Origin: Planctomycetia bacterium | GTDB taxonomy: Bacteria; Planctomycetota; Planctomycetia; Gemmatales; HRBIN36 | Length of the DNA: 64,000 bases | Assembly: GCA_016795155.1 (NCBI GenBank) | Contig: JAEUIE010000044.1 | Location: 62,001 to 126,000, forward strand | Direction of reading: 5' to 3' | Shown here: positions 1 to 64,000 of the stretch, piece by piece | How positions within the stretch are numbered: position 1 is the stretch's first letter | How the letters are laid out: each line of letters begins with the position of its first letter | Translations under genes and position numbers: made by a program | The notes under the pieces: model-generated | Database searches by the model: none | The model's input: the letters and a program-made list of their open reading frames with translations, nothing else | Told to the model about the DNA's origin: nothing

Positions 1-33
1 GAAACCGGCCAGCAGAAAACTCCGTCGCTGCAC
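1..33 (-). CDS. Start of an exported protein, cut by the window edge
   Basis: Reading leftward from a GTG at 33, the first residues are (M)QRRSFLLAGF. A twin arginine followed by S-F-L-L-A-G resembles the beginning of a Tat signal peptide, as seen in several exported proteins elsewhere in this window. A run of G lies a short distance upstream of the GTG and could act as a ribosome-binding site. Only 11 codons are visible, so the product cannot be named and the start is a guess. Confidence 0.35.
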   Translation of the reverse strand, partial: MQRRSFLLAGF

Positions 34-127
34 GTAGAAACTACCCCCTGTTTAACACAGCGGGGAGATAGCTCAGTTCATGGTTTCTGTCAATGGGGGT
101 ATCAACATTGCTCAGTGAGCACTTCCT

Positions 128-1252
128 TCACTTCCCCTCTTTCAGTAGCGTATCCATAAGCTTCATACCCAGGTTATCTACATCTCGATTCGTGCCGCCC
201 CGGTTGCAGAGGATGACCACTGCGACACCGGGCGATTTGCTGAAGGCACAATAGGTAGAAAAACCACCCGTACCGCCGTTGTGCCACCATACGCGCGACT
301 TCTGCATATCAAGCATCAGCCAGGTCAGGCCGATCTGCATACGGGGATTCATTTCATATTGTGGAGCAAGTGCCAGGTTGAAAGCAGGCTGTAGCGCGTT
401 AGTCTTGCCCATCGCTGCTTCCAGATAACGCAGCATGTCAGCAGCCGTTGAACGCACGCCACCGGCCCCTACCGCTGGATCGGTGAAATCCCAGTGTGGC
501 ACCACAGTCCCCGTGGGAGAGTGTCCATCAATAAATCGTTTCTGCTCTGATGCTGGTACCGTGATAAAGCTGCTCTTCATTTCCAGTGGCTTAAACAACC
601 GGTCGTCAATGAGTGTTGAGTAGTCTTTCCCATACTTGTGAGCGAGAGCAAATCCCAGTAAACCTGTGCCGAAATTGCTGTAATCCACCCTGGGCTTCTT
701 CTCCACTTTCACCTTCGTTGTTTCCAGAGCTTTTTTGAGTTGATCGCTATCGAATCGGGAATCAGGGTCAGCCAGCAGCTTGCCATCTTTTCTAATGGCG
801 TCCATCTGTATTTGAGGCATTCGGGGAAACCCTGATGTATGAGTCGCCAACTGTTCAAGAGTAACAGGTTTTCCATCCCGGGTTGGCACCGTCATCCCAG
901 CAGGCAGATACTGCTGTATCGGATCATCCAGTTTCATTTCCATCCGCTGGATGGCATCCGCGAGAAGGATGGAAGTCATAGTCTTGGTAATCGAGCCGAT
1001 TTCAAAGATGGTATTCTCATCCAGCTTTTCGAGTTTTTCGGGCTTCTCGCCGATTGCCAGGTAATGCTTGTTGCCTTTCTGATCAATCACTCCAATCATC
1101 ACTTGATCGATTTTCTTCTTTTCCAGCATGGGGTTCAGCGTAGCCCGGGCTACTTCCTGCCAGGTGAGTTTTTCCTGTTTCGTTTTGGTTTCCTGTCCGA
1201 TGGAAACACTGGCGAGGAATATCGACAACTGCAGGACAAACAAATGCTTCAT
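128..1252 (-). CDS. Serine hydrolase of the beta-lactamase / class C family
   Basis: Predicted 374-residue exported serine hydrolase. After a short hydrophobic signal (MKHLFVLQLSIFLASVSIG) it carries the three class C beta-lactamase/DD-peptidase motifs in the right order: S87-I-T-K90 (nucleophile Ser and general-base Lys), Y191-S-N193, and H324-N-G326 in the KTG position. The family contains DD-carboxypeptidases, esterases and beta-lactamases. The substrate cannot be told from sequence, and an esterase or peptidase role is more likely than resistance. The reading frame is open further upstream, but an earlier start would run into the divergent superoxide dismutase gene. The ATG at 1252, directly before the signal peptide, is preferred. 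Start codons of the two divergent genes are about 75 bp apart, so they probably share a promoter region. Confidence 0.9.
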   Translation of the reverse strand: MKHLFVLQLSIFLASVSIGQETKTKQEKLTWQEVARATLNPMLEKKKIDQVMIGVIDQKGNKHYLAIGEKPEKLEKLDENTIFEIGSITKTMTSILLADAIQRMEMKLDDPIQQYLPAGMTVPTRDGKPVTLEQLATHTSGFPRMPQIQMDAIRKDGKLLADPDSRFDSDQLKKALETTKVKVEKKPRVDYSNFGTGLLGFALAHKYGKDYSTLIDDRLFKPLEMKSSFITVPASEQKRFIDGHSPTGTVVPHWDFTDPAVGAGGVRSTAADMLRYLEAAMGKTNALQPAFNLALAPQYEMNPRMQIGLTWLMLDMQKSRVWWHNGGTGGFSTYCAFSKSPGVAVVILCNRGGTNRDVDNLGMKLMDTLLKEGK

Positions 1253-1327
1253 TGGTTTCGTCCGAAAGGTTGCTAAGATAATAGCACATTCTAGTCGCAC
1301 CCTGCTCCACTTCCCAAGGAGATTTCC

Positions 1328-1942
1328 ATGAAGTTCGAACTTCCCAAACTCAGCTATCCTACTGCAGCCCTGGCTCCCGTGATCAGTCAGGAAACCATGG
1401 AACTCCATCATGGCAAGCACCATGCTGCTTATGTGACCAACCTGAATGCTGCTGTCGAAAAGCATGCCAGCCTGGCTGACAAATCGGTAGAAGCACTGCT
1501 CAAGGATTACAAGAGCCTGCCTGACGATGTTCGCCAGGCCATCATCAATAACGGCGGCGGACATTACAATCACAGCATGTTCTGGGAAATCATGGCTCCG
1601 GGCGGCAGCAAGGAACCCGTTGGCACGCTGAAGGATGCCATCGCTGGCATGGGTGGATTCGACAAACTGAAAGAACTGGTCAATGATGCCGGCATGAAGC
1701 GATTTGGCTCAGGCTGGTCCTGGCTCGTGGTTGATGGTGGCCACCTGAAAGTTGTCAGCACCGCCAATCAGGATTGCCCGCTGCAAAGCAACCAGTACGC
1801 CGTGTTGGGTGTGGATGTCTGGGAACACGCTTACTATGTCGATTATCGCAACCGTCGGGCTGACTACCTGAAGGAATGGTGGAAGGTTGTAAATTGGGAT
1901 ATTGTTGGACAACGCTACGATGCAGGCCTGAAGGCGAAGTAG
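1328..1942 (+). CDS. sodA: Superoxide dismutase, Mn/Fe family (Mn-type residues)
   Basis: 204 residues, a normal length for the family. It converts superoxide to oxygen and hydrogen peroxide. The four metal ligands are visible: H27 (in MELHHGKHH), H82 (in HYNHSMFW), D163 and H167 (in DVWEHAYY). A Gly in the GGGHYNHS segment and a Gln in TANQDCPL (N147-Q148) match the pattern typical of manganese enzymes rather than iron enzymes, though cambialistic use cannot be excluded. There is no signal peptide, so it is cytoplasmic. A strong ribosome-binding site (AAGGAGA) lies 6 nt before the ATG, and a hairpin terminator follows at 1987-2008. It is a single-gene unit divergent from the serine hydrolase. 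Confidence 0.97.
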   Translation: MKFELPKLSYPTAALAPVISQETMELHHGKHHAAYVTNLNAAVEKHASLADKSVEALLKDYKSLPDDVRQAIINNGGGHYNHSMFWEIMAPGGSKEPVGTLKDAIAGMGGFDKLKELVNDAGMKRFGSGWSWLVVDGGHLKVVSTANQDCPLQSNQYAVLGVDVWEHAYYVDYRNRRADYLKEWWKVVNWDIVGQRYDAGLKAK

Positions 1943-1986
1943 TTCTATACCCAATGAAAAACACTTAATCTTCGATTTGCGATCTC

Positions 1987-2008
1987 CCCACGGAACTTTT
2001 TCCGTGGG
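1987..2008 (+). terminator. Hairpin terminator after sodA
   Basis: Perfect 9-bp stem CCCACGGAA / TTCCGTGGG with a 4-nt CTTT loop, followed by ATTTC. It lies 45 bp after the sodA stop codon. The T-tract is short, so termination may be only partial. Confidence 0.7.
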
Positions 2009-2059
2009 ATTTCTCCCATATCCATAGGTCGAATTCAGGTCACTGGCAAAGAGTCAATC

Positions 2060-2773
2060 GTGCAGCCTGTTTTCCAGTTTCTGCAGGAACATCTGGCATT
2101 TGGATTGATGATCCTCCTGATCATCACGATTGCAATCTTCATCCTCGTTCCCGGCTTTGTTTACTGGTCAAGGCTTCGCGAACTCCGGGCATTCAGTCTG
2201 TTCTCTATTTCGTATACGATCGTGCTGCTCGCCTTTGTGTTGATGGAGTTGTTTACCTACCTGAAGATCAGCAATCAACATTTTCCCGAAACCATAACCA
2301 TACTGGTGGTAGCAAGCGCTTGCGTGATGCTGACCGGACTCATCTGGGTATTTTGTTGCCCAGACCGCATCAAGAAATACACCACCGTCTTCGATCTGCT
2401 TGATAAGGAACTCGAACACCATGTCCGCGCTGAGCCGCATCATCGTGAAAATCAGGTACTGGCGCGCCTGACCCGCGATACGGATAGAAATGCCAGAGAA
2501 ATGCTGGAATCTTTGAAAAAATCGTCTATCGACACTTGTGAACATACACCGTGTAAACCAGATTGCCTGTATGGCAAGGAAATCGAAAAACTCCATGAAG
2601 GTTGCGTACAGCGATATCTCACCGACGCATGGCATCAGGATGATGCAAGTAAACCATACTTTCGAATCCTGGCTTTTCTGTTTTATTTCTTCGGAATGAC
2701 CCTGATACTGTTTATGCTGTGCTATCGGCTCTATCTGATCTATCTTTTCGTGAGAAATCAACATGTACAGTGA
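2060..2773 (+). CDS. Four-helix membrane protein of unknown function
   Basis: 237 residues starting at GTG. Hydrophobic segments at about 13-36, 45-68, 79-100 and 203-230 suggest three N-terminal membrane helices, a soluble loop of about 100 residues and one C-terminal helix. The loop is rich in charged residues and has a cysteine cluster (C160, C165, C169, C182, around TCEHTPCKPDC) that could bind a metal or form disulfides. I do not recognise the family. The last codons overlap the possible start of the next reading frame at 2763. The antisense frame over the same bases is open but is judged a shadow because it lacks a coherent hydrophobic pattern of its own. Confidence 0.65.
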   Translation: MQPVFQFLQEHLAFGLMILLIITIAIFILVPGFVYWSRLRELRAFSLFSISYTIVLLAFVLMELFTYLKISNQHFPETITILVVASACVMLTGLIWVFCCPDRIKKYTTVFDLLDKELEHHVRAEPHHRENQVLARLTRDTDRNAREMLESLKKSSIDTCEHTPCKPDCLYGKEIEKLHEGCVQRYLTDAWHQDDASKPYFRILAFLFYFFGMTLILFMLCYRLYLIYLFVRNQHVQ

Positions 2774-3191
2774 AGCACGTTTCGGATTTGCTGGTGAACT
2801 GATCATTACCTGCCATGCAGTGCATTTTGAAGAATTTGGCGCGATGGAGAACATCATTCAGCAGACAGGCATCGCACCACGAGCTGTCTCATTGCCTATC
2901 GATGTGTTTGGAAGAGAAGTGCGTGAATACAGTATTCCACCTTTGAAGATTTCCCAGCTAGAAGATTTGTTACATGGCAACTTCCAGCCAAATGGTAATT
3001 TTGTTCCGTTTGCAACTTCTCAAGGCAACGCGTATGCCTGCAGAGAAGTCCTGCCTCCGGGAACCTCACGCACTGCAAGTTGTGAGACCATCATCGCGGA
3101 TAACGATCAAGGAGCTCAGTCAGCTTGTTCACTGGTTGCAGGTGGCAAACGCTGGTTTTCTGGAGATGCCCGACCGGGAACTTGTCCATAA
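2763..3191 (+). CDS. Small unknown protein, possibly frameshifted
   Basis: 142 codons beginning inside the last codons of the membrane-protein gene (ATG at 2763). An internal Met at codon 28 is an alternative start. The first 90 or so residues read like a normal protein (for example REVREYSIPPLKISQLEDLL). The tail (NDQGAQSACSLVAGGKRW) does not. In the neighbouring frame, the stretch ending at 3267 reads more naturally (KELSQLVHWLQVANAGFLE, then HFPTRKQILEHLLEF). A single-base shift near 3000-3090 would join the two halves, but the joined product would then overlap the convergent gene at 3196-3471 by about 70 bp. Family not recognised; the call is weak. Confidence 0.35.
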   Translation: MYSEARFGFAGELIITCHAVHFEEFGAMENIIQQTGIAPRAVSLPIDVFGREVREYSIPPLKISQLEDLLHGNFQPNGNFVPFATSQGNAYACREVLPPGTSRTASCETIIADNDQGAQSACSLVAGGKRWFSGDARPGTCP

Positions 3192-3195
3192 TCCT

Positions 3196-3471
3196 CTACG
3201 CCACTTCCCCACCCGGAAACAGATACTCGAACATCTTCTTGAGTTTACCCAAAGCCATGCCGCCTGAGACGCCACCACATTTCTCAAGCACTACTTCCTC
3301 ATCCTTTACTTCGCCCGCAATATCGAGCATGAAGCCCATACCCACCGATGCAGTAAAGTAGTTTTCACTCCAGCTCACCTGGTCGCCGTAACCAGTCTTC
3401 TCCAGTTGATTCTGGATCATCACTTTGGCTTCCACAGCAGGTTTGCCTGTCTTCCAGCGAAGTTCAGCCAT
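3196..3471 (-). CDS. Conserved-looking small protein, unknown function
   Basis: 91 residues, soluble, no signal peptide. It begins MAELRWKTGKPAVEAKVMIQ and contains a Gly-Val-rich middle (CGGVSGGMALGKLKKMFEYL). A good ribosome-binding site (AAGGTGA) lies 6 nt upstream of the ATG at 3471. It stands alone between the unknown genes to the left and the two cupin genes to the right, facing away from the cupins. I do not recognise the family and assign no function. Confidence 0.6.
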   Translation of the reverse strand: MAELRWKTGKPAVEAKVMIQNQLEKTGYGDQVSWSENYFTASVGMGFMLDIAGEVKDEEVVLEKCGGVSGGMALGKLKKMFEYLFPGGEVA

Positions 3472-3613
3472 GGTTATTCACCTTACATAAGGTTGTTACA
3501 CTATTGTCATATGTCCTGAATCATACCTGACCTAGTCTCAATCTGAAAGCACTTTGCTTATTCGAAACCGTACTTATCTTAATCTGAGAAGTAATCAATC
3601 GAAAGCTTTCACC

Positions 3614-3931
3614 ATGAACTATACACATATTCTGGATCTCGCCCAAGAAGCACAGCCACCCGACAAGGGCATTTTGAGCAAGACCATCCATATGGATGAA
3701 CAGATCAAGGCAGTGCTGTTTGGATTTGGGAATGGTGAAGAACTCTCGGAACACACCGCATCCAAACCTGCCATGCTCTTTTTCGTAAAGGGTGAAGCCA
3801 CAGTTGGCCTGGGTGAAGAGAAGAGGGAAGCGCAGCCTGGTACTTTTGTCCACATGACTGCAGGACTGAAACATTCTATCAAAGCCAATACTCCTCTCGT
3901 CATGCTTCTGATACTTCTCAAACAGGGATGA
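3614..3931 (+). CDS. Small cupin-like protein
   Basis: 105 residues from the ATG at 3614 (MNYTHILDLAQEAQ). The body has cupin features: an acidic strand (EELSEHTASKPAMLFFVKGEA), a glycine turn (VGLGEEKREAQPG) and the second half-motif TFVHMTAGLKHSIKA with a His in the expected place. H51 and H92 are candidate metal ligands, but the first motif is incomplete (one His rather than HxH), so metal binding is uncertain. The next cupin starts 6 bp after its stop, so the two are probably co-transcribed and may form a two-cupin unit. Confidence 0.75.
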   Translation: MNYTHILDLAQEAQPPDKGILSKTIHMDEQIKAVLFGFGNGEELSEHTASKPAMLFFVKGEATVGLGEEKREAQPGTFVHMTAGLKHSIKANTPLVMLLILLKQG

Positions 3932-3937
3932 TTCTCG

Positions 3938-4408
3938 ATGTCGCTTGCTCCCGTAGTGCTTCCACCTAACGAAGGCCAGACGATGGCTATTGTCGGAGAC
4001 AAATACCGTTTCCTCGCTACCGGCAAGGAGACGGGTGGCCTCTACACCCAGATTGAAGCAGTGGTGTACCCAGGCGGCGGGCCGCCTCCACATATTCATC
4101 GCAGAGAGGTCGAAGCGTTTTACATTCTCGAAGGGGAAATCACGTTCCTTATTGATGGCGAGCAACTGGTGGCCACCCCAGGCATGTTTGCCAATGTTCC
4201 CATCGGTGTGGTTCATACCTTCAGAAACAATACCGACCGTCCTGCTCGTATGATCATCACTATTGCTCCGTCAGGTCTGGAAGAAATGTTTCTGGCTTGT
4301 GGCAAGCCGGTTTCGCCAGATGCTGAAAGTGTTTCACCACCCACTACTGAAGAAATCGAAACGCTGATGAAACTGGCGCCCGAGTATGGCGTTGAATTAA
4401 TCCTGTAA
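3938..4408 (+). CDS. Cupin-domain protein, quercetinase-like fold
   Basis: 156 residues. Both cupin motifs are present: [20 protein letters not shown] (HxH plus downstream Glu) and [16 protein letters not shown] (His). These supply the usual 3-His-1-Glu metal site. Members of this family act as dioxygenases, isomerases or simple ligand-binding proteins, and the substrate cannot be told. The acidic C-terminal helix (about 120-156, [16 protein letters not shown]) is typical of this cupin subgroup. It follows the smaller cupin by 6 bp and precedes the metal ATPase by 29 bp, so the three genes may be one operon. Confidence 0.85.
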
Positions 4409-4437
4409 ACACGCTCCATTTATCCCCCGGCTATTCC

Positions 4438-6297
4438 ATGTCTTCCACCATTGATCGTTCCCGGTTGGCGATTGCACTATTGGCTGTGATCGCCATCGTT
4501 GTACATCTGATCCTGCGCTACGCGGTGCCTCATCCCGAAGTTTTCCCGTGGTGGGTGAACCTGCCTTTATGGATTGCCTTGGTGCTGGGTGGCATACCTC
4601 TGGTCTTCGAACTAGTTCGCAAAGCGCTAAATCGTGAGTTCGGCTCCGACCTGCTGGCTGGCATTTCCATTGTCACTTCGGTCATCCTCGGTGAATACCT
4701 GGCTGGAGTGTTTGTTGTGCTCATGCTTTCCGGCGGGGAAGCACTGGAAAGCTACGCCGTGCAGAGCGCTTCGTCAGTTTTGCGGGCACTAGCCAAGCGC
4801 ATGCCTGCCGTTGCACATCGCAAAGAAGGCAACTCCACTAGCGATGTGAAACTCGATGCCGTAGCCATTGGCGATATTCTCGTCGTTCATCCCCATGAAA
4901 TCTGTCCGGTCGATGGGACAGTCCTCGAAGGGCACGGCAGCATGGATGAATCGTACCTTACTGGTGAACCGTATCTGCTGCCCAAATCGCCCGGTACATC
5001 GGTTCTCTCCGGCTCCATCAACGGAGAATCGGTGCTGGTCATCAAGGCGGATAAACTCGCTGTCGATTCCCGCTACGCCAAGATCATGCAGGTAATGCGG
5101 GATAGCGAACAGCATCGACCTCAGTTGCGTCGACTCGGTGATCAACTCGGAGCCTGGTACACTCCGATTGCTGTCGGCATAGCCCTGCTCGCATGGGCTC
5201 TGAGCGGAGAAGCCATCCGCTTTCTGGCAGTGCTAGTGGTGGCAACGCCCTGCCCACTTCTCATCGCCATCCCTGTTGCCATCATCGGAGGTATCTCGCT
5301 GGCAGCACGACGGGGCATCATCATCAAAAACCCCGCTGCACTCGAGACGATTGAAACCTGTCAGACTGCTATCTTCGACAAGACCGGCACGCTGACCTAC
5401 GGCAAGCCGGAATTGACCGAGATTATCACTGCACCAGGCTATCATGCCGATGACATCCTACGCTGGACTGCCAGCTTAGAGCAGTATTCCAAGCATCCGC
5501 TTGCCAGTGCGATCCTGCACGCTGCCGAGCGCAAGGGCCTGCCCCTGGTGCATACCGATCATGTCAGCGAAAAACCAGGCCAGGGATTATCAGGCAAATT
5601 GCTTGGCAAAGAAATACTCGTCTCCCATCGCCGCAAGTTTCTGAAATTGCATCCTGACAAAGCGAATCTGCTGCCACCTATTGCTGAGGGCATGGAGTGC
5701 CTGATTCTGGTCAATGGCGAATATGCCGCCGTCATCCGTTTTCGAGATCGACCTCGCAGTGATGGCAAATTGTTCATCGACCACTTGCGACCCCGGCATG
5801 GCATCAAGCGAACTTTGCTAGTATCGGGCGATCGGGAAAGTGAAGTCGAATACCTGGCCAAGATGGTTGGCATCACTGAAACCTATTCTTCGCAAACGCC
5901 GGAACAGAAACTCGAACTGGTTCGCAAGGAAACCGCAGCAGCACCTACGGTGTTTGTGGGAGATGGCATCAACGATGCCCCGGCCCTGACTGCAGCCTCC
6001 GTGGGCATTGCCTTCGGCCAGAACAGTGACATTACCTCTGAAGCTGCTGATGTAGTGATTCTGGAAAGCTCGCTCGCCAAGGTAGATGAGTTGCTGCACA
6101 TTGGCCAGCGTATGCGGAACATCGCGCTGCAGAGTGCAGTAGGCGGCATGGCATTAAGCGTTATCGGTATGCTCATCGCCGCCGCTGGCTATCTACCACC
6201 CGTCGCCGGTGCGATCTGTCAGGAAATCATCGACGTATTCGCCGTGCTGAATGCTCTGCGAGTTGCCTGGCGGCCTAAACAATTGACCGATTTTTAG
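4438..6297 (+). CDS. P1B-type heavy-metal-transporting ATPase (TPC motif)
   Basis: 619 residues. It pumps a metal cation across the inner membrane at the cost of ATP. P-type signatures are all present: T175-GEP in the actuator domain, phosphorylated D314 in DKTGTLTYG, the HP-locus histidine in [10 protein letters not shown], and [10 protein letters not shown]. The SxxHP motif places it in the P1B metal family. The membrane motif that normally reads CPC or SPC is T270-P-C-P here, a variant seen in an actinobacterial-type subgroup. There is no N-terminal heavy-metal-associated domain and no GMxCxxC motif. About six membrane helices are predicted (two pairs before and after the actuator domain, two at the C-terminus). 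The metal is not predictable from sequence. Confidence 0.93.
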
Positions 6298-6331
6298 TTA
6301 AACCCACAAAGTTACTATGTGGTGAATTGAC

Positions 6332-6643
6332 ATGGTTCTCCCACTTGACCAGCAGACAGTTCTCTCGGATACTGAGACTGACCAAGTCGTGAATATCCAG
6401 AGTTACAGCATGAAACGCAAGGAAAGCAAGAAACCAAAGACCCGAAAACTGACGCTCTCTACCAGGGTGGATCGCCGACAAGTGGTCGTTGAGAGGTTGA
6501 ATGCAACAACCCCCGACATCCACTACTGGTTGACACGCACTCCCACCGAACGCCAACAGGCAATTCAACTCCTGCGCGAGATCAACTATGGCCCAGCCGC
6601 TTCCGGCAGACTTCGCCGCGTTCTTGAAGTTGTTACACGCTAA
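6332..6643 (+). CDS. Small partner protein of the adjacent nucleotidyltransferase
   Basis: 103 residues: basic N-terminal half (KRKESKKPKTRK) and a helical C-terminal half (TPTERQQAIQLLREINYG, then RLRRVLEVVTR). Small proteins ending in this kind of ERxxAIxLLRxINYG motif are commonly encoded directly before MNT-type nucleotidyltransferases. It overlaps the next gene by 56 bp, which indicates translational coupling. Probable role: partner or antitoxin of a toxin-antitoxin-like pair, inferred from context only. The ATG at 6332 follows a GGTGA site; an internal ATG at 6410 is the alternative start. Confidence 0.6.
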   Translation: MVLPLDQQTVLSDTETDQVVNIQSYSMKRKESKKPKTRKLTLSTRVDRRQVVVERLNATTPDIHYWLTRTPTERQQAIQLLREINYGPAASGRLRRVLEVVTR

Positions 6644-7064
6644 CAGGGTGAAGTATCTGCTGATTGGTGGTTATGCAGTTGGTCACTACGGCTATGTGCG
6701 TACCACGGCGGATATGGATATTTGGATTGAAACATCAAGTGTTAATGCACATCGTGTTGCCAGGGCATTGCAAGAGTTTGGTTTTGGTGCCCAACAAGTT
6801 GATCCATTGCTGTTTCTGAAACCCGAGAATATTGTTCGTATGGGTGTACCGCCACTTCGGCTTGAAATAGCAATGCAGATTGACGGGGTGACTTTCGAGG
6901 AATGTTATTCACGCCGCCAACGAGTTCGCTTTGGAAGGCTTCTTGTGAATGTCATTGATCTCCATGACCTCCTGAAGAATAAAAAAGTATCTGCCAGAGA
7001 CAAAGACTTGCTTGATATCAAGGAATTGAGAATCGTCATGCGGAAGAAAAGGAAACGACATTAA
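6588..7064 (+). CDS. MNT-type nucleotidyltransferase (DUF6036-like)
   Basis: 158 residues. The N-terminal part has the minimal nucleotidyltransferase signature: L-I-G-G-Y-A-V followed about 12 residues later by T-A-D-M-D-I-W (the DxD metal-binding pair), with a basic region after it. Such proteins transfer nucleotides to proteins or tRNAs and often serve as the toxin or effector half of two-gene modules (AbiEii/MNT-HEPN-like). Here the partner is the overlapping small gene upstream, not a HEPN protein. The C-terminus is very basic (RKKRKRH). An accessory, stress or defence role is inferred; the target is unknown. Confidence 0.8.
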   Translation: MAQPLPADFAAFLKLLHANRVKYLLIGGYAVGHYGYVRTTADMDIWIETSSVNAHRVARALQEFGFGAQQVDPLLFLKPENIVRMGVPPLRLEIAMQIDGVTFEECYSRRQRVRFGRLLVNVIDLHDLLKNKKVSARDKDLLDIKELRIVMRKKRKRH

Positions 7065-7130
7065 CGCGTTAAATAAACGGTAATTACCGGGTGCTTACTA
7101 TTCAGGAATCGCATGCTTCTTAATGATTGG

Positions 7131-8510
7131 CTAGGCAATTATACCCTTCAGTAATTCGCCATGCACATCGGTCAGTCGCATGTCTCTGCCGCCGAAACGG
7201 TAGGTGAGTTTCTTGTGATCGATTCCCATCAGGTGCAGCATGGTGGCATGCAGGTCGTAAATCTCGACTTTGTTCTCGATGGCGTGGTAGCCATACTCAT
7301 CGGTCTGTCCGTAAATGGTGCCTGGCTTGATGCCGCCACCTGCGAGCCAGATGGTGTAGCCAAACGGGTTATGGTCTCTGCCGTTGGTACCCTGAGCCAT
7401 GGGCGTGCGGCCAAACTCACCAGCCCACAGCACCAGCGTTCGCTTGAGTAATCCTCGCGCTTTCAAATCAGCCAGCAGTCCCGCAATGGGTTGATCAACC
7501 GCGCGGGCATTGTCTTCATGCCCATCTTTCAGATTGGCGTGCTGATCCCAGCGGTCGTGCTTGTTGCCTGGGCAAGTCACTTCAATAAACCGCACGCCTC
7601 GCTCCACCAGCCTGCGAGCCAGAATGCACGATCGGGCAAACGCCTGGGTCTGCGGGTAGGCTGCATCCAGACCGTAGAGTTTTTTCGTTGCTTCCGTTTC
7701 CCCTTTCAAATCGAGCGCATCAGGCACCGCAGTCTGCATGCGGAATGCCAGTTCATGGTTGGCGATGGCTGCTTCAAACGCATCGTTCGGACCAAGCCTG
7801 CCCAGCACGCCACGATCCAACTTGGTCACCAGATCGAGCTTGGCTTTCTGCTGAGCCAATGTCGGCTCGTTACGCTGCAAGTTGGCCAGTGGCACCGGGC
7901 CGGGGAAGAAAATCGAACCCTGATGCGTTGCGGAAAGAAACCCGTTGCCAAAGCAATCAATTCCACCCGGTGGAATCAACCCGCTGTTGAGCACCACGAA
8001 ACTGGGTAGGTTCTTGCTGAGATTCCCCAGCCCATAACTGAACCAGGCGCCCATGCTGGGTCGGCCTTGCTGACCATGACCTGTGTGAAAGAAATAGTTG
8101 GCGTTGGTATGTTCGGAAAAGTTCGAAGTCATCGAGCGGACTATGCACAGATCGTCCACATGCTTTGCTACATGCGGGAACAGTTCACTGACGGGAATGC
8201 CCGACTGCCCATGCTGCTGAAATTTCCAAGGCGACTGCAGCACTTTGCCAATGTCGTTAAACTGCGTGGGGGCTACCTTGGTCTTGATAGGCTGGCCATG
8301 TTCCTTTGCCAGGCGGGGCTTAGGGTCAAACGTATCCATCTGCGAAGGCCCGCCATCCATGTAGAGAAAGATGACATGGTCAGCCTGGGCAGGGTGATGC
8401 AGCACCGGTTTGTCGCCATGTGCCTGCTGGTGCAAAAGATCAGCCAGGGCCAAGGCACCCATGCCGTTGGCGGTACGCATCAACCAGTCGCGACGGGTAA
8501 ATAGAGGCAT
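7131..8510 (-). CDS. DUF1501 family exported protein (sulfatase-like fold)
   Basis: 459 residues from the ATG at 8510. The N-terminus MPLFTRRDWLMRTANGMGAL is a Tat-type signal with twin Arg. The body contains DUF1501 hallmarks related to the alkaline phosphatase/sulfatase superfamily: YMDGGPSQMDTFDPKPRLA, RSMTSNFSEHTNA, LVLWAGEFGRTPMAQGTNGR and a C-terminal HLMGID. DUF1501 genes are very abundant in planctomycetes and are usually paired with DUF1549/DUF1553 cytochrome-like proteins. This copy has no such partner next to it, unlike the copy at 28515-29936. Its biochemical activity is not established. Confidence 0.9.
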   Translation of the reverse strand: MPLFTRRDWLMRTANGMGALALADLLHQQAHGDKPVLHHPAQADHVIFLYMDGGPSQMDTFDPKPRLAKEHGQPIKTKVAPTQFNDIGKVLQSPWKFQQHGQSGIPVSELFPHVAKHVDDLCIVRSMTSNFSEHTNANYFFHTGHGQQGRPSMGAWFSYGLGNLSKNLPSFVVLNSGLIPPGGIDCFGNGFLSATHQGSIFFPGPVPLANLQRNEPTLAQQKAKLDLVTKLDRGVLGRLGPNDAFEAAIANHELAFRMQTAVPDALDLKGETEATKKLYGLDAAYPQTQAFARSCILARRLVERGVRFIEVTCPGNKHDRWDQHANLKDGHEDNARAVDQPIAGLLADLKARGLLKRTLVLWAGEFGRTPMAQGTNGRDHNPFGYTIWLAGGGIKPGTIYGQTDEYGYHAIENKVEIYDLHATMLHLMGIDHKKLTYRFGGRDMRLTDVHGELLKGIIA

Positions 8511-8590
8511 GCAACTATCGTAACCGAACCAGGTGGGAAGATACAAGCATGATAGCCCGGAGAAATCTCCGGGCTAGATACAGGTTCCCA

Positions 8591-8723
8591 GCTCCCCCGT
8601 GGGGAGAAGGGTTAGGGATGAGGGGTTTCATCTTGTATTCAACCCTGTTGTTCAAACTTATCGGGTTAAACACAATTCATAACCCCTCAACCCCGGCACC
8701 TCTCCCCACGAGTGGAGAGGGAG
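8591..8723. repeat. Long-arm inverted repeat between genes
   Basis: The left arm (8591-8627) contains CCCCCGTGGGGAGAAGGGTT then AGGGATGAGGGGTT. The right arm (8681-8723) contains its near reverse complement AACCCCTCAACCCC, then CTCTCCCCACGAGTGGAGAG, separated by about 53 bp of unrelated sequence. It lies between the starts of the DUF1501 gene and the end of the RTX-calpain gene. It resembles the interspersed G/C-rich repeats whose translations give SPLPSGEG-like spurious peptides in many bacteria. No terminal target duplication was recognised. Confidence 0.65.
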
Positions 8724-8732
8724 TTTTTTTTC

Positions 8733-10829
8733 TTACTGCAGGAACCGATGGAAATCAGCAGTGTAGACTCCAATGGGGTCAGCGGCATCGTCGATGAACT
8801 GCTGCAGAGTCACCGTGATAATCCCGTCATCGAGTCCATCATCACCATCCATCAGCGGGATACCATCATCACCAAGAATGATGTCGCCATTCTCATCGAA
8901 CGAAGGCAGGTTGTCTCGACCATGCGGATTGTACAGTTCGATTGAAACGGGGTTGTTGAAATCATCCATTTCCACGCTCAGGATGGCATAGGCATGGCGA
9001 GGCAACAGCGTTGAGACACGGTTGAACCAGTAGCGGGTCATTAGCACGCCGACCCAGCCGTTGTCCTGAATGTTCGTCAAAGCCAGGCTGCCATCACTGA
9101 TGTGGTAACGATGATCGTCGGTACCACCAAACATGTTCAACGGTTCGTTGGGTGAATCACTGTGAATATCCTGATAGCTGCCGCCTCTGAAAAGTGCGTA
9201 AGCCTTTTCGACCATGGCAACCCACATGACATCTTCTACTCTGTCTTCATCACCTAATTTTGCAAAAGCTGGAGTAGTACTATCATCGTTGCGTACCGGA
9301 AGTTGGCTATCCACTCGGTAAAACGAGGTACCAATCTGCACGGCATACGTGTTATCGCCCAGGTCTGCCACCATTTGTCTGGCAGTGTTTTGATCGAAAT
9401 TGACAGCTGAAGCCATGGTGGCCAACAGCCAGCAATCACCCACTTGGCCCTGACTGACATCAATAACCTGTGGGCCATCGCTGCCGAAGAGGGATCGACC
9501 GGTAAAGTTCCTATAGCTGAAAGCCACACCCTCTACCGTTGAGAGTGGGTCCGCGATGTTATCGCCGTTGGCAGTGCGATCCGCACCGTTGGCAAAGGAA
9601 CTGATGCGGTGATAGTTCGTATCCTGCTCTTCCACGGTCAGGTCATTGACCATGTCCTGCATCGCGCCGGTGCGATCAATCCAGAAACTGTCAAAACCAC
9701 CCCGACCAAAAAGCTGATCGGTATTGGATGCATCCAGACTGATGAGCGTATCGTTCTGGTTGCCACCATCGAGAAGATCCATGCTGGAACCCCCGTTCAG
9801 GTAGTCTTCGCCCTCGTCGCCAAAGAGCGAATCGGTATGTGCTTCTCCGAACAGCCTGTCGTTGCCATCATCGCCATGCAGGGTATCGTTCTCGGTGCCT
9901 CCCAAGAGCAGATCGTTATCATCGCCACCTGAGAGCGTATCGCGTCCCACACCACCCCGTAGAATGTCGTCGCCATCATCGCCGTAAAGTTCATCGTTAC
10001 CCGTGCCGCCATCGAGTTCATCTGCCCCCTGCCAGGGGGAACCCGTTCCATCACCATGCAGGATGTCGTTCTGTTCGCCTCCAAAGAGGAAATCCTTATC
10101 GTCTCCGCCGTACAATGTATCGCGGCCGCGATTACCTTTCAGGTTATCGACGTTAGCGCCCCCATCAAGATAGTCGTTGCCATCATTCCCTTCGAGGGTA
10201 TCGTTGCCCTCTTCGCCATAGATGTCATCATCACCACTGTTGCCATAGAGGAAATCATCCTCGGTGCCGCCATAGATAGTGTCATCGGAATCATTTCCGC
10301 CGTAAATGTGATCGATGCCTTCATCGCCATAGAGCGAATCGTTGCCGATGTCGCCGTAGATGTAATCATCACCGCCTCGGCCATAGATGGTATCAATACC
10401 GCTATGCCCGTAGAGAAAATCCTTGGCTTCGCGACCATAGATGGTGTCGTTTCCACTCTGTCCGCGAATGGTGTTGGTGCCACTACTGCCAGTGATGATG
10501 TCGTGGCCTGAACCGCCATCGATGGTGGTGGGAACCATGACATTGCTATCGCAGCCGAGAATGTCATCGCCGCCCAGCAGGTTGGCATTGATTCGAACCA
10601 CCGGCTTGGTGCTGACTGGGTAAGCATGCGTCAGGATAAATGGTGCTAATCCTTCCTCGACTATCAGTTCTGGCCCCTGCGGACCGTTGGACATGTAAAT
10701 GACATACTGATCACGAGCATTGGTGCCGGTGATGTTCAGGGTATCGGTCATGGGTGAATAAGTAACCGCAGGCAGGTCGCGGGCTTCCAGGGCTTCCAGA
10801 GACAAACGGTAAGGAATGCGTCGGGACAT
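8733..10829 (-). CDS. RTX-repeat calpain-family cysteine protease
   Basis: 698 residues from the ATG at 10829. Order: an N-terminal SRRIPYRLSLEALEARDLP segment resembling the LExLExR motif common at the start of large exported planctomycete proteins; about 30 RTX-type nonapeptides (GGxGxDxUx, residues about 104-366) that bind calcium; and a calpain (C2) protease domain (about 450-640). The protease triad is visible: C466 in QGQVGDCWLLA, H612 in LPRHAYAIL and N634 in LYNPHG. A calcium-activated secreted or surface protease is inferred. The nonapeptides make a 27-bp-period repeat in the DNA (about 9730-10520) that mimics an array. A frame extension upstream of 10829 translates a palindromic repeat and is not accepted as coding. 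Confidence 0.9.
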   Translation of the reverse strand: MSRRIPYRLSLEALEARDLPAVTYSPMTDTLNITGTNARDQYVIYMSNGPQGPELIVEEGLAPFILTHAYPVSTKPVVRINANLLGGDDILGCDSNVMVPTTIDGGSGHDIITGSSGTNTIRGQSGNDTIYGREAKDFLYGHSGIDTIYGRGGDDYIYGDIGNDSLYGDEGIDHIYGGNDSDDTIYGGTEDDFLYGNSGDDDIYGEEGNDTLEGNDGNDYLDGGANVDNLKGNRGRDTLYGGDDKDFLFGGEQNDILHGDGTGSPWQGADELDGGTGNDELYGDDGDDILRGGVGRDTLSGGDDNDLLLGGTENDTLHGDDGNDRLFGEAHTDSLFGDEGEDYLNGGSSMDLLDGGNQNDTLISLDASNTDQLFGRGGFDSFWIDRTGAMQDMVNDLTVEEQDTNYHRISSFANGADRTANGDNIADPLSTVEGVAFSYRNFTGRSLFGSDGPQVIDVSQGQVGDCWLLATMASAVNFDQNTARQMVADLGDNTYAVQIGTSFYRVDSQLPVRNDDSTTPAFAKLGDEDRVEDVMWVAMVEKAYALFRGGSYQDIHSDSPNEPLNMFGGTDDHRYHISDGSLALTNIQDNGWVGVLMTRYWFNRVSTLLPRHAYAILSVEMDDFNNPVSIELYNPHGRDNLPSFDENGDIILGDDGIPLMDGDDGLDDGIITVTLQQFIDDAADPIGVYTADFHRFLQ

Positions 10830-10930
10830 GATTGATCTCGCTTGTAAGAGGATAAAGCTGGCGGACTGTATGCCAGCAGGTATCCCGCTCAGCGAGGAAT
10901 CTTTCAGAGAAATGGCAGGTGAAGTGAAAC

Positions 10931-10990
10931 TGCTCCATCCCGAAGGGATAAAAGACGTTAGCCGGTGGTCGAAAACCACCGGCTAAGTTG
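10931..10990. repeat. Palindromic repeat with strong hairpin (possible terminator)
   Basis: A perfect 12-bp stem, TTAGCCGGTGGT / ACCACCGGCTAA, with a CGAAA loop lies at 10958-10986, preceded by the small inverted element ATCCCGAAGGGAT (10937-10949). It lies just downstream of the BCS1-like gene (ends 11017) and upstream of the calpain start. From memory, this two-part layout (CCCGAAGGG plus AGCCGGTGG hairpin) is a repeat family found many times in planctomycete genomes. It could also terminate the AAA ATPase transcript. Confidence 0.65.
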
Positions 10991-11016
10991 TTGATTGTTT
11001 AATCACATCTGAATCG

Positions 11017-12594
11017 TTAGAACTTCACCCATTCCAGAATTTTCGGGTTCATCCGTGGCTTGATTGTTACTGAAGGACGTTCCATTACCGTATCAGTGGT
11101 CGAATCATCTTCCAGCTTCGATTGTCTGGCCATCGCTTCCTTCTCTTGCCAGAAACAGGTCAGGGCGATCTGGGCACAACGTTCCTGGAACTGGGCAGGA
11201 GTCTCCTGCAATTCGGAGAACTTGTCCACAAAGGCAAGCATCTCGGACAGCTTCTCCGGATACTCACCCAGAATCCGGCGAGCCATTGCCTTCTTGTTGG
11301 CAGGTTCCATATAGGTCAGTTCGATAGCCTTATCAATACGGCCTGGGCGAGTCGAAATGAACTCCGTGGTACCATCAGGCAACTGGCGAGGCTGCCCCAT
11401 AGCTGGATCAACCTTGGCAATGTCGTTCGTCGTTACAATGGTGAAAATACCATCGGAACGCTCCACACCATCGATGCAGTTGAGCAGACAGTCGAACGTC
11501 AATGGCGTCATGGGTCGCTGACGATCTCCACTTTCATGATCATGCTTGTTCTGGTTAGGAACCATGATCTGCATACCCTGGTTCTTACGGGATACGTTCT
11601 CCCGGCCATGGAAGACATTGTCGATGTCTTCAATCAGGGCGATGCAAGGCACGTTGACCAGCATGTCGTTCCACGATTTGATCAGATCATAATTGCTCAT
11701 CTCTGCCAGGTTGAAGACGTAGATGGGCATGTTCAGGTCTTCAGCGAAGGCGCGAGCCAGAGCCGTTTTGCCGGTGCCAGGCGGGCCGTAGAGCAGCCAG
11801 CCCCGTTTCCAGGGAATACTGCGATGACGGTACCACTCCTTGCTGTTCCGCCACATCTCGATTTCCCGCATCAGGTCTTTGACTCGACTGGGGAAAATGA
11901 GATTTTCCAATGCCCGGCCATTGTGCAGACCGGCCTTGCCCAATTGTTCCTGGCCATGCGAAAGCAATCGGTAATTATTGGTCTGATACCAGGGCAAGCC
12001 ATTGCTGTCGGAACCGTAGTCATCATCATCGCTGCCCCGCTTGGGAACAAAGTGGATGACGAAACGATTCTTGGCTTTCTCCTGCTCGGTGGTAGCATGC
12101 CAGGTGAGCTTGTTCATATCAGCACAGGCATTGCGGATGATAGATTCCACATCCACCGTTCCACGGATGAAGGTAATGGTGGAATGCACTTTGGTTGCAT
12201 CGCTGCTGGAAGAACTGCCACTCTCTCCTTTGCTTTGTCGACTTTTCCGTTCAATTTCATTGTTGAACAGAAAAGGAACCCAGCCATTCCAGAAAACGAC
12301 GGAGCGCGCGCCAAAGTATTCGTATGGCACCAGGCCAAAGTTGCCATCGCGGGTATGTTCGTACATGGCGCCGTACATACGGTCGTAGAACCGTGAGCGT
12401 TTGACGTTCTTGATGAGATAGGCAATGACAGCATTGTGTGCCGATTCACTGGGGATTTCGATCTGCTGCACCAGCACGCTGACCGCGCGCCAGAGCACAG
12501 CCTTGATCTTGCTCCAGAATCCGGCAATGAGACCGATGACGATACCGCCAATAGCTCCGCCTGCCATGATTTTGCTGAAATCGAGATTTTCCAT
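11017..12594 (-). CDS. BCS1-like AAA ATPase with N-terminal membrane helix
   Basis: 525 residues. An N-terminal glycine-rich hydrophobic helix (about 9-27) is followed by a BCS1-N-like region (about 50-230) and an AAA module: Walker A G270-PPGTGKT, Walker B C317-IALIEDID, and an Arg-finger region around ISTRPGRIDKAIEL. This is the layout of BCS1, the mitochondrial AAA protein that moves the Rieske iron-sulfur protein across the inner membrane. Bacterial relatives have no settled function. The acidic Ser-rich stretch at about 122-132 and the DDDDYGSDS loop at about 189-197 are insertions. It is encoded directly upstream of the RTX-calpain on the same strand, with a strong hairpin between them. 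A protein-unfolding or translocation role at the membrane is inferred. Confidence 0.85.
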   Translation of the reverse strand: MENLDFSKIMAGGAIGGIVIGLIAGFWSKIKAVLWRAVSVLVQQIEIPSESAHNAVIAYLIKNVKRSRFYDRMYGAMYEHTRDGNFGLVPYEYFGARSVVFWNGWVPFLFNNEIERKSRQSKGESGSSSSSDATKVHSTITFIRGTVDVESIIRNACADMNKLTWHATTEQEKAKNRFVIHFVPKRGSDDDDYGSDSNGLPWYQTNNYRLLSHGQEQLGKAGLHNGRALENLIFPSRVKDLMREIEMWRNSKEWYRHRSIPWKRGWLLYGPPGTGKTALARAFAEDLNMPIYVFNLAEMSNYDLIKSWNDMLVNVPCIALIEDIDNVFHGRENVSRKNQGMQIMVPNQNKHDHESGDRQRPMTPLTFDCLLNCIDGVERSDGIFTIVTTNDIAKVDPAMGQPRQLPDGTTEFISTRPGRIDKAIELTYMEPANKKAMARRILGEYPEKLSEMLAFVDKFSELQETPAQFQERCAQIALTCFWQEKEAMARQSKLEDDSTTDTVMERPSVTIKPRMNPKILEWVKF

Positions 12595-13011
12595 GCATTA
12601 GTCCTGAGTGCTGAGTCCTAAGTGCTTAGCAATACACACACTTTCCCAACTGGAATAGCGTGAGTGATCAAGCATTCGGAAGAAGTATGGATACTTGTGA
12701 AATATTGTTGGTTCGCGCGACGCGACAAAAAATAGATGGGTGGGAACCAAACCGAATTGGCCATTGCCCTGAGTGAAAATAGGCAGAACGCCAGGAGTAG
12801 CTGGAGCCGTCGTTCCCCACGGCATACACTACGTGCACACATTATACGGTGCAGGTCAAGGGTCTTGTGCGGAATTTTGTCATGCGTTGATTAGAACACG
12901 TCGACCGATTAGACTAACAACAGATTTGCATCAGATTTGAGTAAGAAAACGCAAGGTATTTTGATCTGGCTGTATAGCTGCCAAGACTCTTGGAGTTCAA
13001 TTACTTTAAAC
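12595..13011. other. Gene-free region of about 420 bp
   Basis: This lies between the divergent AAA ATPase and phosphatase-cytochrome genes and should hold both promoters, but I cannot point to convincing -35/-10 boxes. At 12601-12625 there is a run of short imperfect repeats of the unit AGTGCTGAGT (CCTGAGTGCTGAGTCCTAAG), related to the array at 22709-22753. Short open frames on both strands show no protein-like features. Confidence 0.5.
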
Positions 13012-13941
13012 ATGATAATGCCTTTGCCGTATATCATGGTGGGAATATGGACTATTGGCATTACCTGCAGTTATGTTCCTGACGATCAAGCTTTCATTAC
13101 CAACACCCCCGGCTTGCACAATGTCATTCGCGTTACCGAAAAACTCCTCTCCGGCAGTGTGCCCGAAGGGGATGCTGGCTTTCAGTCGCTGCAAAAGCTG
13201 GGCGTAAAGACGATCATATCGGTCGATGGTGCCAGGCCCGACGTAGAGCGAGCCAGGAAGTTCGGCATGCGCTACGTCCATTTACCCATTGGCTACGATG
13301 GTGTGCCTGCAGCGCAAGGGCTCAAACTGGCCAAAGCTGTTCGCGATCTACCTGGTGTTATTTACATCCATTGTCATCATGGCAAACATCGCAGCCCTGC
13401 TGCATCTGCTTATATCAAGCTCTGCCTGGACGAAAAATGCACCGTGCAGTCAGCCATCGAAATAATGAAGCAGGCAGGAACCGACCCAAAATACCTTGGC
13501 CTCTACGCCTCAGCCAAAGAGATTCAAAGGCCTTCAAGGGTAGAACTGAATCAGGCTGATGCCAACTTTCCTGAGATTGCCAACACAGGCAATCTAGTGC
13601 AGCGCATGGTGGAGATTGATGAACGCTGGGAACATTTGAAGCTCATTCAGAAAGCGGGATGGGTAACACCCAAAAATCATCCCGATCTTGATCCGCCACA
13701 TGAAGCGATGCTCTTGTGGGAACACTACGTGGAAATGGGCCGCTTGCCTGAGACGCAAAAGAAACCGCACGCCTTCCAGACCATGCTCAAGCAGGCAATG
13801 CGCGAGGCAAAAGAACTCGAGACTGCCCTTCGACAACCACCTTCTGCAGAACGATCACTGTCCATCAATAAAGCATTTTCAGCCAGTGCCGTATCATGCA
13901 ACAAGTGCCATGCACAGTATCGCGATATTCCGCAGAAATAA
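13012..13941 (+). CDS. Protein-tyrosine-phosphatase-like domain fused to a cytochrome c'-like domain
   Basis: 309 residues from the ATG at 13012. An N-terminal hydrophobic segment (about 4-20) is a signal peptide or anchor. Residues about 36-170 form a dual-specificity/tyrosine-phosphatase-like domain with the CX5R loop IHC121HHGKHR127 and a possible general-acid Asp at D96. The remainder (about 190-309) is mostly helical and ends in SCNKCHAQYRD. This is a heme c-binding CxxCH (C296, C299, H300) close to the C-terminus, as in class II cytochrome c'. Heme c attachment occurs in the periplasm, so the phosphatase domain should be periplasmic too. The substrate is unknown. A TTG at 12937 could extend the frame, but the ATG directly before the hydrophobic segment is preferred. 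The gene converges on the porin gene with 2 bp between stops. Confidence 0.8.
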   Translation: MIMPLPYIMVGIWTIGITCSYVPDDQAFITNTPGLHNVIRVTEKLLSGSVPEGDAGFQSLQKLGVKTIISVDGARPDVERARKFGMRYVHLPIGYDGVPAAQGLKLAKAVRDLPGVIYIHCHHGKHRSPAASAYIKLCLDEKCTVQSAIEIMKQAGTDPKYLGLYASAKEIQRPSRVELNQADANFPEIANTGNLVQRMVEIDERWEHLKLIQKAGWVTPKNHPDLDPPHEAMLLWEHYVEMGRLPETQKKPHAFQTMLKQAMREAKELETALRQPPSAERSLSINKAFSASAVSCNKCHAQYRDIPQK

Positions 13942-13943
13942 CA

Positions 13944-15323
13944 TCAAAAATCAACCTGTGCGCGGATGGCAAAGATGCTGGCTTCCGTCTGCCCGGTAGG
14001 CTCTTTATCGAGCCAGGCATGGATGTAATTGAATGTTAATCGTGTATGGGTATTGAGCCACCAGTTTACTCCAGCAGTCGCATCGGTCAGCACGCCGCCA
14101 TCAATGTTCTCATCGGTTGCATCAATGTACGATAGCCGGGCTGTCAGTTCCCAGGCACCGCCAAATGCCAACCCGTTTTTCATCGGGTTGTATTCGTTAT
14201 TCACTTTGATCGGCCCGAAGGCACCCGTCTTGCGAACGTAATTACGATGCTCACCCGTCAGGAAATAGCTGGCGCCGACATACCCTGCATAGAAGTGTAA
14301 AGGCGATTGGCTGATCTGTGACAGATAGCTGTATGCCCCTTCTGCCTGGATGGAGAGTGGCCCCCACACCAGCGCCGTTTCCCCCTGCACCGAGTTGTAC
14401 CAATTCGTGGGAATGAAATCGGTATCCACCATGGAAGGCTGAATGGTACTGTTGATGTTCAACGCAAACTCCGGGGCATTACCACCGAAGGCGCCAATGC
14501 GAAACAGGTTACTGCCCGGATCAGCAATATAGAATGCCGTGCCTATGTGCCAAACCTGTTCGCCTTCGCTGTCGTAGACAGGTGAACTCGTCAGCCTTCC
14601 AACTACGCCGATGCCTCCGAGGTCGCCCAGGTCACCGCCATATTGGTCGTTGCCCGGCTTGATGACCGATACAGCCCAGGTATTCTGCTCATTTTCAGAG
14701 TAATCGTAGAAACCCAGACCAATATGCCGGAACGGACTGAGCAGGAACACCGGCGAACGTTCGAGCCAGGGGTTGTGACGAAACGATGTAACAATTTCAA
14801 GACTGTAAGGATGTTTCCATTGACCAAACCGCACGTGCCCCAGCCCAGGCACATCATCAATATTTAGAAATACATCCGTGAATGTGGGCCTGCCCGGAAA
14901 TGCAAAGTCCATCTGTAGAAAGTAACTGATGTTCTCGCGGACATTGCCCGAAACGCCGAGTCGGGCACGACGGAAAGATGCTCCATCCTGTAACTCGCCA
15001 ACTTGAGCACGATTGCCATCGGTCTGGTTGTACCAACCCGCATCGGCATTCATCGATCCATTCAACTTCCACGTTGGAAACGCGGGGGGAGCCTTTATTT
15101 CAGCAAACAGATCAGGCAGAGCACTCGAAGGTGCTTGAGGCTGGCTCTCTTTCAGTTCCTTCAATTGCTTTTCAAGCTGTTCCACTCGTTTTTCAACGGA
15201 CAGTTCAGCTTGCTGACCATTCGCAGTGGGTGTACCAGGGAACATGCATAGCAAAATCATGTATCTAACAGTGCACTTCCACTGCTTATGCTTCACACAC
15301 CAAACTTTAATTGTTCTGGACAT
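13944..15323 (-). CDS. Outer-membrane porin, phosphate-selective O/P type
   Basis: 459 residues. After a signal region (up to about residue 37, ending near TANGQQAE) comes a short coiled coil (SVEKRVEQLEKQLKELKESQ) and then a beta-barrel rich in alternating hydrophobic strands, ending in Phe (IFAIRAQVDF) as outer-membrane proteins usually do. Motifs such as FRRARLGVSGNVRENISYFL and RFGQWKHPYSLE are typical of the OprP/OprO porin family. It should allow passive uptake of anions such as phosphate or other small solutes; the specificity is not certain. An internal ATG at codon 22 is an alternative start that would give a more ordinary signal peptide. Confidence 0.88.
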   Translation of the reverse strand: MSRTIKVWCVKHKQWKCTVRYMILLCMFPGTPTANGQQAELSVEKRVEQLEKQLKELKESQPQAPSSALPDLFAEIKAPPAFPTWKLNGSMNADAGWYNQTDGNRAQVGELQDGASFRRARLGVSGNVRENISYFLQMDFAFPGRPTFTDVFLNIDDVPGLGHVRFGQWKHPYSLEIVTSFRHNPWLERSPVFLLSPFRHIGLGFYDYSENEQNTWAVSVIKPGNDQYGGDLGDLGGIGVVGRLTSSPVYDSEGEQVWHIGTAFYIADPGSNLFRIGAFGGNAPEFALNINSTIQPSMVDTDFIPTNWYNSVQGETALVWGPLSIQAEGAYSYLSQISQSPLHFYAGYVGASYFLTGEHRNYVRKTGAFGPIKVNNEYNPMKNGLAFGGAWELTARLSYIDATDENIDGGVLTDATAGVNWWLNTHTRLTFNYIHAWLDKEPTGQTEASIFAIRAQVDF

Positions 15324-15529
15324 AAACTAGCAATTGCGACGAAAGACAATGTTAATATCGGCAAACTTCATCGTTCACTTCATGTGAGAACTTAATACCG
15401 AGTGAAAAGTTGTCACTTCACAGGCAATACCAGGCATGTATAGAATCTGCAATATCGAATATTTGCTTGCATACCGACACCCATTGCTCCTGAGCATCGT
15501 AGAAACAGGAGCCGAACTGGAGATGCAGC

Positions 15530-17527
15530 ATGACTCATCGACTGAATTCACTTTCCCTCAGAATCGTTGCACTGGTTACCATAACTGTTTTGGTCATCAC
15601 CAGTCTGGCAGGCAACGTTTCGATAACACAAGCAGCATCGCCAGAACCACAAGATAAGGCTGTCCGAAAAGCACCCGAACTGGAGGGTGGCACTGCCTGG
15701 CTGAACACTGCCGGACCACTCAAGTTGGCTGACCTGCGTGGCAAAGTCGTACTGCTCGATTTCTGGACTTATTGCTGCATCAACTGCATTCACATCCTGC
15801 CCGACCTCGAAAGGCTCGAAAAAAAATATCCCAATGAGCTTGTGGTCATTGGTGTGCATTCAGCCAAGTTCAACACTGAGAAAGATACCAATAACATCCG
15901 CGAAGCAATCCTGCGGTATCACATCGAACACCCCGTGGTCAATGATGCCAACCACAAAATCTGGAATGCCTATGGAGTGAATTCCTGGCCCACGTTCTGG
16001 CTGATTGATCCCGAAGGCAACGCAGTTGGCTGGGTAGCTGGCGAAGGTAACCTGGAGAAACTCGATTCAGTTATTGCCAAGCAGATTGACAAACACAAAC
16101 AAAAGAAAACGCTGAACACCAAACCGATTCGCATCGCGCTGGAAAAAGACAAGGAACTAGCCAAGTCACCTGTTTCACCTTTACTCTATCCTGGAAAAAT
16201 CCATGCCGACGTGGCTGGCAAACGCCTCTTCATCGCTGACAGTTCCAATCATCGCATTGTCATCACTGATCTCGAGGGAGCGAAACTCGACATCGCCGGC
16301 ACGGGTGTCAGTGGCAATAAGGAAGGTTCTTTCGACCAGGCTCAGTTCAATGATCCGCAAGGCATGGCACTGCAAGGCGAAATTCTTTATGTTGCTGATC
16401 GCAAGAACCATCAGATCAAAGCACTTGATTTGAAACAACGAATCGTTCGCAATGTTGCAGGCGTGGGTATACAGGGCAGAAGCATGGGCGGGCCTGGGAA
16501 AACCACTCCCATGAACAGCCCATGGGACTTGTTGCTCATACGCAATCAACTGTTCATTGCCATGGCCGGGCATCATCAAATCTGGAAGCTGGAAGTCTCT
16601 TCCAATCAATTAACGCCCTATGCCGGCAATGGCCGTGAAGACATTATTGATGGCAGTCTGTCTCAAAGTTCCTTTGCTCAGCCCAGCGGACTGGCGAGCG
16701 ATGGCAACTGGCTTTTCGTGGCTGATTCTGAAGTAAGTGCCATCCGTGCCGTGCCCCTGCTCACCGGTAACGAAGTGAAAAGCCTGGTAGGCAGCGGTTT
16801 GTTCAATTTTGGTGATAAGGATGGCGCTGGTGCGAGTGCCCTGTTACAGCATTGCCTGGGTGTTTCCATGTGGAACAGCAATGTGGTGATTGCAGATACC
16901 TACAATAACAAATTAAAGGTACTGGAACCCAAAAACAGACAGGTCATGACGCTCGTTGGCGATGGCAAGCCGGGCAATACCGACAGCCCGCCCCGTTTCA
17001 ATGAACCAGCCGGACTGCATGTGGTGGGTGATACCGCCTATGTTGCAGACACCAACAATCACCTCATTCGCGTGGTTGATCTGAAGAAGCGTTCGGTCAA
17101 AACGCTCAAACTTACTGGATTGAACAGCCCAAGTACCTCTATGGCTAGCAAGCCTGCACTCCGCAATGTGGTCAATGTAGCATTGGACAACGTAGCATTA
17201 CCTGTTAACGGCAACATCGATTTTGAATTCAAAATCAAGCTGACTAAAGGTATGAAGATCGAGCCAACTTCACCCATCGTCTATGTGGTGGAAGGTTACG
17301 ATGGCGGCAAACAGCGAGTATTTGACCAGTTTGGCGAAGTGTTCATTACGAAAATCAGCGTACCTGCGCAGAAACTGCGAAACGTTAAGAAGCTCAAGGT
17401 AGGCATTGAGTATTATCCCTGCACCGAAGGCCAGGGTATCTGCCAGGTGAAAAGCCAGGTCTGGGAAATACCGGTTACGTTTACGGCACAGGGCAAGTCA
17501 CCAGTGACATTGGAAACGCGTGAATAA
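15530..17527 (+). CDS. Thioredoxin-like domain plus NHL-repeat propeller (NHLRC2-like)
   Basis: 665 residues. A signal peptide (about 11-36) precedes a thioredoxin-fold domain (about 48-185) with active site W79-T-Y-C-C-I-N-C86, so the redox CxxC is C83/C86, and with a cis-Pro loop NSWPTFWLID. An NHL-repeat beta-propeller (about 200-540; repeated VADxxNHxI segments such as FIADSSNHRIVI and YVADTNNHLIRV) and a C-terminal beta-domain with a Cys pair (YYPCTEGQGICQ) follow. This is the architecture of NHLRC2-like proteins. It should sit in the periplasm as a thiol oxidoreductase or its regulator. It lies 70 bp upstream of the DsbD-like selenoprotein candidate on the same strand, which suggests electron flow from the DsbD-like protein to this one. 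Confidence 0.92.
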   Translation: MTHRLNSLSLRIVALVTITVLVITSLAGNVSITQAASPEPQDKAVRKAPELEGGTAWLNTAGPLKLADLRGKVVLLDFWTYCCINCIHILPDLERLEKKYPNELVVIGVHSAKFNTEKDTNNIREAILRYHIEHPVVNDANHKIWNAYGVNSWPTFWLIDPEGNAVGWVAGEGNLEKLDSVIAKQIDKHKQKKTLNTKPIRIALEKDKELAKSPVSPLLYPGKIHADVAGKRLFIADSSNHRIVITDLEGAKLDIAGTGVSGNKEGSFDQAQFNDPQGMALQGEILYVADRKNHQIKALDLKQRIVRNVAGVGIQGRSMGGPGKTTPMNSPWDLLLIRNQLFIAMAGHHQIWKLEVSSNQLTPYAGNGREDIIDGSLSQSSFAQPSGLASDGNWLFVADSEVSAIRAVPLLTGNEVKSLVGSGLFNFGDKDGAGASALLQHCLGVSMWNSNVVIADTYNNKLKVLEPKNRQVMTLVGDGKPGNTDSPPRFNEPAGLHVVGDTAYVADTNNHLIRVVDLKKRSVKTLKLTGLNSPSTSMASKPALRNVVNVALDNVALPVNGNIDFEFKIKLTKGMKIEPTSPIVYVVEGYDGGKQRVFDQFGEVFITKISVPAQKLRNVKKLKVGIEYYPCTEGQGICQVKSQVWEIPVTFTAQGKSPVTLETRE

Positions 17528-17597
17528 CCAGAAACCATATTCAGCCTGAATGCAGACTGCTATATTGTTCTTACGTTACAGATATTCTGGAGTTGTC

Positions 17598-20180
17598 ATG
17601 GCACATCTCTTTCAGCAGGGATGGTTAGTTTGCCTGCTGCTGCTGAGCCTGGTTTCTCAGGCTCGCGCTCAAGAAGAACGGATGGAAGCTGATGCCAGCC
17701 TGTCTGTCAAGGAAAGCAAGCCAGGCGAGACCATCACACTCAAAGTAGATTTGAATGTTAAGCCTGGATTTCACACCTACCCATCTGTTCAAAAAGACAG
17801 CAATGCATCTGCCTTTGTTACCTCGATTCGCGTTAAAAATGAAAAGGATGCACCGGTTGAGCGGACCGGCAAAATCAAGGAACCTGAACCGAAGGACAAA
17901 CTGGAAGCAGCCCTTAATGCCACTGTCAGTTACTTTGATGAACCTGTGACGCTGGAAGTACCGCTCAAAATCAAAGCCAATGCAACAGGCAAAACCAAGT
18001 TCAGCATCTCTCTGGTTACCCAGGTCTGCGACGACATGGGCTGTGTACCATTTACCAAAACCTTCGATTTTGAGCTTTCGATCAAAACAGCTGAATCAAC
18101 TCCACCTGCCAAGAAAGTATCTGCTGAATCAGACGATGAAACTGCTGGCTCAAAAGATCGCATGGAAACCAGTGCCAGCCTGAGCGCCCTGGAAGGCAAG
18201 CCTGGTGACACCATCACTCTGAAGCTGAACCTGGATGTAAAACCCGGCTTTCATACCTATCCTTCCGTGCAGAAAGACAGCAACGCTGCCAGCTTTGTTA
18301 CTTCCGTTCGAGTCAAGAACGAACAAGAAGCATCTGTCGAACGTTCAGGCAATATCAAGGAACCGGAACCCAAGGACAAGCTGGAAGCAGCACTAGGTGC
18401 TACAGTCAGTTATTTTGACAGCCCGGTGACACTGGAAGTTCCTCTCAAGATCAAGTCGAATGCATCGGCGGGCAAAGCAAAATTCACCATCTCGCTAGTA
18501 ACTCAGGTCTGCGACAAGATGGGTTGCGTTCCTTATTCCAAGCCGTTCGATTTTGAAATCATTATCAACCCAGCAGTGCAGAACACTGCACCTTCCAAGA
18601 AACCAAGTCAGCCACCTGAAGACCCCGATACGATTGACCCCAATGCGAAATTGAAAATCGCCGACCCTGCCGGTATTCGTTCAAAAAAAACAGACACCGT
18701 GGAGCGTCCGCAGAAAGCAGTTGAAACCAAGACTGCTACGGCAGACAAATCGGAAGAAACGCTCTGGTCCTTCACGTTAAAAGGCGTCATTTTCGGTTTC
18801 ATTACGCTGCTGACACCCTGCGTCTTCCCGATGATTCCCATCACAGTCAGCTTCTTTCTTAAACAAAACAAAACTGGTCAAGAAGCGATCATCAATGCCG
18901 CGGTTTACACTTTGAGCATCATCATCTCGATGTCGTTTATTGCCTACTTCTTTATCCAAACCTTCCAGGAACTCGCACAACTCGGCTCCACCAATCTGGT
19001 GATAGGTGCCTTGTTTATTTATTTCGCACTCAGTTTGTTCGGAGCGTATGAAATCACTTTGCCCAGCTTCCTGACTCGCTGGACTTCAGCAGGCGAATCG
19101 AAAGGTGGTTACATCGGTACCATCTTCATGGCCATGACCTTCACCATTATCAGCTTCTCCTGCGTGGCTCCATTCCTGGGTGGTTTTGCTGGTGCCACTG
19201 CAGCTGAACGACCGGTACTCTGGAATATTGCCGGTGCCTTGGGTTTTGCTGTGGCTTTTGCTTCACCCTTCTTCTTGCTTGCCCTGTTCCCCTCCTGTCT
19301 CAAAGCGTTGCCAAAGAGTGGTGGCTGGCTTAACACCATGAAAGTTGTCATGGGTTTCCTGGAAGTAGCAGCAGCCATCAAGTTCTTCCGTTCCGCAGAA
19401 ATGCGCTGGAAAGCTGGTTTGCCCGAGTTTCTGACTTTCGATGTCTGTATCAGCCTTTACATCGCCATATGTTTCCTGTGTGGCATCTATCTACTTGGCA
19501 CTTACAAACTTCCTCACGATGATCATGGCGATGAGAAGAAAACGATTGGTGTCGGCAGGTTGATCTGGAGTATTGTTTTCATTTCATTGGGCATCTATCT
19601 GTTCCCTGCCATGTTCCGCAGCCCCGATGGTGAAAAGCTCAGACCCGCAGGCGTCATCTACAGTTGGATTGAATCATTCCTCTTGCCCGGTGGCGATACG
19701 AAACCTATCAAGCTCGCCTTCGCCAGTGAAAAAGGCGCTGCCGCTCCTGCCCACAAATGGTTTGGCTTTCTACCTGAAGCGATGGTCGATGCCAAGACAC
19801 GCAAGCAACGTATTTTCATCGATTTCACAGGTGTTACCTGAACCAACTGCGCTTTGAACGAGAAGAGTTTCTTCTCATTGCCTGAAATCAAGACCGAGTT
19901 CGCCAAGTATACGCTTTTGAAGCAGTACACGGACACGGTACCGCTTGAGTATTACCCTGTTGAGAAATTGCAGGCTACAACGATTGATGTCCAGGAGGCG
20001 GATGCTGAAAAGATCAAGAAATTCCAGAAAGAACGATTCAAAGACATCCAGTTGCCTCTGTATGTGATCATTGAACCAGATGGTGATGATTTCAGGGAGG
20101 TGGCCCGATATCCTCTGTCAGTCATTCGCGATGCCAGTGACTTTGCGAATTTCCTGCGAAAGAACGCAACAAATCAATAA
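17598..20180 (+). CDS. dsbD: DsbD-like thiol:disulfide reductase, candidate selenoprotein (in-frame TGA at 19839-19841)
   Basis: 860 residues if the TGA is read as selenocysteine. Order: a signal peptide (1-24); two tandem copies of the periplasmic DsbD-alpha domain starting at residues 28 and 188, each with a Cys pair (QVCDDMGC and QVCDKMGC); a Pro/Lys linker; a membrane domain with eight or so helices and the DsbD redox cysteines C408 (LLTPCVFPMIP) and C522 (SFSCVAPFLGG); and a C-terminal thioredoxin domain. In that last domain the family motif FTGVT-C-TNC reads FTGVT-TGA-TNC751, so residue 748 is encoded by TGA. The frame stays open to 20180 with sensible sequence, including a cis-Pro loop QLPLYVI. 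A SECIS-like hairpin follows the TGA. The alternative is a recent nonsense mutation leaving a 747-residue truncated protein. The start at 17598 has GGAG 8 nt upstream. Confidence 0.85.
17679..18560 (+). repeat. Tandem duplication of the DsbD-alpha domain
   Basis: Two copies of about 400 bp with a 480-bp period, beginning at 17679 and 18159. The encoded domains share long identical blocks (VKPGFHTYPSVQKDSNA, KEPEPKDKLEAAL, ATVSYFD, VTLEVPLKIK, SLVTQVCD), while the linker between them differs. Both copies keep the Cys pair. Codons differ at many third positions, so the duplication is not brand new, but it is much younger than the family. Confidence 0.9.
19857..19879 (+). promoter_or_regulatory. 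Candidate bacterial SECIS hairpin
   Basis: A perfect 7-bp stem GAGAAGA (19860-19866) / TCTTCTC (19870-19876) encloses the loop GTT (19867-19869). The stem extends past one C-A mismatch by two A-T pairs. The loop G lies 25 nt after the last base of the TGA. Published bacterial SECIS rules ask for a hairpin inside the coding region with the apical loop roughly 16-37 nt after the TGA and a G among the first loop bases; this hairpin satisfies them. SelB binding is inferred. Confidence 0.7.
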
Positions 20181-20272
20181 TATCCCGTCGTGAAGTTGAC
20201 GCCGGGCCATACTCTGAAGTAAGTTAGACATGGTATGAATTTTCAACTGTTGTCAATAAACCGGTGACGTCG

Positions 20273-20815
20273 ATGTCCGCAGAAGCGGAATTGTACTACA
20301 TCTGTCAGCCTACTTCGGAACGGCCGGTATCACATCCGGTAACCTTCTTGAGCGTGCAGGCTTTCCTGACAGATGAACCCGCTTGCCGGGCTTTGTGGGA
20401 TTTCATCGCATCGCAATTCCGCACCAGGCAGAAATTCCTGACCATCTGGCAGGCAGTTCGCCATGTCGCCATGATCCAGGACCCAGCCAATGCGATGATC
20501 AAAGGCATGCTACTGGTCTCGGCTCCGGTGAACTGGCAGATCGATTATGTAGTGGTACATCCCGAAGCCCGCAGGCAGGGCATTGCAGCGGCACTCGTGA
20601 AGCGCACTTTAAACGAAGCCTATCGAAGAGGTGTGCCATATGTGATGCTCACCAGTCGCGAAAGTTTGCGACCTCTTTACGAAGGGGAATGTGGCTTCAC
20701 GGTGGTTGGCAAAAAGGACATCGTCAAAGTCACAACGCAAACAACAACAACTGGCCTTCTGAGGCAGGCTACCGGCGAACTGCATCCAGGTGGGGTTCCC
20801 CTGCAGCCCCGTTAA
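20273..20815 (+). CDS. GNAT-family N-acetyltransferase
   Basis: 180 residues from the ATG at 20273 (a GTG three codons earlier is also possible). The acetyl-CoA-binding motif A of the GNAT fold is visible as VVVHPEARRQGIAAALVKRT (R/Q-x-x-G-x-G/A loop), followed by motif B around YVMLTSRESLRPLYEGECGF. The substrate cannot be inferred. It lies between the DsbD-like gene and glmS on the same strand. It could be co-transcribed with glmS (52 bp gap), but nothing else links them. Confidence 0.85.
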   Translation: MSAEAELYYICQPTSERPVSHPVTFLSVQAFLTDEPACRALWDFIASQFRTRQKFLTIWQAVRHVAMIQDPANAMIKGMLLVSAPVNWQIDYVVVHPEARRQGIAAALVKRTLNEAYRRGVPYVMLTSRESLRPLYEGECGFTVVGKKDIVKVTTQTTTTGLLRQATGELHPGGVPLQPR

Positions 20816-20867
20816 ACGATAACATGGTTCGTCCAGAATAATAGCAAGATTCAGCAAGAGGATGTTT

Positions 20868-22697
20868 ATGTGTGGCATTGTAGGATACACCGGTTTTCGC
20901 GAAGCTGAAACCATTCTGATTGAAGGCCTGCGCCGGCTGGAATATCGTGGGTACGATTCCGCCGGTATTGTTACCCAGACTGGCCCTACCCTGCACATTC
21001 GCAAGAAGGCGGGGCGCATTGCCAACCTCGCTAACATTCTCGGCGATAGCCCCGCACCAGGAACCATCGGCCTGAGTCATACTCGCTGGGCCACACACGG
21101 CGGCGTGACCGATGCCAATGCACATCCGCACCTGGGTGGACATGATGGCATGCTGGCTGTCATTCACAACGGCGTGATTGATAACTACATGTCTCTCAAG
21201 GCGCACCTCAAAGAACTGGGTTACTCCTTTAAAAGCGAAACCGATACGGAAGTTATCGCTCATCTCATTGCCCATCATTACGAAGGCGATCTGGTTGCTG
21301 CCATCCGCAAGGTGTTGCCTCTGCTCAAAGGAACCTACGGCCTGGCGGTGCTGAGCAAGCGTGATCCGGGACTGATCGTCGGAGCCAGGCTAGGCAGCCC
21401 GATGGTTCTCGGCATTGGCGAAGGAGAAGTGTTCCTCGCTTCCGATCCCAGCGCTCTGCTTGGCTACACCAGTCGCGTGGTTTACCTGACCGATGGCCAG
21501 ATGTGCGTGTTGACCCCTGAAAGTTATCGCATCTTTGATCGAGATGAAACACCCGTGGAAGCCACGGTCGAGGAAATCGACTGGAAACCAGAGGATGCTG
21601 ACAAGGGTTCCTTCCCCCATTACATGCTCAAGGAGATCTATGAGCAGCCTGAAACCCTGCAGGCCGCCATGCGAGGCCGCCTGGATACCGAGGCGATGAC
21701 TGCCCACTTCGGCGGTTTGAATCTCGAGCCGCAAAAGCTCCGCCAGGTGGAACGGGTCATTCTGACTGCTTGCGGTACCAGCTACCATGCCGGTCTGGTC
21801 GGGGAATATCTGTTTGAAGAGTTTGCCCGGCTGCCGGTGGAAGTGGAATACGCCAGCGAGTTCAGGTATCGTAATCCGCCGATTGATCGCAATACCATTA
21901 TGTTGACGATCACCCAGTCGGGTGAAACTGCAGACACCCTCGCAGCTTTGCGTGAAAGCAAACGCATGGGGCATCCCACGCTCTCCATCTGCAACGTGGT
22001 AGGAAGCACCATAGCCCGTGAAGCTGATGGCGGCGTGTACCTCCATGCCGGCCCCGAAATCGGCGTGGCCAGCACCAAGGCATTTACCTCGCAAGTGGCG
22101 GTGCTCACCATGCTCGCCATTCTGTTCGGCCGCATGAGGCACATGTCCTACACCGCCGGGGAACGCATCATTCAGGAACTCAGGCAGATTCCTGACCAGG
22201 TTCGCCGCACTTTGCAGTGTCATGATCATGTCAAGAAGGTGGCAGCCAAGTATGCTCATGTGCGGAATGTTTTGTATCTGGGCAGGCAATATCTGTATCC
22301 GGTCGCCCTGGAAGGCGCTCTCAAGCTGAAGGAAATCAGTTACATCCATGCCGAAGGCTACCCTGCAGCAGAAATGAAACACGGCCCTATTGCCCTGGTA
22401 GATAAGGAAACGCCTTCGGTGTTCCTCATGCCTCGCGGCAGCGTGTTCGACAAGGTCATGAGCAATCTGGAAGAGATCAAGGCACGAGGCGGGCCAATCA
22501 TAGCCATCGCCAGCGAAAACGATGACGATGTGGCACACCGGGCTGATGATGTCATTTATGTGCCTGATGTAGCAGAATGCCTGCAGCCACTGGTAGTCGC
22601 CATTCCGTTGCAACTCCTGGCTTATGAAATTGCTCTGCTGCGAGGCTGCGATGTTGATAAACCCCGCAACCTTGCCAAGAGCGTGACTGTAGAATGA
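20868..22697 (+). CDS. glmS: Glutamine-fructose-6-phosphate aminotransferase
   Basis: 609 residues. It makes glucosamine 6-phosphate from fructose 6-phosphate and glutamine, the first step to UDP-GlcNAc. The catalytic Cys follows the initiator Met (MCGIVGYTG), so the start must be the second of two close ATGs; AGAGG lies 6 nt before it. Order: an N-terminal class II glutaminase (RGYDSAGI, HTRWATHGGVTDANAHPH), then two SIS sugar-isomerase domains (LTACGTSYHAG, TITQSGETADT), ending with the canonical C-terminus RNLAKSVTVE. No glmS ribozyme was recognised in the short upstream region. Notable because several planctomycetes have unusual cell walls, yet the enzyme looks complete. Confidence 0.98.
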   Translation: MCGIVGYTGFREAETILIEGLRRLEYRGYDSAGIVTQTGPTLHIRKKAGRIANLANILGDSPAPGTIGLSHTRWATHGGVTDANAHPHLGGHDGMLAVIHNGVIDNYMSLKAHLKELGYSFKSETDTEVIAHLIAHHYEGDLVAAIRKVLPLLKGTYGLAVLSKRDPGLIVGARLGSPMVLGIGEGEVFLASDPSALLGYTSRVVYLTDGQMCVLTPESYRIFDRDETPVEATVEEIDWKPEDADKGSFPHYMLKEIYEQPETLQAAMRGRLDTEAMTAHFGGLNLEPQKLRQVERVILTACGTSYHAGLVGEYLFEEFARLPVEVEYASEFRYRNPPIDRNTIMLTITQSGETADTLAALRESKRMGHPTLSICNVVGSTIAREADGGVYLHAGPEIGVASTKAFTSQVAVLTMLAILFGRMRHMSYTAGERIIQELRQIPDQVRRTLQCHDHVKKVAAKYAHVRNVLYLGRQYLYPVALEGALKLKEISYIHAEGYPAAEMKHGPIALVDKETPSVFLMPRGSVFDKVMSNLEEIKARGGPIIAIASENDDDVAHRADDVIYVPDVAECLQPLVVAIPLQLLAYEIALLRGCDVDKPRNLAKSVTVE

Positions 22698-22708
22698 AAC
22701 CGCTGAAT

Positions 22709-22753
22709 GCTGAGTTTTCTCTCCTCAGCACTCAGCACTGAGCACTCAGCACT
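22709..22753. repeat. Short direct-repeat array, CTCAGCACT units
   Basis: Just after glmS, four or so imperfect copies of the 9-10 bp unit CTCAGCACT lie in a row (CTCAGCACTCAGCACTGAGC, then ACTCAGCACT). The reverse-complement unit AGTGCTGAGT occurs at 12601-12625. This is simple-sequence-like and non-coding. A frame extension of the next gene through it (LSSALSTEHSAL) is a translation of the repeat. Confidence 0.7.
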
Positions 22754-22757
22754 AAAA

Positions 22758-23117
22758 ATGGCCCGCTGCGATCAAGGCTATCTCTGCGATGTCTGCGGTA
22801 AAGATGTTGAAAACATCACTGATTCCGATTTGTACCTTCGCTACATCCTCGGTGAAATCAGTCCCGAAGTACTGACCATTTCCCAGGAACGACACCTGTG
22901 TTGTAATCCTGCTATTTCACAATTCATCATTGATGCGAATTTTGAGCCAGTATATTGTCCGGGTTTGTTTGATAAACGTGAACTGGATGCAGATTTTGTT
23001 CGCGAAGAAGAGAAACGAATTACCCAGGGTTGGCAGCGTCTGCAGGCAATTCCCACACTTGGTCTGCCTGTAACGGAGTATCCGCTGCCTGAAGTGCGAG
23101 CTCGCTGGGGTGCCTGA
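22758..23117 (+). CDS. Small cysteine-rich protein, unknown function
   Basis: 119 residues from the ATG at 22758 (MARCDQGYLCDVCGKDVENI). Cysteines at C4, C10 and C13 near the N-terminus plus a CC pair (HLCCNPAISQF) and VYCPGLFD could bind a metal such as zinc. The rest is acidic and helical (KRELDADFVREEEKRITQGW). It has no signal peptide or membrane segment. It sits between glmS and dapB on the same strand. The family is not recognised, though it has the look of a conserved planctomycete protein. Confidence 0.7.
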   Translation: MARCDQGYLCDVCGKDVENITDSDLYLRYILGEISPEVLTISQERHLCCNPAISQFIIDANFEPVYCPGLFDKRELDADFVREEEKRITQGWQRLQAIPTLGLPVTEYPLPEVRARWGA

Positions 23118-23174
23118 GTTTTTCCTGTGATAATTCCCATACATTAGCAGATGTACATCACGCGGAGTGCATCA

Positions 23175-23978
23175 ATGGCCAATGAGATATCGTTGCTGGT
23201 TAATGGCGTCTGTGGACGCATGGGGTTGCGGATCATTCACCTGGCTTCAGCAGATAAACGTTTTCAGGTTGCTGCAGGACTGGAACATGCGGATCATCCC
23301 AAAGGGGGCATGGATTTAGGCCTGGTGGCAGCATTGCCTGAGTTGGAAGGTATTGCCATCACTCATGCCTGGCCCAAGGATCGAGTGATTGATCTGGTGA
23401 TCGATGTTTCATCACCTGAAGGCACTGCCTCCCTGCTTCCGCTCTGCAAGGTAGATCGTATTCCCATGGTGGTTGCCACCACCGGGCATAGCGTACAGCA
23501 AATGAATGCTTTGAAGGAAGCTGCGCACGATATGCCACTACTGGTTGCTGCCAACCTTAGCCTGGGCATGAACCTGATGATGAAACTGGTAGGCCAGGCT
23601 GCGGCCGCCCTCAAAACCCAGGATTTCGATATCGAGATCATCGAGCGCCATCACCGGTTCAAGAAAGATTCACCCAGTGGGACGGCTTTGCGTCTGTCGC
23701 AGATCATTCAGGAACAGGTAGGGGAAGTGCCCGTCAAACATGGACGCGAGGGCATCGTTGGCGAACGCTCCAAACAGGAAATCGGTATTCATGCTGTGCG
23801 TGCCGGTGATAACGTTGGAGACCATACCGTTCTTTTCAGCACACTGGGGGAAACGCTGGAACTGCAACACAAGGCCAGCAGCCGAGATGCCTTTGCCAAG
23901 GGAGCTCTGGAAGCAGCAGCGTTCCTGATCAGCAAAGGCCCAGGCTGGTACACGATGGCAGATGTACTGGGACTGTAA
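23175..23978 (+). CDS. dapB: 4-hydroxy-tetrahydrodipicolinate reductase
   Basis: 267 residues. It reduces the product of DapA with NAD(P)H in lysine and diaminopimelate synthesis. The N-terminal dinucleotide-binding motif is VNGVCGRMGLRI. The catalytic motif is IERHHRFKKDSPSGTALRLS, with the His pair and Lys of the DapB signature and SPSGTA in place of the usual APSGTA. The C-terminal part has HAVRAGDNVGDHTVLF, close to the family RxGxxxGxH motif. The start at 23175 has GGAG 7 nt upstream; an ATG eight codons earlier is less likely. The other dap genes are not nearby. Confidence 0.96.
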   Translation: MANEISLLVNGVCGRMGLRIIHLASADKRFQVAAGLEHADHPKGGMDLGLVAALPELEGIAITHAWPKDRVIDLVIDVSSPEGTASLLPLCKVDRIPMVVATTGHSVQQMNALKEAAHDMPLLVAANLSLGMNLMMKLVGQAAAALKTQDFDIEIIERHHRFKKDSPSGTALRLSQIIQEQVGEVPVKHGREGIVGERSKQEIGIHAVRAGDNVGDHTVLFSTLGETLELQHKASSRDAFAKGALEAAAFLISKGPGWYTMADVLGL

Positions 23979-24014
23979 TCGAATCGGCAAGGTCAAGACA
24001 GCAAGGAATTTTAC

Positions 24015-24632
24015 ATGGGTTTGCTGGAAGGTGCATTATCGGAAGGGGTTGTCACCACAACGCTCGAATTTGCTGTCAACTGGGCACGCAAGAACAGCCT
24101 CTGGCCCATGACATTTGGCCTGGCCTGCTGTGCCATCGAGATGATGGCTACTGGTGCATCGAAGTACGACATCGATCGCTTTGGTTCCGGCGCTTTCCGG
24201 GCTACGCCTCGTCAGTCTGACTTGATGATTGTGGCAGGCACAGTGAACATGAAGATGGCCAGCCGGGTTCGCCGCTTGTACGAGCAGATGCCTGATCCTA
24301 AGTATGTCATTGCTATGGGAGCCTGCACCTGTTCAGGCGGACCATATTTCAAATATGCCTACAACGTGGTGAAAGGTGTTGACCTGGTGGTGCCGGTGGA
24401 TGTCTATGTACCAGGCTGCCCGCCCCGGCCTGAAGCACTCTTGGAAGGCCTGATGCGGGTGCAGGACAAGATTGCTGCGGAAAAGGGTTTCACCAGAGGC
24501 GAACGACAGATTGTTGTGGAACCTCGTCATCTGGGCAAGGTTCGCGTGCCACTGGAAATGGCCACGATTGAACTGGCGAATGAGTTTGCCCTCAAGACTA
24601 AGCAGGCTGCAGTGCCGGTGAAGGGGAAGTGA
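24015..24632 (+). CDS. nuoB: NADH-quinone oxidoreductase subunit B
   Basis: 205 residues. This is the peripheral-arm subunit of complex I that carries iron-sulfur cluster N2, the last electron carrier before quinone. The four cluster ligands are present: C38 and C39 ([11 protein letters not shown]), C104 (MGACTCSGG) and C135 ([12 protein letters not shown]). The length is slightly above the usual 160-180 because of a C-terminal tail of about 35 residues rich in basic and hydrophobic residues. No other nuo gene is in the window, so this copy stands alone, 36 bp after dapB. That is either genome scattering, as is common in planctomycetes, or a second copy. Confidence 0.96.
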
Positions 24633-24636
24633 GTAT

Positions 24637-24666
24637 TTGCATTTTCAGTAGTTGACATGATACAAT
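24637..24666 (+). promoter_or_regulatory. Candidate leaderless promoter of the DUF433/DUF5615 pair
   Basis: A -35-like TTGCAT (24637-24642), 18-bp spacer, and -10-like TACAAT (24661-24666). The -10 box ends only 6 bp before the ATG at 24673, so the transcript would begin at or next to the start codon. No ribosome-binding site is present, which fits a leaderless mRNA. Confidence 0.45.
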
Positions 24667-24672
24667 TAAACC

Positions 24673-25020
24673 ATGTCCACAAGTGTACTGTCCTCCTCAT
24701 CATCTGGCCCCTCAGTTCAACATCCGCACATCGTTGCCACTGCAGATACCTGTCATGGCCAACCTCGCGTAGATGGTACACGTATCCGTGTCTGGGACAT
24801 CTATTGGTGTTATGAACGGGAAGGCATGCAGGTAGATCAGATCATTGCTCTTTATCCACAGCTCACTCCATCCAACATTCACGCTGCACTGTCCTATTAC
24901 TGGGATCATCGTGAACAACTCCATCAGCATCACCAGAATGCTGTGCAACAGTTGGAGCAATATCGCGGGCAGCACGAATCGATGTTGAAAACCCGACTCA
25001 AACAGAAAAATGGCTCGTAA
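24673..25020 (+). CDS. DUF433 antitoxin-type protein
   Basis: 115 residues. Residues about 20-80 match the DUF433 winged-helix-like domain (HGQPRVDGTRIRVWDIYW, then ALYPQLTPSNIHAALSYYWD), which is usually encoded next to a DUF5615 PIN-like protein. The His/Gln-rich helical tail (about 85-115) likely contacts the partner. It overlaps the downstream gene by 11 bp. It is inferred to be the antitoxin or repressor of a type II toxin-antitoxin pair, by family association. Confidence 0.85.
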   Translation: MSTSVLSSSSSGPSVQHPHIVATADTCHGQPRVDGTRIRVWDIYWCYEREGMQVDQIIALYPQLTPSNIHAALSYYWDHREQLHQHHQNAVQQLEQYRGQHESMLKTRLKQKNGS

Positions 25021-25348
25021 TCTGAAGTTTCACCTTGATGAAAATATGGGACATGTCATTGCCCAATCTCTTCTTCGGCGAGGCATCGATACCACAAGCA
25101 GTAAATCAGTAGACTTGCTGCAGGCTGACGATCACAGTCAGATTCAATATTGCCTGGAGCAAAATCGAGTACTGGTAACCTGTGATCACGATTTTGTATT
25201 TCTGCATCAGCAGGGAACTCAGCATCAGGGTATTGTGATCTTCAAAGACGAAGATCGACAGAAGATTGGGCCAGTGGTTCGGTTTATCGAATTGATGTGG
25301 GAAGTCATGGATCCCGATGAAGTCTTTCAGCAACTCATATACGCCTAA
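25010..25348 (+). CDS. DUF5615 PIN-like toxin
   Basis: 112 residues. The fold is a compact PIN-like nuclease: the N-terminal FHLDENMG (acidic D-E pair), a middle RVLVTCDHDFVFLHQQG (D-x-D) and GIVIFKDEDRQ give the clustered acidic residues of the active site. DUF5615 proteins are paired with DUF433 proteins, and this one overlaps its partner by 11 bp. RNA cleavage is inferred from the PIN relationship and has not been shown for this family as a whole. Its stop region overlaps the stop of the convergent DUF1549/DUF1553 gene by 4 bp. Confidence 0.87.
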   Translation: MARNLKFHLDENMGHVIAQSLLRRGIDTTSSKSVDLLQADDHSQIQYCLEQNRVLVTCDHDFVFLHQQGTQHQGIVIFKDEDRQKIGPVVRFIELMWEVMDPDEVFQQLIYA

Positions 25349-28300
25349 CGCCGATGCACTGCTTCATCATGATTGAATAATGCCAGTGCAACGACCGTAT
25401 TGGCAGCCAGTTCAGCAGCAGGATACCTGTCATTGACGTTCGTCTCACCCACAGCCAGTAGTTTCTGTACGGCTGCCTGATCTTTCTCATACAAGCTAAA
25501 CTGTTCTTTCCAGAGCTTGCCCAGGATGTCGAGTTCACGGGGCGTTGATGCACGACCTGTTACGTTTCTGAATGCCCAGGCCAGTTGCTCTTCCCGCGAA
25601 CCGCCAGACTGATGCATCCGCTGGCCCATTATCTTCGCTGCTTCCACCATCTGCACATCGTTCAGCAGCGCAAGTGCCTGCAAAGGAGTACTGGTAGATT
25701 GCCTGCGGACGATACAGACATTACGCTCTGCTGCATCGAACGTGATCATAGCTGGGTGAGGTACCGTACGCTTCCAGAACGTGTACAGACTGCGACGATA
25801 GAGATCTGGCCCTTTGCTCCGATCATATTTCGGATTGCCCATCGCCACTTCCCATAAACCATCAGGCTGATACGGCTTGACCGCAGGCCCACCCTGTTTT
25901 TCCACGAGCAAGCCACTGGCAAACAATGCCTGATCACGAAGCATTTCTGCTGACAACCGGCGAACTGGATAATGGCCCAGCAGTTTGTTATCTCCATCCT
26001 TACTGCGATGCTCCGCTGATGCCTGGCTGCTTTGGCGATACGCTGCTGAGAGAGCCATCATCTTGAGAAGCCTTTTCATGTCCCACGGCTTAGCCTCGGG
26101 ATCGCTCGGCTGAGCAAACTCACGAGCCAGCCAATCCAGCAGTTCGGAATGCGTAGGGCGTGAACCCTGCGTGCCAAAGTTATCACTGGTTTCTACCAGG
26201 CCATTGCCGAACATCTGTTGCCAGAGGCGATTGACTACCACCCGTGCAGTGAGTGGATGATCCGGCTCAAGCAACCAGCGGGCCAGCCCAAGCCGATTAC
26301 GGGGCATATCAGGCTTCATGGATGGGAACACCGCAGGCACATCCCCCGTCACCTTGTCACCGGGTGCATCATATGCGCCACGTTTCAAAATGAATGCAGG
26401 CTTGGGTTGAGGTAACTCCAGCATCACCATCGCTTCGGGAATGGGATTCGTGATCTTATTGATCTCGTCACGGCAACTGGAAATGACACCATTCAGTACC
26501 TGGATGATGAAGCAATGGTATTTCAGAAAGTGAACGCGAAACATCTGCTTTTCAGCTTCGGTCAGTTGCTCCATTGGTTTCAGCTTCAGTTGTTCCGCCT
26601 GTGCTGGATCAAATGTAGCCAGCACTTCCCATGGTGTGAGACAACCAGTGTAAAAACAGAGGTCATCCACCATACCGCCCTTAAAGCCATTGTCCCGGAA
26701 ACGATAACCCAAGGTCAGATCAGGCTCTCCACCTTCGTAGGTAATGTCCTTGTAGAGATGATCTCGCACTACTTCGACTTCAACAGATTGGCCGTTACGG
26801 TAGATGCGAATGCCTGCAGACTGGCTTGACCCATCGTAAGTGACTGCAATCTGTGTCCACTGGTCAGCAGGCAAAGGCTTGATTGTTTTGATTTTCAGCG
26901 AGTTGCCAGGCCACATGTGGTGCATGCCGAACGCCACATGATTCTGTTCGAGTAGCAGTTCGTAGCCTCGGCTGCCTGCATCGATGGGTGCTCTGCTGTG
27001 ATGGAGCACCACCGAACGAGGCGTAGGGGCCGGTGGCTTGATCCACAAGCTGAAACTGAATGGCGTAGTGCGAGAAAAGTGTCCCAGCTTGGGGAAAGTA
27101 AAGCCATTCTCGCCATCGAGTAGAACTGCCTGCCCTTCATGTCCTGCAACCAGTTGAGGGTTCTCGTGAGCTTGAGCTGGGTTCTGCTTTGTCAGCCGAT
27201 TGAAAGTTTTGTTTTCTTTCAGTTCATTGAACGTGAAATGAGCGTAGGGCCGTGTGCGGAACGTGTTTACCCGGTCGTTCTTCAGCCAGTTCGTAAATTT
27301 CGACTGAATGTAAGGTTGAGTGAGAGTTTCCTGGAGATTCTTTTCTGCTTTTGCCTGGCGGGTCCTCACCTCAGCCAATTTTCTGTCGGTATTCTCATCA
27401 CTCAAAAGCAGCGTCGGTACCGGCATGGATGAAGTGAAGTAACTCGTCTGCCCTGATTCATCAATATTCTGAAACAGACTGAATAGGGAATAGTAATCCT
27501 TAATCGTAAACGGATCATACTTATGATCATGACAGCGGGTGCAATCGAAAGTCATGCCCAGAAAAGCGGTGCCGAAGGTGTTCACCCGATCAACGACATA
27601 GGAAACGCGATATTCCTCTTCAATCACGCCACCTTCTTCGTTCTGCATGTGCAGCCGATTGAATGCCGTCGCCAGGCGTTGATCCTTCGTAGCATTGGGC
27701 AGCAGATCGCCAGCCAGCTGCCAGGTGATGAACTGATCGTAAGGCAAATTCTGATTGAACGCCTTCACCACCCAATCGCGCCAAGGCCACATAGAACGGT
27801 AGCGATCCATCTGATATCCATGCGTGTCGGCATAGCGAGCCAAATCGAGCCAATCGGTTGCCATCCGTTCGCCATAGCGCGGAGAAGCAAGAAGGCGATC
27901 CACCTGTTTTTCAAACGTCTTCTCCGACGTATCGGCCAGAAATACATCAAGCTCAGCCAATGTTGGCGGCAACCCGGTCAGGTCGAACGACACGCGTTTG
28001 AGCCAGGCTTCCTTCGAGGCATCAGCCTGCGGTTTCAAGCCGACAGATTCCAGCTTTGCCAGAATGAACCGGTCGATTGGTTGCTTCACCCAGCTTGCTT
28101 GTTTCACTGCTGGTAGCGCCGGCTTTTGCGGAGCGACAAACGCCCAATGCTGTTCCCACCTGGCTCCACTATCGATCCATTGCTTCAGGAGTTGCTTCTG
28201 TTTCTCTGTTAACGACCGATTCGATTCCCTGGGCGGCATTAACTCCGTCTCATCTTGTGAAGTGATTCGTTGAAAGAGTTCACTCTCCTCGCTTTTACCG

Positions 28301-28515
28301 GGGATGATTACTGCTTTGCCTTGCTTGAGCCGAAAAGCTCCTTCTTTTGTATCGAGACGAAGTTTACCTTTTCGAGTCTGTGCATCCGGGCCGTGACAAT
28401 GAAAGCACTTGTCGGAAAGGATGGGCAGAATATCACGCCCAAAGTCGGGTGGCTGGGCGAAGAAGGAGACTGGAGCAATCAAAAGAATCAGCAGTGAAAA
28501 GGTGATACTCTTCAT
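25345..28515 (-). CDS. Planctomycete cytochrome C / DUF1549 / LamG-like / DUF1553 protein
   Basis: 1056 residues. A signal peptide (1-20, [20 protein letters not shown]) is followed by a planctomycete cytochrome-C-like domain with heme motif C37-FHCH (about 25-95), DUF1549 (about 130-340), a concanavalin/LamG-like beta-sandwich inserted at about 480-660 ([24 protein letters not shown]), and DUF1553 (about 730-1010, [20 protein letters not shown]). Such proteins are abundant in planctomycetes and are encoded with DUF1501 partners. They are thought to act in the periplasm, perhaps in polysaccharide degradation, but the activity is not established. The ATG at 28515 overlaps the upstream DUF1501 stop (TAATG), so the pair is translationally coupled. 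Confidence 0.93.
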
Positions 28516-29936
28516 TATCCCACCACATCCTGCACTACCCGGCATGGCTCTACACCGGTCAACCGCATATCCAGCCCCTGATACTTAAAGCTAAAGCGCT
28601 GGTAGTCGATGCCACATAGATGCAGCATGGTGGCATGCAGATCATGCACGCTCACTACGTTCTCCACGGATCGGTAGCCTAGTTCATCGGTGTTACCATA
28701 CGTGATGCCACCTTTGATGCCGCCGCCTGCCATCCAGATGGCAAAGGAAAGAATATGGTGATCGCGGCCTGTACCTTGACCCATGGGTGTACGACCAAAC
28801 TCGCCACCCCAGATCACCAGCGTATCATCGAGCAAGCCTCGCTGTTTCAGATCAGCCAGCAACGCTGCACTTGCCTGGTCCACATCATTCGCAGCAATCT
28901 TCATGCTCTTTTCGATTTCGCCATGATGATCCCATGCACGATGATAAAGCTGAATGAATCGCACACCACGTTCCGCCAGGCGACGGGCCATCAGGCAGTT
29001 GGATGCAAAGCTGCCATCACCCGCCTCCTTGATCCCATACTGTTCCAGCGTAGCTTTGGTTTCCTTGCTGAAATCGGTCAGTTCAGGCACCGAAGTCTGC
29101 ATGCGAAATGCCATTTCATATTGAGCAATGCGCGTAGCAATTTCAGGGTCATTTTTCTCAGCCGCCAACATGCCATTCAGCCGCTGAATCTCATCGATCA
29201 CCTGACGCTGAGTGCTCTGGCAAACTCCGGGCGGACTGCCTACGTAGTGGACTGCTTCACCTTTCGATTGGAACAGAATGCCCTGGAACTTGCTGGGCAA
29301 AAACCCAGCAGACCACTGCCGGGCAGAAATAGGCTGAGCGCCGCCAGCTTTGCTCGTCGATGTCAAAACGATAAACCCAGGCAGATTTGCAGTTTCTGCC
29401 CCCAGGCCGTAGAGCATCCACGATCCCATGCTGGGTCGACCTTTGATAATCGAGCCAGAGTTCATGAAAGCATGAGCCGGGTCGTGATTAATCTGTTCCG
29501 TCTGCATCGATCGAATGATTGCAATATCATCTGCATGCTTGGCGATGTGCGGAAAGAGTTCGGATATTTCCTGTCCGCTTTTGCCATGCTTCTCGAACTT
29601 GGCGAATGATCCACGAGCAATCAGTTTCGTGTTCTGCAATTGTGCCAGTTGCTGGCCCTTGGTAAACGAATCGGGGAAAGGTTTGCCGTTCAGTTCCTTG
29701 AGTTTGGGCTTCCAGTCGAAAGATTCATGCTGCGATGGGCCGCCAGCCATGCAGAGATGAATGACCCGCTTGGCTTTGGCTGGATGATGCAGTTTGGTCA
29801 GAATACCTTGCGGCTTATCATCTACAGCGCTGGCAGCAGACCAGCCAAGAAGTTCTCCCAGTGCCAATGCACCCAGGCCATAAGCAGACTGCTGCAGAAA
29901 AGCACGGCGGGGAAGATTCTGAACTGGAAACAACAT
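28515..29936 (-). CDS. DUF1501 family exported protein, partner of the DUF1549/DUF1553 gene
   Basis: 473 residues from the ATG at 29936, which has AGAGG 7 nt upstream; a TTG two codons earlier is ignored. The N-terminus contains a Tat-type signal (PRRAFLQQSAYGLGALALG). Family motifs: CMAGGPSQHESFDWKPKL, RSMQTEQINHDPAHAFMNSG, LVIWGGEFGRTPMGQGTGRD and MLHLCGID. It resembles the copy at 7131-8510 in layout but the two are clearly diverged. Its stop codon overlaps the ATG of the downstream DUF1549/DUF1553 gene, the standard two-gene planctomycete arrangement. The fold is alkaline-phosphatase/sulfatase-like; the substrate is unknown. Confidence 0.93.
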   Translation of the reverse strand: MLFPVQNLPRRAFLQQSAYGLGALALGELLGWSAASAVDDKPQGILTKLHHPAKAKRVIHLCMAGGPSQHESFDWKPKLKELNGKPFPDSFTKGQQLAQLQNTKLIARGSFAKFEKHGKSGQEISELFPHIAKHADDIAIIRSMQTEQINHDPAHAFMNSGSIIKGRPSMGSWMLYGLGAETANLPGFIVLTSTSKAGGAQPISARQWSAGFLPSKFQGILFQSKGEAVHYVGSPPGVCQSTQRQVIDEIQRLNGMLAAEKNDPEIATRIAQYEMAFRMQTSVPELTDFSKETKATLEQYGIKEAGDGSFASNCLMARRLAERGVRFIQLYHRAWDHHGEIEKSMKIAANDVDQASAALLADLKQRGLLDDTLVIWGGEFGRTPMGQGTGRDHHILSFAIWMAGGGIKGGITYGNTDELGYRSVENVVSVHDLHATMLHLCGIDYQRFSFKYQGLDMRLTGVEPCRVVQDVVG

Positions 29937-30009
29937 CTGCAACCTCTCACAAGCAACAGTCCTATCTTAACAGCCAATGCCTGGATATGAAATGGAATCC
30001 ATGTGTAAA

Positions 30010-30906
30010 TCAACCGATCCGTCTGCACGCTTCGCTTACCGTGTTGAACTGTATGTCAACAATGTCATCGACACTCTGGGCATACCCACCTGCCATCGTA
30101 ATCGCCACCGGAAGATTCTGCTCCTGACAGATATCAAACACGAATCTATCGCGGGCTAATAAACCTGCTTTGGTCAGTTTCAATCTACCCAATCGGTCAC
30201 CTTCAAAAGGATCAGCCCCAGCAAGGTAAATCGCAAGGTCAGGATCAAACACTTTCAGAGCCTGATGCAAGCCTCGCTGCAAAGTTCCAAGGTACTCTTC
30301 ATCCCCCATGCCATCTGGCAAACCGATATCGAGCTTGCCCGCAACCTTGCGTAATGGAAAGTTCTTTTCGCCATGAATGGAAAAAGTAAACACCGAATCA
30401 TCGTTCTGGAAAATATCAGCAGTGCCGTTACCCTGATGCACATCGCAATCAATCACCATAACCTTCTTGACCAGTTCTTCCGCCTGTAAAGCTCTGATGG
30501 CAACTGCGGAATCATTGAAAATGCAGAAACCTTCTGCAAAGTCGTAGCCGGCATGATGCGTACCACCAGCAAGGTTAGCTGCAAAACCAGCGGACAGTGC
30601 AGCCCGGCAGGCAGCCAGTGTGCCGCCCGATGATCTGCGGCTTCGTTCAATAAGTGCTTGTGACCAGGGAAAACCCAGTCGTTGCAACTCTGCTTCAGTC
30701 ATCTGCCCCAATAATACCCGTTGTACATAACGACGATCATGAGCGCGATACAAATCCTGATCGGTAACCGACGCAGGTTCATGAAACGAAATAGATAACT
30801 GTTCGGCAACCAGCCTCTCACGCAGAAGCCGATACTTCTGCATGGGGAAGCGATGCCCTTCGGGCAAAGGCAACACAAACTGATCACAATACCAGGCATC
30901 CATCAT
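30010..30906 (-). CDS. Histone-deacetylase-family amidohydrolase
   Basis: 298 residues. Zinc-dependent deacetylase fold: H117-H118 in GGTHHAGYD (active-site His pair), zinc ligands D155 and H157 in VIDCDVHQGNG, and a third Asp in LAGADPFEGDRLG. The size and the GTHHA variant fit the small class IV-like bacterial group. Possible substrates are acetylated proteins, polyamines or other small amides; sequence alone does not decide. The ATG at 30906 overlaps the hemG stop (ATGATGA), so the gene is coupled to hemG at the end of the pheT-hemG operon. Confidence 0.92.
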   Translation of the reverse strand: MMDAWYCDQFVLPLPEGHRFPMQKYRLLRERLVAEQLSISFHEPASVTDQDLYRAHDRRYVQRVLLGQMTEAELQRLGFPWSQALIERSRRSSGGTLAACRAALSAGFAANLAGGTHHAGYDFAEGFCIFNDSAVAIRALQAEELVKKVMVIDCDVHQGNGTADIFQNDDSVFTFSIHGEKNFPLRKVAGKLDIGLPDGMGDEEYLGTLQRGLHQALKVFDPDLAIYLAGADPFEGDRLGRLKLTKAGLLARDRFVFDICQEQNLPVAITMAGGYAQSVDDIVDIQFNTVSEACRRIG

Positions 30907-32315
30907 TTTACCCGGCACTCATCGCGGATTTGCCGGGCAATGCGTTCAGCATGCGTAGCAACATCATGAAGTGACACGCCATGATATGCATTGCCACCCA
31001 GGTAAAGCCCAGGGTGTTTCTTTAGAAAGGTTTCCATCTGGCTCACACGCTGAGTATGGCCGAGCGTGTATTGAGGTATGGCACGGGGCCAGCGCTGCAA
31101 CTGGCAGAAGTTGGGAGGCTTGATGATATGCAACAGGTTTCGGAGTTCCCGTCGCGCTGTGAGTATCAGGGCATCATCATCCCACGATAACATTTCCCGG
31201 CGGAACCAACCACCCATCGTCACCTGCATCAGCACTTTTCCCTCTGGAGCCCGGCCAGGGAACATGGATGAACTGAACTCGATCTTGAGGATGTCTCTCT
31301 TGAATCGCTGAGGCAGCAGAATGCTCTGGCAATCACTCAACTCTGGTACATGTTCCTTGGCGTACGCCAGTGAGATGGAAACAATTCCGGCCATCGGAAT
31401 CGTCATCAGGCAGTCGGCGAGTTCTGAATCGAGATCAGCTACGATGGCGGTCTGCTTGTGCACCGGGCATGCAAGAACCACCATATCAGCAGGACGTGTG
31501 GAACCGTCGCTGCAATATACTTGCCACGGGCCAACAGTTTCATCAGTAGTACGGGCTATCGACTTCACTCCAACACCGAGTTCAGCCGGTTGCTTCAATT
31601 GACCGTCGAGCTTGTCCACCAGTGTCCGCATACCTTCTGTAAAGGAATAGTGTGTCGTAACATTGTCAGCGAGTTTGATGCCCGCCTGTCTAGCCGCATT
31701 GCGTTCAGCCAGCCGCAACTTGGTCAATCCACGATAAACGCTCCCATACTCCCGTTCGGCACGAGCCGCCTGTGCGAAGCCAGCCTTGATGCTGATGGCC
31801 CGGGCATCACCTGCGTATTGCTCCGTGGTTACTGCATCAGCAATGATCTGTCCCAATTCGCGGCCCACACGCCTTTCCGCGAACTGAAATACACTTTCAT
31901 CGAGAGTATTACGGGAAGCAAATCGAAACCGTTCGCTGATTAGCCGATAAGCGCTCCCCATGCCATACATAGGGGATAATAGCGCACTACCCAGCGTTCC
32001 TGGTATGAGATGCAAAATGCCATCATGCAGCATGTACCGTTTCAAACGAGTCTGCGAAGTTGACAGCAGTTCCGGAGTCAGTTTCAATTGTTCGCAGAGT
32101 TTCATCAATCCGAGCCGATGGCCTGGGAAAGATGCCGGCCCATGTTCGAGCAGGTAGCCTCGTTTTGATTCAGTGCACAGCATGCCCCCCACCCTCGACT
32201 GCGATTCCAGCACCGTGATGGAAGCATCAGGCAGCCTGAATTGCAGTTGGAATGCAGTCGCCAAGCCAGACAGCCCGGCACCAACCACGATCACTCTGGG
32301 GGACTTCAACGGCAT
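30903..32315 (-). CDS. hemG: Protoporphyrinogen/coproporphyrinogen oxidase
   Basis: 470 residues. An FAD-dependent oxidase of late heme synthesis (the HemG/HemY/CgoX family; which of the two porphyrinogens it uses is not decidable here). The N-terminal dinucleotide-binding motif is VIVVGAGLSGLATAFQLQ, followed by VLESQSRVGGMLCTESKRG and HGPASFPGHR. The C-terminal FAD contact region reads GLYLGGNAYHGVSLHDVA. There is no signal peptide. The gene starts 10 bp after the pheT stop and overlaps the deacetylase gene by 4 bp, so it is the middle gene of an operon whose members have no obvious functional link. Confidence 0.95.
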   Translation of the reverse strand: MPLKSPRVIVVGAGLSGLATAFQLQFRLPDASITVLESQSRVGGMLCTESKRGYLLEHGPASFPGHRLGLMKLCEQLKLTPELLSTSQTRLKRYMLHDGILHLIPGTLGSALLSPMYGMGSAYRLISERFRFASRNTLDESVFQFAERRVGRELGQIIADAVTTEQYAGDARAISIKAGFAQAARAEREYGSVYRGLTKLRLAERNAARQAGIKLADNVTTHYSFTEGMRTLVDKLDGQLKQPAELGVGVKSIARTTDETVGPWQVYCSDGSTRPADMVVLACPVHKQTAIVADLDSELADCLMTIPMAGIVSISLAYAKEHVPELSDCQSILLPQRFKRDILKIEFSSSMFPGRAPEGKVLMQVTMGGWFRREMLSWDDDALILTARRELRNLLHIIKPPNFCQLQRWPRAIPQYTLGHTQRVSQMETFLKKHPGLYLGGNAYHGVSLHDVATHAERIARQIRDECRVK

Positions 32316-32325
32316 ATAGTATCAA

Positions 32326-34827
32326 TCAGGCGCGCAACACCGCACCAAGCAATTTTTCCACTCGGCCCACGATTTTTGCACGCACTTTGGAAACCTCTTT
32401 ATCCGTCAGGCTTCGATCCATCGCCTGATATGTTAAAGCATATGCCAAACTTTTCTTTCCTGCTGGTAAATTCTGGCCTCGATAGACATCAAATAATCTA
32501 ATGCCTCGCAGTAATTCGCCACCCCCCGCTTTAATTTCTGCTTCCAGCTTGTCTGCAGGCAGAGTTTCATCAACAACGAGGGCAATATCTTCCAAAACAG
32601 GTGGAAAAGTTGAAATCGACTGGAATGAATGCCATGCAGGCATCAGTGACAGGATGCTCTCGAGATCCAGGTCTGCAACCAGAATTTTGTGTCTTCCCAA
32701 CTCGTAAGCACTAGCAACCTGTGGGTGAAGTTGACCTAGTTTACCCAGAATCTGTTCACTTGACTTAACCTGAGCACTTTGACCGGGATGGAGTTCAACT
32801 GTTGTCAATGGTTCAAAAGCCAGCGATGGCACGTGAAGTCGTGAGAGCAGAGATTCCACCAGCCCTTTCAGGTCAAAGAAATCGAGCGATGGCTGCTTAT
32901 CAGTCGTATCCCAGTGATCTGTTGACCGCTGTCCAGTTATTGTAATGACCAGTCGCCTGGATTCTTCAGGCAGCCTGGCATCTGATTTTGGAATGTACAC
33001 ATTCCCTATCTCGAACAAGTTCACCGTAGAGCGGTGTTTCAAGTTCATCGCAGCCACCTGCAGCACGCTGGCGAGCACACTGCGGCGCATGATGCCTCGT
33101 TCGCTGTGAATGGGATTCGCCAGCTCAACTGCTGATCCGGAGATTCCCAGTGGTGCTTCGCGTTCAGGGGAAGTCAGTGCATAACTCATCACTTCCTGCA
33201 GTCCCAGACCAGCCAGAACATCCCGTACACGCTCTTCGCCCATCAGCGATGGATTATCGAGCTGTTGAGGCAAAGCATCTGCCAGCGATGTGACAGGCAA
33301 CTTGTCATAGCCATAGATTCGGGCAATGTCTTCCACGACATCCGCTGCACCATGCTGAATATCAACACGATGCGCAGGTGGAACTACGGTGAGAACTGCA
33401 CCACCGGGGGGAATATCCACACGGTATTCCAGTGAACGGAGAATGCGTTCCATGTCCTGAACAGGAATTACCATGCCGAGCAATCGTTCAACGTATGCCA
33501 GTTCGAGTTTAATGGGAGCAGGCGTCAGCGGAGCCGGATAGCAATCAACGGCACCCTGGCAGACCATACCACTTGCCAACTGACGCAGATACTCAGCTGT
33601 GCCCTCAGCAGTAGGTAAGGCCAGCTCTGGATGCAGCCCTTTGCTGAAACGCATGCTCGCTTCGCTAAAGAGATTGAGTTCGCGGGCAGTCTTGCGAATC
33701 GTTGCAGCATTGAAATGGGCTGATTCGAGTAAGACACGAGTGGTTTTGTCGCTGACTTCCGTTTCCAATCCACCCATCACGCCAGCCAGGGCGATTACAC
33801 CTGCGGTATCAGCAATTACCAGATGATGCGGTTCGAGTTTACGTTCCACATTATCGAGCGTTACCAGTTTTTCCCCGGCTTGGGCGAGACGCACTGTCAA
33901 CTCAGGCGACTTGCCACCTGCTCGCTTAACCAGAGTATCGTAATCAAAAGCATGCAGTGGCTGCCCCAACAACAGCATCATGTAATTGGTGATATCAACA
34001 ATATTATTGATTGGTCGCATGCCCGCGAGAGTCAGTCTGCGCTGCATCCAGTGAGGCGATGGCTGCACCTTCACCTGCTCGATGAGCATGGCTGTATAAC
34101 GCCGGGACAGTGTTGAATCAGCAATCTCTATCGAAACTTTGTCAGCAATAGCAGGTCCCTGCTGAGATACGGCAAGTGATGGTGATTTGAGACGTTGCCC
34201 TGTGATGGCTGCTACCTCGCGGGCCAATCCCAGGATCGAGTTGCATCGTGCCATGTTGGGTAGAACATCTATCTCCAGAACGATGTCGCCTAGCAGATCA
34301 ACCAGTGGCGCACCAACGGGTGTCTCTCCCGGCAGCAACAGAATGCCTTCATGATCGTCGGAGATACCCAGTTCACGAACTGAGCAGACCATCGAATCGC
34401 TGGGGAAACCCCGGATTGGTTTTGGCTTGAGTTCTTTCAGTTCCTTCTTATCAGAGTAGCCATCAAAAAGGATGGCACCCGCGTAGGCCAACACAACCAC
34501 CTGGCCACTTTCACCAGGATTGATGTTCCCGGCACCGGTAATAACCGTTTTCGGCTCGCCACCTTTGCCCAGGTCAAGTTTGACGAACTTGAGTTTGTCG
34601 GTTTCAGGCACTTTGGAAATTTCGAGTATGCGGGCAGTGACAATCTTGTCCTTGGCCCAGACCGGCCCCGGGTCTTCAATCTTGCATTTCAATCCTTCCG
34701 GCACACTCACCCCAATCAGCCTGGCACTAATGACTTCCAGCCCGGCCAGAGTCAGTTTGTCAACCAACTCAGGGATAGAAACCGTGATATCAACGTATTC
34801 TTTAAGCCAGGAAACAGGCAACTTCAT
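32326..34827 (-). CDS. pheT: Phenylalanine-tRNA ligase beta subunit
   Basis: 833 residues, a full-length beta subunit. Order: N-terminal MKLPVSWLKEYVDI; a tRNA-binding (EMAP/OB) domain at about 40-160 (KIVTARILEISKVPETDKLK); B3/B4 editing domain; B5 domain; the core catalytic-like module; and the C-terminal FDX-ACB anticodon-binding domain (FPPVLEDIALVVDETL, RLFDVYRG, SLAYALTYQAMDRSLTDKEV). The ATG at 34827 is preferred over a TTG two codons upstream. The alpha-subunit gene pheS is not adjacent, as it is in many bacteria; it must be elsewhere. First gene of the pheT-hemG-deacetylase operon. Confidence 0.97.
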   Translation of the reverse strand: MKLPVSWLKEYVDITVSIPELVDKLTLAGLEVISARLIGVSVPEGLKCKIEDPGPVWAKDKIVTARILEISKVPETDKLKFVKLDLGKGGEPKTVITGAGNINPGESGQVVVLAYAGAILFDGYSDKKELKELKPKPIRGFPSDSMVCSVRELGISDDHEGILLLPGETPVGAPLVDLLGDIVLEIDVLPNMARCNSILGLAREVAAITGQRLKSPSLAVSQQGPAIADKVSIEIADSTLSRRYTAMLIEQVKVQPSPHWMQRRLTLAGMRPINNIVDITNYMMLLLGQPLHAFDYDTLVKRAGGKSPELTVRLAQAGEKLVTLDNVERKLEPHHLVIADTAGVIALAGVMGGLETEVSDKTTRVLLESAHFNAATIRKTARELNLFSEASMRFSKGLHPELALPTAEGTAEYLRQLASGMVCQGAVDCYPAPLTPAPIKLELAYVERLLGMVIPVQDMERILRSLEYRVDIPPGGAVLTVVPPAHRVDIQHGAADVVEDIARIYGYDKLPVTSLADALPQQLDNPSLMGEERVRDVLAGLGLQEVMSYALTSPEREAPLGISGSAVELANPIHSERGIMRRSVLASVLQVAAMNLKHRSTVNLFEIGNVYIPKSDARLPEESRRLVITITGQRSTDHWDTTDKQPSLDFFDLKGLVESLLSRLHVPSLAFEPLTTVELHPGQSAQVKSSEQILGKLGQLHPQVASAYELGRHKILVADLDLESILSLMPAWHSFQSISTFPPVLEDIALVVDETLPADKLEAEIKAGGGELLRGIRLFDVYRGQNLPAGKKSLAYALTYQAMDRSLTDKEVSKVRAKIVGRVEKLLGAVLRA

Positions 34828-35183
34828 GAACAATATCCTGATGAATTAGATTGAGAGATTCCCTAAGTGTAAACGCATAGAAGTCATACGGAGTGGGTGC
34901 CACGGTTTGCGTGTACTCACGTTAACCGTGCCAATTCACTGCATAGTTATCAATGCGGGCTAACATCGATGGCAGCCCGAAGCGCCAGCGAGGGGATATC
35001 TGCAATAACTTACTGTCCTTGCACAATACCCTTTGCTCGCGCTGCGGGCTGTCATCTCATTTCCATGCTGTTTAGTATATGGCTTGTTGCAGTCTCACAA
35101 GGTAGATGCAATTTGCTTGCATTTGGTTCACACATCGAAGATGCTACAACTCTTGCCTTGGTAATTCCTGCCTGGATGTCGTT
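34828..35183. other. Gene-free region of about 355 bp
   Basis: This lies between the divergent pheT and esterase genes. It contains the palindromic repeat annotated at 34972-35051 and a second smaller inverted motif around 34895-34930 (GTGCCACGGTTTGCG ... ACGTTAACCGTGCC). A reading frame through this region translates the repeat and is not accepted as a gene. Promoters for both flanking operons should lie here, but I saw no convincing boxes. Confidence 0.5.
34972..35051. repeat. Imperfect inverted repeat, CAGCCCGAAGCG family
   Basis: The left arm 34972-34995 (GCAGCCCGAAGCGCCAGCGA then GGGG) is nearly the reverse complement of the right arm 35029-35051 (CCCTTTGCTCGCGCTGCGGG then CTG), separated by about 33 bp. 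From memory, elements beginning AGCCCGAAGCG followed by GCGAGGG recur in planctomycete intergenic regions. No coding capacity. Confidence 0.65.
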
Positions 35184-37178
35184 ATGTGCCATGTTTGTGC
35201 TTTGCTTAGCCTTCTAATCCCAAGTCTGCTGCTGGCTGCTGACCCACCAGGACAGGTTTTCTCTCCCCCTCGATTGCCTGCAGATGGCAGACTGAAGCCC
35301 TATCACCTGGATCGCCCTTTCCAGTTCGCTGCTGACTACTCTTCTAAAGAAGCCTGGGAGAAGCGTGCCGCAACACTCAAGACACAACTGCTCGTTTCGC
35401 TTGGCCTGTACCCCATGCCAGAGAAGACACCTCTCAATGCTGTAGTTCATGGCAAGATTGACAAGGGCGATTACACCATCGAAAAAGTCTACTTTGCCAG
35501 CCTGCCGGGACATTATGTCTGTGGCAACCTGTATCGGCCCAAGAAGGTGTCAGGCAAACTGCCGGTGGTACTAAACCCGCATGGCCATTTTGCTGAAGGC
35601 CGGTTCACCCGCGAATCAGATGCCACGGTCAAACGCGATCTGGCTTCCAAGGGTGAAGAACGGGAAAGCGGCGCTCGTTATCCCCTGCAAGCCGCTGCGG
35701 TCGGCATCTGCAGGCTAGGTTGCATTGTCTTCCATTACGATATGGTAGGCTACGCCGATACGACACAACCCATTCCGCATCGTGTGGGTTTTAATGCATT
35801 GCAGGCTGAGTTGCGACTGCAAAGCTTTCTAGGACTGCAAACCTGGAACAGCATTCGCGCCCTCGATTTCGTCTGCGAATTGCCTGATGTAGACAACAGC
35901 AGGATCGGCGTCACCGGGGCCAGTGGCGGAGGCACGCAAACCTTCCTGCTCTGTGCACTTGATCCCAGGCCCACTGTCTCGTTCCCTGCAGTCATGGTCT
36001 CAGCCAACATGCAGGGCGGTTGCATCTGCGAAAATGCCTCGCTGCTTCGGGTAGGCACCAACAATGTTGAAATCGCTGCCCTCTTCGCACCCAAGCCACA
36101 AGCCATGACCGGCGCCGATGATTGGACCAAAGACATTGAAACCCGCGGTTTGCCTGAACTCAAAAAGATTTACGGCCTGTATGATGCTGCTGACAAGGTG
36201 AATGCAAAATACTATTCCTTCCCTCACAACTACAACCAGGTGAGCCGGGAAATAATCTATGCCTGGTTCAATGAACATCTGAAACTGGGCCACACGGGTT
36301 CGCTCAAGGAAAAACCTTTTGAGCCTGTGAATCCCAAAGAACTCAGCGTATTTGATACGGAACATCCGAGGCCGAAAGACTGGTTACCCGCAGATCGTTT
36401 GCAGGAAACGATGACCGCGGCCAGCGAAGCACAGTTAAAAGCAGTTAAAACAAGAGACGCGAAAGAATACCGTCAATTGCAATACACTGCCCTCTCTGCT
36501 ATTTGCCAGACGAGTTACCCTGCACCCGGAACGACGATTGCCAAGCAACTCGGATTCGACCAGCGTGAAGGCTATTCCATCTGGAAAGGCACCCAGTCGC
36601 GAAAAGGCACCGAGGATGAAATCCCAATGGTAGCGATCGTTCCTGACAAGGCAAAACAATCAGGCGTCGCCGTGGTCTGGGCATCCGCTAACGGCAAAGC
36701 CTCTCTGTTCAAAGAGGATGGCACTCACACCGACAAAGTGCAGGCTCTGCTCGATAGCGGCGCTGCGGTAATCGGTGCCGATGTCTTCATGACGGGCGAA
36801 TGGCACCTGCCCGGCAAGCCAACGCCGCTGCCCATGGTGCCTCAGAAATACCACAAGGATATTCCCTTCCTCGGTTACTGGCTCGGTTATAACCGCAGCA
36901 TTCCTGCACAACGGGCCCATGATCTTCTCAGCGTCATCGCCCATCTGAAGCAACGCAAAGATGTCAAGGAAGTCTGGCTCATTGATGCAGGTGGCGCCAG
37001 CCCGTGGGCTAACATCGCTGCCATCCTTGCTGGTGACAAATTAAGTAAAGCCACCTTGCAGACTGATGAGATTGATTTCAGCAAAGTGAATTCGCCTGAA
37101 CACCCCATGTTGCTGCCGGGTGGATTGAAGTATTTCCGCGATCAGGGGTTCTGGCAAAGTGGAAGTGCAAAACAGTGA
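35184..37178 (+). CDS. Exported alpha/beta-hydrolase, acetylxylan-esterase-like
   Basis: 664 residues from the ATG at 35184. The signal peptide is MCHVCALLSLLIPSLLLAAD. The first half (about 90-370) is an alpha/beta-hydrolase of the acetylxylan esterase/dienelactone-hydrolase-like type with nucleophile motif GVTGASGGGTQTF (Ser in G-A-S-G-G) and an upstream oxyanion segment NPHGHFAEGR. A His near SFPHNYNQVSRE could complete the triad. The second half (about 400-650) is a second, weaker hydrolase-like region without an obvious GxSxG (AGGASPWANIAAIL in its place), probably inactive. Carbohydrate deacetylation in the periplasm is inferred. It overlaps the next gene by 4 bp. Confidence 0.85.
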   Translation: MCHVCALLSLLIPSLLLAADPPGQVFSPPRLPADGRLKPYHLDRPFQFAADYSSKEAWEKRAATLKTQLLVSLGLYPMPEKTPLNAVVHGKIDKGDYTIEKVYFASLPGHYVCGNLYRPKKVSGKLPVVLNPHGHFAEGRFTRESDATVKRDLASKGEERESGARYPLQAAAVGICRLGCIVFHYDMVGYADTTQPIPHRVGFNALQAELRLQSFLGLQTWNSIRALDFVCELPDVDNSRIGVTGASGGGTQTFLLCALDPRPTVSFPAVMVSANMQGGCICENASLLRVGTNNVEIAALFAPKPQAMTGADDWTKDIETRGLPELKKIYGLYDAADKVNAKYYSFPHNYNQVSREIIYAWFNEHLKLGHTGSLKEKPFEPVNPKELSVFDTEHPRPKDWLPADRLQETMTAASEAQLKAVKTRDAKEYRQLQYTALSAICQTSYPAPGTTIAKQLGFDQREGYSIWKGTQSRKGTEDEIPMVAIVPDKAKQSGVAVVWASANGKASLFKEDGTHTDKVQALLDSGAAVIGADVFMTGEWHLPGKPTPLPMVPQKYHKDIPFLGYWLGYNRSIPAQRAHDLLSVIAHLKQRKDVKEVWLIDAGGASPWANIAAILAGDKLSKATLQTDEIDFSKVNSPEHPMLLPGGLKYFRDQGFWQSGSAKQ

Positions 37179-38173
37179 AAACCGCATGTGGCCTATTGCT
37201 ATTGGCAACAACGTGCCTGCTCGCTGTATCCACCCCAGGCAGCGGCGACGACATCCTCACCGGCGGCATCAAGCTCATTCCCATTCAGACTCCCACAGGC
37301 ACCTTCAAAGTCTGGACCAAACGTGTAGGCAACAACCCGCGCATCAAAGTGTTGCTGCTGCATGGCGGGCCGGGTTGCACCCATGAATACTTCGAAGCCT
37401 GCGACAGTTACTTCCCCGGCGAGAACATCGAGTATTACTACTACGATCAACTGGGTTCCTATTACAGCGATCAGCCTGACAAACCTGAGTTGTGGGATAC
37501 CGCACGCTTTGTGGAAGAAGTGGAACAGGTACGCCAGGCGTTGAAACTCGATAAGAGCAACTTCTATCTTCTCGGCCACTCCTGGGGCGGCATCCTGGCG
37601 ATGGAATATGCACTGAAGTACCAACAGAATCTAAAAGGCCTGATCATCTCGAACATGATGGCCAGCATACCTGCCTACAACGACTATGCACAAAGAGTGT
37701 TGATGCCCAATATGGATCAGAAGGCCCTGGCTGAAATCAAACAACTGGAAGAAAAAGGAGATTTTGAGAAGCCTCGCTACATGGAACTGCTGATACAGCA
37801 TCATTACGTTCATCATGTGTTGCGACTGCCCGCGGAACAATGGCCCGATCCGGTCAACCGCACCTTCAAACATCTGAACCAGAAGATTTATGTGCTGATG
37901 CAAGGCCCCAGTGAACTCGGCGCTAGTGGTAAACTCGTGAAGTGGGATCGCACCGCTGACCTTTCTAAAATTACTGTACCTACGCTTACGATCGGAGCAC
38001 AACACGACACGATGGACCCGGAGCACATGAAGTGGATGTCCACCCAGGTAAAGAACGGCCGATATCTCCACTGTCCTAAAGGTAGCCACATGGCGATGTA
38101 CGATGATCAGAAAACGTGGTTTGCAGGCGTGATTAAGTTCGTCAAGGATGTGGATACTAATGGCAAACCGTAG
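37175..38173 (+). CDS. Proline-iminopeptidase-like alpha/beta-hydrolase, exported
   Basis: 332 residues starting at GTG (37175), which overlaps the previous stop as GTGA. It has a signal peptide (about 1-24, MKTACGLLLLATTCLLAVST). The proline iminopeptidase family signature is present: oxyanion motif LLHGGPGCTHEYFE, nucleophile GHSWGGILAMEYAL, and a terminal His in PKGSHMAMYDD, with an Asp in GAQHDTMDPEHM. These enzymes remove N-terminal proline or hydrolyse related amides and esters. Coupled to the upstream esterase, so the two exported hydrolases probably act in the same compartment and perhaps on related substrates. Confidence 0.9.
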   Translation: MKTACGLLLLATTCLLAVSTPGSGDDILTGGIKLIPIQTPTGTFKVWTKRVGNNPRIKVLLLHGGPGCTHEYFEACDSYFPGENIEYYYYDQLGSYYSDQPDKPELWDTARFVEEVEQVRQALKLDKSNFYLLGHSWGGILAMEYALKYQQNLKGLIISNMMASIPAYNDYAQRVLMPNMDQKALAEIKQLEEKGDFEKPRYMELLIQHHYVHHVLRLPAEQWPDPVNRTFKHLNQKIYVLMQGPSELGASGKLVKWDRTADLSKITVPTLTIGAQHDTMDPEHMKWMSTQVKNGRYLHCPKGSHMAMYDDQKTWFAGVIKFVKDVDTNGKP

Positions 38174-38295
38174 CTCAACTTGAAAATGCACCAGCTTGGG
38201 TTGGGTTTCTTGCTCGAACAAACGAAGATTTCTTGACACCGATTTGCGATGCCGCGAGCATGGACAGCAGACAAACATACTGTGGTTGCAATACT

Positions 38296-38808
38296 ATGTC
38301 GACGTCAAAAGCATCTGACTTTCGGGGACATGCAATATTCCTGGTCATTGGTTCGGCGATTGTCTTGTTCTTCCTTTCGACCGCTTTTCAAGTAGCCGTT
38401 TGGGAACTTCGCCACGTATACCAATCCGGAAAATACGGGAGACTCTCAGGGCTATCGTCCATGTTCTTCGATATGTTCGGGCACCGCCCAGACTGCTATT
38501 TGATGATGGTCATTTTCTGGTTATGGTGGCCTATGGTTGGCGTACTCATATCTTGCCTCAGCCGCTCGGCCGACAATTTCGCACAGACATTTATCTATGG
38601 GTTTGCCTATTGTTGGCTGCTTGTCGCTATTGTCCTTACTTATATGGCGTTTCTTTGCGTGTTTCCGATGATGGTGATCCTATTGAGGGATATCGACGGA
38701 ACTCCGCAATACATGTGGATCGTCTCGATGATATCTTGGATGATACCATTCTCAATCCTGATTTTTGCAGTTGTTAGCTCGCTTCGTTATCGAAGCAGAA
38801 CTAGCTAA
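38296..38808 (+). CDS. Membrane protein of unknown function
   Basis: 170 residues from the ATG at 38296 (MSTSKASDFRGHAIFL). Hydrophobic segments at about 12-35, 68-90, 98-130 and 140-163 suggest four or five membrane helices. There are no charged catalytic-looking motifs. A longer frame starting at 38233 is possible but its N-terminus looks non-coding. The family is not recognised. It lies alone between the hydrolase pair and an unknown minus-strand gene. Confidence 0.55.
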   Translation: MSTSKASDFRGHAIFLVIGSAIVLFFLSTAFQVAVWELRHVYQSGKYGRLSGLSSMFFDMFGHRPDCYLMMVIFWLWWPMVGVLISCLSRSADNFAQTFIYGFAYCWLLVAIVLTYMAFLCVFPMMVILLRDIDGTPQYMWIVSMISWMIPFSILIFAVVSSLRYRSRTS

Positions 38809-38868
38809 GAATCTTAACCACATGTGGGTATCACCGTTTCGGTAATCCGACCAGAACTCATACCACTT

Positions 38869-39579
38869 CTACTTGAATATTAGATGATCTGCACAACCAG
38901 CTTGTTCGAGAATAAACTCAGGTTCCCGGTCTACCGCAAGCCATGTTGCAACATCATTATTAATACGTTGGGGTGCCCACGCGACGATGAAATGTATTTG
39001 GCACAATTCACCCTGATTCAAGTTTGGAATGGGGACAGACAGTCCATCCGCGAGATATATCACCGTATCTAGTCCAAAGACAGTCTGTAGGTGTGCTGGC
39101 AGTCTTTCACCGCGCTTTGCACGCCCTGCTAGAGTTTCTCCATCCTGGGTACCGATTGTTACGCGAGTAGAAGATGTCTCCCATGTCTGCGCATCTAAAC
39201 ATTCACCAGATTCTGGGCCATTGGTGGCATCTACAGGCAACTGCGTCCATCTGCAAGCGATAGATAGATTGTCGATAGATTCTAAAGCTCGCACTCTTAT
39301 GACAAATGCTTCGTACCCATCTACCACACCAAAGCGAGGCTCCGGCAAAGGCAACACTACCTGGAGAATTTCAACCTCAACATGTTTATTCTTAGACGAG
39401 TAGACAAAAGCACCGCTCGGTAGTACTCGAACAGCTACGCCTTTGTCATCGAGTACGTTGCCATTGGAAGTATGAACCGTCATACTTAAACTACCCAGGG
39501 GAGTGCGAATACAAGGTGTGCTGGCATTGATTTTAGCGTCAATACCGGCTGGAAATAGCAACACAATATTTACCCCCAA
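38869..39579 (-). CDS. Unknown protein, start uncertain, possibly truncated
   Basis: About 236 codons on the minus strand ending at 38869. The frame reads like a beta-rich soluble protein (VEVEILQVVLPLPEPRFGVVDGYEAFVIRV). There is no good start: a TGA lies directly before a TTG at 39579, and the first in-frame ATG is 33 codons in. Either a TTG/GTG start is used or the true 5' end was lost. The neighbouring region contains a nitrilase-tail relic (39652-39731), which favours past rearrangement here. No family recognised and no signal peptide. Confidence 0.5.
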   Translation of the reverse strand: MGVNIVLLFPAGIDAKINASTPCIRTPLGSLSMTVHTSNGNVLDDKGVAVRVLPSGAFVYSSKNKHVEVEILQVVLPLPEPRFGVVDGYEAFVIRVRALESIDNLSIACRWTQLPVDATNGPESGECLDAQTWETSSTRVTIGTQDGETLAGRAKRGERLPAHLQTVFGLDTVIYLADGLSVPIPNLNQGELCQIHFIVAWAPQRINNDVATWLAVDREPEFILEQAGCADHLIFK

Positions 39580-39651
39580 TCAGCTTGCTCTTAACTTATA
39601 ATCAGCAGTTATTCTCAAAAGGTCATATCAGCTAGTCAACCAAATTGCACT

Positions 39652-39731
39652 TACCTATGCTCCTCATACCGCTCCGGCACAAACAGTTTCGCCAATAAGC
39701 CCGAGGTCAAAGCCATATCGATTTCCTGCAG
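39652..39731 (-). pseudogene. Relic of a nitrilase-gene 3' end
   Basis: Directly after the SDR stop codon the minus strand still encodes LQEIDMALTSGLLAKLFVPE then RYEEHR and a TAA. This aligns without gaps to the last 26 residues of the intact nitrilase-family gene at 40608-41405 (VEDIDIALATGLLAKRFAPE then RYQEAG), with 15 of 26 identical. No other nitrilase sequence remains between here and the SDR gene. It is therefore the tail of a lost paralogue. Confidence 0.8.
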
Positions 39732-39738
39732 ACTCTGC

Positions 39739-40524
39739 CTACAGCACATAACCACCATCTACCAGCAAATCCGTCCCCGTGATAAACGTCGATTCATCTG
39801 AGCAGAGGAACAGGATGGCTGCTACTACATCTGCCACCTCTGCAAACTTGCCGCCCATGTCTGCTGCTAATTTTGAATATGCTGCCTCTTCCGAGCCCAT
39901 CTGCTGGACAATATCGTTGAAAAATGGCATCGATGTCCACATTGGTGTTTTGACTCCTGCGGGACAAACGGCGTTAACACGTATCGCCCAGCTTTGATCG
40001 CGACACTCCTTGGCTGCTACTCTGGTCAGCATGCACAAGGCAGCCTTGCTGGCAGAGTAGGCTGCTGCACCACCTGCAGCCTTAATCCCCGATGCGGAAG
40101 AGACATGAACAATGCTGCCACCCGACGCTTTCATCATCTGGATTGCCAGCTTGGTTCCCAGAAAGGCGCCATCGAGATTGATTGACATCACGCGCCGCCA
40201 ATCTGCCAGTGACATTGCATCAATCGGTGCTCCTGCTGATACCCCTGCACTGTTCACCAGGATATCCAGCCTGCCAAAATCCCGCATGACATAATCTAAG
40301 AGGGCAGACCAACTCGTTTCATCTGTAACATCCAGGCGATGTGCAAAAGCCGAAGGTCCCGCAGCAACTGCCGTCGCCTGGGCATTCGCTTCATGAATGT
40401 CTGCACAGATAACCTTGGCACCTTCGAGTGCCAAATGTCTTGCAACACCTTGTCCAATACCCGAACCAGCACCTGTTATAATTGCCATGCGATCTGCGAA
40501 ACGATTTCTGTTATTGGATGACAT
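39739..40524 (-). CDS. Short-chain dehydrogenase/reductase
   Basis: 261 residues. Classical SDR: cofactor motif T17-GAGSGIG24, NSAGVS, catalytic Ser about 143 (VSSASG), Y156-SASK160, and the C-terminal FITGTDLLVDGGY typical of 3-oxoacyl-ACP-reductase-like members. An acidic residue after the second strand (ADIHEA) suggests NAD rather than NADP. The ATG at 40524 is chosen because GGAGG lies 8 nt upstream. The substrate is unknown. Its neighbours are the nitrilase-family gene upstream on the same strand and a nitrilase-tail relic immediately downstream, so SDR and nitrilase genes were probably once part of a repeated unit. Confidence 0.92.
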   Translation of the reverse strand: MSSNNRNRFADRMAIITGAGSGIGQGVARHLALEGAKVICADIHEANAQATAVAAGPSAFAHRLDVTDETSWSALLDYVMRDFGRLDILVNSAGVSAGAPIDAMSLADWRRVMSINLDGAFLGTKLAIQMMKASGGSIVHVSSASGIKAAGGAAAYSASKAALCMLTRVAAKECRDQSWAIRVNAVCPAGVKTPMWTSMPFFNDIVQQMGSEEAAYSKLAADMGGKFAEVADVVAAILFLCSDESTFITGTDLLVDGGYVL

Positions 40525-40607
40525 GAACAGTACTTCCTCCATGATTCCAAGTGATGCGTAACCACGATGTTGTAAGTATCATGTCAAGCCATATTCCACT
40601 AGTCAAA

Positions 40608-41405
40608 TCACCCAGCCTCTTGATACCGCTCTGGCGCGAACCGCTTCGCCAACAATCCCGTGGCCAAGGCAATATCGATGTCCTCCACCAGAACACCCTC
40701 TTCGCCGTAAGGCAAATAAGCCTGACACTCGCCACTGGGTGCAATCAGGCTGGTGGCAGCTTCCTGGTATCGCAAGGAATAGTTCACGCTAGCAAAGTAA
40801 ATAGTGTTCTCCCTGCTCCGCATCATCATGGCTTTTTCGTAATAGGGGTTATCGACCGCACCCCACTGGGTTAGCAATCTGCCCACTTGTTCGGTGCCAG
40901 TGTGCTGCGGATGAAAAACGATATGTGCCCCGCGGACTGCGGCCCAGCGTACCGTCTCTGGATATCGCCAGCCTTCATGGCAGATGGCGATGCCGAACTT
41001 TAGACCATTGATTTCAAACAGTCGCCTGGTGTTGCCGGGGATGTAGTTTTGATCTTCGCTGGGATCGAGCTGGTTCTTGGTCTGCCAGCCTAACAGTTTG
41101 CCTTGTTGATCATGCACATAAGCAGCAATCTGCGAACCTTGAGGCGTCGGTCGTTCCATGCAAACGATGCTGGCCAGATGAAATCGTCGGGATAAATCGG
41201 CGACATCGTTCAACGCTCTGTCATGATCCTGCTGGCTGAAGTCGGGAACATCGAAATCCAAACCACGCAGCCCAGGCAGGTAAGCTTCCGGAAAACAGAT
41301 GATCTCCGCCTGCTGCTTTGCTGCCTGCTGCATCAGGCGGCTGATCTTCTCCAGCCCATCGCCTATAGATGTCGCAATGCGAGGGGAACCGAGGGCGATT
41401 TTCAT
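40608..41405 (-). CDS. Carbon-nitrogen hydrolase (nitrilase superfamily)
   Basis: 265 residues from the ATG at 41405. The catalytic triad of the superfamily is in place: E40 (CFPEAYLPG), K110 (WQTKNQLDPSED) and C142 (GIAICHEGWRYPE). These enzymes hydrolyse amides, carbamoyl compounds or nitriles; no finer assignment is possible. Cytoplasmic, no signal peptide. The SDR gene follows on the same strand after 83 bp. A partial paralogue of its 3' end survives beyond the SDR gene. Confidence 0.93.
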   Translation of the reverse strand: MKIALGSPRIATSIGDGLEKISRLMQQAAKQQAEIICFPEAYLPGLRGLDFDVPDFSQQDHDRALNDVADLSRRFHLASIVCMERPTPQGSQIAAYVHDQQGKLLGWQTKNQLDPSEDQNYIPGNTRRLFEINGLKFGIAICHEGWRYPETVRWAAVRGAHIVFHPQHTGTEQVGRLLTQWGAVDNPYYEKAMMMRSRENTIYFASVNYSLRYQEAATSLIAPSGECQAYLPYGEEGVLVEDIDIALATGLLAKRFAPERYQEAG

Positions 41406-41560
41406 GGAATTCACGACGTAACTGCCTGGAAATAGTCAGGATATTGCCCGGAGAGTCAATACTGCACAACTTCCGCAAAAAACCTAAGATGTTGACATAT
41501 CTCTCTCAACAATGACTAATCAGCCAGCCCGATACTGGCGACCTGTTTCTGGAGCTATCC

Positions 41561-42670
41561 ATGTCTTACACATCCATTACCCGTCTATTTGGCCTGGGGC
41601 TGACGCCGGGCAAACTTCGTGGCTTGCAACGCATCAGCCATCCGAATGGCACACTGACCATGGTGGCACTCGATCAGAATTCCTCCATGATCAACATGAT
41701 GAAGGATGCCCTCAAGAAGAAGGGACAGGATCGCGAGCCTACTTTTGAAGAAGTGGTGGAAGCCAAGATTGATTTGTGCCGCAGCTTCGGCGCCCAGGGT
41801 TCAGCGGTTTTGATTGATGCCTACTATGGCGTAGCCAATTTCATCGCCACCGGTGCTATCGGTCGCAATTCCGGCTTGCTGGTGCGTGTGGAAAAATCGG
41901 GTGGCCCCAAGAACAGTGTCGATGCCCCCATCACCGAACTGGAACCGGGCCTTTCGGTTGCCAAGATTAAGCGATTGGGTGCTGATGCGGTCAAACTGCT
42001 CGCTCCGTTTGAACCGGATGAATTCGACAGTGCCGAAAAGCAGTTTGCCTTCGTTGAGAAGATTTACAACGAATGCAAAGCGAATGACATCCTGCTTCTG
42101 CTGGAACCAGTCAGCTTCCCGTTCAAGCAGAACGGACAAAAGGAAGACAAAAAGAGCAAGACTTATCTTGATCGCAAGGCACGAGCAGTCATCGAAGGTG
42201 CCCGCATCCTTAGTGGCATGTGCGATGTCTTCAAATCCGAGTTCCCAGGAACCCTGGGCCATGAGTCTGACAGCAAGCTGCAGGAAAACCTGCACGCTCT
42301 CAACGAAGCCAGCAAGACCCCTTGGGTTCTTCTCTCCGCTGGTGTAGATTTCCCAGATTACAAGAAGCAGGTAGAGATGGCTGTCAAAGCCGGTGCCAGC
42401 GGTGTGCTCGGCGGCCGCGCTTTCTGGAAGGAATTCTTCACCTTCCCGAACCGGGAAGAAAGCCTGAAGTTCGCCAGGAGCGAAGGCGCGAACCGTGTGA
42501 AACAGATTCAGGAAATTGTGATGGGCCAAGGCAAGCCTTGGTATAGCCGGTATGGCCTGACCGCTCAGTGCTTCGAGAACATCCGCGCTGGCGAAGGCTG
42601 GCACTTCCGCTATGGTGGACTGGAAGATGCTGTTGCCAAGTCAGCGGTGAAGGCCGGGGAAGTGTACTAA
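41561..42670 (+). CDS. LacD-like class I aldolase (tagatose-1,6-bisphosphate aldolase family)
   Basis: 369 residues. TIM-barrel aldolase of the LacD/DeoC-type class I group: VALDQNSSM in the first strand, AVLIDAYYGV, a substrate-binding GADAVKLLAPFEPDE, LLLEPVSFP, and the C-terminal part WVLLSAGVDFPDYKKQVEMA then GASGVLGGRAFWKE. A Schiff-base lysine is expected in the VFKSEFPG segment, which matches the family position. The likely reaction is cleavage of a ketohexose phosphate or sulfo-sugar phosphate to dihydroxyacetone phosphate and an aldehyde; the exact sugar is open. Single-gene unit followed by a strong hairpin at 42683-42709. Confidence 0.88.
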   Translation: MSYTSITRLFGLGLTPGKLRGLQRISHPNGTLTMVALDQNSSMINMMKDALKKKGQDREPTFEEVVEAKIDLCRSFGAQGSAVLIDAYYGVANFIATGAIGRNSGLLVRVEKSGGPKNSVDAPITELEPGLSVAKIKRLGADAVKLLAPFEPDEFDSAEKQFAFVEKIYNECKANDILLLLEPVSFPFKQNGQKEDKKSKTYLDRKARAVIEGARILSGMCDVFKSEFPGTLGHESDSKLQENLHALNEASKTPWVLLSAGVDFPDYKKQVEMAVKAGASGVLGGRAFWKEFFTFPNREESLKFARSEGANRVKQIQEIVMGQGKPWYSRYGLTAQCFENIRAGEGWHFRYGGLEDAVAKSAVKAGEVY

Positions 42671-42682
42671 GCTCGATTTCAA

Positions 42683-42709
42683 TTCCCTCGTCCGTTTTGG
42701 ACGAGGGAA
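42683..42709 (+). terminator. Hairpin terminator after the aldolase gene
   Basis: Perfect 11-bp stem TTCCCTCGTCC / GGACGAGGGAA with loop GTTTT, 12 bp after the aldolase stop codon. No T-run follows (AATCC), so it may protect the 3' end or terminate with Rho help. Confidence 0.7.
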
Positions 42710-42753
42710 AATCCTGGCATAGTAAATCGTATTGGTTTGATTCGAGCAACTAC

Positions 42754-43095
42754 ATGTCAACCAATGAACCAGCAGTTAGCAAATCAACTGCTTGGGAAAG
42801 GATTCGGTTCCTTCAACGTTTGAGCATGTTCCTTTATTTTGGTGCTATCCCCGGAATACTTCTTCTCTCAATCGTGCTGGGATTCATCTCCAAGCAAGTG
42901 CTTGGATTAGATATAAGTATCTTTATAATCGGCATTCCTTGGGCTATCGCCATCATCAGCACAAACACCCTGTTGTATGTTTGTAAATGTCCTGATTGCT
43001 CAAAACCATTCTTCGTTAAGAATACTACTTTGTGGCATGGCTTTTTCTGGGGCCGACGTACTTGCATCCATTGCAGCGCTAGTAAACCGGCCTAA
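42754..43095 (+). CDS. Small membrane protein with zinc-ribbon-like cysteines
   Basis: 113 residues from the ATG at 42754. Two membrane helices (about 25-47 and 54-76) are followed by a short soluble tail with two CxxC pairs, C79-PDC82 and C104-IHC107, spaced like a zinc ribbon. The stop codon TAA at 43093-43095 coincides with the start of a 66-bp sequence that is repeated at the end of the ParE-type toxin gene (43820-43885). Family not recognised. Confidence 0.6.
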   Translation: MSTNEPAVSKSTAWERIRFLQRLSMFLYFGAIPGILLLSIVLGFISKQVLGLDISIFIIGIPWAIAIISTNTLLYVCKCPDCSKPFFVKNTTLWHGFFWGRRTCIHCSASKPA

Positions 43096-43157
43096 TCCTG
43101 CACAAACCCAATCCGCCCTTTCTTGACCGGTTTGGGCGGTGGTTCCATGAGTTGCCG
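43092..43157 (-). pseudogene. Relic of an ORF6N-gene 3' end
   Basis: The minus strand encodes RQLMEPPPKPVKKGRIGFVQ-D-stop, which matches the last 21 residues of the ORF6N protein at 43819-44340 with one change (Lys for Gln). The homology stops sharply at the Arg codon; further upstream there is an in-frame stop. The DNA is about 90 percent identical to 43819-43884. With the full ORF6N gene, these two copies flank the antitoxin/ParE pair. Confidence 0.85.
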
Positions 43158-43223
43158 AGTGTTTTATCAATTCGACTACCCTCGCCCCTGGGCCAAGGGT
43201 AGTATGGTGTAGCGAGGAATAAC

Positions 43224-43505
43224 ATGAATACTTCTGCTACAGAACTCACGCGATTTCATGATTTTGTGTCCACCCTGCTGGCACAAGGCAGAGCAGGTTT
43301 GTTGCCTGAAGATGTATTGGATGCCTGGCGAGAGGAACATCCTCGTGATGATGAACACGAATTAAATGATGGGCTTGATGATGAGCAAGCAGTTCTGGAA
43401 GCGATAGCCGAGCGCGATGCTGGCCACCGAGGCACACCGGTCGATGAAGTGATGGAACGGATCAGTCGAGAATTTGGACTTCACAATCCAAGAAAACCAT
43501 CATGA
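43224..43505 (+). CDS. Putative antitoxin of a ParE-type pair
   Basis: 93 residues, strongly acidic. A helical N-terminus (ELTRFHDFVSTLLAQGR) and LLPEDVLDAWREEHP resemble the small antitoxin/addiction-module partners found before ParE-like toxins; the later half includes TPVDEVMERISREFGL. It overlaps the toxin gene by 4 bp (ATGA), a typical toxin-antitoxin arrangement. The DNA-binding part, if any, is not clear. The antitoxin role is inferred from position and charge. Confidence 0.8.
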   Translation: MNTSATELTRFHDFVSTLLAQGRAGLLPEDVLDAWREEHPRDDEHELNDGLDDEQAVLEAIAERDAGHRGTPVDEVMERISREFGLHNPRKPS

Positions 43506-43822
43506 AGTTGCCCATTGCTATTCATCAGAAAGCACAGAGCGATATCGTTAAAATTCTAAAGTGGCTGAGAAAGCGATCCATTTCAGGCAGTCAACGCTGG
43601 TTTGTGGCATTGAATCTTGCAATTGAATGGGTTAGCGATAATCCACATTCTCCGCCATTTGCCAGTGAACCATTGTTGGCGCAACTTAAAGTACGAGAGA
43701 AACTGTTTAAGACTCGAATGGGGCGAACTTATGGCATGCTTTATACCATCGAGCATGAAGGAGTACTCATCCTTCGAATTCGCGGACCGCGACAACGACC
43801 TATCAATCGTCCAATACTCTAA
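43502..43822 (+). CDS. ParE/RelE-type toxin
   Basis: 106 residues, basic. It has the RelE/ParE fold pattern: an N-terminal strand and helices (AIHQKAQSDIVKILKWLRKR, then QRWFVALNLAIEWVSDNP), and strands at the C-terminus with conserved Arg/Gly (TRMGRTYGMLYTIEHEGVLI then LRIRGPRQRP). ParE relatives inhibit DNA gyrase and RelE relatives cleave mRNA on the ribosome; sequence alone does not separate them here. It is coupled to the upstream antitoxin. Its stop overlaps the stop of the convergent ORF6N gene. Confidence 0.85.
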   Translation: MKLPIAIHQKAQSDIVKILKWLRKRSISGSQRWFVALNLAIEWVSDNPHSPPFASEPLLAQLKVREKLFKTRMGRTYGMLYTIEHEGVLILRIRGPRQRPINRPIL

Positions 43823-44340
43823 TCCTGCACAAACCCGATCCGCCCCTTCTTGACCGGTTGGGGCGGTGGTTCCATCAGTTGCCTGATGGCATCAAACACT
43901 ACTTTGAATTTTGCATCGTATTTCTTTTCCATCTGTTCCAGCTTGCGGGCCAGGTCTTTGTTGGAGAGCAATAGTTCCCGCAACCTGACAAAGGCCCGCA
44001 TGATCGCAATGTTGACCTCAATAGCACGCGGACTATTCAGCACACTCGACAGCATGGCTACGCCTTGTTCGGTGAAGGCGTAGGGCAAACTACGACGACC
44101 ACCATGCCGCGAACTTGAGGTCACAAATTGTGACCTCAAGTTTTCATTTTCTTCAGCTGTTAACTGAAACATAAAGTCGTCTGGGAAACGCTCAATATTA
44201 CGTTTAACTGACTGATTGAAAACTTTGGTCGGCACGCCAAATAGCAGCGCTAAATCCTCATCCAGCATCACTTTATGGCCACGAATCAGCAGGATGGAGT
44301 GCTCAATTGTTTCGGTTGGAATACTGACTAAGGAAGCCAT
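43819..44340 (-). CDS. ORF6N-domain protein (phage antirepressor-like)
   Basis: 173 residues. The ORF6N domain fills residues about 5-95 (IRGHKVMLDEDLALLFGVPT, KVFNQSVKRNIERFPDDFMF), followed by the very conserved GRRSLPYAFTEQGVAMLSSV and a coiled-coil tail (about 120-160, KDLARKLEQMEKKYDAKFK). ORF6N/KilA-N proteins are DNA-binding antirepressor-like proteins of phage and accessory DNA. Three related palindromes, one inside the gene and two upstream, suggest that it binds its own locus. A 22-codon duplicate of its tail lies at 43092-43157. Accessory or mobile origin is likely. Confidence 0.92.
   Translation of the reverse strand: MASLVSIPTETIEHSILLIRGHKVMLDEDLALLFGVPTKVFNQSVKRNIERFPDDFMFQLTAEENENLRSQFVTSSSRHGGRRSLPYAFTEQGVAMLSSVLNSPRAIEVNIAIMRAFVRLRELLLSNKDLARKLEQMEKKYDAKFKVVFDAIRQLMEPPPQPVKKGRIGFVQD
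44112..44142. promoter_or_regulatory. Perfect 15-bp palindrome inside the ORF6N gene
   Basis: AACTTGAGGTCACAA, then one A, then TTGTGACCTCAAGTT. It overlaps the codons for NLRSQFVTSS, a well-conserved part of ORF6N proteins, so part of the symmetry may be forced by protein sequence. It shares the core GTCRC...GYGAC with the two upstream palindromes, which no protein constraint explains. Confidence 0.6.
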
Positions 44341-44380
44341 TTTAACTCCACGATGATTTCTGTCACAGCATAGCTGATAA

Positions 44381-44410
44381 AACTTGAAGTCGCAATTTGC
44401 GACATCAAAT
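44381..44410. promoter_or_regulatory. Palindrome upstream of ORF6N, related to the internal one
   Basis: GTCGCAA-T-TTGCGAC (44389-44403) is a perfect 7+1+7 palindrome inside a longer imperfect one that reads AACTTGAAGTCGCAA on the left, almost the same as the left arm of the internal palindrome (AACTTGAGGTCACAA). It lies 41-70 bp upstream of the ORF6N start, where an operator would sit. Confidence 0.6.
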
Positions 44411-44415
44411 CCGAT

Positions 44416-44444
44416 CTATAAGGTCGCCTTTTGCGACCTTATAG
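44416..44444. promoter_or_regulatory. Third palindrome, between rsmH and ORF6N
   Basis: A perfect 12-bp stem CTATAAGGTCGC / GCGACCTTATAG with loop CTTTT. The inner bases AAGGTCGC...GCGACCTT follow the same GGTCRC...GYGACC pattern as the other two palindromes. It can be a second operator or a transcription terminator for rsmH, whose stop codon is only 15 bp away. Confidence 0.6.
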
Positions 44445-44458
44445 TTTTCGTATTTTCC

Positions 44459-45343
44459 TCAAACTAATTTCGCTACCCTCAGCTTGGCACTTCTTGAGCG
44501 GGGGTTAGCTGCCTCTTCTTCCGCGCTTGCCTCGACAGGCTTCTTTGTCAAAATCTCCCAAGTTGTAGATTCGCGAAAAGCCCATTTCACGATACGGTCT
44601 TCCAGCGAATGAAAGCTGATGATCGCTGCTTTGCCGCCGTGTCTCAAACATCCAGGGAGCGCTGCCAGTAGCCGTTTCAATGCACCCAGTTCGTCGTTCA
44701 CGCCAATTCGCAATGCCTGGAACACGCGGGTGGCTGGATCAATTCCACCCTTGAAACGAGGCACACAGGAACGCACCAGATCAGCCAACTGCGTTGTCGT
44801 AGTAATCGGTGTCTCGTCGCGAACCGCCACAATCTTCCTCGCTACTCGTCGGCTATGGCGTTCTTCGCCGAGATGATAGAACAGGTCTGCCAGATCACGT
44901 TCCGTCCAACTGGCGATGATGTCCGCAGCAGTCTGATCTTCCGAGGAATCGAGCCGCATGTCGAGTGGCCCTACACGCTGAAAGCTCAATCCACGTTCCG
45001 CACTGTCCATCTGGTCAGAGGAAAAACCCAGGTCAGCGAGCACTGCATCCACTCGATCAATCTGCAGTTCATCCAACGTCTGCCTTAATCGATCAAAGTT
45101 GGCATGCACCAGATCGAGCCTCGGCTTGTTTGCGATCAGTTCCAACTTTTTCAAGGCCCGAGGAATGGCACTGGCATCACGATCCAGGCCAATGAGTCGT
45201 CCAGTTGAACCAATTTTCTCAGCAAGCAGACAGGCATGCCCGGCCCCGCCGAGTGTAGCATCCACCACAATCTGGCCAGGCTGTGGGTCCAGCAACTCCA
45301 GTACCTGCCGGGATAACACAGGTATGTGAACAGTTTCTTCCAT
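44459..45343 (-). CDS. rsmH: 16S rRNA (cytosine-1402-N4)-methyltransferase
   Basis: 294 residues. RsmH/MraW methylates C1402 of 16S rRNA. Family motifs are complete: HIPVLSRQVLELL at the N-terminus, the SAM-binding VVDATLGGAGHA, DAVLADLGFSSDQMD, ERGLSF, and the C-terminal AIISFHSLEDRIVKWAF. The length is normal. In many bacteria rsmH opens the dcw cell-division cluster (with ftsL and ftsI). Here it stands alone, as in many planctomycetes that lack the standard cluster. It diverges from argB. Confidence 0.97.
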   Translation of the reverse strand: MEETVHIPVLSRQVLELLDPQPGQIVVDATLGGAGHACLLAEKIGSTGRLIGLDRDASAIPRALKKLELIANKPRLDLVHANFDRLRQTLDELQIDRVDAVLADLGFSSDQMDSAERGLSFQRVGPLDMRLDSSEDQTAADIIASWTERDLADLFYHLGEERHSRRVARKIVAVRDETPITTTTQLADLVRSCVPRFKGGIDPATRVFQALRIGVNDELGALKRLLAALPGCLRHGGKAAIISFHSLEDRIVKWAFRESTTWEILTKKPVEASAEEEAANPRSRSAKLRVAKLV

Positions 45344-45424
45344 CGTCCTGTCAATCTACGGGGTGAAGTGGTTGGCTAGCGATGACTTTTCAAATTTTCC
45401 CATCGTCACATGGTTGTCTTCGCT

Positions 45425-45430
45425 TATAAT
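45425..45430 (+). promoter_or_regulatory. Candidate -10 box for argB
   Basis: A perfect TATAAT lies 39 bp before the argB ATG. No good -35 hexamer is found at the right distance (the best candidate is weak), so the promoter may depend on an activator or a variant sigma factor. No ARG-box was recognised. Confidence 0.4.
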
Positions 45431-45468
45431 CATGTTCTTCTGAATGGAGAGGAGTGTTTCTACCCACG

Positions 45469-46344
45469 ATGGAAAGTGCGATACGCAAAGCGAGTGTTCT
45501 GATTGAAGCGATGAACTACATCCGCAGTTTTCGTGACAAAATCACGGTGATCAAGCTGGGTGGTTCCGCTATGGAAGACCCCGAAGCAGTTACTGCCACG
45601 CTTCAAGATGTCGTGTTCATGGAAACGGTGGGCATGCGACCCGTACTGGTGCATGGCGGTGGGAAGGCCATTGACCGTGCGATGAAGAACGCCGGCCTGG
45701 TACCCACCAAAGTTGCAGGTCGACGTTATACCGATGATGCCACACTGAAAATTGTTGTTGATACTCTGCTGAATGAAATCAATGCCGGCCTGGTGAACCA
45801 GATTCGCGAACTGGGCGGTCATGCCGTTTCACTACATACCGGTGGCTTACAGGTTCTTAATGGCCGCAAACTCGCCATGGCAGATGAATCCGGCGCCCCT
45901 ATTGACCTGGGACGAGTCGGCACTGTCACCGGAGTCAACTGTGATCTCATCACCAATATCTGTAAAGCAGATCGTGTGCCGGTCATCCCATCACTGGCAT
46001 ATGATGAGGCAGGCCAGTGGCTGAACATCAATGCTGACACTGCAGCGTCGGCGGTAGCGTTGCATCTGCAAGCAGAAAAATTTGTGCTTATGACTGATAC
46101 CCCAGGCATCCTGCGTAATCGCCATGATGCTGAAACACTTATCACGCATCTTGATCGAGCGGGTATTGAGGAACTGGTAAATACTAAAATCATAGACGCA
46201 GGCATGCTGCCCAAGGTGGAAGCATGCCTTGATGCATTGCGTGCCGGCGTCAAGAAAACCCACATTATCGATGGAAGGCTCAGGCATTCGCTGCTGCTGG
46301 AAATCTATACCGATGTGGGCGTCGGAACTGAAATTGTTCTCTAG
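45469..46344 (+). CDS. argB: Acetylglutamate kinase
   Basis: 291 residues. It phosphorylates N-acetylglutamate in arginine synthesis. Amino-acid-kinase motifs: ITVIKLGGSAM, VLVHGGGKAID, the arginine-sensitive-type segment RRYTDDATLKIVVDTL, NINADTAASAVALHL and KVEACLDALRAGVKKTHIID. The N-terminal helix (about 1-20) together with the C-terminal part suggests the feedback-inhibited hexameric form. The ATG at 45469 is chosen; a GTG at 45454 would sit directly on the GAGAGGAG ribosome site. First gene of the argB-argD-argF operon. Confidence 0.97.
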   Translation: MESAIRKASVLIEAMNYIRSFRDKITVIKLGGSAMEDPEAVTATLQDVVFMETVGMRPVLVHGGGKAIDRAMKNAGLVPTKVAGRRYTDDATLKIVVDTLLNEINAGLVNQIRELGGHAVSLHTGGLQVLNGRKLAMADESGAPIDLGRVGTVTGVNCDLITNICKADRVPVIPSLAYDEAGQWLNINADTAASAVALHLQAEKFVLMTDTPGILRNRHDAETLITHLDRAGIEELVNTKIIDAGMLPKVEACLDALRAGVKKTHIIDGRLRHSLLLEIYTDVGVGTEIVL

Positions 46345-46376
46345 TCGCAGATTGCTGCAAGCCGGGAGAAGAAAAG

Positions 46377-47582
46377 ATGAAGAAACATCTCAGTACAGCT
46401 GAGACTATCGCCTTGTTTCAGAAGTATGTGGTAGCCAACTACAACCGCTATCCCGTTTCGCTGGTGCGTGGGGAAGGTTCGCTGATCTGGGATGCTGAAG
46501 GCAAGCGTTACATCGACTTTTTCCCAGGCTGGGGCTGCAACTTACTGGGGCATTCTCCGTCAAGGATCGTGAAGGCTGTTCAGGAACAGGTTGCAGAACT
46601 CATCCATGTTCCGAACACCTGGTACATGGAAGCTCAAGGACTGTTAGCCAAAGAATTATCCGAACGCAGTGGATTTGGCGGACAATGCTTCTTCTGCAAT
46701 AGCGGTGCAGAAGCCAACGAAACCGCCATCAAACTGGCTCGCCTGCATGGCCAAGGTAAGCGATACAAAATCATCACCATGGAAGGCGGTTTTCACGGCA
46801 GAACCATGGGAGCCGTCTCGGCCACGGCACAGCCCAAGTATCATCAAAGCTTTCAACCCATGCTGCCTGGGTTCACTTTTGTGCCCTTCGGCAATCTCGA
46901 TGCAGTGAAGAATGCCATTGATGCTGAAACCTCTGCTATCCTCGTTGAACCCATACAAGGCGAAGGTGGAATCCGAATTCCGCCTCAAGACTATTTGTCA
47001 GGTTTGCGTAAAGTGGCCGATCAGCACAACCTGCTGTTGATGTTTGATGAAGTACAGGCTGGCATGGGACGTACTGGACAATGGTTTGGCTATCAGAACT
47101 TTGGTGTCACACCTGATGTCATGACACTTGCCAAGAGCCTGGCTGGTGGCATGGCGATGGGTGCCGTGGTAGCACGTGCGGAAGTTGGGGCCACACTCAA
47201 GCCCGGTATGCATGCATGCACCTTTGGAGGCAACCCGGTAGCAGCCCGTGCGGCACTAGCCTACATCGAAACTATCGAGCAAGAGCAACTTCTTCAGCGA
47301 GCAATCACCATTGGCTCACACTTCAAGGAGCGATTCTCTCGCCTGCAGAAAAAGTGTTCTCTTATCCGCGATGTACGTATTCTGGGATGCATGATCGGCA
47401 TTGAACTCGACCGTGAGGGAACAACGGTGGTGCAGCAATGCCTGGATCGCCACCTTCTGGTCAACTGCACCCAAGGCAACGTCATTCGGCTGCTGCCGGC
47501 ACTCAACCTGCACGACAAGCAGTTGGAAGAAGGCTGCCAGATTCTGGAAGACGTTCTGCAATCACTCAGCAAGCAGGGTTAA
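46377..47582 (+). CDS. argD: Acetylornithine aminotransferase
   Basis: 401 residues, class III PLP-dependent aminotransferase. It converts N-acetylglutamate semialdehyde to N-acetylornithine and may also serve lysine synthesis. Motifs: NSGAEANETAIKLARLHGQG, GGFHGRTMGAVSAT, LLMFDEVQAGMGRTGQWFGY, and the PLP lysine in PDVMTLAKSLAGGMAMG. The C-terminal GNVIRLLPALNLH is typical of ArgD. It starts 32 bp after argB with GGGAGAAG as ribosome-binding site and precedes argF by 6 bp. Confidence 0.96.
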   Translation: MKKHLSTAETIALFQKYVVANYNRYPVSLVRGEGSLIWDAEGKRYIDFFPGWGCNLLGHSPSRIVKAVQEQVAELIHVPNTWYMEAQGLLAKELSERSGFGGQCFFCNSGAEANETAIKLARLHGQGKRYKIITMEGGFHGRTMGAVSATAQPKYHQSFQPMLPGFTFVPFGNLDAVKNAIDAETSAILVEPIQGEGGIRIPPQDYLSGLRKVADQHNLLLMFDEVQAGMGRTGQWFGYQNFGVTPDVMTLAKSLAGGMAMGAVVARAEVGATLKPGMHACTFGGNPVAARAALAYIETIEQEQLLQRAITIGSHFKERFSRLQKKCSLIRDVRILGCMIGIELDREGTTVVQQCLDRHLLVNCTQGNVIRLLPALNLHDKQLEEGCQILEDVLQSLSKQG

Positions 47583-47588
47583 TCCGTC

Positions 47589-48515
47589 ATGCGACATTTT
47601 CTCGATCTGCTGGACGTTTCAAAGGAAGAAGTAAAACGACTGCTGACCGCTACAGCAGCATTGAAATCCCAGACACGGGCAGAGTTTCTGCCATTGGCAG
47701 GCCATTGCCTGGGGCTGGTGTTTGAAAAACCATCGTTGCGAACGCGAGTCAGCTTCCAGGCTGCCATGGGACAACTCGGAGGCACCAGCATCTTTCTGAG
47801 TGGAGCTGATGCTGGACTGGGTACGAGGGAACCTCTTTCCGACTATGCCCGCGTGATGACTTCCTATGTGGATGCACTGGTGGTGCGAACTTTTCATCAT
47901 GCCACGGTGGAGGGGTTTGCCCGTTACGCTGAGTGCCCCGTCATCAATGGACTGTCAGACTACTATCACCCATGCCAGGCCCTGGCTGATGTCTTTACCA
48001 TTTCGGAACACTTCCGATCAATGGATCAGCGCACTGTCGTCTTCGTTGGTGATGGAAACAATGTCGCACGATCTCTCGCAGTGGCATGTGCTTATTTGAA
48101 CTGGAAGTTCCGTCTGGTGTGTCCAGCAAGTTATGTTTTTGATGAACCGTTTGTCAAAACCTATCAGCAAAAGTTCCCGAAGTTACCATGTGAAATTCTT
48201 CACGATCCCATCCAGGCCATGCAGGGTGCAGATGTGGTCTATACCGATGTCTGGACCAGCATGGGGCAGGAGCAGGAAGCCCTGGAACGAAAACAGCAGT
48301 TCCAGGGATTTCAGGTAAATGCTGGCTTGCTCAAGAACGCCCCGAAGCATGCTGTGGTAATGCACTGCCTGCCTGCCCACCGAGGTGAAGAAATAGCAGC
48401 TGATGCTGTCGATTCTGATCAAAGTATTGTCTTCACCCAGGCTGCCAATCGTCTTCACCTGCAGAAAGCATTGTTGTTATGGCTGCTGATACCGGATCTA
48501 TTGCCAGTCAAATAA
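47589..48515 (+). CDS. argF: Ornithine carbamoyltransferase
   Basis: 308 residues. It makes citrulline from ornithine and carbamoyl phosphate. Signatures: carbamoyl-phosphate loop FEKPSLRTRVSFQ (the S-x-R-T-R form), ornithine-side DYYHPCQALADVFT, VGDGNNVARSLA, and catalytic VMHCLPAHRGEEI. It begins 6 bp after argD. The remaining arginine genes (argC, argJ, argG, argH) are not in the window. A hairpin at 48519-48542 ends the operon. Confidence 0.97.
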   Translation: MRHFLDLLDVSKEEVKRLLTATAALKSQTRAEFLPLAGHCLGLVFEKPSLRTRVSFQAAMGQLGGTSIFLSGADAGLGTREPLSDYARVMTSYVDALVVRTFHHATVEGFARYAECPVINGLSDYYHPCQALADVFTISEHFRSMDQRTVVFVGDGNNVARSLAVACAYLNWKFRLVCPASYVFDEPFVKTYQQKFPKLPCEILHDPIQAMQGADVVYTDVWTSMGQEQEALERKQQFQGFQVNAGLLKNAPKHAVVMHCLPAHRGEEIAADAVDSDQSIVFTQAANRLHLQKALLLWLLIPDLLPVK

Positions 48516-48518
48516 AAC

Positions 48519-48542
48519 TGCCCCAGAAAAAAACCTGGGGCA
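48519..48542. terminator. Bidirectional hairpin between argF and the Gfo/Idh gene
   Basis: Perfect 8-bp stem TGCCCCAG / CTGGGGCA with an A-rich 8-nt loop, 3 bp after the argF stop and 28 bp after the convergent gene's stop. Either strand can use it. Confidence 0.7.
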
Positions 48543-48570
48543 TCGGTTCTTCAATTAATCTCAACTCAGC

Positions 48571-50010
48571 TTAGAGTGTCCAACCCTTGCGGTATTCAGG
48601 CTGAATGAACAGTTGAGCTTCCGAGCAATTGGTAACCCGCATGTTTGGGCCATCCCATTCGATTCGTTTGCCTACACGCATGGCAACATTGCCCAGCAGC
48701 ATAGTTTCCGTGAACAGTGCAGCATAATCGAAATTGGAGAAGGGGCGGGCACCGCCTCGAATGCCTTCCACCCATTCCTTCTTCATACCGTAATCGCCTG
48801 AGCCATTGCGAGCCATGGTGATAGCTGGGCCTGATTTCCCGGATTGTAATTTCTCCTGCTCTTCGACAGGGAAATCCTTTTCCGGGTAGAGCCTATACTG
48901 GGCACCGTAATCATTGGGTGAAAAGAGTATTCCTTTTTCGCCGACGATAATGCTGCCACTGTCAGAGAGTTTTTCAATCATGCGAGTGTCTTTGTTGTAC
49001 TTCAAACACTTGCTGAGCAAATCGGTAGGAGGCTGTACCAGAGATGCCTTGCGACCATCAGGCAACAGAACACGCCCTTCATACCAGTAGAGCTTGCATG
49101 GCTCCATATCGCCTCGAGCAGGGAACTCATACATGGCGGAAGCCCAAGCGGGATATGTTTCGGAATTCAAAGGCCCGCTGACTGCTGATACTGCTGTTGG
49201 ATAGCCGAGTTTACATGCCATGAATGCCATGTTGGCCGTGTGACATGCCATATCGCCCAATGCACCAGTTCCAAAATCCCAAAACCCGCGCCAGGCAAAG
49301 GGATGCAGGCTGGAATGATAATCGCGGAACGGAGCCGGTCCGAGGAATTCATCCCAATGTACATGGGGTGGAACAGGCTTGGTCGCGGGACGCGAAACGA
49401 TTTCGGGTGCCTGGGGCCAGACCGGGCGATTCGTCCAGACATGGATTTCCTTGATCTGTCCCAGCACGCCGCCCTGAATGAGTTCCACAGCACGTCGCAA
49501 ACCGTTTTCCGCAGTGCCCTGGTTGCCCATCTGGGTAGTTACCTTCATTTCACTGGCCAGTTCACGCATTTTGCGGGCTTCGTGAACTGTGTGCGTCAGA
49601 GGCTTTTGACAATACACATGTTTACCCATTTTCATGGCCATCACTGCAGCGACGGAATGGGTATGATCCGGGGTGCTCACTACCACGGCATCAATGTTCT
49701 TGCCCTGCTCTTCGAGCATCTTGCGGAAGTCGAAGTACTTTTTGGGGTTGTGCTTATCACCCTTGTTCAAGTCCTGATAAGCCTTGTTGCAACGTTCATC
49801 ATCGATATCGCAGATCGCTACCACATCACCAAACTGTCCAGCATGGAGTATGTCACTGTGACCTTTGCCACCGACACCAATACCTGCAAAACGCAGCTTC
49901 TCATTCGGTGAACGAGGATGAAGATTCGCTTGAGCTGTGCCTGCGACCCAGAATCCAGCACTTGCTGCTGCACTGGTAAATAGAAAATCGCGTCGGGTTG
50001 AAGAGGACAT
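48571..50010 (-). CDS. Tat-exported Gfo/Idh/MocA-family oxidoreductase
   Basis: 479 residues. The N-terminus MSSSTRRDFLFTSAAASAGF is a Tat signal. The Rossmann domain (about 38-165) has GIGVGGKGHSDI, AICDIDDERC and the conserved CQKPLTHTVHEARKMRELA with the E/K-K-P motif of the family. The C-terminal domain contains HWDEFLGPAPFRDYHSSLHP and FRGFWDFGTGALGDMACH-like text (RGFWDFGTGALGDMACHTAN), characteristic of the exported planctomycete/Bacteroidetes branch that acts on sugars or glycans. The cofactor is exported bound to the folded protein, which is the usual reason for Tat use. Substrate unknown. Confidence 0.95.
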   Translation of the reverse strand: MSSSTRRDFLFTSAAASAGFWVAGTAQANLHPRSPNEKLRFAGIGVGGKGHSDILHAGQFGDVVAICDIDDERCNKAYQDLNKGDKHNPKKYFDFRKMLEEQGKNIDAVVVSTPDHTHSVAAVMAMKMGKHVYCQKPLTHTVHEARKMRELASEMKVTTQMGNQGTAENGLRRAVELIQGGVLGQIKEIHVWTNRPVWPQAPEIVSRPATKPVPPHVHWDEFLGPAPFRDYHSSLHPFAWRGFWDFGTGALGDMACHTANMAFMACKLGYPTAVSAVSGPLNSETYPAWASAMYEFPARGDMEPCKLYWYEGRVLLPDGRKASLVQPPTDLLSKCLKYNKDTRMIEKLSDSGSIIVGEKGILFSPNDYGAQYRLYPEKDFPVEEQEKLQSGKSGPAITMARNGSGDYGMKKEWVEGIRGGARPFSNFDYAALFTETMLLGNVAMRVGKRIEWDGPNMRVTNCSEAQLFIQPEYRKGWTL

Positions 50011-50251
50011 GCAGACAGTCTCCTGATGAATTACAGTTCACGGTCCTGTCTGCAGCCTGTTTCAGCAAATGCCGGCAAGACTAGATCAGGACATCCAAGG
50101 TGGGATTCGAACCACCTAACACTAAACAGTAACATGGCATTTTGCCAGAAGAAAATTCGAAGATTCAATTGTCTGACATCTACTATTCTCTCCTGCCATT
50201 TTTTCACGTTGATACAATAATTCCAAAACAACTTGTTTCAAGGAACCGCTG

Positions 50252-50875
50252 GTGAAGATCGTTCGTTTTCCGCATCCTGCTCTACGCTACCAGGCCAAAC
50301 CCGTTACTACGATTGACGCAGAAGTCCGCAAGGTGATCGATGCCCTGCGTGATTTAACCTACCAGCACGAGGGTCTGGGGCTTGCTGCTCCACAAATCGC
50401 TGTACCACTGCAGATATTCTTCATGAACCCTTCGGGTGAGAAGGAGCAGAAAGAAGAAGAACGAGTGATCATCAACCCGGTAATTAGTATGCGGGAAGGC
50501 AGCGAAGAACGGGAAGAAGGCTGCCTCAGTTTTCCGGAACTGTACCAGAATGTCCGCAGGGCCAAGAAAATCCGTTTAGAAGCCTATGATCCCGAGGGGG
50601 GGAAAATCGACATGATTTTCGAAGACTTGCCAGCTCGCATTGTGCAACATGAAGCTGATCACCTGCATGGCAAATTGTTCATTGATTATTTCAATACGAT
50701 CAGCAAGCTAGCTAGCCGGGGCATGATCTCTCAGTTTGAAAAGGATTTTCTGAAACAGCAGGAACGGGGCGAACTGCCTTCTAAAAAAGAAATGTTACGC
50801 CGACTCAGACAACTGGAGGAGCAGTTTGCAGAAGGAGCGAAACCAGCAAACTCTGAGCACAAACCTGTACTCTAA
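50252..50875 (+). CDS. def: Peptide deformylase
   Basis: 207 residues, starting at GTG with AAGGA 8 nt upstream. It removes the formyl group from new proteins. The three motifs are complete: G41-LGLAAPQ, E89-GCLSFPE (metal ligand C91) and Q132-HEADHLHG (H133, H137 metal ligands, E134 catalytic). A basic, charged C-terminal extension (about 165-207, KKEMLRRLRQLEEQF) makes it longer than the usual 165-180 residues. The gene's end overlaps the stop of the convergent DUF1080 gene by 4 bp. fmt, its usual partner, is not adjacent. Confidence 0.97.
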   Translation: MKIVRFPHPALRYQAKPVTTIDAEVRKVIDALRDLTYQHEGLGLAAPQIAVPLQIFFMNPSGEKEQKEEERVIINPVISMREGSEEREEGCLSFPELYQNVRRAKKIRLEAYDPEGGKIDMIFEDLPARIVQHEADHLHGKLFIDYFNTISKLASRGMISQFEKDFLKQQERGELPSKKEMLRRLRQLEEQFAEGAKPANSEHKPVL

Positions 50876-51615
50876 TTATCCTTTTCCGGATCAACAGGTC
50901 TGCCTTCCAGTTGTCGTACTTTGATATTACGGAAGTGTATCTCGCCAGCTTCGGATTGCAGGGCAATTCTGCCTCTTGTGAATTCTGAATCTCGCCCAAC
51001 CATGACCAGTTCATTATTCATTTTGACGGAAACAAATTTTCCATGGCAGGTGATGGTCGTCGTATTCCAATCGCCCATCGGCTGATCAACTCCGTCCATT
51101 CGACGAAGAAATACATCTTTCTGTTTATCATCTTTATAATCGGGATGAATGCTCAGCTTGAATCCATTCAGCAGTGCAACATCCCCTGCCCGTCCTTCGT
51201 TCAATCTCAGCTGAATCGATTTAGGCCAGATGGAATCTGCTTCGGTATTGATGTGCAGCAAGACTCCACTATGGTAGACCGGTTCCTTCTCGGATTTTGC
51301 CGGGGTCGTATTCCGGTCTACTGCCCATCTCCATTCCAGGCTGAGTTCATAACTGGAAAACATTTTTTCCGTCACCAGATAACCGGGTGAAGTACCTTTG
51401 ATGATGAGATACTTTTCCACAGGATCCATAGTGAACAGATCATGAACATTAACCTGCTTGTCAGGCGAATATTTGTTCCACCCGAGGAAATTCTGGGTAG
51501 GCCATAATACGGTAGTTTTTGTGTCACGGTTTTCAGCCTGCCCCCAGAGGGGAACACACCACACCAGGGTCAGTAAACCAACGATGATCTGTCTAACTGG
51601 GCGAAGAGAATACAT
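50872..51615 (-). CDS. DUF1080 (3-keto-disaccharide hydrolase-like) exported protein
   Basis: 247 residues from the ATG at 51615, with GGAG 7 nt upstream. The signal peptide spans about 1-26 (IIVGLLTLVWCVPLWGQAEN). The rest is a concanavalin-like beta-sandwich of the DUF1080 family: FSSYELSLEWRW, SGVLLHINTEA, DWNTTTITCHGKFVSVKMN and the C-terminal RGRIALQSEAGEIHFRNIKV. Family members are common in planctomycetes and include 3-keto-glucoside hydrolases; others probably only bind sugars. A longer upstream frame is open but reads as non-coding. Confidence 0.9.
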   Translation of the reverse strand: MYSLRPVRQIIVGLLTLVWCVPLWGQAENRDTKTTVLWPTQNFLGWNKYSPDKQVNVHDLFTMDPVEKYLIIKGTSPGYLVTEKMFSSYELSLEWRWAVDRNTTPAKSEKEPVYHSGVLLHINTEADSIWPKSIQLRLNEGRAGDVALLNGFKLSIHPDYKDDKQKDVFLRRMDGVDQPMGDWNTTTITCHGKFVSVKMNNELVMVGRDSEFTRGRIALQSEAGEIHFRNIKVRQLEGRPVDPEKDN

Positions 51616-51672
51616 GTCTTCTCCTTGAATCTGCTGATTGCAGCCTACCCTGTAGAATGCTATTCTGCAACC

Positions 51673-52617
51673 ATGGATTACTTCTTCCTGGTGAATAGAG
51701 TTGGCTTCATGTATTCCTTCATACTGTTCCTGGTTATTTTCTGCTCTGTTCTTTCGATAACTGAGGTGCCAGTTCATGGCATGTGGGATGAGTCTTCAGA
51801 ATATGTTCAGGCATTGTGGAAAAACACTGTTCGTAAACAAACTGGCAAGTTGTCGACCCATGAAACGGAGCACGTTTTTACCGCAGGCACAGCGGAGCCA
51901 AAACTACTGGAAACCATCGGCAAAGCTGCCGAGCGTGCCGTAGTCTATGCTCAAAAATCGGTGGGGTACGATAAGAAGCCAGTAGAGCGTGACAATCAAC
52001 CCATGTCTGATCGGCCCGTGCAATGGGAAGGCAAACTGATGGTGCTTGCCTGCCGGGAACGTCAGGAATTCAACGAACTGTTTTCCAAATTAAAGCAAAG
52101 CAGGCCGCAGCAGGATGAAAAAGGAGTAGCCATCCATGAAAAAGGAAAAACGTTGATTCTCCTTGATGCATCCACTACCCAGACTCAGCAGCGAGCTACC
52201 ATACGGGCGGTTGAACTCGCAGGCGCCGCCACCATGACCAGGCGCCATGAAACCATCCCCAACTGGTTTGCTACCGCATTCGGTCGCACGCTGGCGTACC
52301 GGTTCGATGCTAAAGCATTTGCAACAGAACGTGGCAAAGTGCCCTATTGGGCTGCCAAGGTGCATGTCCGCGACCTGCTGCAGGAAGATAACAGTGCGAT
52401 ACCTGCAGAAACTTTGCTGCCTATGCAGGCCAGTATGGTGGAATGTCTGGCCCAATCCCCCCAGTTTCAGGAAAAATGGTTCCTGCTACTCGATGAATTA
52501 TCATTCCGCGGAGGCAATCTCTATTCAGCACTTGAAGAACAGGGTATCAAGCTGGAAGCCTTACAGATTAACTGGAAGAACAGCTTGTGGAAACAACCGG
52601 AACCCCGCTCCAAGTAG
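51673..52617 (+). CDS. Exported protein of unknown function
   Basis: 314 residues from the ATG at 51673. A hydrophobic signal or anchor lies at about 12-34 (MYSFILFLVIFCSVLSITEV); an ATG at 51709 is the alternative start. The body is soluble and polar with stretches such as GKLMVLACRERQEFNELFSK, TIRAVELAGAATMTRRHETI and PNWFATAFGRTLAYRFDAKA. The last pattern (a surface helix followed by P-x-W-x-x-x-A-F-G) resembles planctomycete peptidase-like DUF1570 proteins, but the HExxH zinc motif is missing, so no activity is assigned. Confidence 0.65.
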   Translation: MDYFFLVNRVGFMYSFILFLVIFCSVLSITEVPVHGMWDESSEYVQALWKNTVRKQTGKLSTHETEHVFTAGTAEPKLLETIGKAAERAVVYAQKSVGYDKKPVERDNQPMSDRPVQWEGKLMVLACRERQEFNELFSKLKQSRPQQDEKGVAIHEKGKTLILLDASTTQTQQRATIRAVELAGAATMTRRHETIPNWFATAFGRTLAYRFDAKAFATERGKVPYWAAKVHVRDLLQEDNSAIPAETLLPMQASMVECLAQSPQFQEKWFLLLDELSFRGGNLYSALEEQGIKLEALQINWKNSLWKQPEPRSK

Positions 52618-52778
52618 ACCTTGCCCCCCGCGCACAGTTTCACATCACCAGCACTGGATTCTACTCTTTTTCTCATGGACAGCTTGAGTCGCCACAGCGC
52701 CAATTGCTAACGTAAGATCATCGCCGGGTAATTCCCGGCAGCCTTGTAGCACAACAATAATAAAGATTTGAGCAGCCC

Positions 52779-53489
52779 ATGCAAATCGTGGCACGCGTCG
52801 ATTGTCCACACGAGGACATTTCGTTTGATGATTTTTACCGCTTGTCGCCCTATACCACTGCCCAGCGTCACGGCATCTGGCGTGCGCTACAAACACGCCG
52901 CTGGCAGGCCCTGACCAATCTGCTGCAGGCTTTTCGGAAACGCGATCCCGAAACCTGGCGGCACTGCGAACGAGTTCAGCAATATGCGATTGATCTGGGA
53001 ATCAAACTATGCTTGTCCATCCATGAACTGCAGATGCTTAAACTCTCTGCTCTGCTGCACGATGTAGGCAAGATGGCAATCAGCGAAGATATCCTGAATA
53101 AGGAAGTTCAACTCACCGAAGAAGAGTTCTGTATCGTTCGCATGCATTCTGAAGTGGGTGAACGGCTGGTTCACCCACTAATGCCGCATCCACAAGTGCT
53201 GGCGGGCATTCGTCATCATCATGAAAGAATGGATGGCACTGGCTATCCTGATCAATTACAAGGCAGACAGATACCACTGATCGCACGAATCATCAGTGTG
53301 GCTGATGTCTACGATGCATTGACTCACGTTCGGCCTTATCGCCGATTTTCACTCACGCCACTGGAAGCACTGGAAGTACTGGAAGTGCAGACAACAGGCC
53401 AGCTTGATCCTGACCTGGTGATACCATTCAGTAAATTCATCCGCTCGTCGCTGGAAACACTCCCAGAAACCAAGGCCCTCAAAGCATAA
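52779..53489 (+). CDS. HD-GYP domain phosphodiesterase
   Basis: 236 residues. The HD-GYP domain takes up most of the protein: L92-LHDVGKMAI (HD pair H94/D95), HSEVGERL, and IRHHHERMDGTGYPDQLQGR then QIP, the GYP signature. Such enzymes hydrolyse cyclic di-GMP to GMP. The metal and substrate residues are all present, so activity is likely. The N-terminal 50 residues are unlike a receiver or PAS domain, so how it is regulated is not clear. Encoded alone, converging on the coiled-coil protein gene with a small hairpin between. Confidence 0.93.
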   Translation: MQIVARVDCPHEDISFDDFYRLSPYTTAQRHGIWRALQTRRWQALTNLLQAFRKRDPETWRHCERVQQYAIDLGIKLCLSIHELQMLKLSALLHDVGKMAISEDILNKEVQLTEEEFCIVRMHSEVGERLVHPLMPHPQVLAGIRHHHERMDGTGYPDQLQGRQIPLIARIISVADVYDALTHVRPYRRFSLTPLEALEVLEVQTTGQLDPDLVIPFSKFIRSSLETLPETKALKA

Positions 53490-53513
53490 CACCCCAAGAT
53501 TTCTCCCGGGGTG
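53490..53513. terminator. Small hairpin between HD-GYP and coiled-coil genes
   Basis: 6-bp stem CACCCC / GGGGTG with a 12-nt loop, starting at the last base of the HD-GYP stop codon and ending 21 bp before the convergent stop. It is the only stem-loop in this gap. Weak, but placed where a shared terminator is expected. Confidence 0.45.
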
Positions 53514-53534
53514 CTGCAAAGGTTCCAGAAGATA

Positions 53535-54335
53535 TTACTTCTTGTCAGCAGCCACTTTGTTCTGATGGAAGTAGCTGTCGATATCATTCATGATGTTGCT
53601 GCTGGCAGCAGGCTTGGTGACTGCCTTGTCGTTTGATTTGATATCTTCACGCAATTGGTGTTCAATCAGACTGGTTTCGATACGGTTTTCCAGGCTATCG
53701 ACCAGTTCACGCAGTTGAGCGATTTCAGGTACCTGGAAATCTTCGCCTGCATGCTTGGCCTTGAGCTGAGCTACCTTGAGGTAATCGAGATCGGTCTTGA
53801 GCTTGCTGACGCGGGTAACCAGTTCTGAACGCTGCCCCTTGAGAGCTTCGCGCTGATCCTGCATCGACTTGATGCGGGCCTGCATCTGTTCCAGCATACC
53901 CTGCTTGTTCTTGAGTGCAGCTTCTGCAATCTTGAACTGCTTGAAATCCCGTTCCAGCTGTAAAGTTGCCATATCGCGGCTGGTGGTTGTTTTGCTGACC
54001 TGGATATTACGCACTTCTTCGGTGCGGGCCTGCAGTTCAGCTTTACGGGAATCGAGATTGGCGGTCATGGTTTCCACGTCGCGTTCGCAACTTCGAACGG
54101 CTGACATGTGGCTGGCGAGTGTGGTGATCAGACGATCATCCGTCTTATCCAGGTTCTGGAGCAGGTCTTCAGCCCGCTTGATCTCAAAATCGAGTGGAAC
54201 CACTTTCTGAGTGGCCTGTCGGACTTCTTTCCAGCCCGTCTTCACATAGCTCATCAGTTCCCGGCCTGCGTTCGAACCGAACGCCCAGCCGACAACGACC
54301 AGCATCCCCGAAAGAATCAGCAATTTCTTGAACAT
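53535..54335 (-). CDS. Membrane-anchored coiled-coil protein
   Basis: 266 residues from the ATG at 54335. One N-terminal membrane segment (about 4-20, LLILSGMLVVVGWAFG) is followed by long coiled coil from about 45 to 235 with heptad patterns (KAELQARTEEVRNIQ, KIAEAALKNKQGMLEQMQAR, EIAQLRELVDSLENRIETSL). No enzymatic motif is seen. It should be anchored in the inner membrane and project into the periplasm. It may have a structural or phage-shock-like scaffolding role, but this is only inference. It stands alone. Confidence 0.8.
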   Translation of the reverse strand: MFKKLLILSGMLVVVGWAFGSNAGRELMSYVKTGWKEVRQATQKVVPLDFEIKRAEDLLQNLDKTDDRLITTLASHMSAVRSCERDVETMTANLDSRKAELQARTEEVRNIQVSKTTTSRDMATLQLERDFKQFKIAEAALKNKQGMLEQMQARIKSMQDQREALKGQRSELVTRVSKLKTDLDYLKVAQLKAKHAGEDFQVPEIAQLRELVDSLENRIETSLIEHQLREDIKSNDKAVTKPAASSNIMNDIDSYFHQNKVAADKK

Positions 54336-54569
54336 CTGTGGCATCCTTCTGTCTAGAGGGGGGATCCCCACGTGTACGGTTGGAACGTTTCGACCTCTGA
54401 ATGATTCGGTGATAACGTTCGGCTTGGTTAAAGAGTGATTCGATTGACTGAGAAGGGTATTTAGAAGATTTACAAGAAATATCAGAAATCTTGAGAATAT
54501 CGAAAAGTATCGTTATTTCGCACCAATTGCAGTAAGAATAGTACTGAACACACTAGAACATGGGTCAAG

Positions 54570-55448
54570 ATGCACCATTTCGCGAACCGCCTGCATGCCG
54601 GAATTCACCAGAAAAGGACGCCCTTGTGCGTCGGGCTCGATCCGCGTTGGGAGAGTCTGCCCCTCTCCATTACCAGTCTGCATCAGCGTGATATCGAAGG
54701 TCGTGCACAGGCTTATGAACAATTCTGTAGTCGTGTTCTTGAAATCGTGCAGCCCTACACAGCCATCGTAAAACCACAGTCTGCATTCTTCGAAATACTC
54801 GGCTCTGCCGGCCACCGGGCAATGGAACACATCATTTCCAAGGCACACCAACTAGGCCTCCTGGTCATTCTTGATGCCAAGCGTAATGACATTGCATCCA
54901 CCGCAACCGCCTATGCCGAGGCTGCATTTGACCTGCTGAAAGCAGATGCACTGACGGTCAACCCGTATCTGGGCCGCGATGCAATGGAGCCTTTTATTAC
55001 CGAAGCTAGAAAGCATCATGCCGGGTTGTATGTACTGGTGCGAACCAGCAATCCTGGCGCGGGACAGTTTCAGGATCTGATGACTGATCAAGGCAAGGTC
55101 CATGAAGTGGTAGCCCGTGCCGTTAATGACTGGAGCAATGAGCACCTTGGAACGAGTGGCTATGGTGATGTAGGGGCAGTGGTGGGAGCCACTTCGCCTG
55201 CAGAGCTGTCTCATCTTCGCACAATCATGCCACAGGCTCCTTTCCTGGTACCAGGTTATGGGGCACAAGGTGGATCAGCTGCTGATTGCCAGGGTGCATT
55301 TCAGACGAACGGCATGGGAGCAGTCATCAACAGTTCGCGCGGCATCATGTTCCCATTCAAACCCGACGACGCTCAATGGGAACAAAAAATTGAAACGGCT
55401 GCAAAGAAGAGTGCAGAAGAATTAGGAAAAGTAGCAGGACTACGGTGA
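54570..55448 (+). CDS. pyrF: Orotidine 5'-phosphate decarboxylase, type 2
   Basis: 292 residues, the longer type 2 form. It decarboxylates OMP to UMP in pyrimidine synthesis. The catalytic motif is VILDAKRNDIASTATAYAEA with the D-x-K-R-x-D-I signature. Other family segments: LCVGLDPRWESLP, IVKPQSAFFE, TVNPYLGRDAMEPF and LVPGYGAQGG. The C-terminal NSSRGIMFP completes the phosphate site. No other pyr genes are nearby. A 48-bp gap separates it from the epimerase gene, and they may be co-transcribed. Confidence 0.97.
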   Translation: MHHFANRLHAGIHQKRTPLCVGLDPRWESLPLSITSLHQRDIEGRAQAYEQFCSRVLEIVQPYTAIVKPQSAFFEILGSAGHRAMEHIISKAHQLGLLVILDAKRNDIASTATAYAEAAFDLLKADALTVNPYLGRDAMEPFITEARKHHAGLYVLVRTSNPGAGQFQDLMTDQGKVHEVVARAVNDWSNEHLGTSGYGDVGAVVGATSPAELSHLRTIMPQAPFLVPGYGAQGGSAADCQGAFQTNGMGAVINSSRGIMFPFKPDDAQWEQKIETAAKKSAEELGKVAGLR

Positions 55449-55496
55449 GCTGCAAGATCATACAACAATCCTGTCACGAATCTTTGAAGGATTGAA

Positions 55497-56492
55497 ATGC
55501 CTAAGTATCTCATCACCGGCGCCACCGGGTTTGTCGGCAGCCATCTGGCGGAAGCCTGTCAGCAGCGTGGCATTCCCACGGTGACCATCGCCCGTTCCAC
55601 CAGTGATTTACGCTGGCCTCAGCAGTTTGGCTGTCAAGTTGTACAAGGCGATATCACCGATCCAGCAGCCATCCGCCAGGCGATGGAAGGCGTCAATGTC
55701 GTCATCCATTCCGCAGCGAAAGTAGGCGACTGGGGGCCTGTGGAAGATTTTCGCGAAGTGAATGTGCAGGCAACTGTGCTGCTACTGGAAGAAGCCAAGA
55801 AACGCAAAATCGACCGCTTCGTTCACATCAGTTCACTCGGCGTTTATGAAGCTCGCGATCATTTCGACACCGATGAAACCACTCCTCCGCCCGCCCGACA
55901 TATCGATGGCTACACACAGACCAAAATGGAAGCGGAAGCTGTTGTCACTGGCTTCTATAAAGCGTCGCAAGTCCCAACCGTTATCCTTCGGCCAGGCTTT
56001 GTCTACGGCACTCGCGACCGCACTGTGCTTCCCAAACTGATCGATAACCTCAGGCAAGGCAAAGTGCGTTACCTCGGCTCCGGCCAACAGCAAATGAACA
56101 CCATCCACGTGAAGAACATCATCCAGGCAGTCTTCCTCGCTATCGAAAAGCCTGAAGCTGTAGGCCAAATCTATAACCTCACCGATGATGAAGTCGTCAC
56201 CAAAAAGATGTTCATGGAAACCGTGGCTGATACAGCGGGTTTACCCAGACCCACGAAACATGTTCCATTGGCTGTTACTAAAACTCTTGCCAAGGTAATT
56301 GAAAGCATCGCCCGGATGCGGAAAGCCAAGCAGGCGCCATTGCTTACCCAGGGACGCATCAAATTCCTCGGCCTGAACCTTGGCTACAGTTGCAACAAAA
56401 TCAAAAAAGAACTCGGATATAAACCCGAAGTAAAGTTTGCCCAGGGAATGCCCGAAGCAGTTCGCTGGATTCTTGAGGATCAGAAGCGATGA
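55497..56492 (+). CDS. NAD-dependent epimerase/dehydratase (3-beta-HSD-like SDR)
   Basis: 331 residues, extended SDR. Cofactor loop GATGFVGSHLAEAC at the N-terminus, GDITDPAAIRQAMEGVNVVI, VHISSLGVYEA, and the catalytic pair in the Y-x-x-x-K motif (H-I-D-G-Y-T-Q-T-K-M-E). The sequence PTVILRPGFVYGTRDR is typical of sterol-dehydrogenase-like and sugar-epimerase members. Substrate unknown. The next gene overlaps it by 4 bp (ATGA). Confidence 0.92.
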   Translation: MPKYLITGATGFVGSHLAEACQQRGIPTVTIARSTSDLRWPQQFGCQVVQGDITDPAAIRQAMEGVNVVIHSAAKVGDWGPVEDFREVNVQATVLLLEEAKKRKIDRFVHISSLGVYEARDHFDTDETTPPPARHIDGYTQTKMEAEAVVTGFYKASQVPTVILRPGFVYGTRDRTVLPKLIDNLRQGKVRYLGSGQQQMNTIHVKNIIQAVFLAIEKPEAVGQIYNLTDDEVVTKKMFMETVADTAGLPRPTKHVPLAVTKTLAKVIESIARMRKAKQAPLLTQGRIKFLGLNLGYSCNKIKKELGYKPEVKFAQGMPEAVRWILEDQKR

Positions 56493-57103
56493 GCCAGGGC
56501 TCCACGTCGCCATCCCTCAGTGTGGAATTCTTCAACCAGGTCTATCAAGGCAAGCCGGCTTGGGAGATCGATACTCCGCAGCCTGAAATCATCAAGCTGG
56601 CTGAAGCAGGAAAACTCACCGGACATGTGCTGGATATTGGTTGTGGCACAGGCTGCAATGCCATCTACCTGGCAGAGCGAGGTTGCAACGTGACCGCTTT
56701 TGACCTGGTTTCTGCAGCCATCGAACAGGCCAAAGCCAGGCTGGGAAATCGACCATTGCCTGTTAATTTCCTGGTTGCGAGTGCCTTGCAGTTACCGGAA
56801 TGGTCTGAACCGTTCGATGTCGCCATTGATGCCGGGGTGTTCCATGTGTTCAATGATAAGGATCGACTGCGGTACAGCGAGAATATCCATCGTTCACTGA
56901 AGCCTGGTGCGAAGCTGTATGTGATCTGTTTCAGCGAACATCAACCAGGCACTGACGGCCCCCGACGGATGACACAGCAAGAAATTCGTGACTCATTCCA
57001 GCGAGGATGGCAGGTTGAATCAATTGAACCAGCCATCTACCAGACACAGGCACAGTTTCACGGATCAGCGAAAGCCTGGCTGGCTACGATCAAACGAGTC
57101 TGA
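56489..57103 (+). CDS. SAM-dependent methyltransferase, class I
   Basis: 204 residues. Class I Rossmann methyltransferase with motif I LDIGCGTGCNAIYLAERG and motif II-like VTAFDLVSAAIEQAKAR. The length and the N-terminal YQGKPAWEIDTPQPEIIKLA (W-E-x-x-x-P-Q-P) resemble thiopurine-methyltransferase-like/TehB-type enzymes. The substrate is not predictable. Its start overlaps the upstream epimerase by 4 bp, and it converges on the aminotransferase gene with 3 bp between stops. Confidence 0.92.
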   Translation: MSQGSTSPSLSVEFFNQVYQGKPAWEIDTPQPEIIKLAEAGKLTGHVLDIGCGTGCNAIYLAERGCNVTAFDLVSAAIEQAKARLGNRPLPVNFLVASALQLPEWSEPFDVAIDAGVFHVFNDKDRLRYSENIHRSLKPGAKLYVICFSEHQPGTDGPRRMTQQEIRDSFQRGWQVESIEPAIYQTQAQFHGSAKAWLATIKRV

Positions 57104-57106
57104 AAA

Positions 57107-58303
57107 CTATTTATCCGGATATGCTTTGAGCGCTGCAGCCAGGATTTTCACCGAAGCACGTAGATCTTCTTCCTTCAATACATAAGCAATACGCACCTCG
57201 TTGTTGCCCAGGCCAGGAGTGGCATAGAAGCCATTGGCAGGGGCAACCATCACGGTGGCACCATCTAACTGAAAATCAGACAATAGCCAAGTGGCAAAGG
57301 CGTCGCTGTCTTTCACTGGCAGCCTGGCAACGAAGTAGAACGCGCCTTCGGGCTTACGCAGAAACACACCGGGAATCTCTGAAAGACCCCGGAACAGAAT
57401 GTCACGCCGTTTCTGATATTCCTGAGCAATGCCCTGGAAGTATTCAGGCCCCAGCTCTACTGCACCGCGAGCTATGAACTGAGCCAGCCCAGGCGGCGAT
57501 AAACGCCCTTGTGCCATCCGCATGCAGGCATCATAAATCGGCTTGTTCCGTGTCACCAGGCAACCCAGGCGGATACCACAGGCGCTGTACCGTTTGGAAA
57601 GACTATCCACCACGATGACATGTTCTTCGAAACCAGGCAGCGTCAGCGTACTGATCGCCTGGTTACCGTCGTATACAAACTCACGATATACTTCATCTGC
57701 CAGCAGAAACAGGTTATGGTCCTTACAGAACTGGGCGACCATCTGCAATTCATCCATCCGATAAACCGTACCGGTTGGATTGCTGGGATTACACAGAATG
57801 ACCATTCGGGTTTTGGGTGTAACTACCTTTTCCCATTCGCTGCGAGGCGGAAGATGGAAACCATCTTCACCTTTGCTCAACAAAGGCTTCAGGGTGACAC
57901 CCGCCATCATGGCGAAGGATCGATAGTTGGTGTAGAAAGGCTCAACCACCATGATTTCATCGCCGACATTGCAGCATGCATACATGGCAAAGAGAATGGC
58001 TTCGCTGCCACCAGTCGTAGCGAGTATTTCCGAAGTCTTCAATTCGATGCCGAGCTTGCGATAATACTGCTGAATGGTTGCAACATACTCCGGCGTACCT
58101 GCTGAAGGTGAATAAGCATAAACCTTGTCTTTGAGTTGCAACAGTTTATCCCGCAGCGCAGGTGGTGTTTCCAGATCAGGCTGACCGATGTTCAGATGAT
58201 AAACATGCACGCCCATCTTCTTGGCAGCATCAGCATAGGGCGCCAACTTACGAATAGGCGAAGCAGGCATCTGCATGCCACGTTCTGAAACAGCTAAGGG
58301 CAT
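57107..58303 (-). CDS. Class I/II pyridoxal-phosphate aminotransferase
   Basis: 398 residues, fold type I. Motifs: HLNIGQPDLETPPALRDKL, ATTGGSEAILFAMYACCNVG, ILCNPSNPTGTVYRMDELQM (substrate Asn), ADEVYREFVYDG, and PLP lysine in VVDSLSKRYSACGIRLGCLV. The C-terminal Arg region is in NNEVRIAYVLKEED. This matches aspartate/tyrosine aminotransferase-like enzymes, but substrate specificity cannot be assigned. Single-gene unit on the minus strand. A short array of GTCAGGAG-like units lies upstream at about 58340-58370. Confidence 0.92.
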   Translation of the reverse strand: MPLAVSERGMQMPASPIRKLAPYADAAKKMGVHVYHLNIGQPDLETPPALRDKLLQLKDKVYAYSPSAGTPEYVATIQQYYRKLGIELKTSEILATTGGSEAILFAMYACCNVGDEIMVVEPFYTNYRSFAMMAGVTLKPLLSKGEDGFHLPPRSEWEKVVTPKTRMVILCNPSNPTGTVYRMDELQMVAQFCKDHNLFLLADEVYREFVYDGNQAISTLTLPGFEEHVIVVDSLSKRYSACGIRLGCLVTRNKPIYDACMRMAQGRLSPPGLAQFIARGAVELGPEYFQGIAQEYQKRRDILFRGLSEIPGVFLRKPEGAFYFVARLPVKDSDAFATWLLSDFQLDGATVMVAPANGFYATPGLGNNEVRIAYVLKEEDLRASVKILAAALKAYPDK

Positions 58304-58387
58304 TCAATCAACTCCAACAGGAAGAGTTATTGTAGAAGCCAGAAGTCAGGAGACAGTAGTCAGGAGAATGGAAGCAATAGTCGAACG

Positions 58388-61300
58388 TTACTTGCCTGTT
58401 TCAGTCTTCTTCTGAGGCAAATAGGCATGCCAGACCGAAAGGCCGGCGTCCCAACTGTTGATCGCCAGCCGCGTGCCTGATTTGTTAAAAACAATGCGGG
58501 GGTTGATGGCGTAGTCGTTCTGCCTTGGACTCCCGTGATGCTTGAGCGTAAAAATCTCGTGCCCCAAAATGGTGTCGAAAAAGACAATGTTGCTATCGTA
58601 CCCAGCCACCAGCACGCGCTGGGAATCAGGTGTGAAGGCTAGTTCCGTTGATTCGTAACCGGCAAATACCCTGTGCTTCTCTTCCCCGGTCTTGGCATCG
58701 CGGATGGTCAGCACATTCTTATCAGGCACAAAATTGCAACCAGCCATCCATTTGCCATCCGGGCTGAATACCAGGCAGACACAGCGTTCCAGATCGAAGA
58801 CTTTCGTGTAACGATAGGCACCACGATCTGCGAGATCAATCAATCTCAACCACTGTTTACGGTCTGCACTGCGCAGGATAGCTGCAATCTGGGTGCCATC
58901 CTGGTTCATGCAGAAAGCAGTAGAAAAGAAGGGCATCTCTTCCCGATGCACCAGTTCAAAACTATCCATGCTCCAGACCTGGTATTCGCACTTAAATGGA
59001 ACAGGCTTGGGCGGATTGCTGGCAGGCTGCATGAAATGCCCTGCCATCAGCAATCTCTTGTCATCACCACTGAAGCTTAATCGGAACGCATAGTAAGGCA
59101 GCGTCGGAGATTTCCAGATCTGTTGTCCTGACAATGAATCAAACAGCAACACATGATGCCCGGTGGCATCAACACAAGCCAACCTTCGTCCATCCGATGT
59201 AAAGCGAACATCCTGACGAGGAGCCCGGAATTCCCCCATCACACCTGGCAGGTGCATTCTCTTCACTACTTTCCTGGTCTGCAGATCAAGGTGCAGCAAC
59301 TGTTGTGAACGATGCTCAAAAACCGCCATGAATGGAGTGTTCTCGATAAAACGGCAATCCGAAATCCATTCGCCTCCACAACCTGCATCGATGTTGTATT
59401 TGTCCTGAAACAGATTCCGGTCTACATCCCAGAGAATCACATTGGCATCAATGCCTCCGCTGGCCAGCAGTGAACTGTCAGGATCAAACGATGAAGTCCG
59501 TACCGATCCCTTGTGTCCACGGTATTCCCGAATGCAATCACCAGCCCGTGGTGAATCCTGCTGGATGTTCCAGACTCTGACCGAGCCATCCATACCGGTT
59601 GACGCCAGAGTGGTACAGGAAGCGTTAAACACGATCGAAGTGATGAAACCCTGGTGCCCCCGCAACACCAGCGGTGCTGCATCTTTCTCCACGGCAGACC
59701 ACATCAGAATATCCTGTCCAGCCTGATGATCGGAGGATACGCACAACTGCTTTACATCGGGAGTAAACATCAGATGCGTGGGACGATGAATGCGTGTATG
59801 TTTCAGCAAGCTGCCATCTTGTGAGTTCAACCAGAACAATTCTCCACTTTGATAACAACACACCGCAAGCTGGTTGCCATCGGCAGATATGGCTAATCGC
59901 CAGTCACGAAATGAAAAAGATTTGATCCAAAGACTTTTGTTCTGTTCGATATCCCAGATACCTGCCTTATTATCCTGGGTTACAAACAAAATGCGCCTAC
60001 CATCCGCACTGAACTCCAGATGCTTACACGGTTCAGGAAATTCAATGGATCGAACTGTCTGTTTATTAGCCACATTAAACAACTGAACCGTTTTGGGAAT
60101 CACATCATGCTGCCAGTAAATGGCCAACCCGGCTGGCAATGCCAGTTTGTAGAATTTGCCCGCAGGCATGGCAAAACCTTTCAGCTTTGCATCACCTTTC
60201 AGTTCAGCCAGATCGAGCACGGTAAAATTGTTTTCCTGATCCATGACCAGGGCATATCGCCCCTGGCATGCCAGATGCACGTCTCGCAATGGCAATCGAC
60301 TGCTATACACCAGCCGATGTTTCCAGAGTTTTTCACCCTTCTGCGGAAAATACAGGTATAGCCTGCCGGGAAACTGCTTTGGCCCGTAATCACCATAAAA
60401 TTCAGCGCCTTCACACACCAGCATACCCTGCTGATCAGGCAGAAAATGGATGCGCTGTACATAATCCTGTGCATGCCGGATTACCTGCTCCATCGGCCTG
60501 CACAAACGCTTGAGATAATAGAATTCCCAACTGCGTGGATCACGCTCACCCTCCGCAGGCCAGCTCTGATCAAGCAGATGTTCTGCACGCTGCAACTGCC
60601 CCTGGCGAAGCAGCAGATCAGCCTGAGCTACTTTGCTGTAATAAAGGGAAAGTCTGGCACGCTGTTCCGATTCACGGGCAATATGCTCTGCTGACAGCGC
60701 CTTCCCAGCTTCATCCCGTGCGACCTTCTCAGCAATTCGGGCCTGGTCGCGCGCCAATCCAGCTTGTAACGAATGGGCTTCCGCGAGATAGCGATCCTGC
60801 TCCGCCTGGTACCAGAAAAAACCAATCACTATCAAGGCAACAGTGATGACTGTCAAAAGTAACCCGGCCAATGCTGCAATAGCCGGGTGCCGTTTCATCC
60901 ATTTCCGGAACCGCTGCCACTCAGTAAGGGGTCTGGCCTGGATTGGCTCATGATTGAGAAATCGCGTAAGATCATCCGCCAGTGCTGCCGCTGAGTGATA
61001 ACGCCGCTGCGGATCCTTCTCCAGACATTTCAGGCAAATAGTCTCGAGGTCTTTGTTGAGTTGTGGCTTGTACTTTCGAGGTGAAGGCGGCTCCAGGGTC
61101 TGTGCTTCCACCAGCATCTTCAACACATCGGCCGCTTCGAAAGGCAGGTGCTCAGTCAACAACTCATAAAAGATGACGCCGAGTGAATAAACATCGATGG
61201 AACAATGCGGGGCACGGTAAGTGGGATCAGCCAGTTCCGGTGCCATGTATTGTGGCGTGCCCACCAGAAACTCAGGTGCAGTGAGATCCCGGCTAGCCTC

Positions 61301-61954
61301 CCCATCAAACGAAATCGCCTTCACCAGACCAAAATCGGTAATCTTGGGATTGAAAGCTGTCGATGCCACCAAGCGGCTTGCAACATGCGAATCCGATGAG
61401 GGTGCAGGTGCTTCATGACTCAGCAAAATGTTCGAAGGCTTCAGATCTCGATGGATCAACCCATGGTCATGGGCATGCTGAATCGCCCGGGCCAGGGTGA
61501 TCATCAGTTGAGCAGCTTCATTTTCTGTGAACTTATGTTCGCGTATGTAGCGAAAGAGTGTCGGCCCTTCGACATACTCCAGCACCATATAGGGATGAGG
61601 AATTCCGCCCCGGATGCCGGGCATTTCTCCCAGTTCATACACCTGCACAATATGGGGATGACGCAACTGGGCGACTGCTTCCGCTTCAATGCGGAACCGC
61701 ATCCGCTGTTCCGGGCTGGCAAACTCCGGATCAAGAAGCATCTTGATGGCTACCAGCCGCTTCAGCCGAACATCACGGGCCTTGAAGACAATACCCATGC
61801 CGCCGCGACCCAGTTCCTGGAGCACTTCATAGCCCAGAATATCAGGCAACTGTGGCGTCAATGCGACAATGGAATCATTGCGCAACGTATCGGGCCCATG
61901 ATCTTGACTGGGAGTGCGCTCAGGCTCAACCGGATTCAGTACCGAGGTGGGCAT
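58388..61954 (-). CDS. Ser/Thr protein kinase with transmembrane helix and WD40-type propeller
   Basis: 1188 residues. The cytoplasmic kinase domain (about 42-335) is complete: glycine loop G49-RGGMG, VAIK71, HRD170LKPSN, D207FG, and GTPQYMAPEL. Then comes a proline-rich segment, a membrane helix (about 358-382, AIAALAGLLLTVITVALIVI) and a short coiled coil (about 395-450). The C-terminal half (about 500-1180) has WD40-type repeats (for example SVRVWNIQ, GGIDANVILWDVD) probably forming a propeller outside the membrane. This design is typical of planctomycete signalling kinases, which sense through the propeller. No substrate is suggested by the neighbours (aminotransferase upstream, rhomboid downstream). 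Confidence 0.95.
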   Translation of the reverse strand: MPTSVLNPVEPERTPSQDHGPDTLRNDSIVALTPQLPDILGYEVLQELGRGGMGIVFKARDVRLKRLVAIKMLLDPEFASPEQRMRFRIEAEAVAQLRHPHIVQVYELGEMPGIRGGIPHPYMVLEYVEGPTLFRYIREHKFTENEAAQLMITLARAIQHAHDHGLIHRDLKPSNILLSHEAPAPSSDSHVASRLVASTAFNPKITDFGLVKAISFDGEASRDLTAPEFLVGTPQYMAPELADPTYRAPHCSIDVYSLGVIFYELLTEHLPFEAADVLKMLVEAQTLEPPSPRKYKPQLNKDLETICLKCLEKDPQRRYHSAAALADDLTRFLNHEPIQARPLTEWQRFRKWMKRHPAIAALAGLLLTVITVALIVIGFFWYQAEQDRYLAEAHSLQAGLARDQARIAEKVARDEAGKALSAEHIARESEQRARLSLYYSKVAQADLLLRQGQLQRAEHLLDQSWPAEGERDPRSWEFYYLKRLCRPMEQVIRHAQDYVQRIHFLPDQQGMLVCEGAEFYGDYGPKQFPGRLYLYFPQKGEKLWKHRLVYSSRLPLRDVHLACQGRYALVMDQENNFTVLDLAELKGDAKLKGFAMPAGKFYKLALPAGLAIYWQHDVIPKTVQLFNVANKQTVRSIEFPEPCKHLEFSADGRRILFVTQDNKAGIWDIEQNKSLWIKSFSFRDWRLAISADGNQLAVCCYQSGELFWLNSQDGSLLKHTRIHRPTHLMFTPDVKQLCVSSDHQAGQDILMWSAVEKDAAPLVLRGHQGFITSIVFNASCTTLASTGMDGSVRVWNIQQDSPRAGDCIREYRGHKGSVRTSSFDPDSSLLASGGIDANVILWDVDRNLFQDKYNIDAGCGGEWISDCRFIENTPFMAVFEHRSQQLLHLDLQTRKVVKRMHLPGVMGEFRAPRQDVRFTSDGRRLACVDATGHHVLLFDSLSGQQIWKSPTLPYYAFRLSFSGDDKRLLMAGHFMQPASNPPKPVPFKCEYQVWSMDSFELVHREEMPFFSTAFCMNQDGTQIAAILRSADRKQWLRLIDLADRGAYRYTKVFDLERCVCLVFSPDGKWMAGCNFVPDKNVLTIRDAKTGEEKHRVFAGYESTELAFTPDSQRVLVAGYDSNIVFFDTILGHEIFTLKHHGSPRQNDYAINPRIVFNKSGTRLAINSWDAGLSVWHAYLPQKKTETGK

Positions 61955-62002
61955 GCATAAAGATAGGTTATTCTTGTGGCGAACTCAAATGGGAGTGAAC
62001 AA

Positions 62003-62827
62003 TTACTCCCATCGTTTTAATTTCTTCTGCATACCCATAATCTGCAGCAAATTTTCTTCGCCATACTCCAGTTCAACCCAACCTGTTTGGATCAACAGAA
62101 TACCCAGAAGAATACCAGCCAGGCATCCTGAAAGGTGTGCCATGTAGCCTATCCCGTCATGCAGATAGAAAATGTTGCCAAGCAGGTCGCAGACCAGATA
62201 AAAGAGCACCAGCCAGCCTGAAGAGATGGTTAGCACACCGATACCGAAAGGGATTTGAACGTAAAAAATGCGAGCATCATTACGAGGGTAAAACACCAGA
62301 CACAAACCGGCAATGCCCATGATGGCACCCGATGCACCGAGTGATGGAGTGAGATCACCTGCCGCATATTGCAATCCAACTCGCACAAAATCACTCACTA
62401 TTCCAAGCGCGAGATAACACATCAGAAAGAGGAAGTGATTCAGCTTGGCATTGATGGCATTGCCGAAGAGAAACAGAAAGAACATGTTGCCAAGCAAATG
62501 TCCCAAGTCGCCATGAACAAACATGGAGGTCACAGGCTGCCAGGGCCGCCAGGCTTCCGGATGCGTTGCCAGCGGCGTAACTTCTTTAGACCGCTCGAAC
62601 TTCAACTCATTGATCAGCTTAGATAAACGCTCAACATCCTGCGGCGTTTTGCTCGCCTTAGTGCCAAGCTGATGTATCTCGATGATTCTCCTCGCATTAT
62701 CCAGATCTGCCTTTTCAGGAAACCAGACCCAGTCTCCCAAAGTAATCAGGCAGGTAAACACGATCAGCAACCAGTTGGCGATGGGCAACTTCTGCATCGG
62801 CACGTCGAGATGGTATGGCAGAATCAT
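62003..62827 (-). CDS. Rhomboid-family intramembrane serine protease
   Basis: 274 residues. Rhomboid with the catalytic dyad S166 (LGASGAIMG) and H231 (YMAHLSGCLAG). The loop residue pair W-x-P (RPWQPVTSMFVHGDLGHLLG) and N114 (HLLGN) also fit. Six membrane helices are expected, with an N-terminal soluble insert (about 38-90) between the first and second. It cleaves membrane-anchored proteins within the bilayer; substrates are unknown. An internal ATG at codon 11 is an alternative start. Confidence 0.94.
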   Translation of the reverse strand: MILPYHLDVPMQKLPIANWLLIVFTCLITLGDWVWFPEKADLDNARRIIEIHQLGTKASKTPQDVERLSKLINELKFERSKEVTPLATHPEAWRPWQPVTSMFVHGDLGHLLGNMFFLFLFGNAINAKLNHFLFLMCYLALGIVSDFVRVGLQYAAGDLTPSLGASGAIMGIAGLCLVFYPRNDARIFYVQIPFGIGVLTISSGWLVLFYLVCDLLGNIFYLHDGIGYMAHLSGCLAGILLGILLIQTGWVELEYGEENLLQIMGMQKKLKRWE

Positions 62828-62894
62828 GGAACTACCATAGATTGTTTATTTCTGCAGCTTATTCGCCTCGCTGGAGCATTGATTTGAAATAAAC

Positions 62895-64000
62895 CTATCG
62901 CGTCTCCTCGGCCCGCTTGGCCATCGCATCCAGAATCTGTTGGCTAGTCCAGCCCACGGTGTGATTTCTTCTCGGTGCGATGATGATTTCGCCATTGAAC
63001 TTAGGATTATCAAGATGATCCGCCGTTGATTTGAACCGATGCACTGCGTTGTTGAGGAAATAATCGTCTGCATCACCCACCCAGACATGTATCTTGCCGT
63101 TGAGCCGGGAGCCAATCGATTCCCACTTGCTTTCAAGATACAGTCGCAAATCGTGTTTCTTCCACGTTTCCACCACCGATTTGTCGATCTCACCAGTCCT
63201 GGCATTCCATAATGGCTTCGGCAATCCATCGGCACCACGTGGCCCATAAACTGCGTTCCACGAGCACCAGTCTTTTCCACCCGTGGCAAAGCTGCCACCA
63301 CGGCCAATCACATTTTCCACCTGCGTTTCATGACGTACGGTCATCACCGTGTCGCCATTGACCGTTCGCTGGGAAGGCCGCTCGAACCCGAACTTGTTGA
63401 CGTAGGCGTTGGTGTCCTCATAGATGTTGATCAATTCATAATCCCGAAAATCCACCGAGTCAGGACAGCTTGACCAGCAGCCATTAAAGTAATCGGGGTA
63501 GTAAAGCTGCAATGCCAGCGAAACCCAGCCACCCGTTGACGCTCCGGTAGTAAACCGTTTACCCGTGCCTCCGCATCGGAATGTCTTTTCGATATGTGGA
63601 ATCACTTCCTGAGTCAGCGCATCGCCATAAGGCCCATTATTTTCCGAGTTCACCTGGTAAGGATCGCCAAACGGCCCTGCACCATCAAGCATGATCTGAA
63701 CAAATCTAGGATCAGGACGAATACGGGAACCGCCCGTGTAGCGTGAGCCAAAACCACCAATGTGAACACAGAGCAGATACTGCTTTTCAGGTTCCTTATC
63801 GAAGTTTGCAGGCAAAATCACCGACAGACGATAGTACATGGGCCGCTTGTGAAAATCACTCAATAGCTTCGATGGAAACTTCAGGTATTTCACAGTTGCA
63901 GTATCACTGGGCATCCTCTCATCAGGCAAACGGTCACTCAGCATCAGTTGATGAGCCTGCTTAGCTTTCGGATTCCATTGAATGGTTGTCGGTTTGCTTA
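62895..64000 (-). CDS. Esterase-like alpha/beta-hydrolase, 5' end outside the window
   Basis: At least 368 codons. The frame stays open past an ATG at 63944 to the window edge, and the residues there (TTIQWNPKAKQAHQL) look coding, so the true start is beyond 64000. Alpha/beta-hydrolase of the esterase D/enterochelin-esterase-like type: YYRLSVILPANFDKEPEKQY, nucleophile GASTGGWVSLAL (Ser in G-A-S-T-G-G), a possible acid Asp in VGDADDYFLN, and a His in PRRNHTVGWT. Planctomycete relatives of this type are usually secreted; the signal peptide, if any, is not visible. Substrate unknown. Confidence 0.85.
   Translation of the reverse strand, partial: SKPTTIQWNPKAKQAHQLMLSDRLPDERMPSDTATVKYLKFPSKLLSDFHKRPMYYRLSVILPANFDKEPEKQYLLCVHIGGFGSRYTGGSRIRPDPRFVQIMLDGAGPFGDPYQVNSENNGPYGDALTQEVIPHIEKTFRCGGTGKRFTTGASTGGWVSLALQLYYPDYFNGCWSSCPDSVDFRDYELINIYEDTNAYVNKFGFERPSQRTVNGDTVMTVRHETQVENVIGRGGSFATGGKDWCSWNAVYGPRGADGLPKPLWNARTGEIDKSVVETWKKHDLRLYLESKWESIGSRLNGKIHVWVGDADDYFLNNAVHRFKSTADHLDNPKFNGEIIIAPRRNHTVGWTSQQILDAMAKRAEETR

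Follow-up and report, generated by a model that had tools for sequence, protein, structure and literature searches.

DsbD is the central supplier of reducing power to the periplasm, and in the Escherichia coli protein the residue that attacks the following disulfide of the chain is Cys461. UxxC thioredoxins and the DsbA/DsbG-like selenoproteins, in which selenocysteine (Sec, U) stands in the active-site pair, are not known to take part in a transmembrane electron relay. The domain cd02953 is the gamma domain of DsbD. A study of the GOS metagenomes reported 22 sequences with UxxC under the name “Trx-like 2 (Thiol disulfide interchange protein)”, cd02953 (PMC2398784), and the family name occurs elsewhere too (PMC1794560, PMC9312934, PMC13188914). 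An inventory from 2026 of 119 prokaryotic selenoprotein families lists a “Thiol:disulfide interchange protein” (PF13098, UxxC) as well as TsoB, a rhodanese/DsbD fusion-like selenoprotein (NF045694) (PMC13188914).

We describe here a planctomycete gene that almost certainly encodes, as far as sequence can tell, a DsbD-type transmembrane thiol reductase with Sec as its nucleophile, the UGA being decoded by the genome's own machinery under a SECIS hairpin. It resembles the cysteine-type DsbD of E. coli (2FWE, 1UC7, 1VRS) in its domain order (DsbD_N, DsbD_TM, thioredoxin domain), in its membrane cysteines and in the place of its active-site pair. In contrast, Sec replaces the first cysteine, within FTGxx-U-xNC where E. 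coli has ADWCVAC, and the protein carries two DsbD_N copies and scores below the cut-off of the NCBIfam DsbD subfamily NF001419 (91.6 bits against 330); it is a DsbD-type protein outside that curated subfamily. With the GOS “Trx-like 2” group it shares Sec in the UxxC of a DsbD-gamma-type domain, but that group consists of metagenome sequences and its representative is filed under PF13098. In the accessible literature that group is neither given a full-length DsbD architecture nor compared for SECIS elements, and it is not linked to Planctomycetota. TsoB likewise pairs a DsbD-like membrane domain with Sec, but has UxxxxU and a rhodanese domain where the present protein has UxxC and, by Pfam, no rhodanese domain; its model matches over the membrane domain only (127.9 bits, far below the cut-off of 805), and we reject membership of that family. 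The UxxC thioredoxins and DsbA/DsbG-like selenoproteins have the UxxC chemistry in a thioredoxin fold in common with it (Table 1, PMC13188914).

Results

A DsbD-type gene interrupted by a single UGA

The window, by which we mean the whole stretch of 64,000 nucleotides analysed, holds the following features, all on the forward strand.

15530..17527, forward strand: gene for a thioredoxin-NHL protein with a CCINC motif, adjoining dsbD (homology to SOQ1/NHLRC2, conserved gene order)
17598..20180, forward strand: Sec-DsbD gene, with a signal-peptide-like start, two DsbD_N-type domains, DsbD_TM, a C-terminal thioredoxin domain with UxxC, and a TAA stop
18774..19385, forward strand: DsbD_TM membrane domain with two invariant cysteines (TPCVFP, SFSCVAP)
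19839..19841, forward strand: UGA predicted to be read as Sec, where CxxC has its first Cys (codon reads in relatives, profile alignment)
19848..19850, forward strand: codon of the second, resolving Cys of UxxC (U-T-N-C)
19860..19876, forward strand: SECIS-like hairpin, with a 7-bp stem GAGAAGA/TCTTCTC and a loop GTT starting with G, 18 nt after the UGA

The original prediction had seen one in-frame TGA splitting an otherwise continuous frame from 17598 to 20180, and the reading frame confirms it: the TGA at 19839-19841, within FIDFTGVT-*-TNCALNEKSF, is the sole interruption. An alternative start lies at ATG 17550, 763 codons ahead of the TGA; judged by eye, the start at 17598 gives the better signal-peptide-like N-terminus. 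Pfam PF11412, PF02683 and PF13899 all score above their cut-offs, in the order DsbD_N, DsbD_TM, thioredoxin-like, and no other gene in the 5.28-Mb genome matches DsbD. The window contains no second TGA flanked by a long open frame in a CxxC-like setting. We also note that the DsbD_N domain occurs twice in tandem at 17670-18560 (VCDDMGC, VCDKMGC); the copies are very similar and look like a recent internal duplication.

Beyond the TGA lie 112 sense codons and then TAA, and these complete the thioredoxin-like domain. They are conserved protein sequence, as expected of a gene that is not decaying, and the cis-Pro loop said to follow the TGA is there, the proline of QLPLY (P120 of A2) being the same in every sequence of the thioredoxin-domain alignment. 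This conservation also bears on the rival reading that survives best, in which the UGA is mainly a conditional stop: at low selenium the main product would be a shorter DsbD lacking the thioredoxin domain, with the behaviour of a CcdA-type reductase joined to DsbD_N domains, and the codon would serve as a selenium switch. Termination at UGA does compete with Sec insertion in bacteria, the truncated product would retain both membrane cysteines, and one genome (G073) carries Sec and Cys paralogues. Such a switch is, however, compatible with Sec insertion, and the domain past the UGA is conserved as protein; we consider it improbable as the main role of the codon, and retain the reading of a full-length protein with Sec.

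The UGA codon across the Planctomycetota

The TGA occupies the first Cys position of the active site in the C-terminal thioredoxin domain, and related genomes, which have TGA or a Cys codon there, bear this out. Among 61 relatives, six genomes including that of the window have TGA in DsbD, always at the same codon, where TGC or TGT stands in the others that could be read. Scanning 84,980 species genomes for the motif gave ten loci, every one from the Planctomycetota and each with 96-114 sense codons beyond the TGA, and the relatives of two of these contained many more Sec forms. We then surveyed 394 Planctomycetota genomes with a profile and fetched 100 regions. The active-site codon could be read in 217 Planctomycetota loci (116 TGA, 70 TGC, 31 TGT; 98 Sec and 94 Cys sequences once copies were removed), and the survey part alone gave at least 77 Sec loci in at least 76 of the 394 genomes, one genome (G183) having two; since Sec forms were the source of the survey profile, the Sec share in these counts should not be taken as an unbiased frequency.

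When the membrane and thioredoxin domains of the 217 loci are aligned by HMM (438 positions), 116 of 117 in-frame TGAs coincide with the active-site codon, which goes beyond chance; the remaining one lies near the C-terminus of a Cys form. Counts of two TGAs at some loci had raised the idea of two Sec residues, which we reject, as no Sec form has a second TGA within its aligned domains. Several Sec-DsbDs (L078, L081, L084, L087, L106 and L225) have the more usual motif DFTADWUxxC (in L084, DFTAPSUMTC), and exchange between Sec and Cys is therefore not confined to the FTGxxU subgroup.

That the TGA is a sequencing error or a private nonsense mutation, absent from the living genome or marking a decaying gene, might be entertained on the grounds that the window's genome is known from a single assembly and its protein sits on a fairly long branch; against this, independent assemblies from dozens of genera have TGA at this same codon and nowhere else, and the 112 codons past it are conserved as protein sequence. 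The presence of TGA in independent genomes refutes error and decay, to which we give practically no credence, and removes the worry over a private mutation.

Machinery for decoding UGA as Sec

A search of the genome for selA, selB, selC (tRNA-Sec) and selD found all four. A tRNA-Sec with anticodon TCA lies at C5:90415-90508 (70.7 bits), selB at C59:93113-94993 (402 bits) is followed directly by selA at C59:95183-96541 (564 bits), and selD is on C12 (365 bits; L069, G000:C12:77743-78672). The selD frame has a TGA of its own at the usual Sec site (SCAGUAGK), and one selenoprotein at least, of a familiar kind, is therefore encoded in this genome.

With the window's genome counted in, selB is present in each of the six genomes with Sec-DsbD in the set of 61 relatives, an association that is statistically weak because 53 of the 61 carry selB. 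Four of five further Sec-DsbD genomes also have it, and of ten Sec-DsbD genomes scanned for tRNA-Sec, nine have one that scores above the cut-off. The genome without a selB match, G061 (L059), has Sec-DsbD and tRNA-Sec, which points to a gap in a draft genome or to a divergent factor; its missing selB and the missing tRNA-Sec of the other exception, G038, are most simply draft-genome gaps.

The machinery also speaks against a genome-wide reassignment of TGA to an ordinary amino acid (Trp, Cys or Gly), a reading with next to no chance of being right which would account for the frame staying open through the TGA, but which is ruled out by that full Sec machinery and by the ordinary genes of the window that also end at TGA, and which sits ill with the confinement of TGA to a single codon of the aligned DsbD domains.

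A hairpin downstream of the UGA

The hairpin at 19860-19876 has its stem arms at 19860-19866 and 19870-19876, and agrees with the bacterial SECIS model in its spacing after the UGA and in the G that opens the loop. Taken alone it is not stronger than dinucleotide shuffles of itself (z -0.29), and the evidence for it therefore comes from setting Sec forms against Cys forms and from synonymous redraws. In the window's order, Sec forms have a SECIS-like hairpin after the UGA and Cys forms do not. In a first set, all 11 Sec forms were at or below -6.1 kcal/mol and all 31 Cys forms at or above -5.8; redrawing synonymous codons with the protein kept made the hairpin weaker in Sec forms (mean z -2.3) but not in Cys forms (+0.2). 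Across the 98 Sec and 94 Cys distinct sequences the mean z was -1.16 versus -0.21 (p ~7e-10, kinship not corrected for). The order-level alignment shows compensatory changes, two of the seven stem pairs changing on both sides, the window itself having gone from C-G to G-C.

The residue after the VF/FF motif is Ser in the Sec forms of the order and mostly Pro or Thr in Cys forms, as if the RNA shaped the protein. We also note a Cys-form DsbD (L019, genome G023) with the strongest hairpin of the first Cys set, -5.8, in a genome that lacks selB and, scanned as a contrast to the Sec-DsbD genomes, has no tRNA-Sec above the cut-off; as a weak hint, this could be a former Sec gene.

Exchange of Sec and Cys

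A FastTree phylogeny of 191 sequences was built with the active-site codon masked, and changes of state were counted without direction. This tree requires 20 changes between Sec and Cys, 15 of them forced by well-supported branches, versus 64 changes for shuffled labels. Four genera have both Sec and Cys DsbD, and within the window's own order the best tree requires six changes, of which at least three are forced. The window's DsbD is on a fairly long branch, and its own place in the tree is unsure for that reason. As an observation in its own right, the Sec and Cys paralogues of G073 (L087, L082) have a nearly equal motif, DFTADW-U/C-LTCKSNE, and form a natural matched pair.

Discussion

We suggest that the conserved UGA, the decoding genes and the hairpin comparison together mark a genuine selenoprotein, a DsbD with UxxC. 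This was the reading of the original prediction, and the sel genes, the tRNA-Sec and the finding of TGA or Cys at the exact codon in relatives support it. Sec would be put in at the UGA by the genome's SelA, SelB, SelD and tRNA-Sec, guided by the hairpin downstream, and would take the place of the nucleophilic Cys of the C-terminal thioredoxin domain to give UxxC.

The membrane cysteines and the U/C pair are invariant in the Sec-form alignment A1 (C41, C155, U/C381-C384), a profile alignment matches U to the first Cys of ADWCVAC in the C-domain of E. coli DsbD, and an AlphaFold model of the thioredoxin domain (pLDDT 81) matches DsbD C-domain structures. The UGA-encoded residue is thus the equivalent of E. 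coli Cys461. From the cysteines, the alignment and the model we infer a DsbD-type relay with a selenol nucleophile, whose architecture suggests transfer from thioredoxin to the periplasm. By analogy with E. coli DsbD, electrons of cytosolic thioredoxin would pass to the two cysteines of the membrane domain and on to the UxxC pair, and from there to the N-terminal domains and to periplasmic partners.

These partners probably include the SOQ1/NHLRC2-like thioredoxin encoded just upstream. The protein joins a thioredoxin domain with CCINC to an NHL propeller, is near plant SOQ1 (E 5e-133) and human NHLRC2, and its gene adjoins dsbD in about 30 loci fetched from the order, copies included, among Sec and Cys forms alike. 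This conserved adjacency makes it a good candidate, and the likely electron acceptor of DsbD; gene order is the one line of support for the partnership as it had been proposed.

The claim that the architecture was undescribed stands for the full-length protein and falls for the domain. Sec is already known in the DsbD-gamma domain type, cd02953 with UxxC being present in GOS. What appears to be new is the full-length transmembrane UxxC form, how common it is in one phylum and how often it has been exchanged with Cys: no published list that we read contains a full-length UxxC DsbD, we found no account of its abundance in Planctomycetota, the 119 families of the 2026 inventory have no entry for it (PMC13188914), and the main text of the red-alga Planctomycetes selenoprotein study does not mention Dsb proteins (PMC4807772).

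Going by these sequences, then, the Sec form appears to be a widespread alternative to the Cys form in the Planctomycetota, exchanged with it many times. We think it likely that the phylum has a major, so far unlisted selenoprotein family in the full-length DsbD whose nucleophile is Sec, with at least 15-20 switches between the Cys and the Sec state. It is in any case much more widespread than originally suggested, extending across a phylum, and is no quirk of one genome. Standard gene calling ends at UGA, and a working DsbD is therefore likely annotated as truncated in many genomes. Roughly one in five of the sampled Planctomycetota genomes, or more, is predicted to have Sec as the DsbD nucleophile, and close relatives with Cys are many. 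Selenium would then head a redox pathway outside the cytoplasm, and the redox balance of the cell envelope would depend on the supply of selenium. Where one genus or genome has both Sec and Cys forms, these offer matched pairs for testing what Sec adds and any advantage it may bring, and if the family is as we propose, planctomycete DsbD would be a natural system in which to test why bacteria choose selenium in an electron relay.
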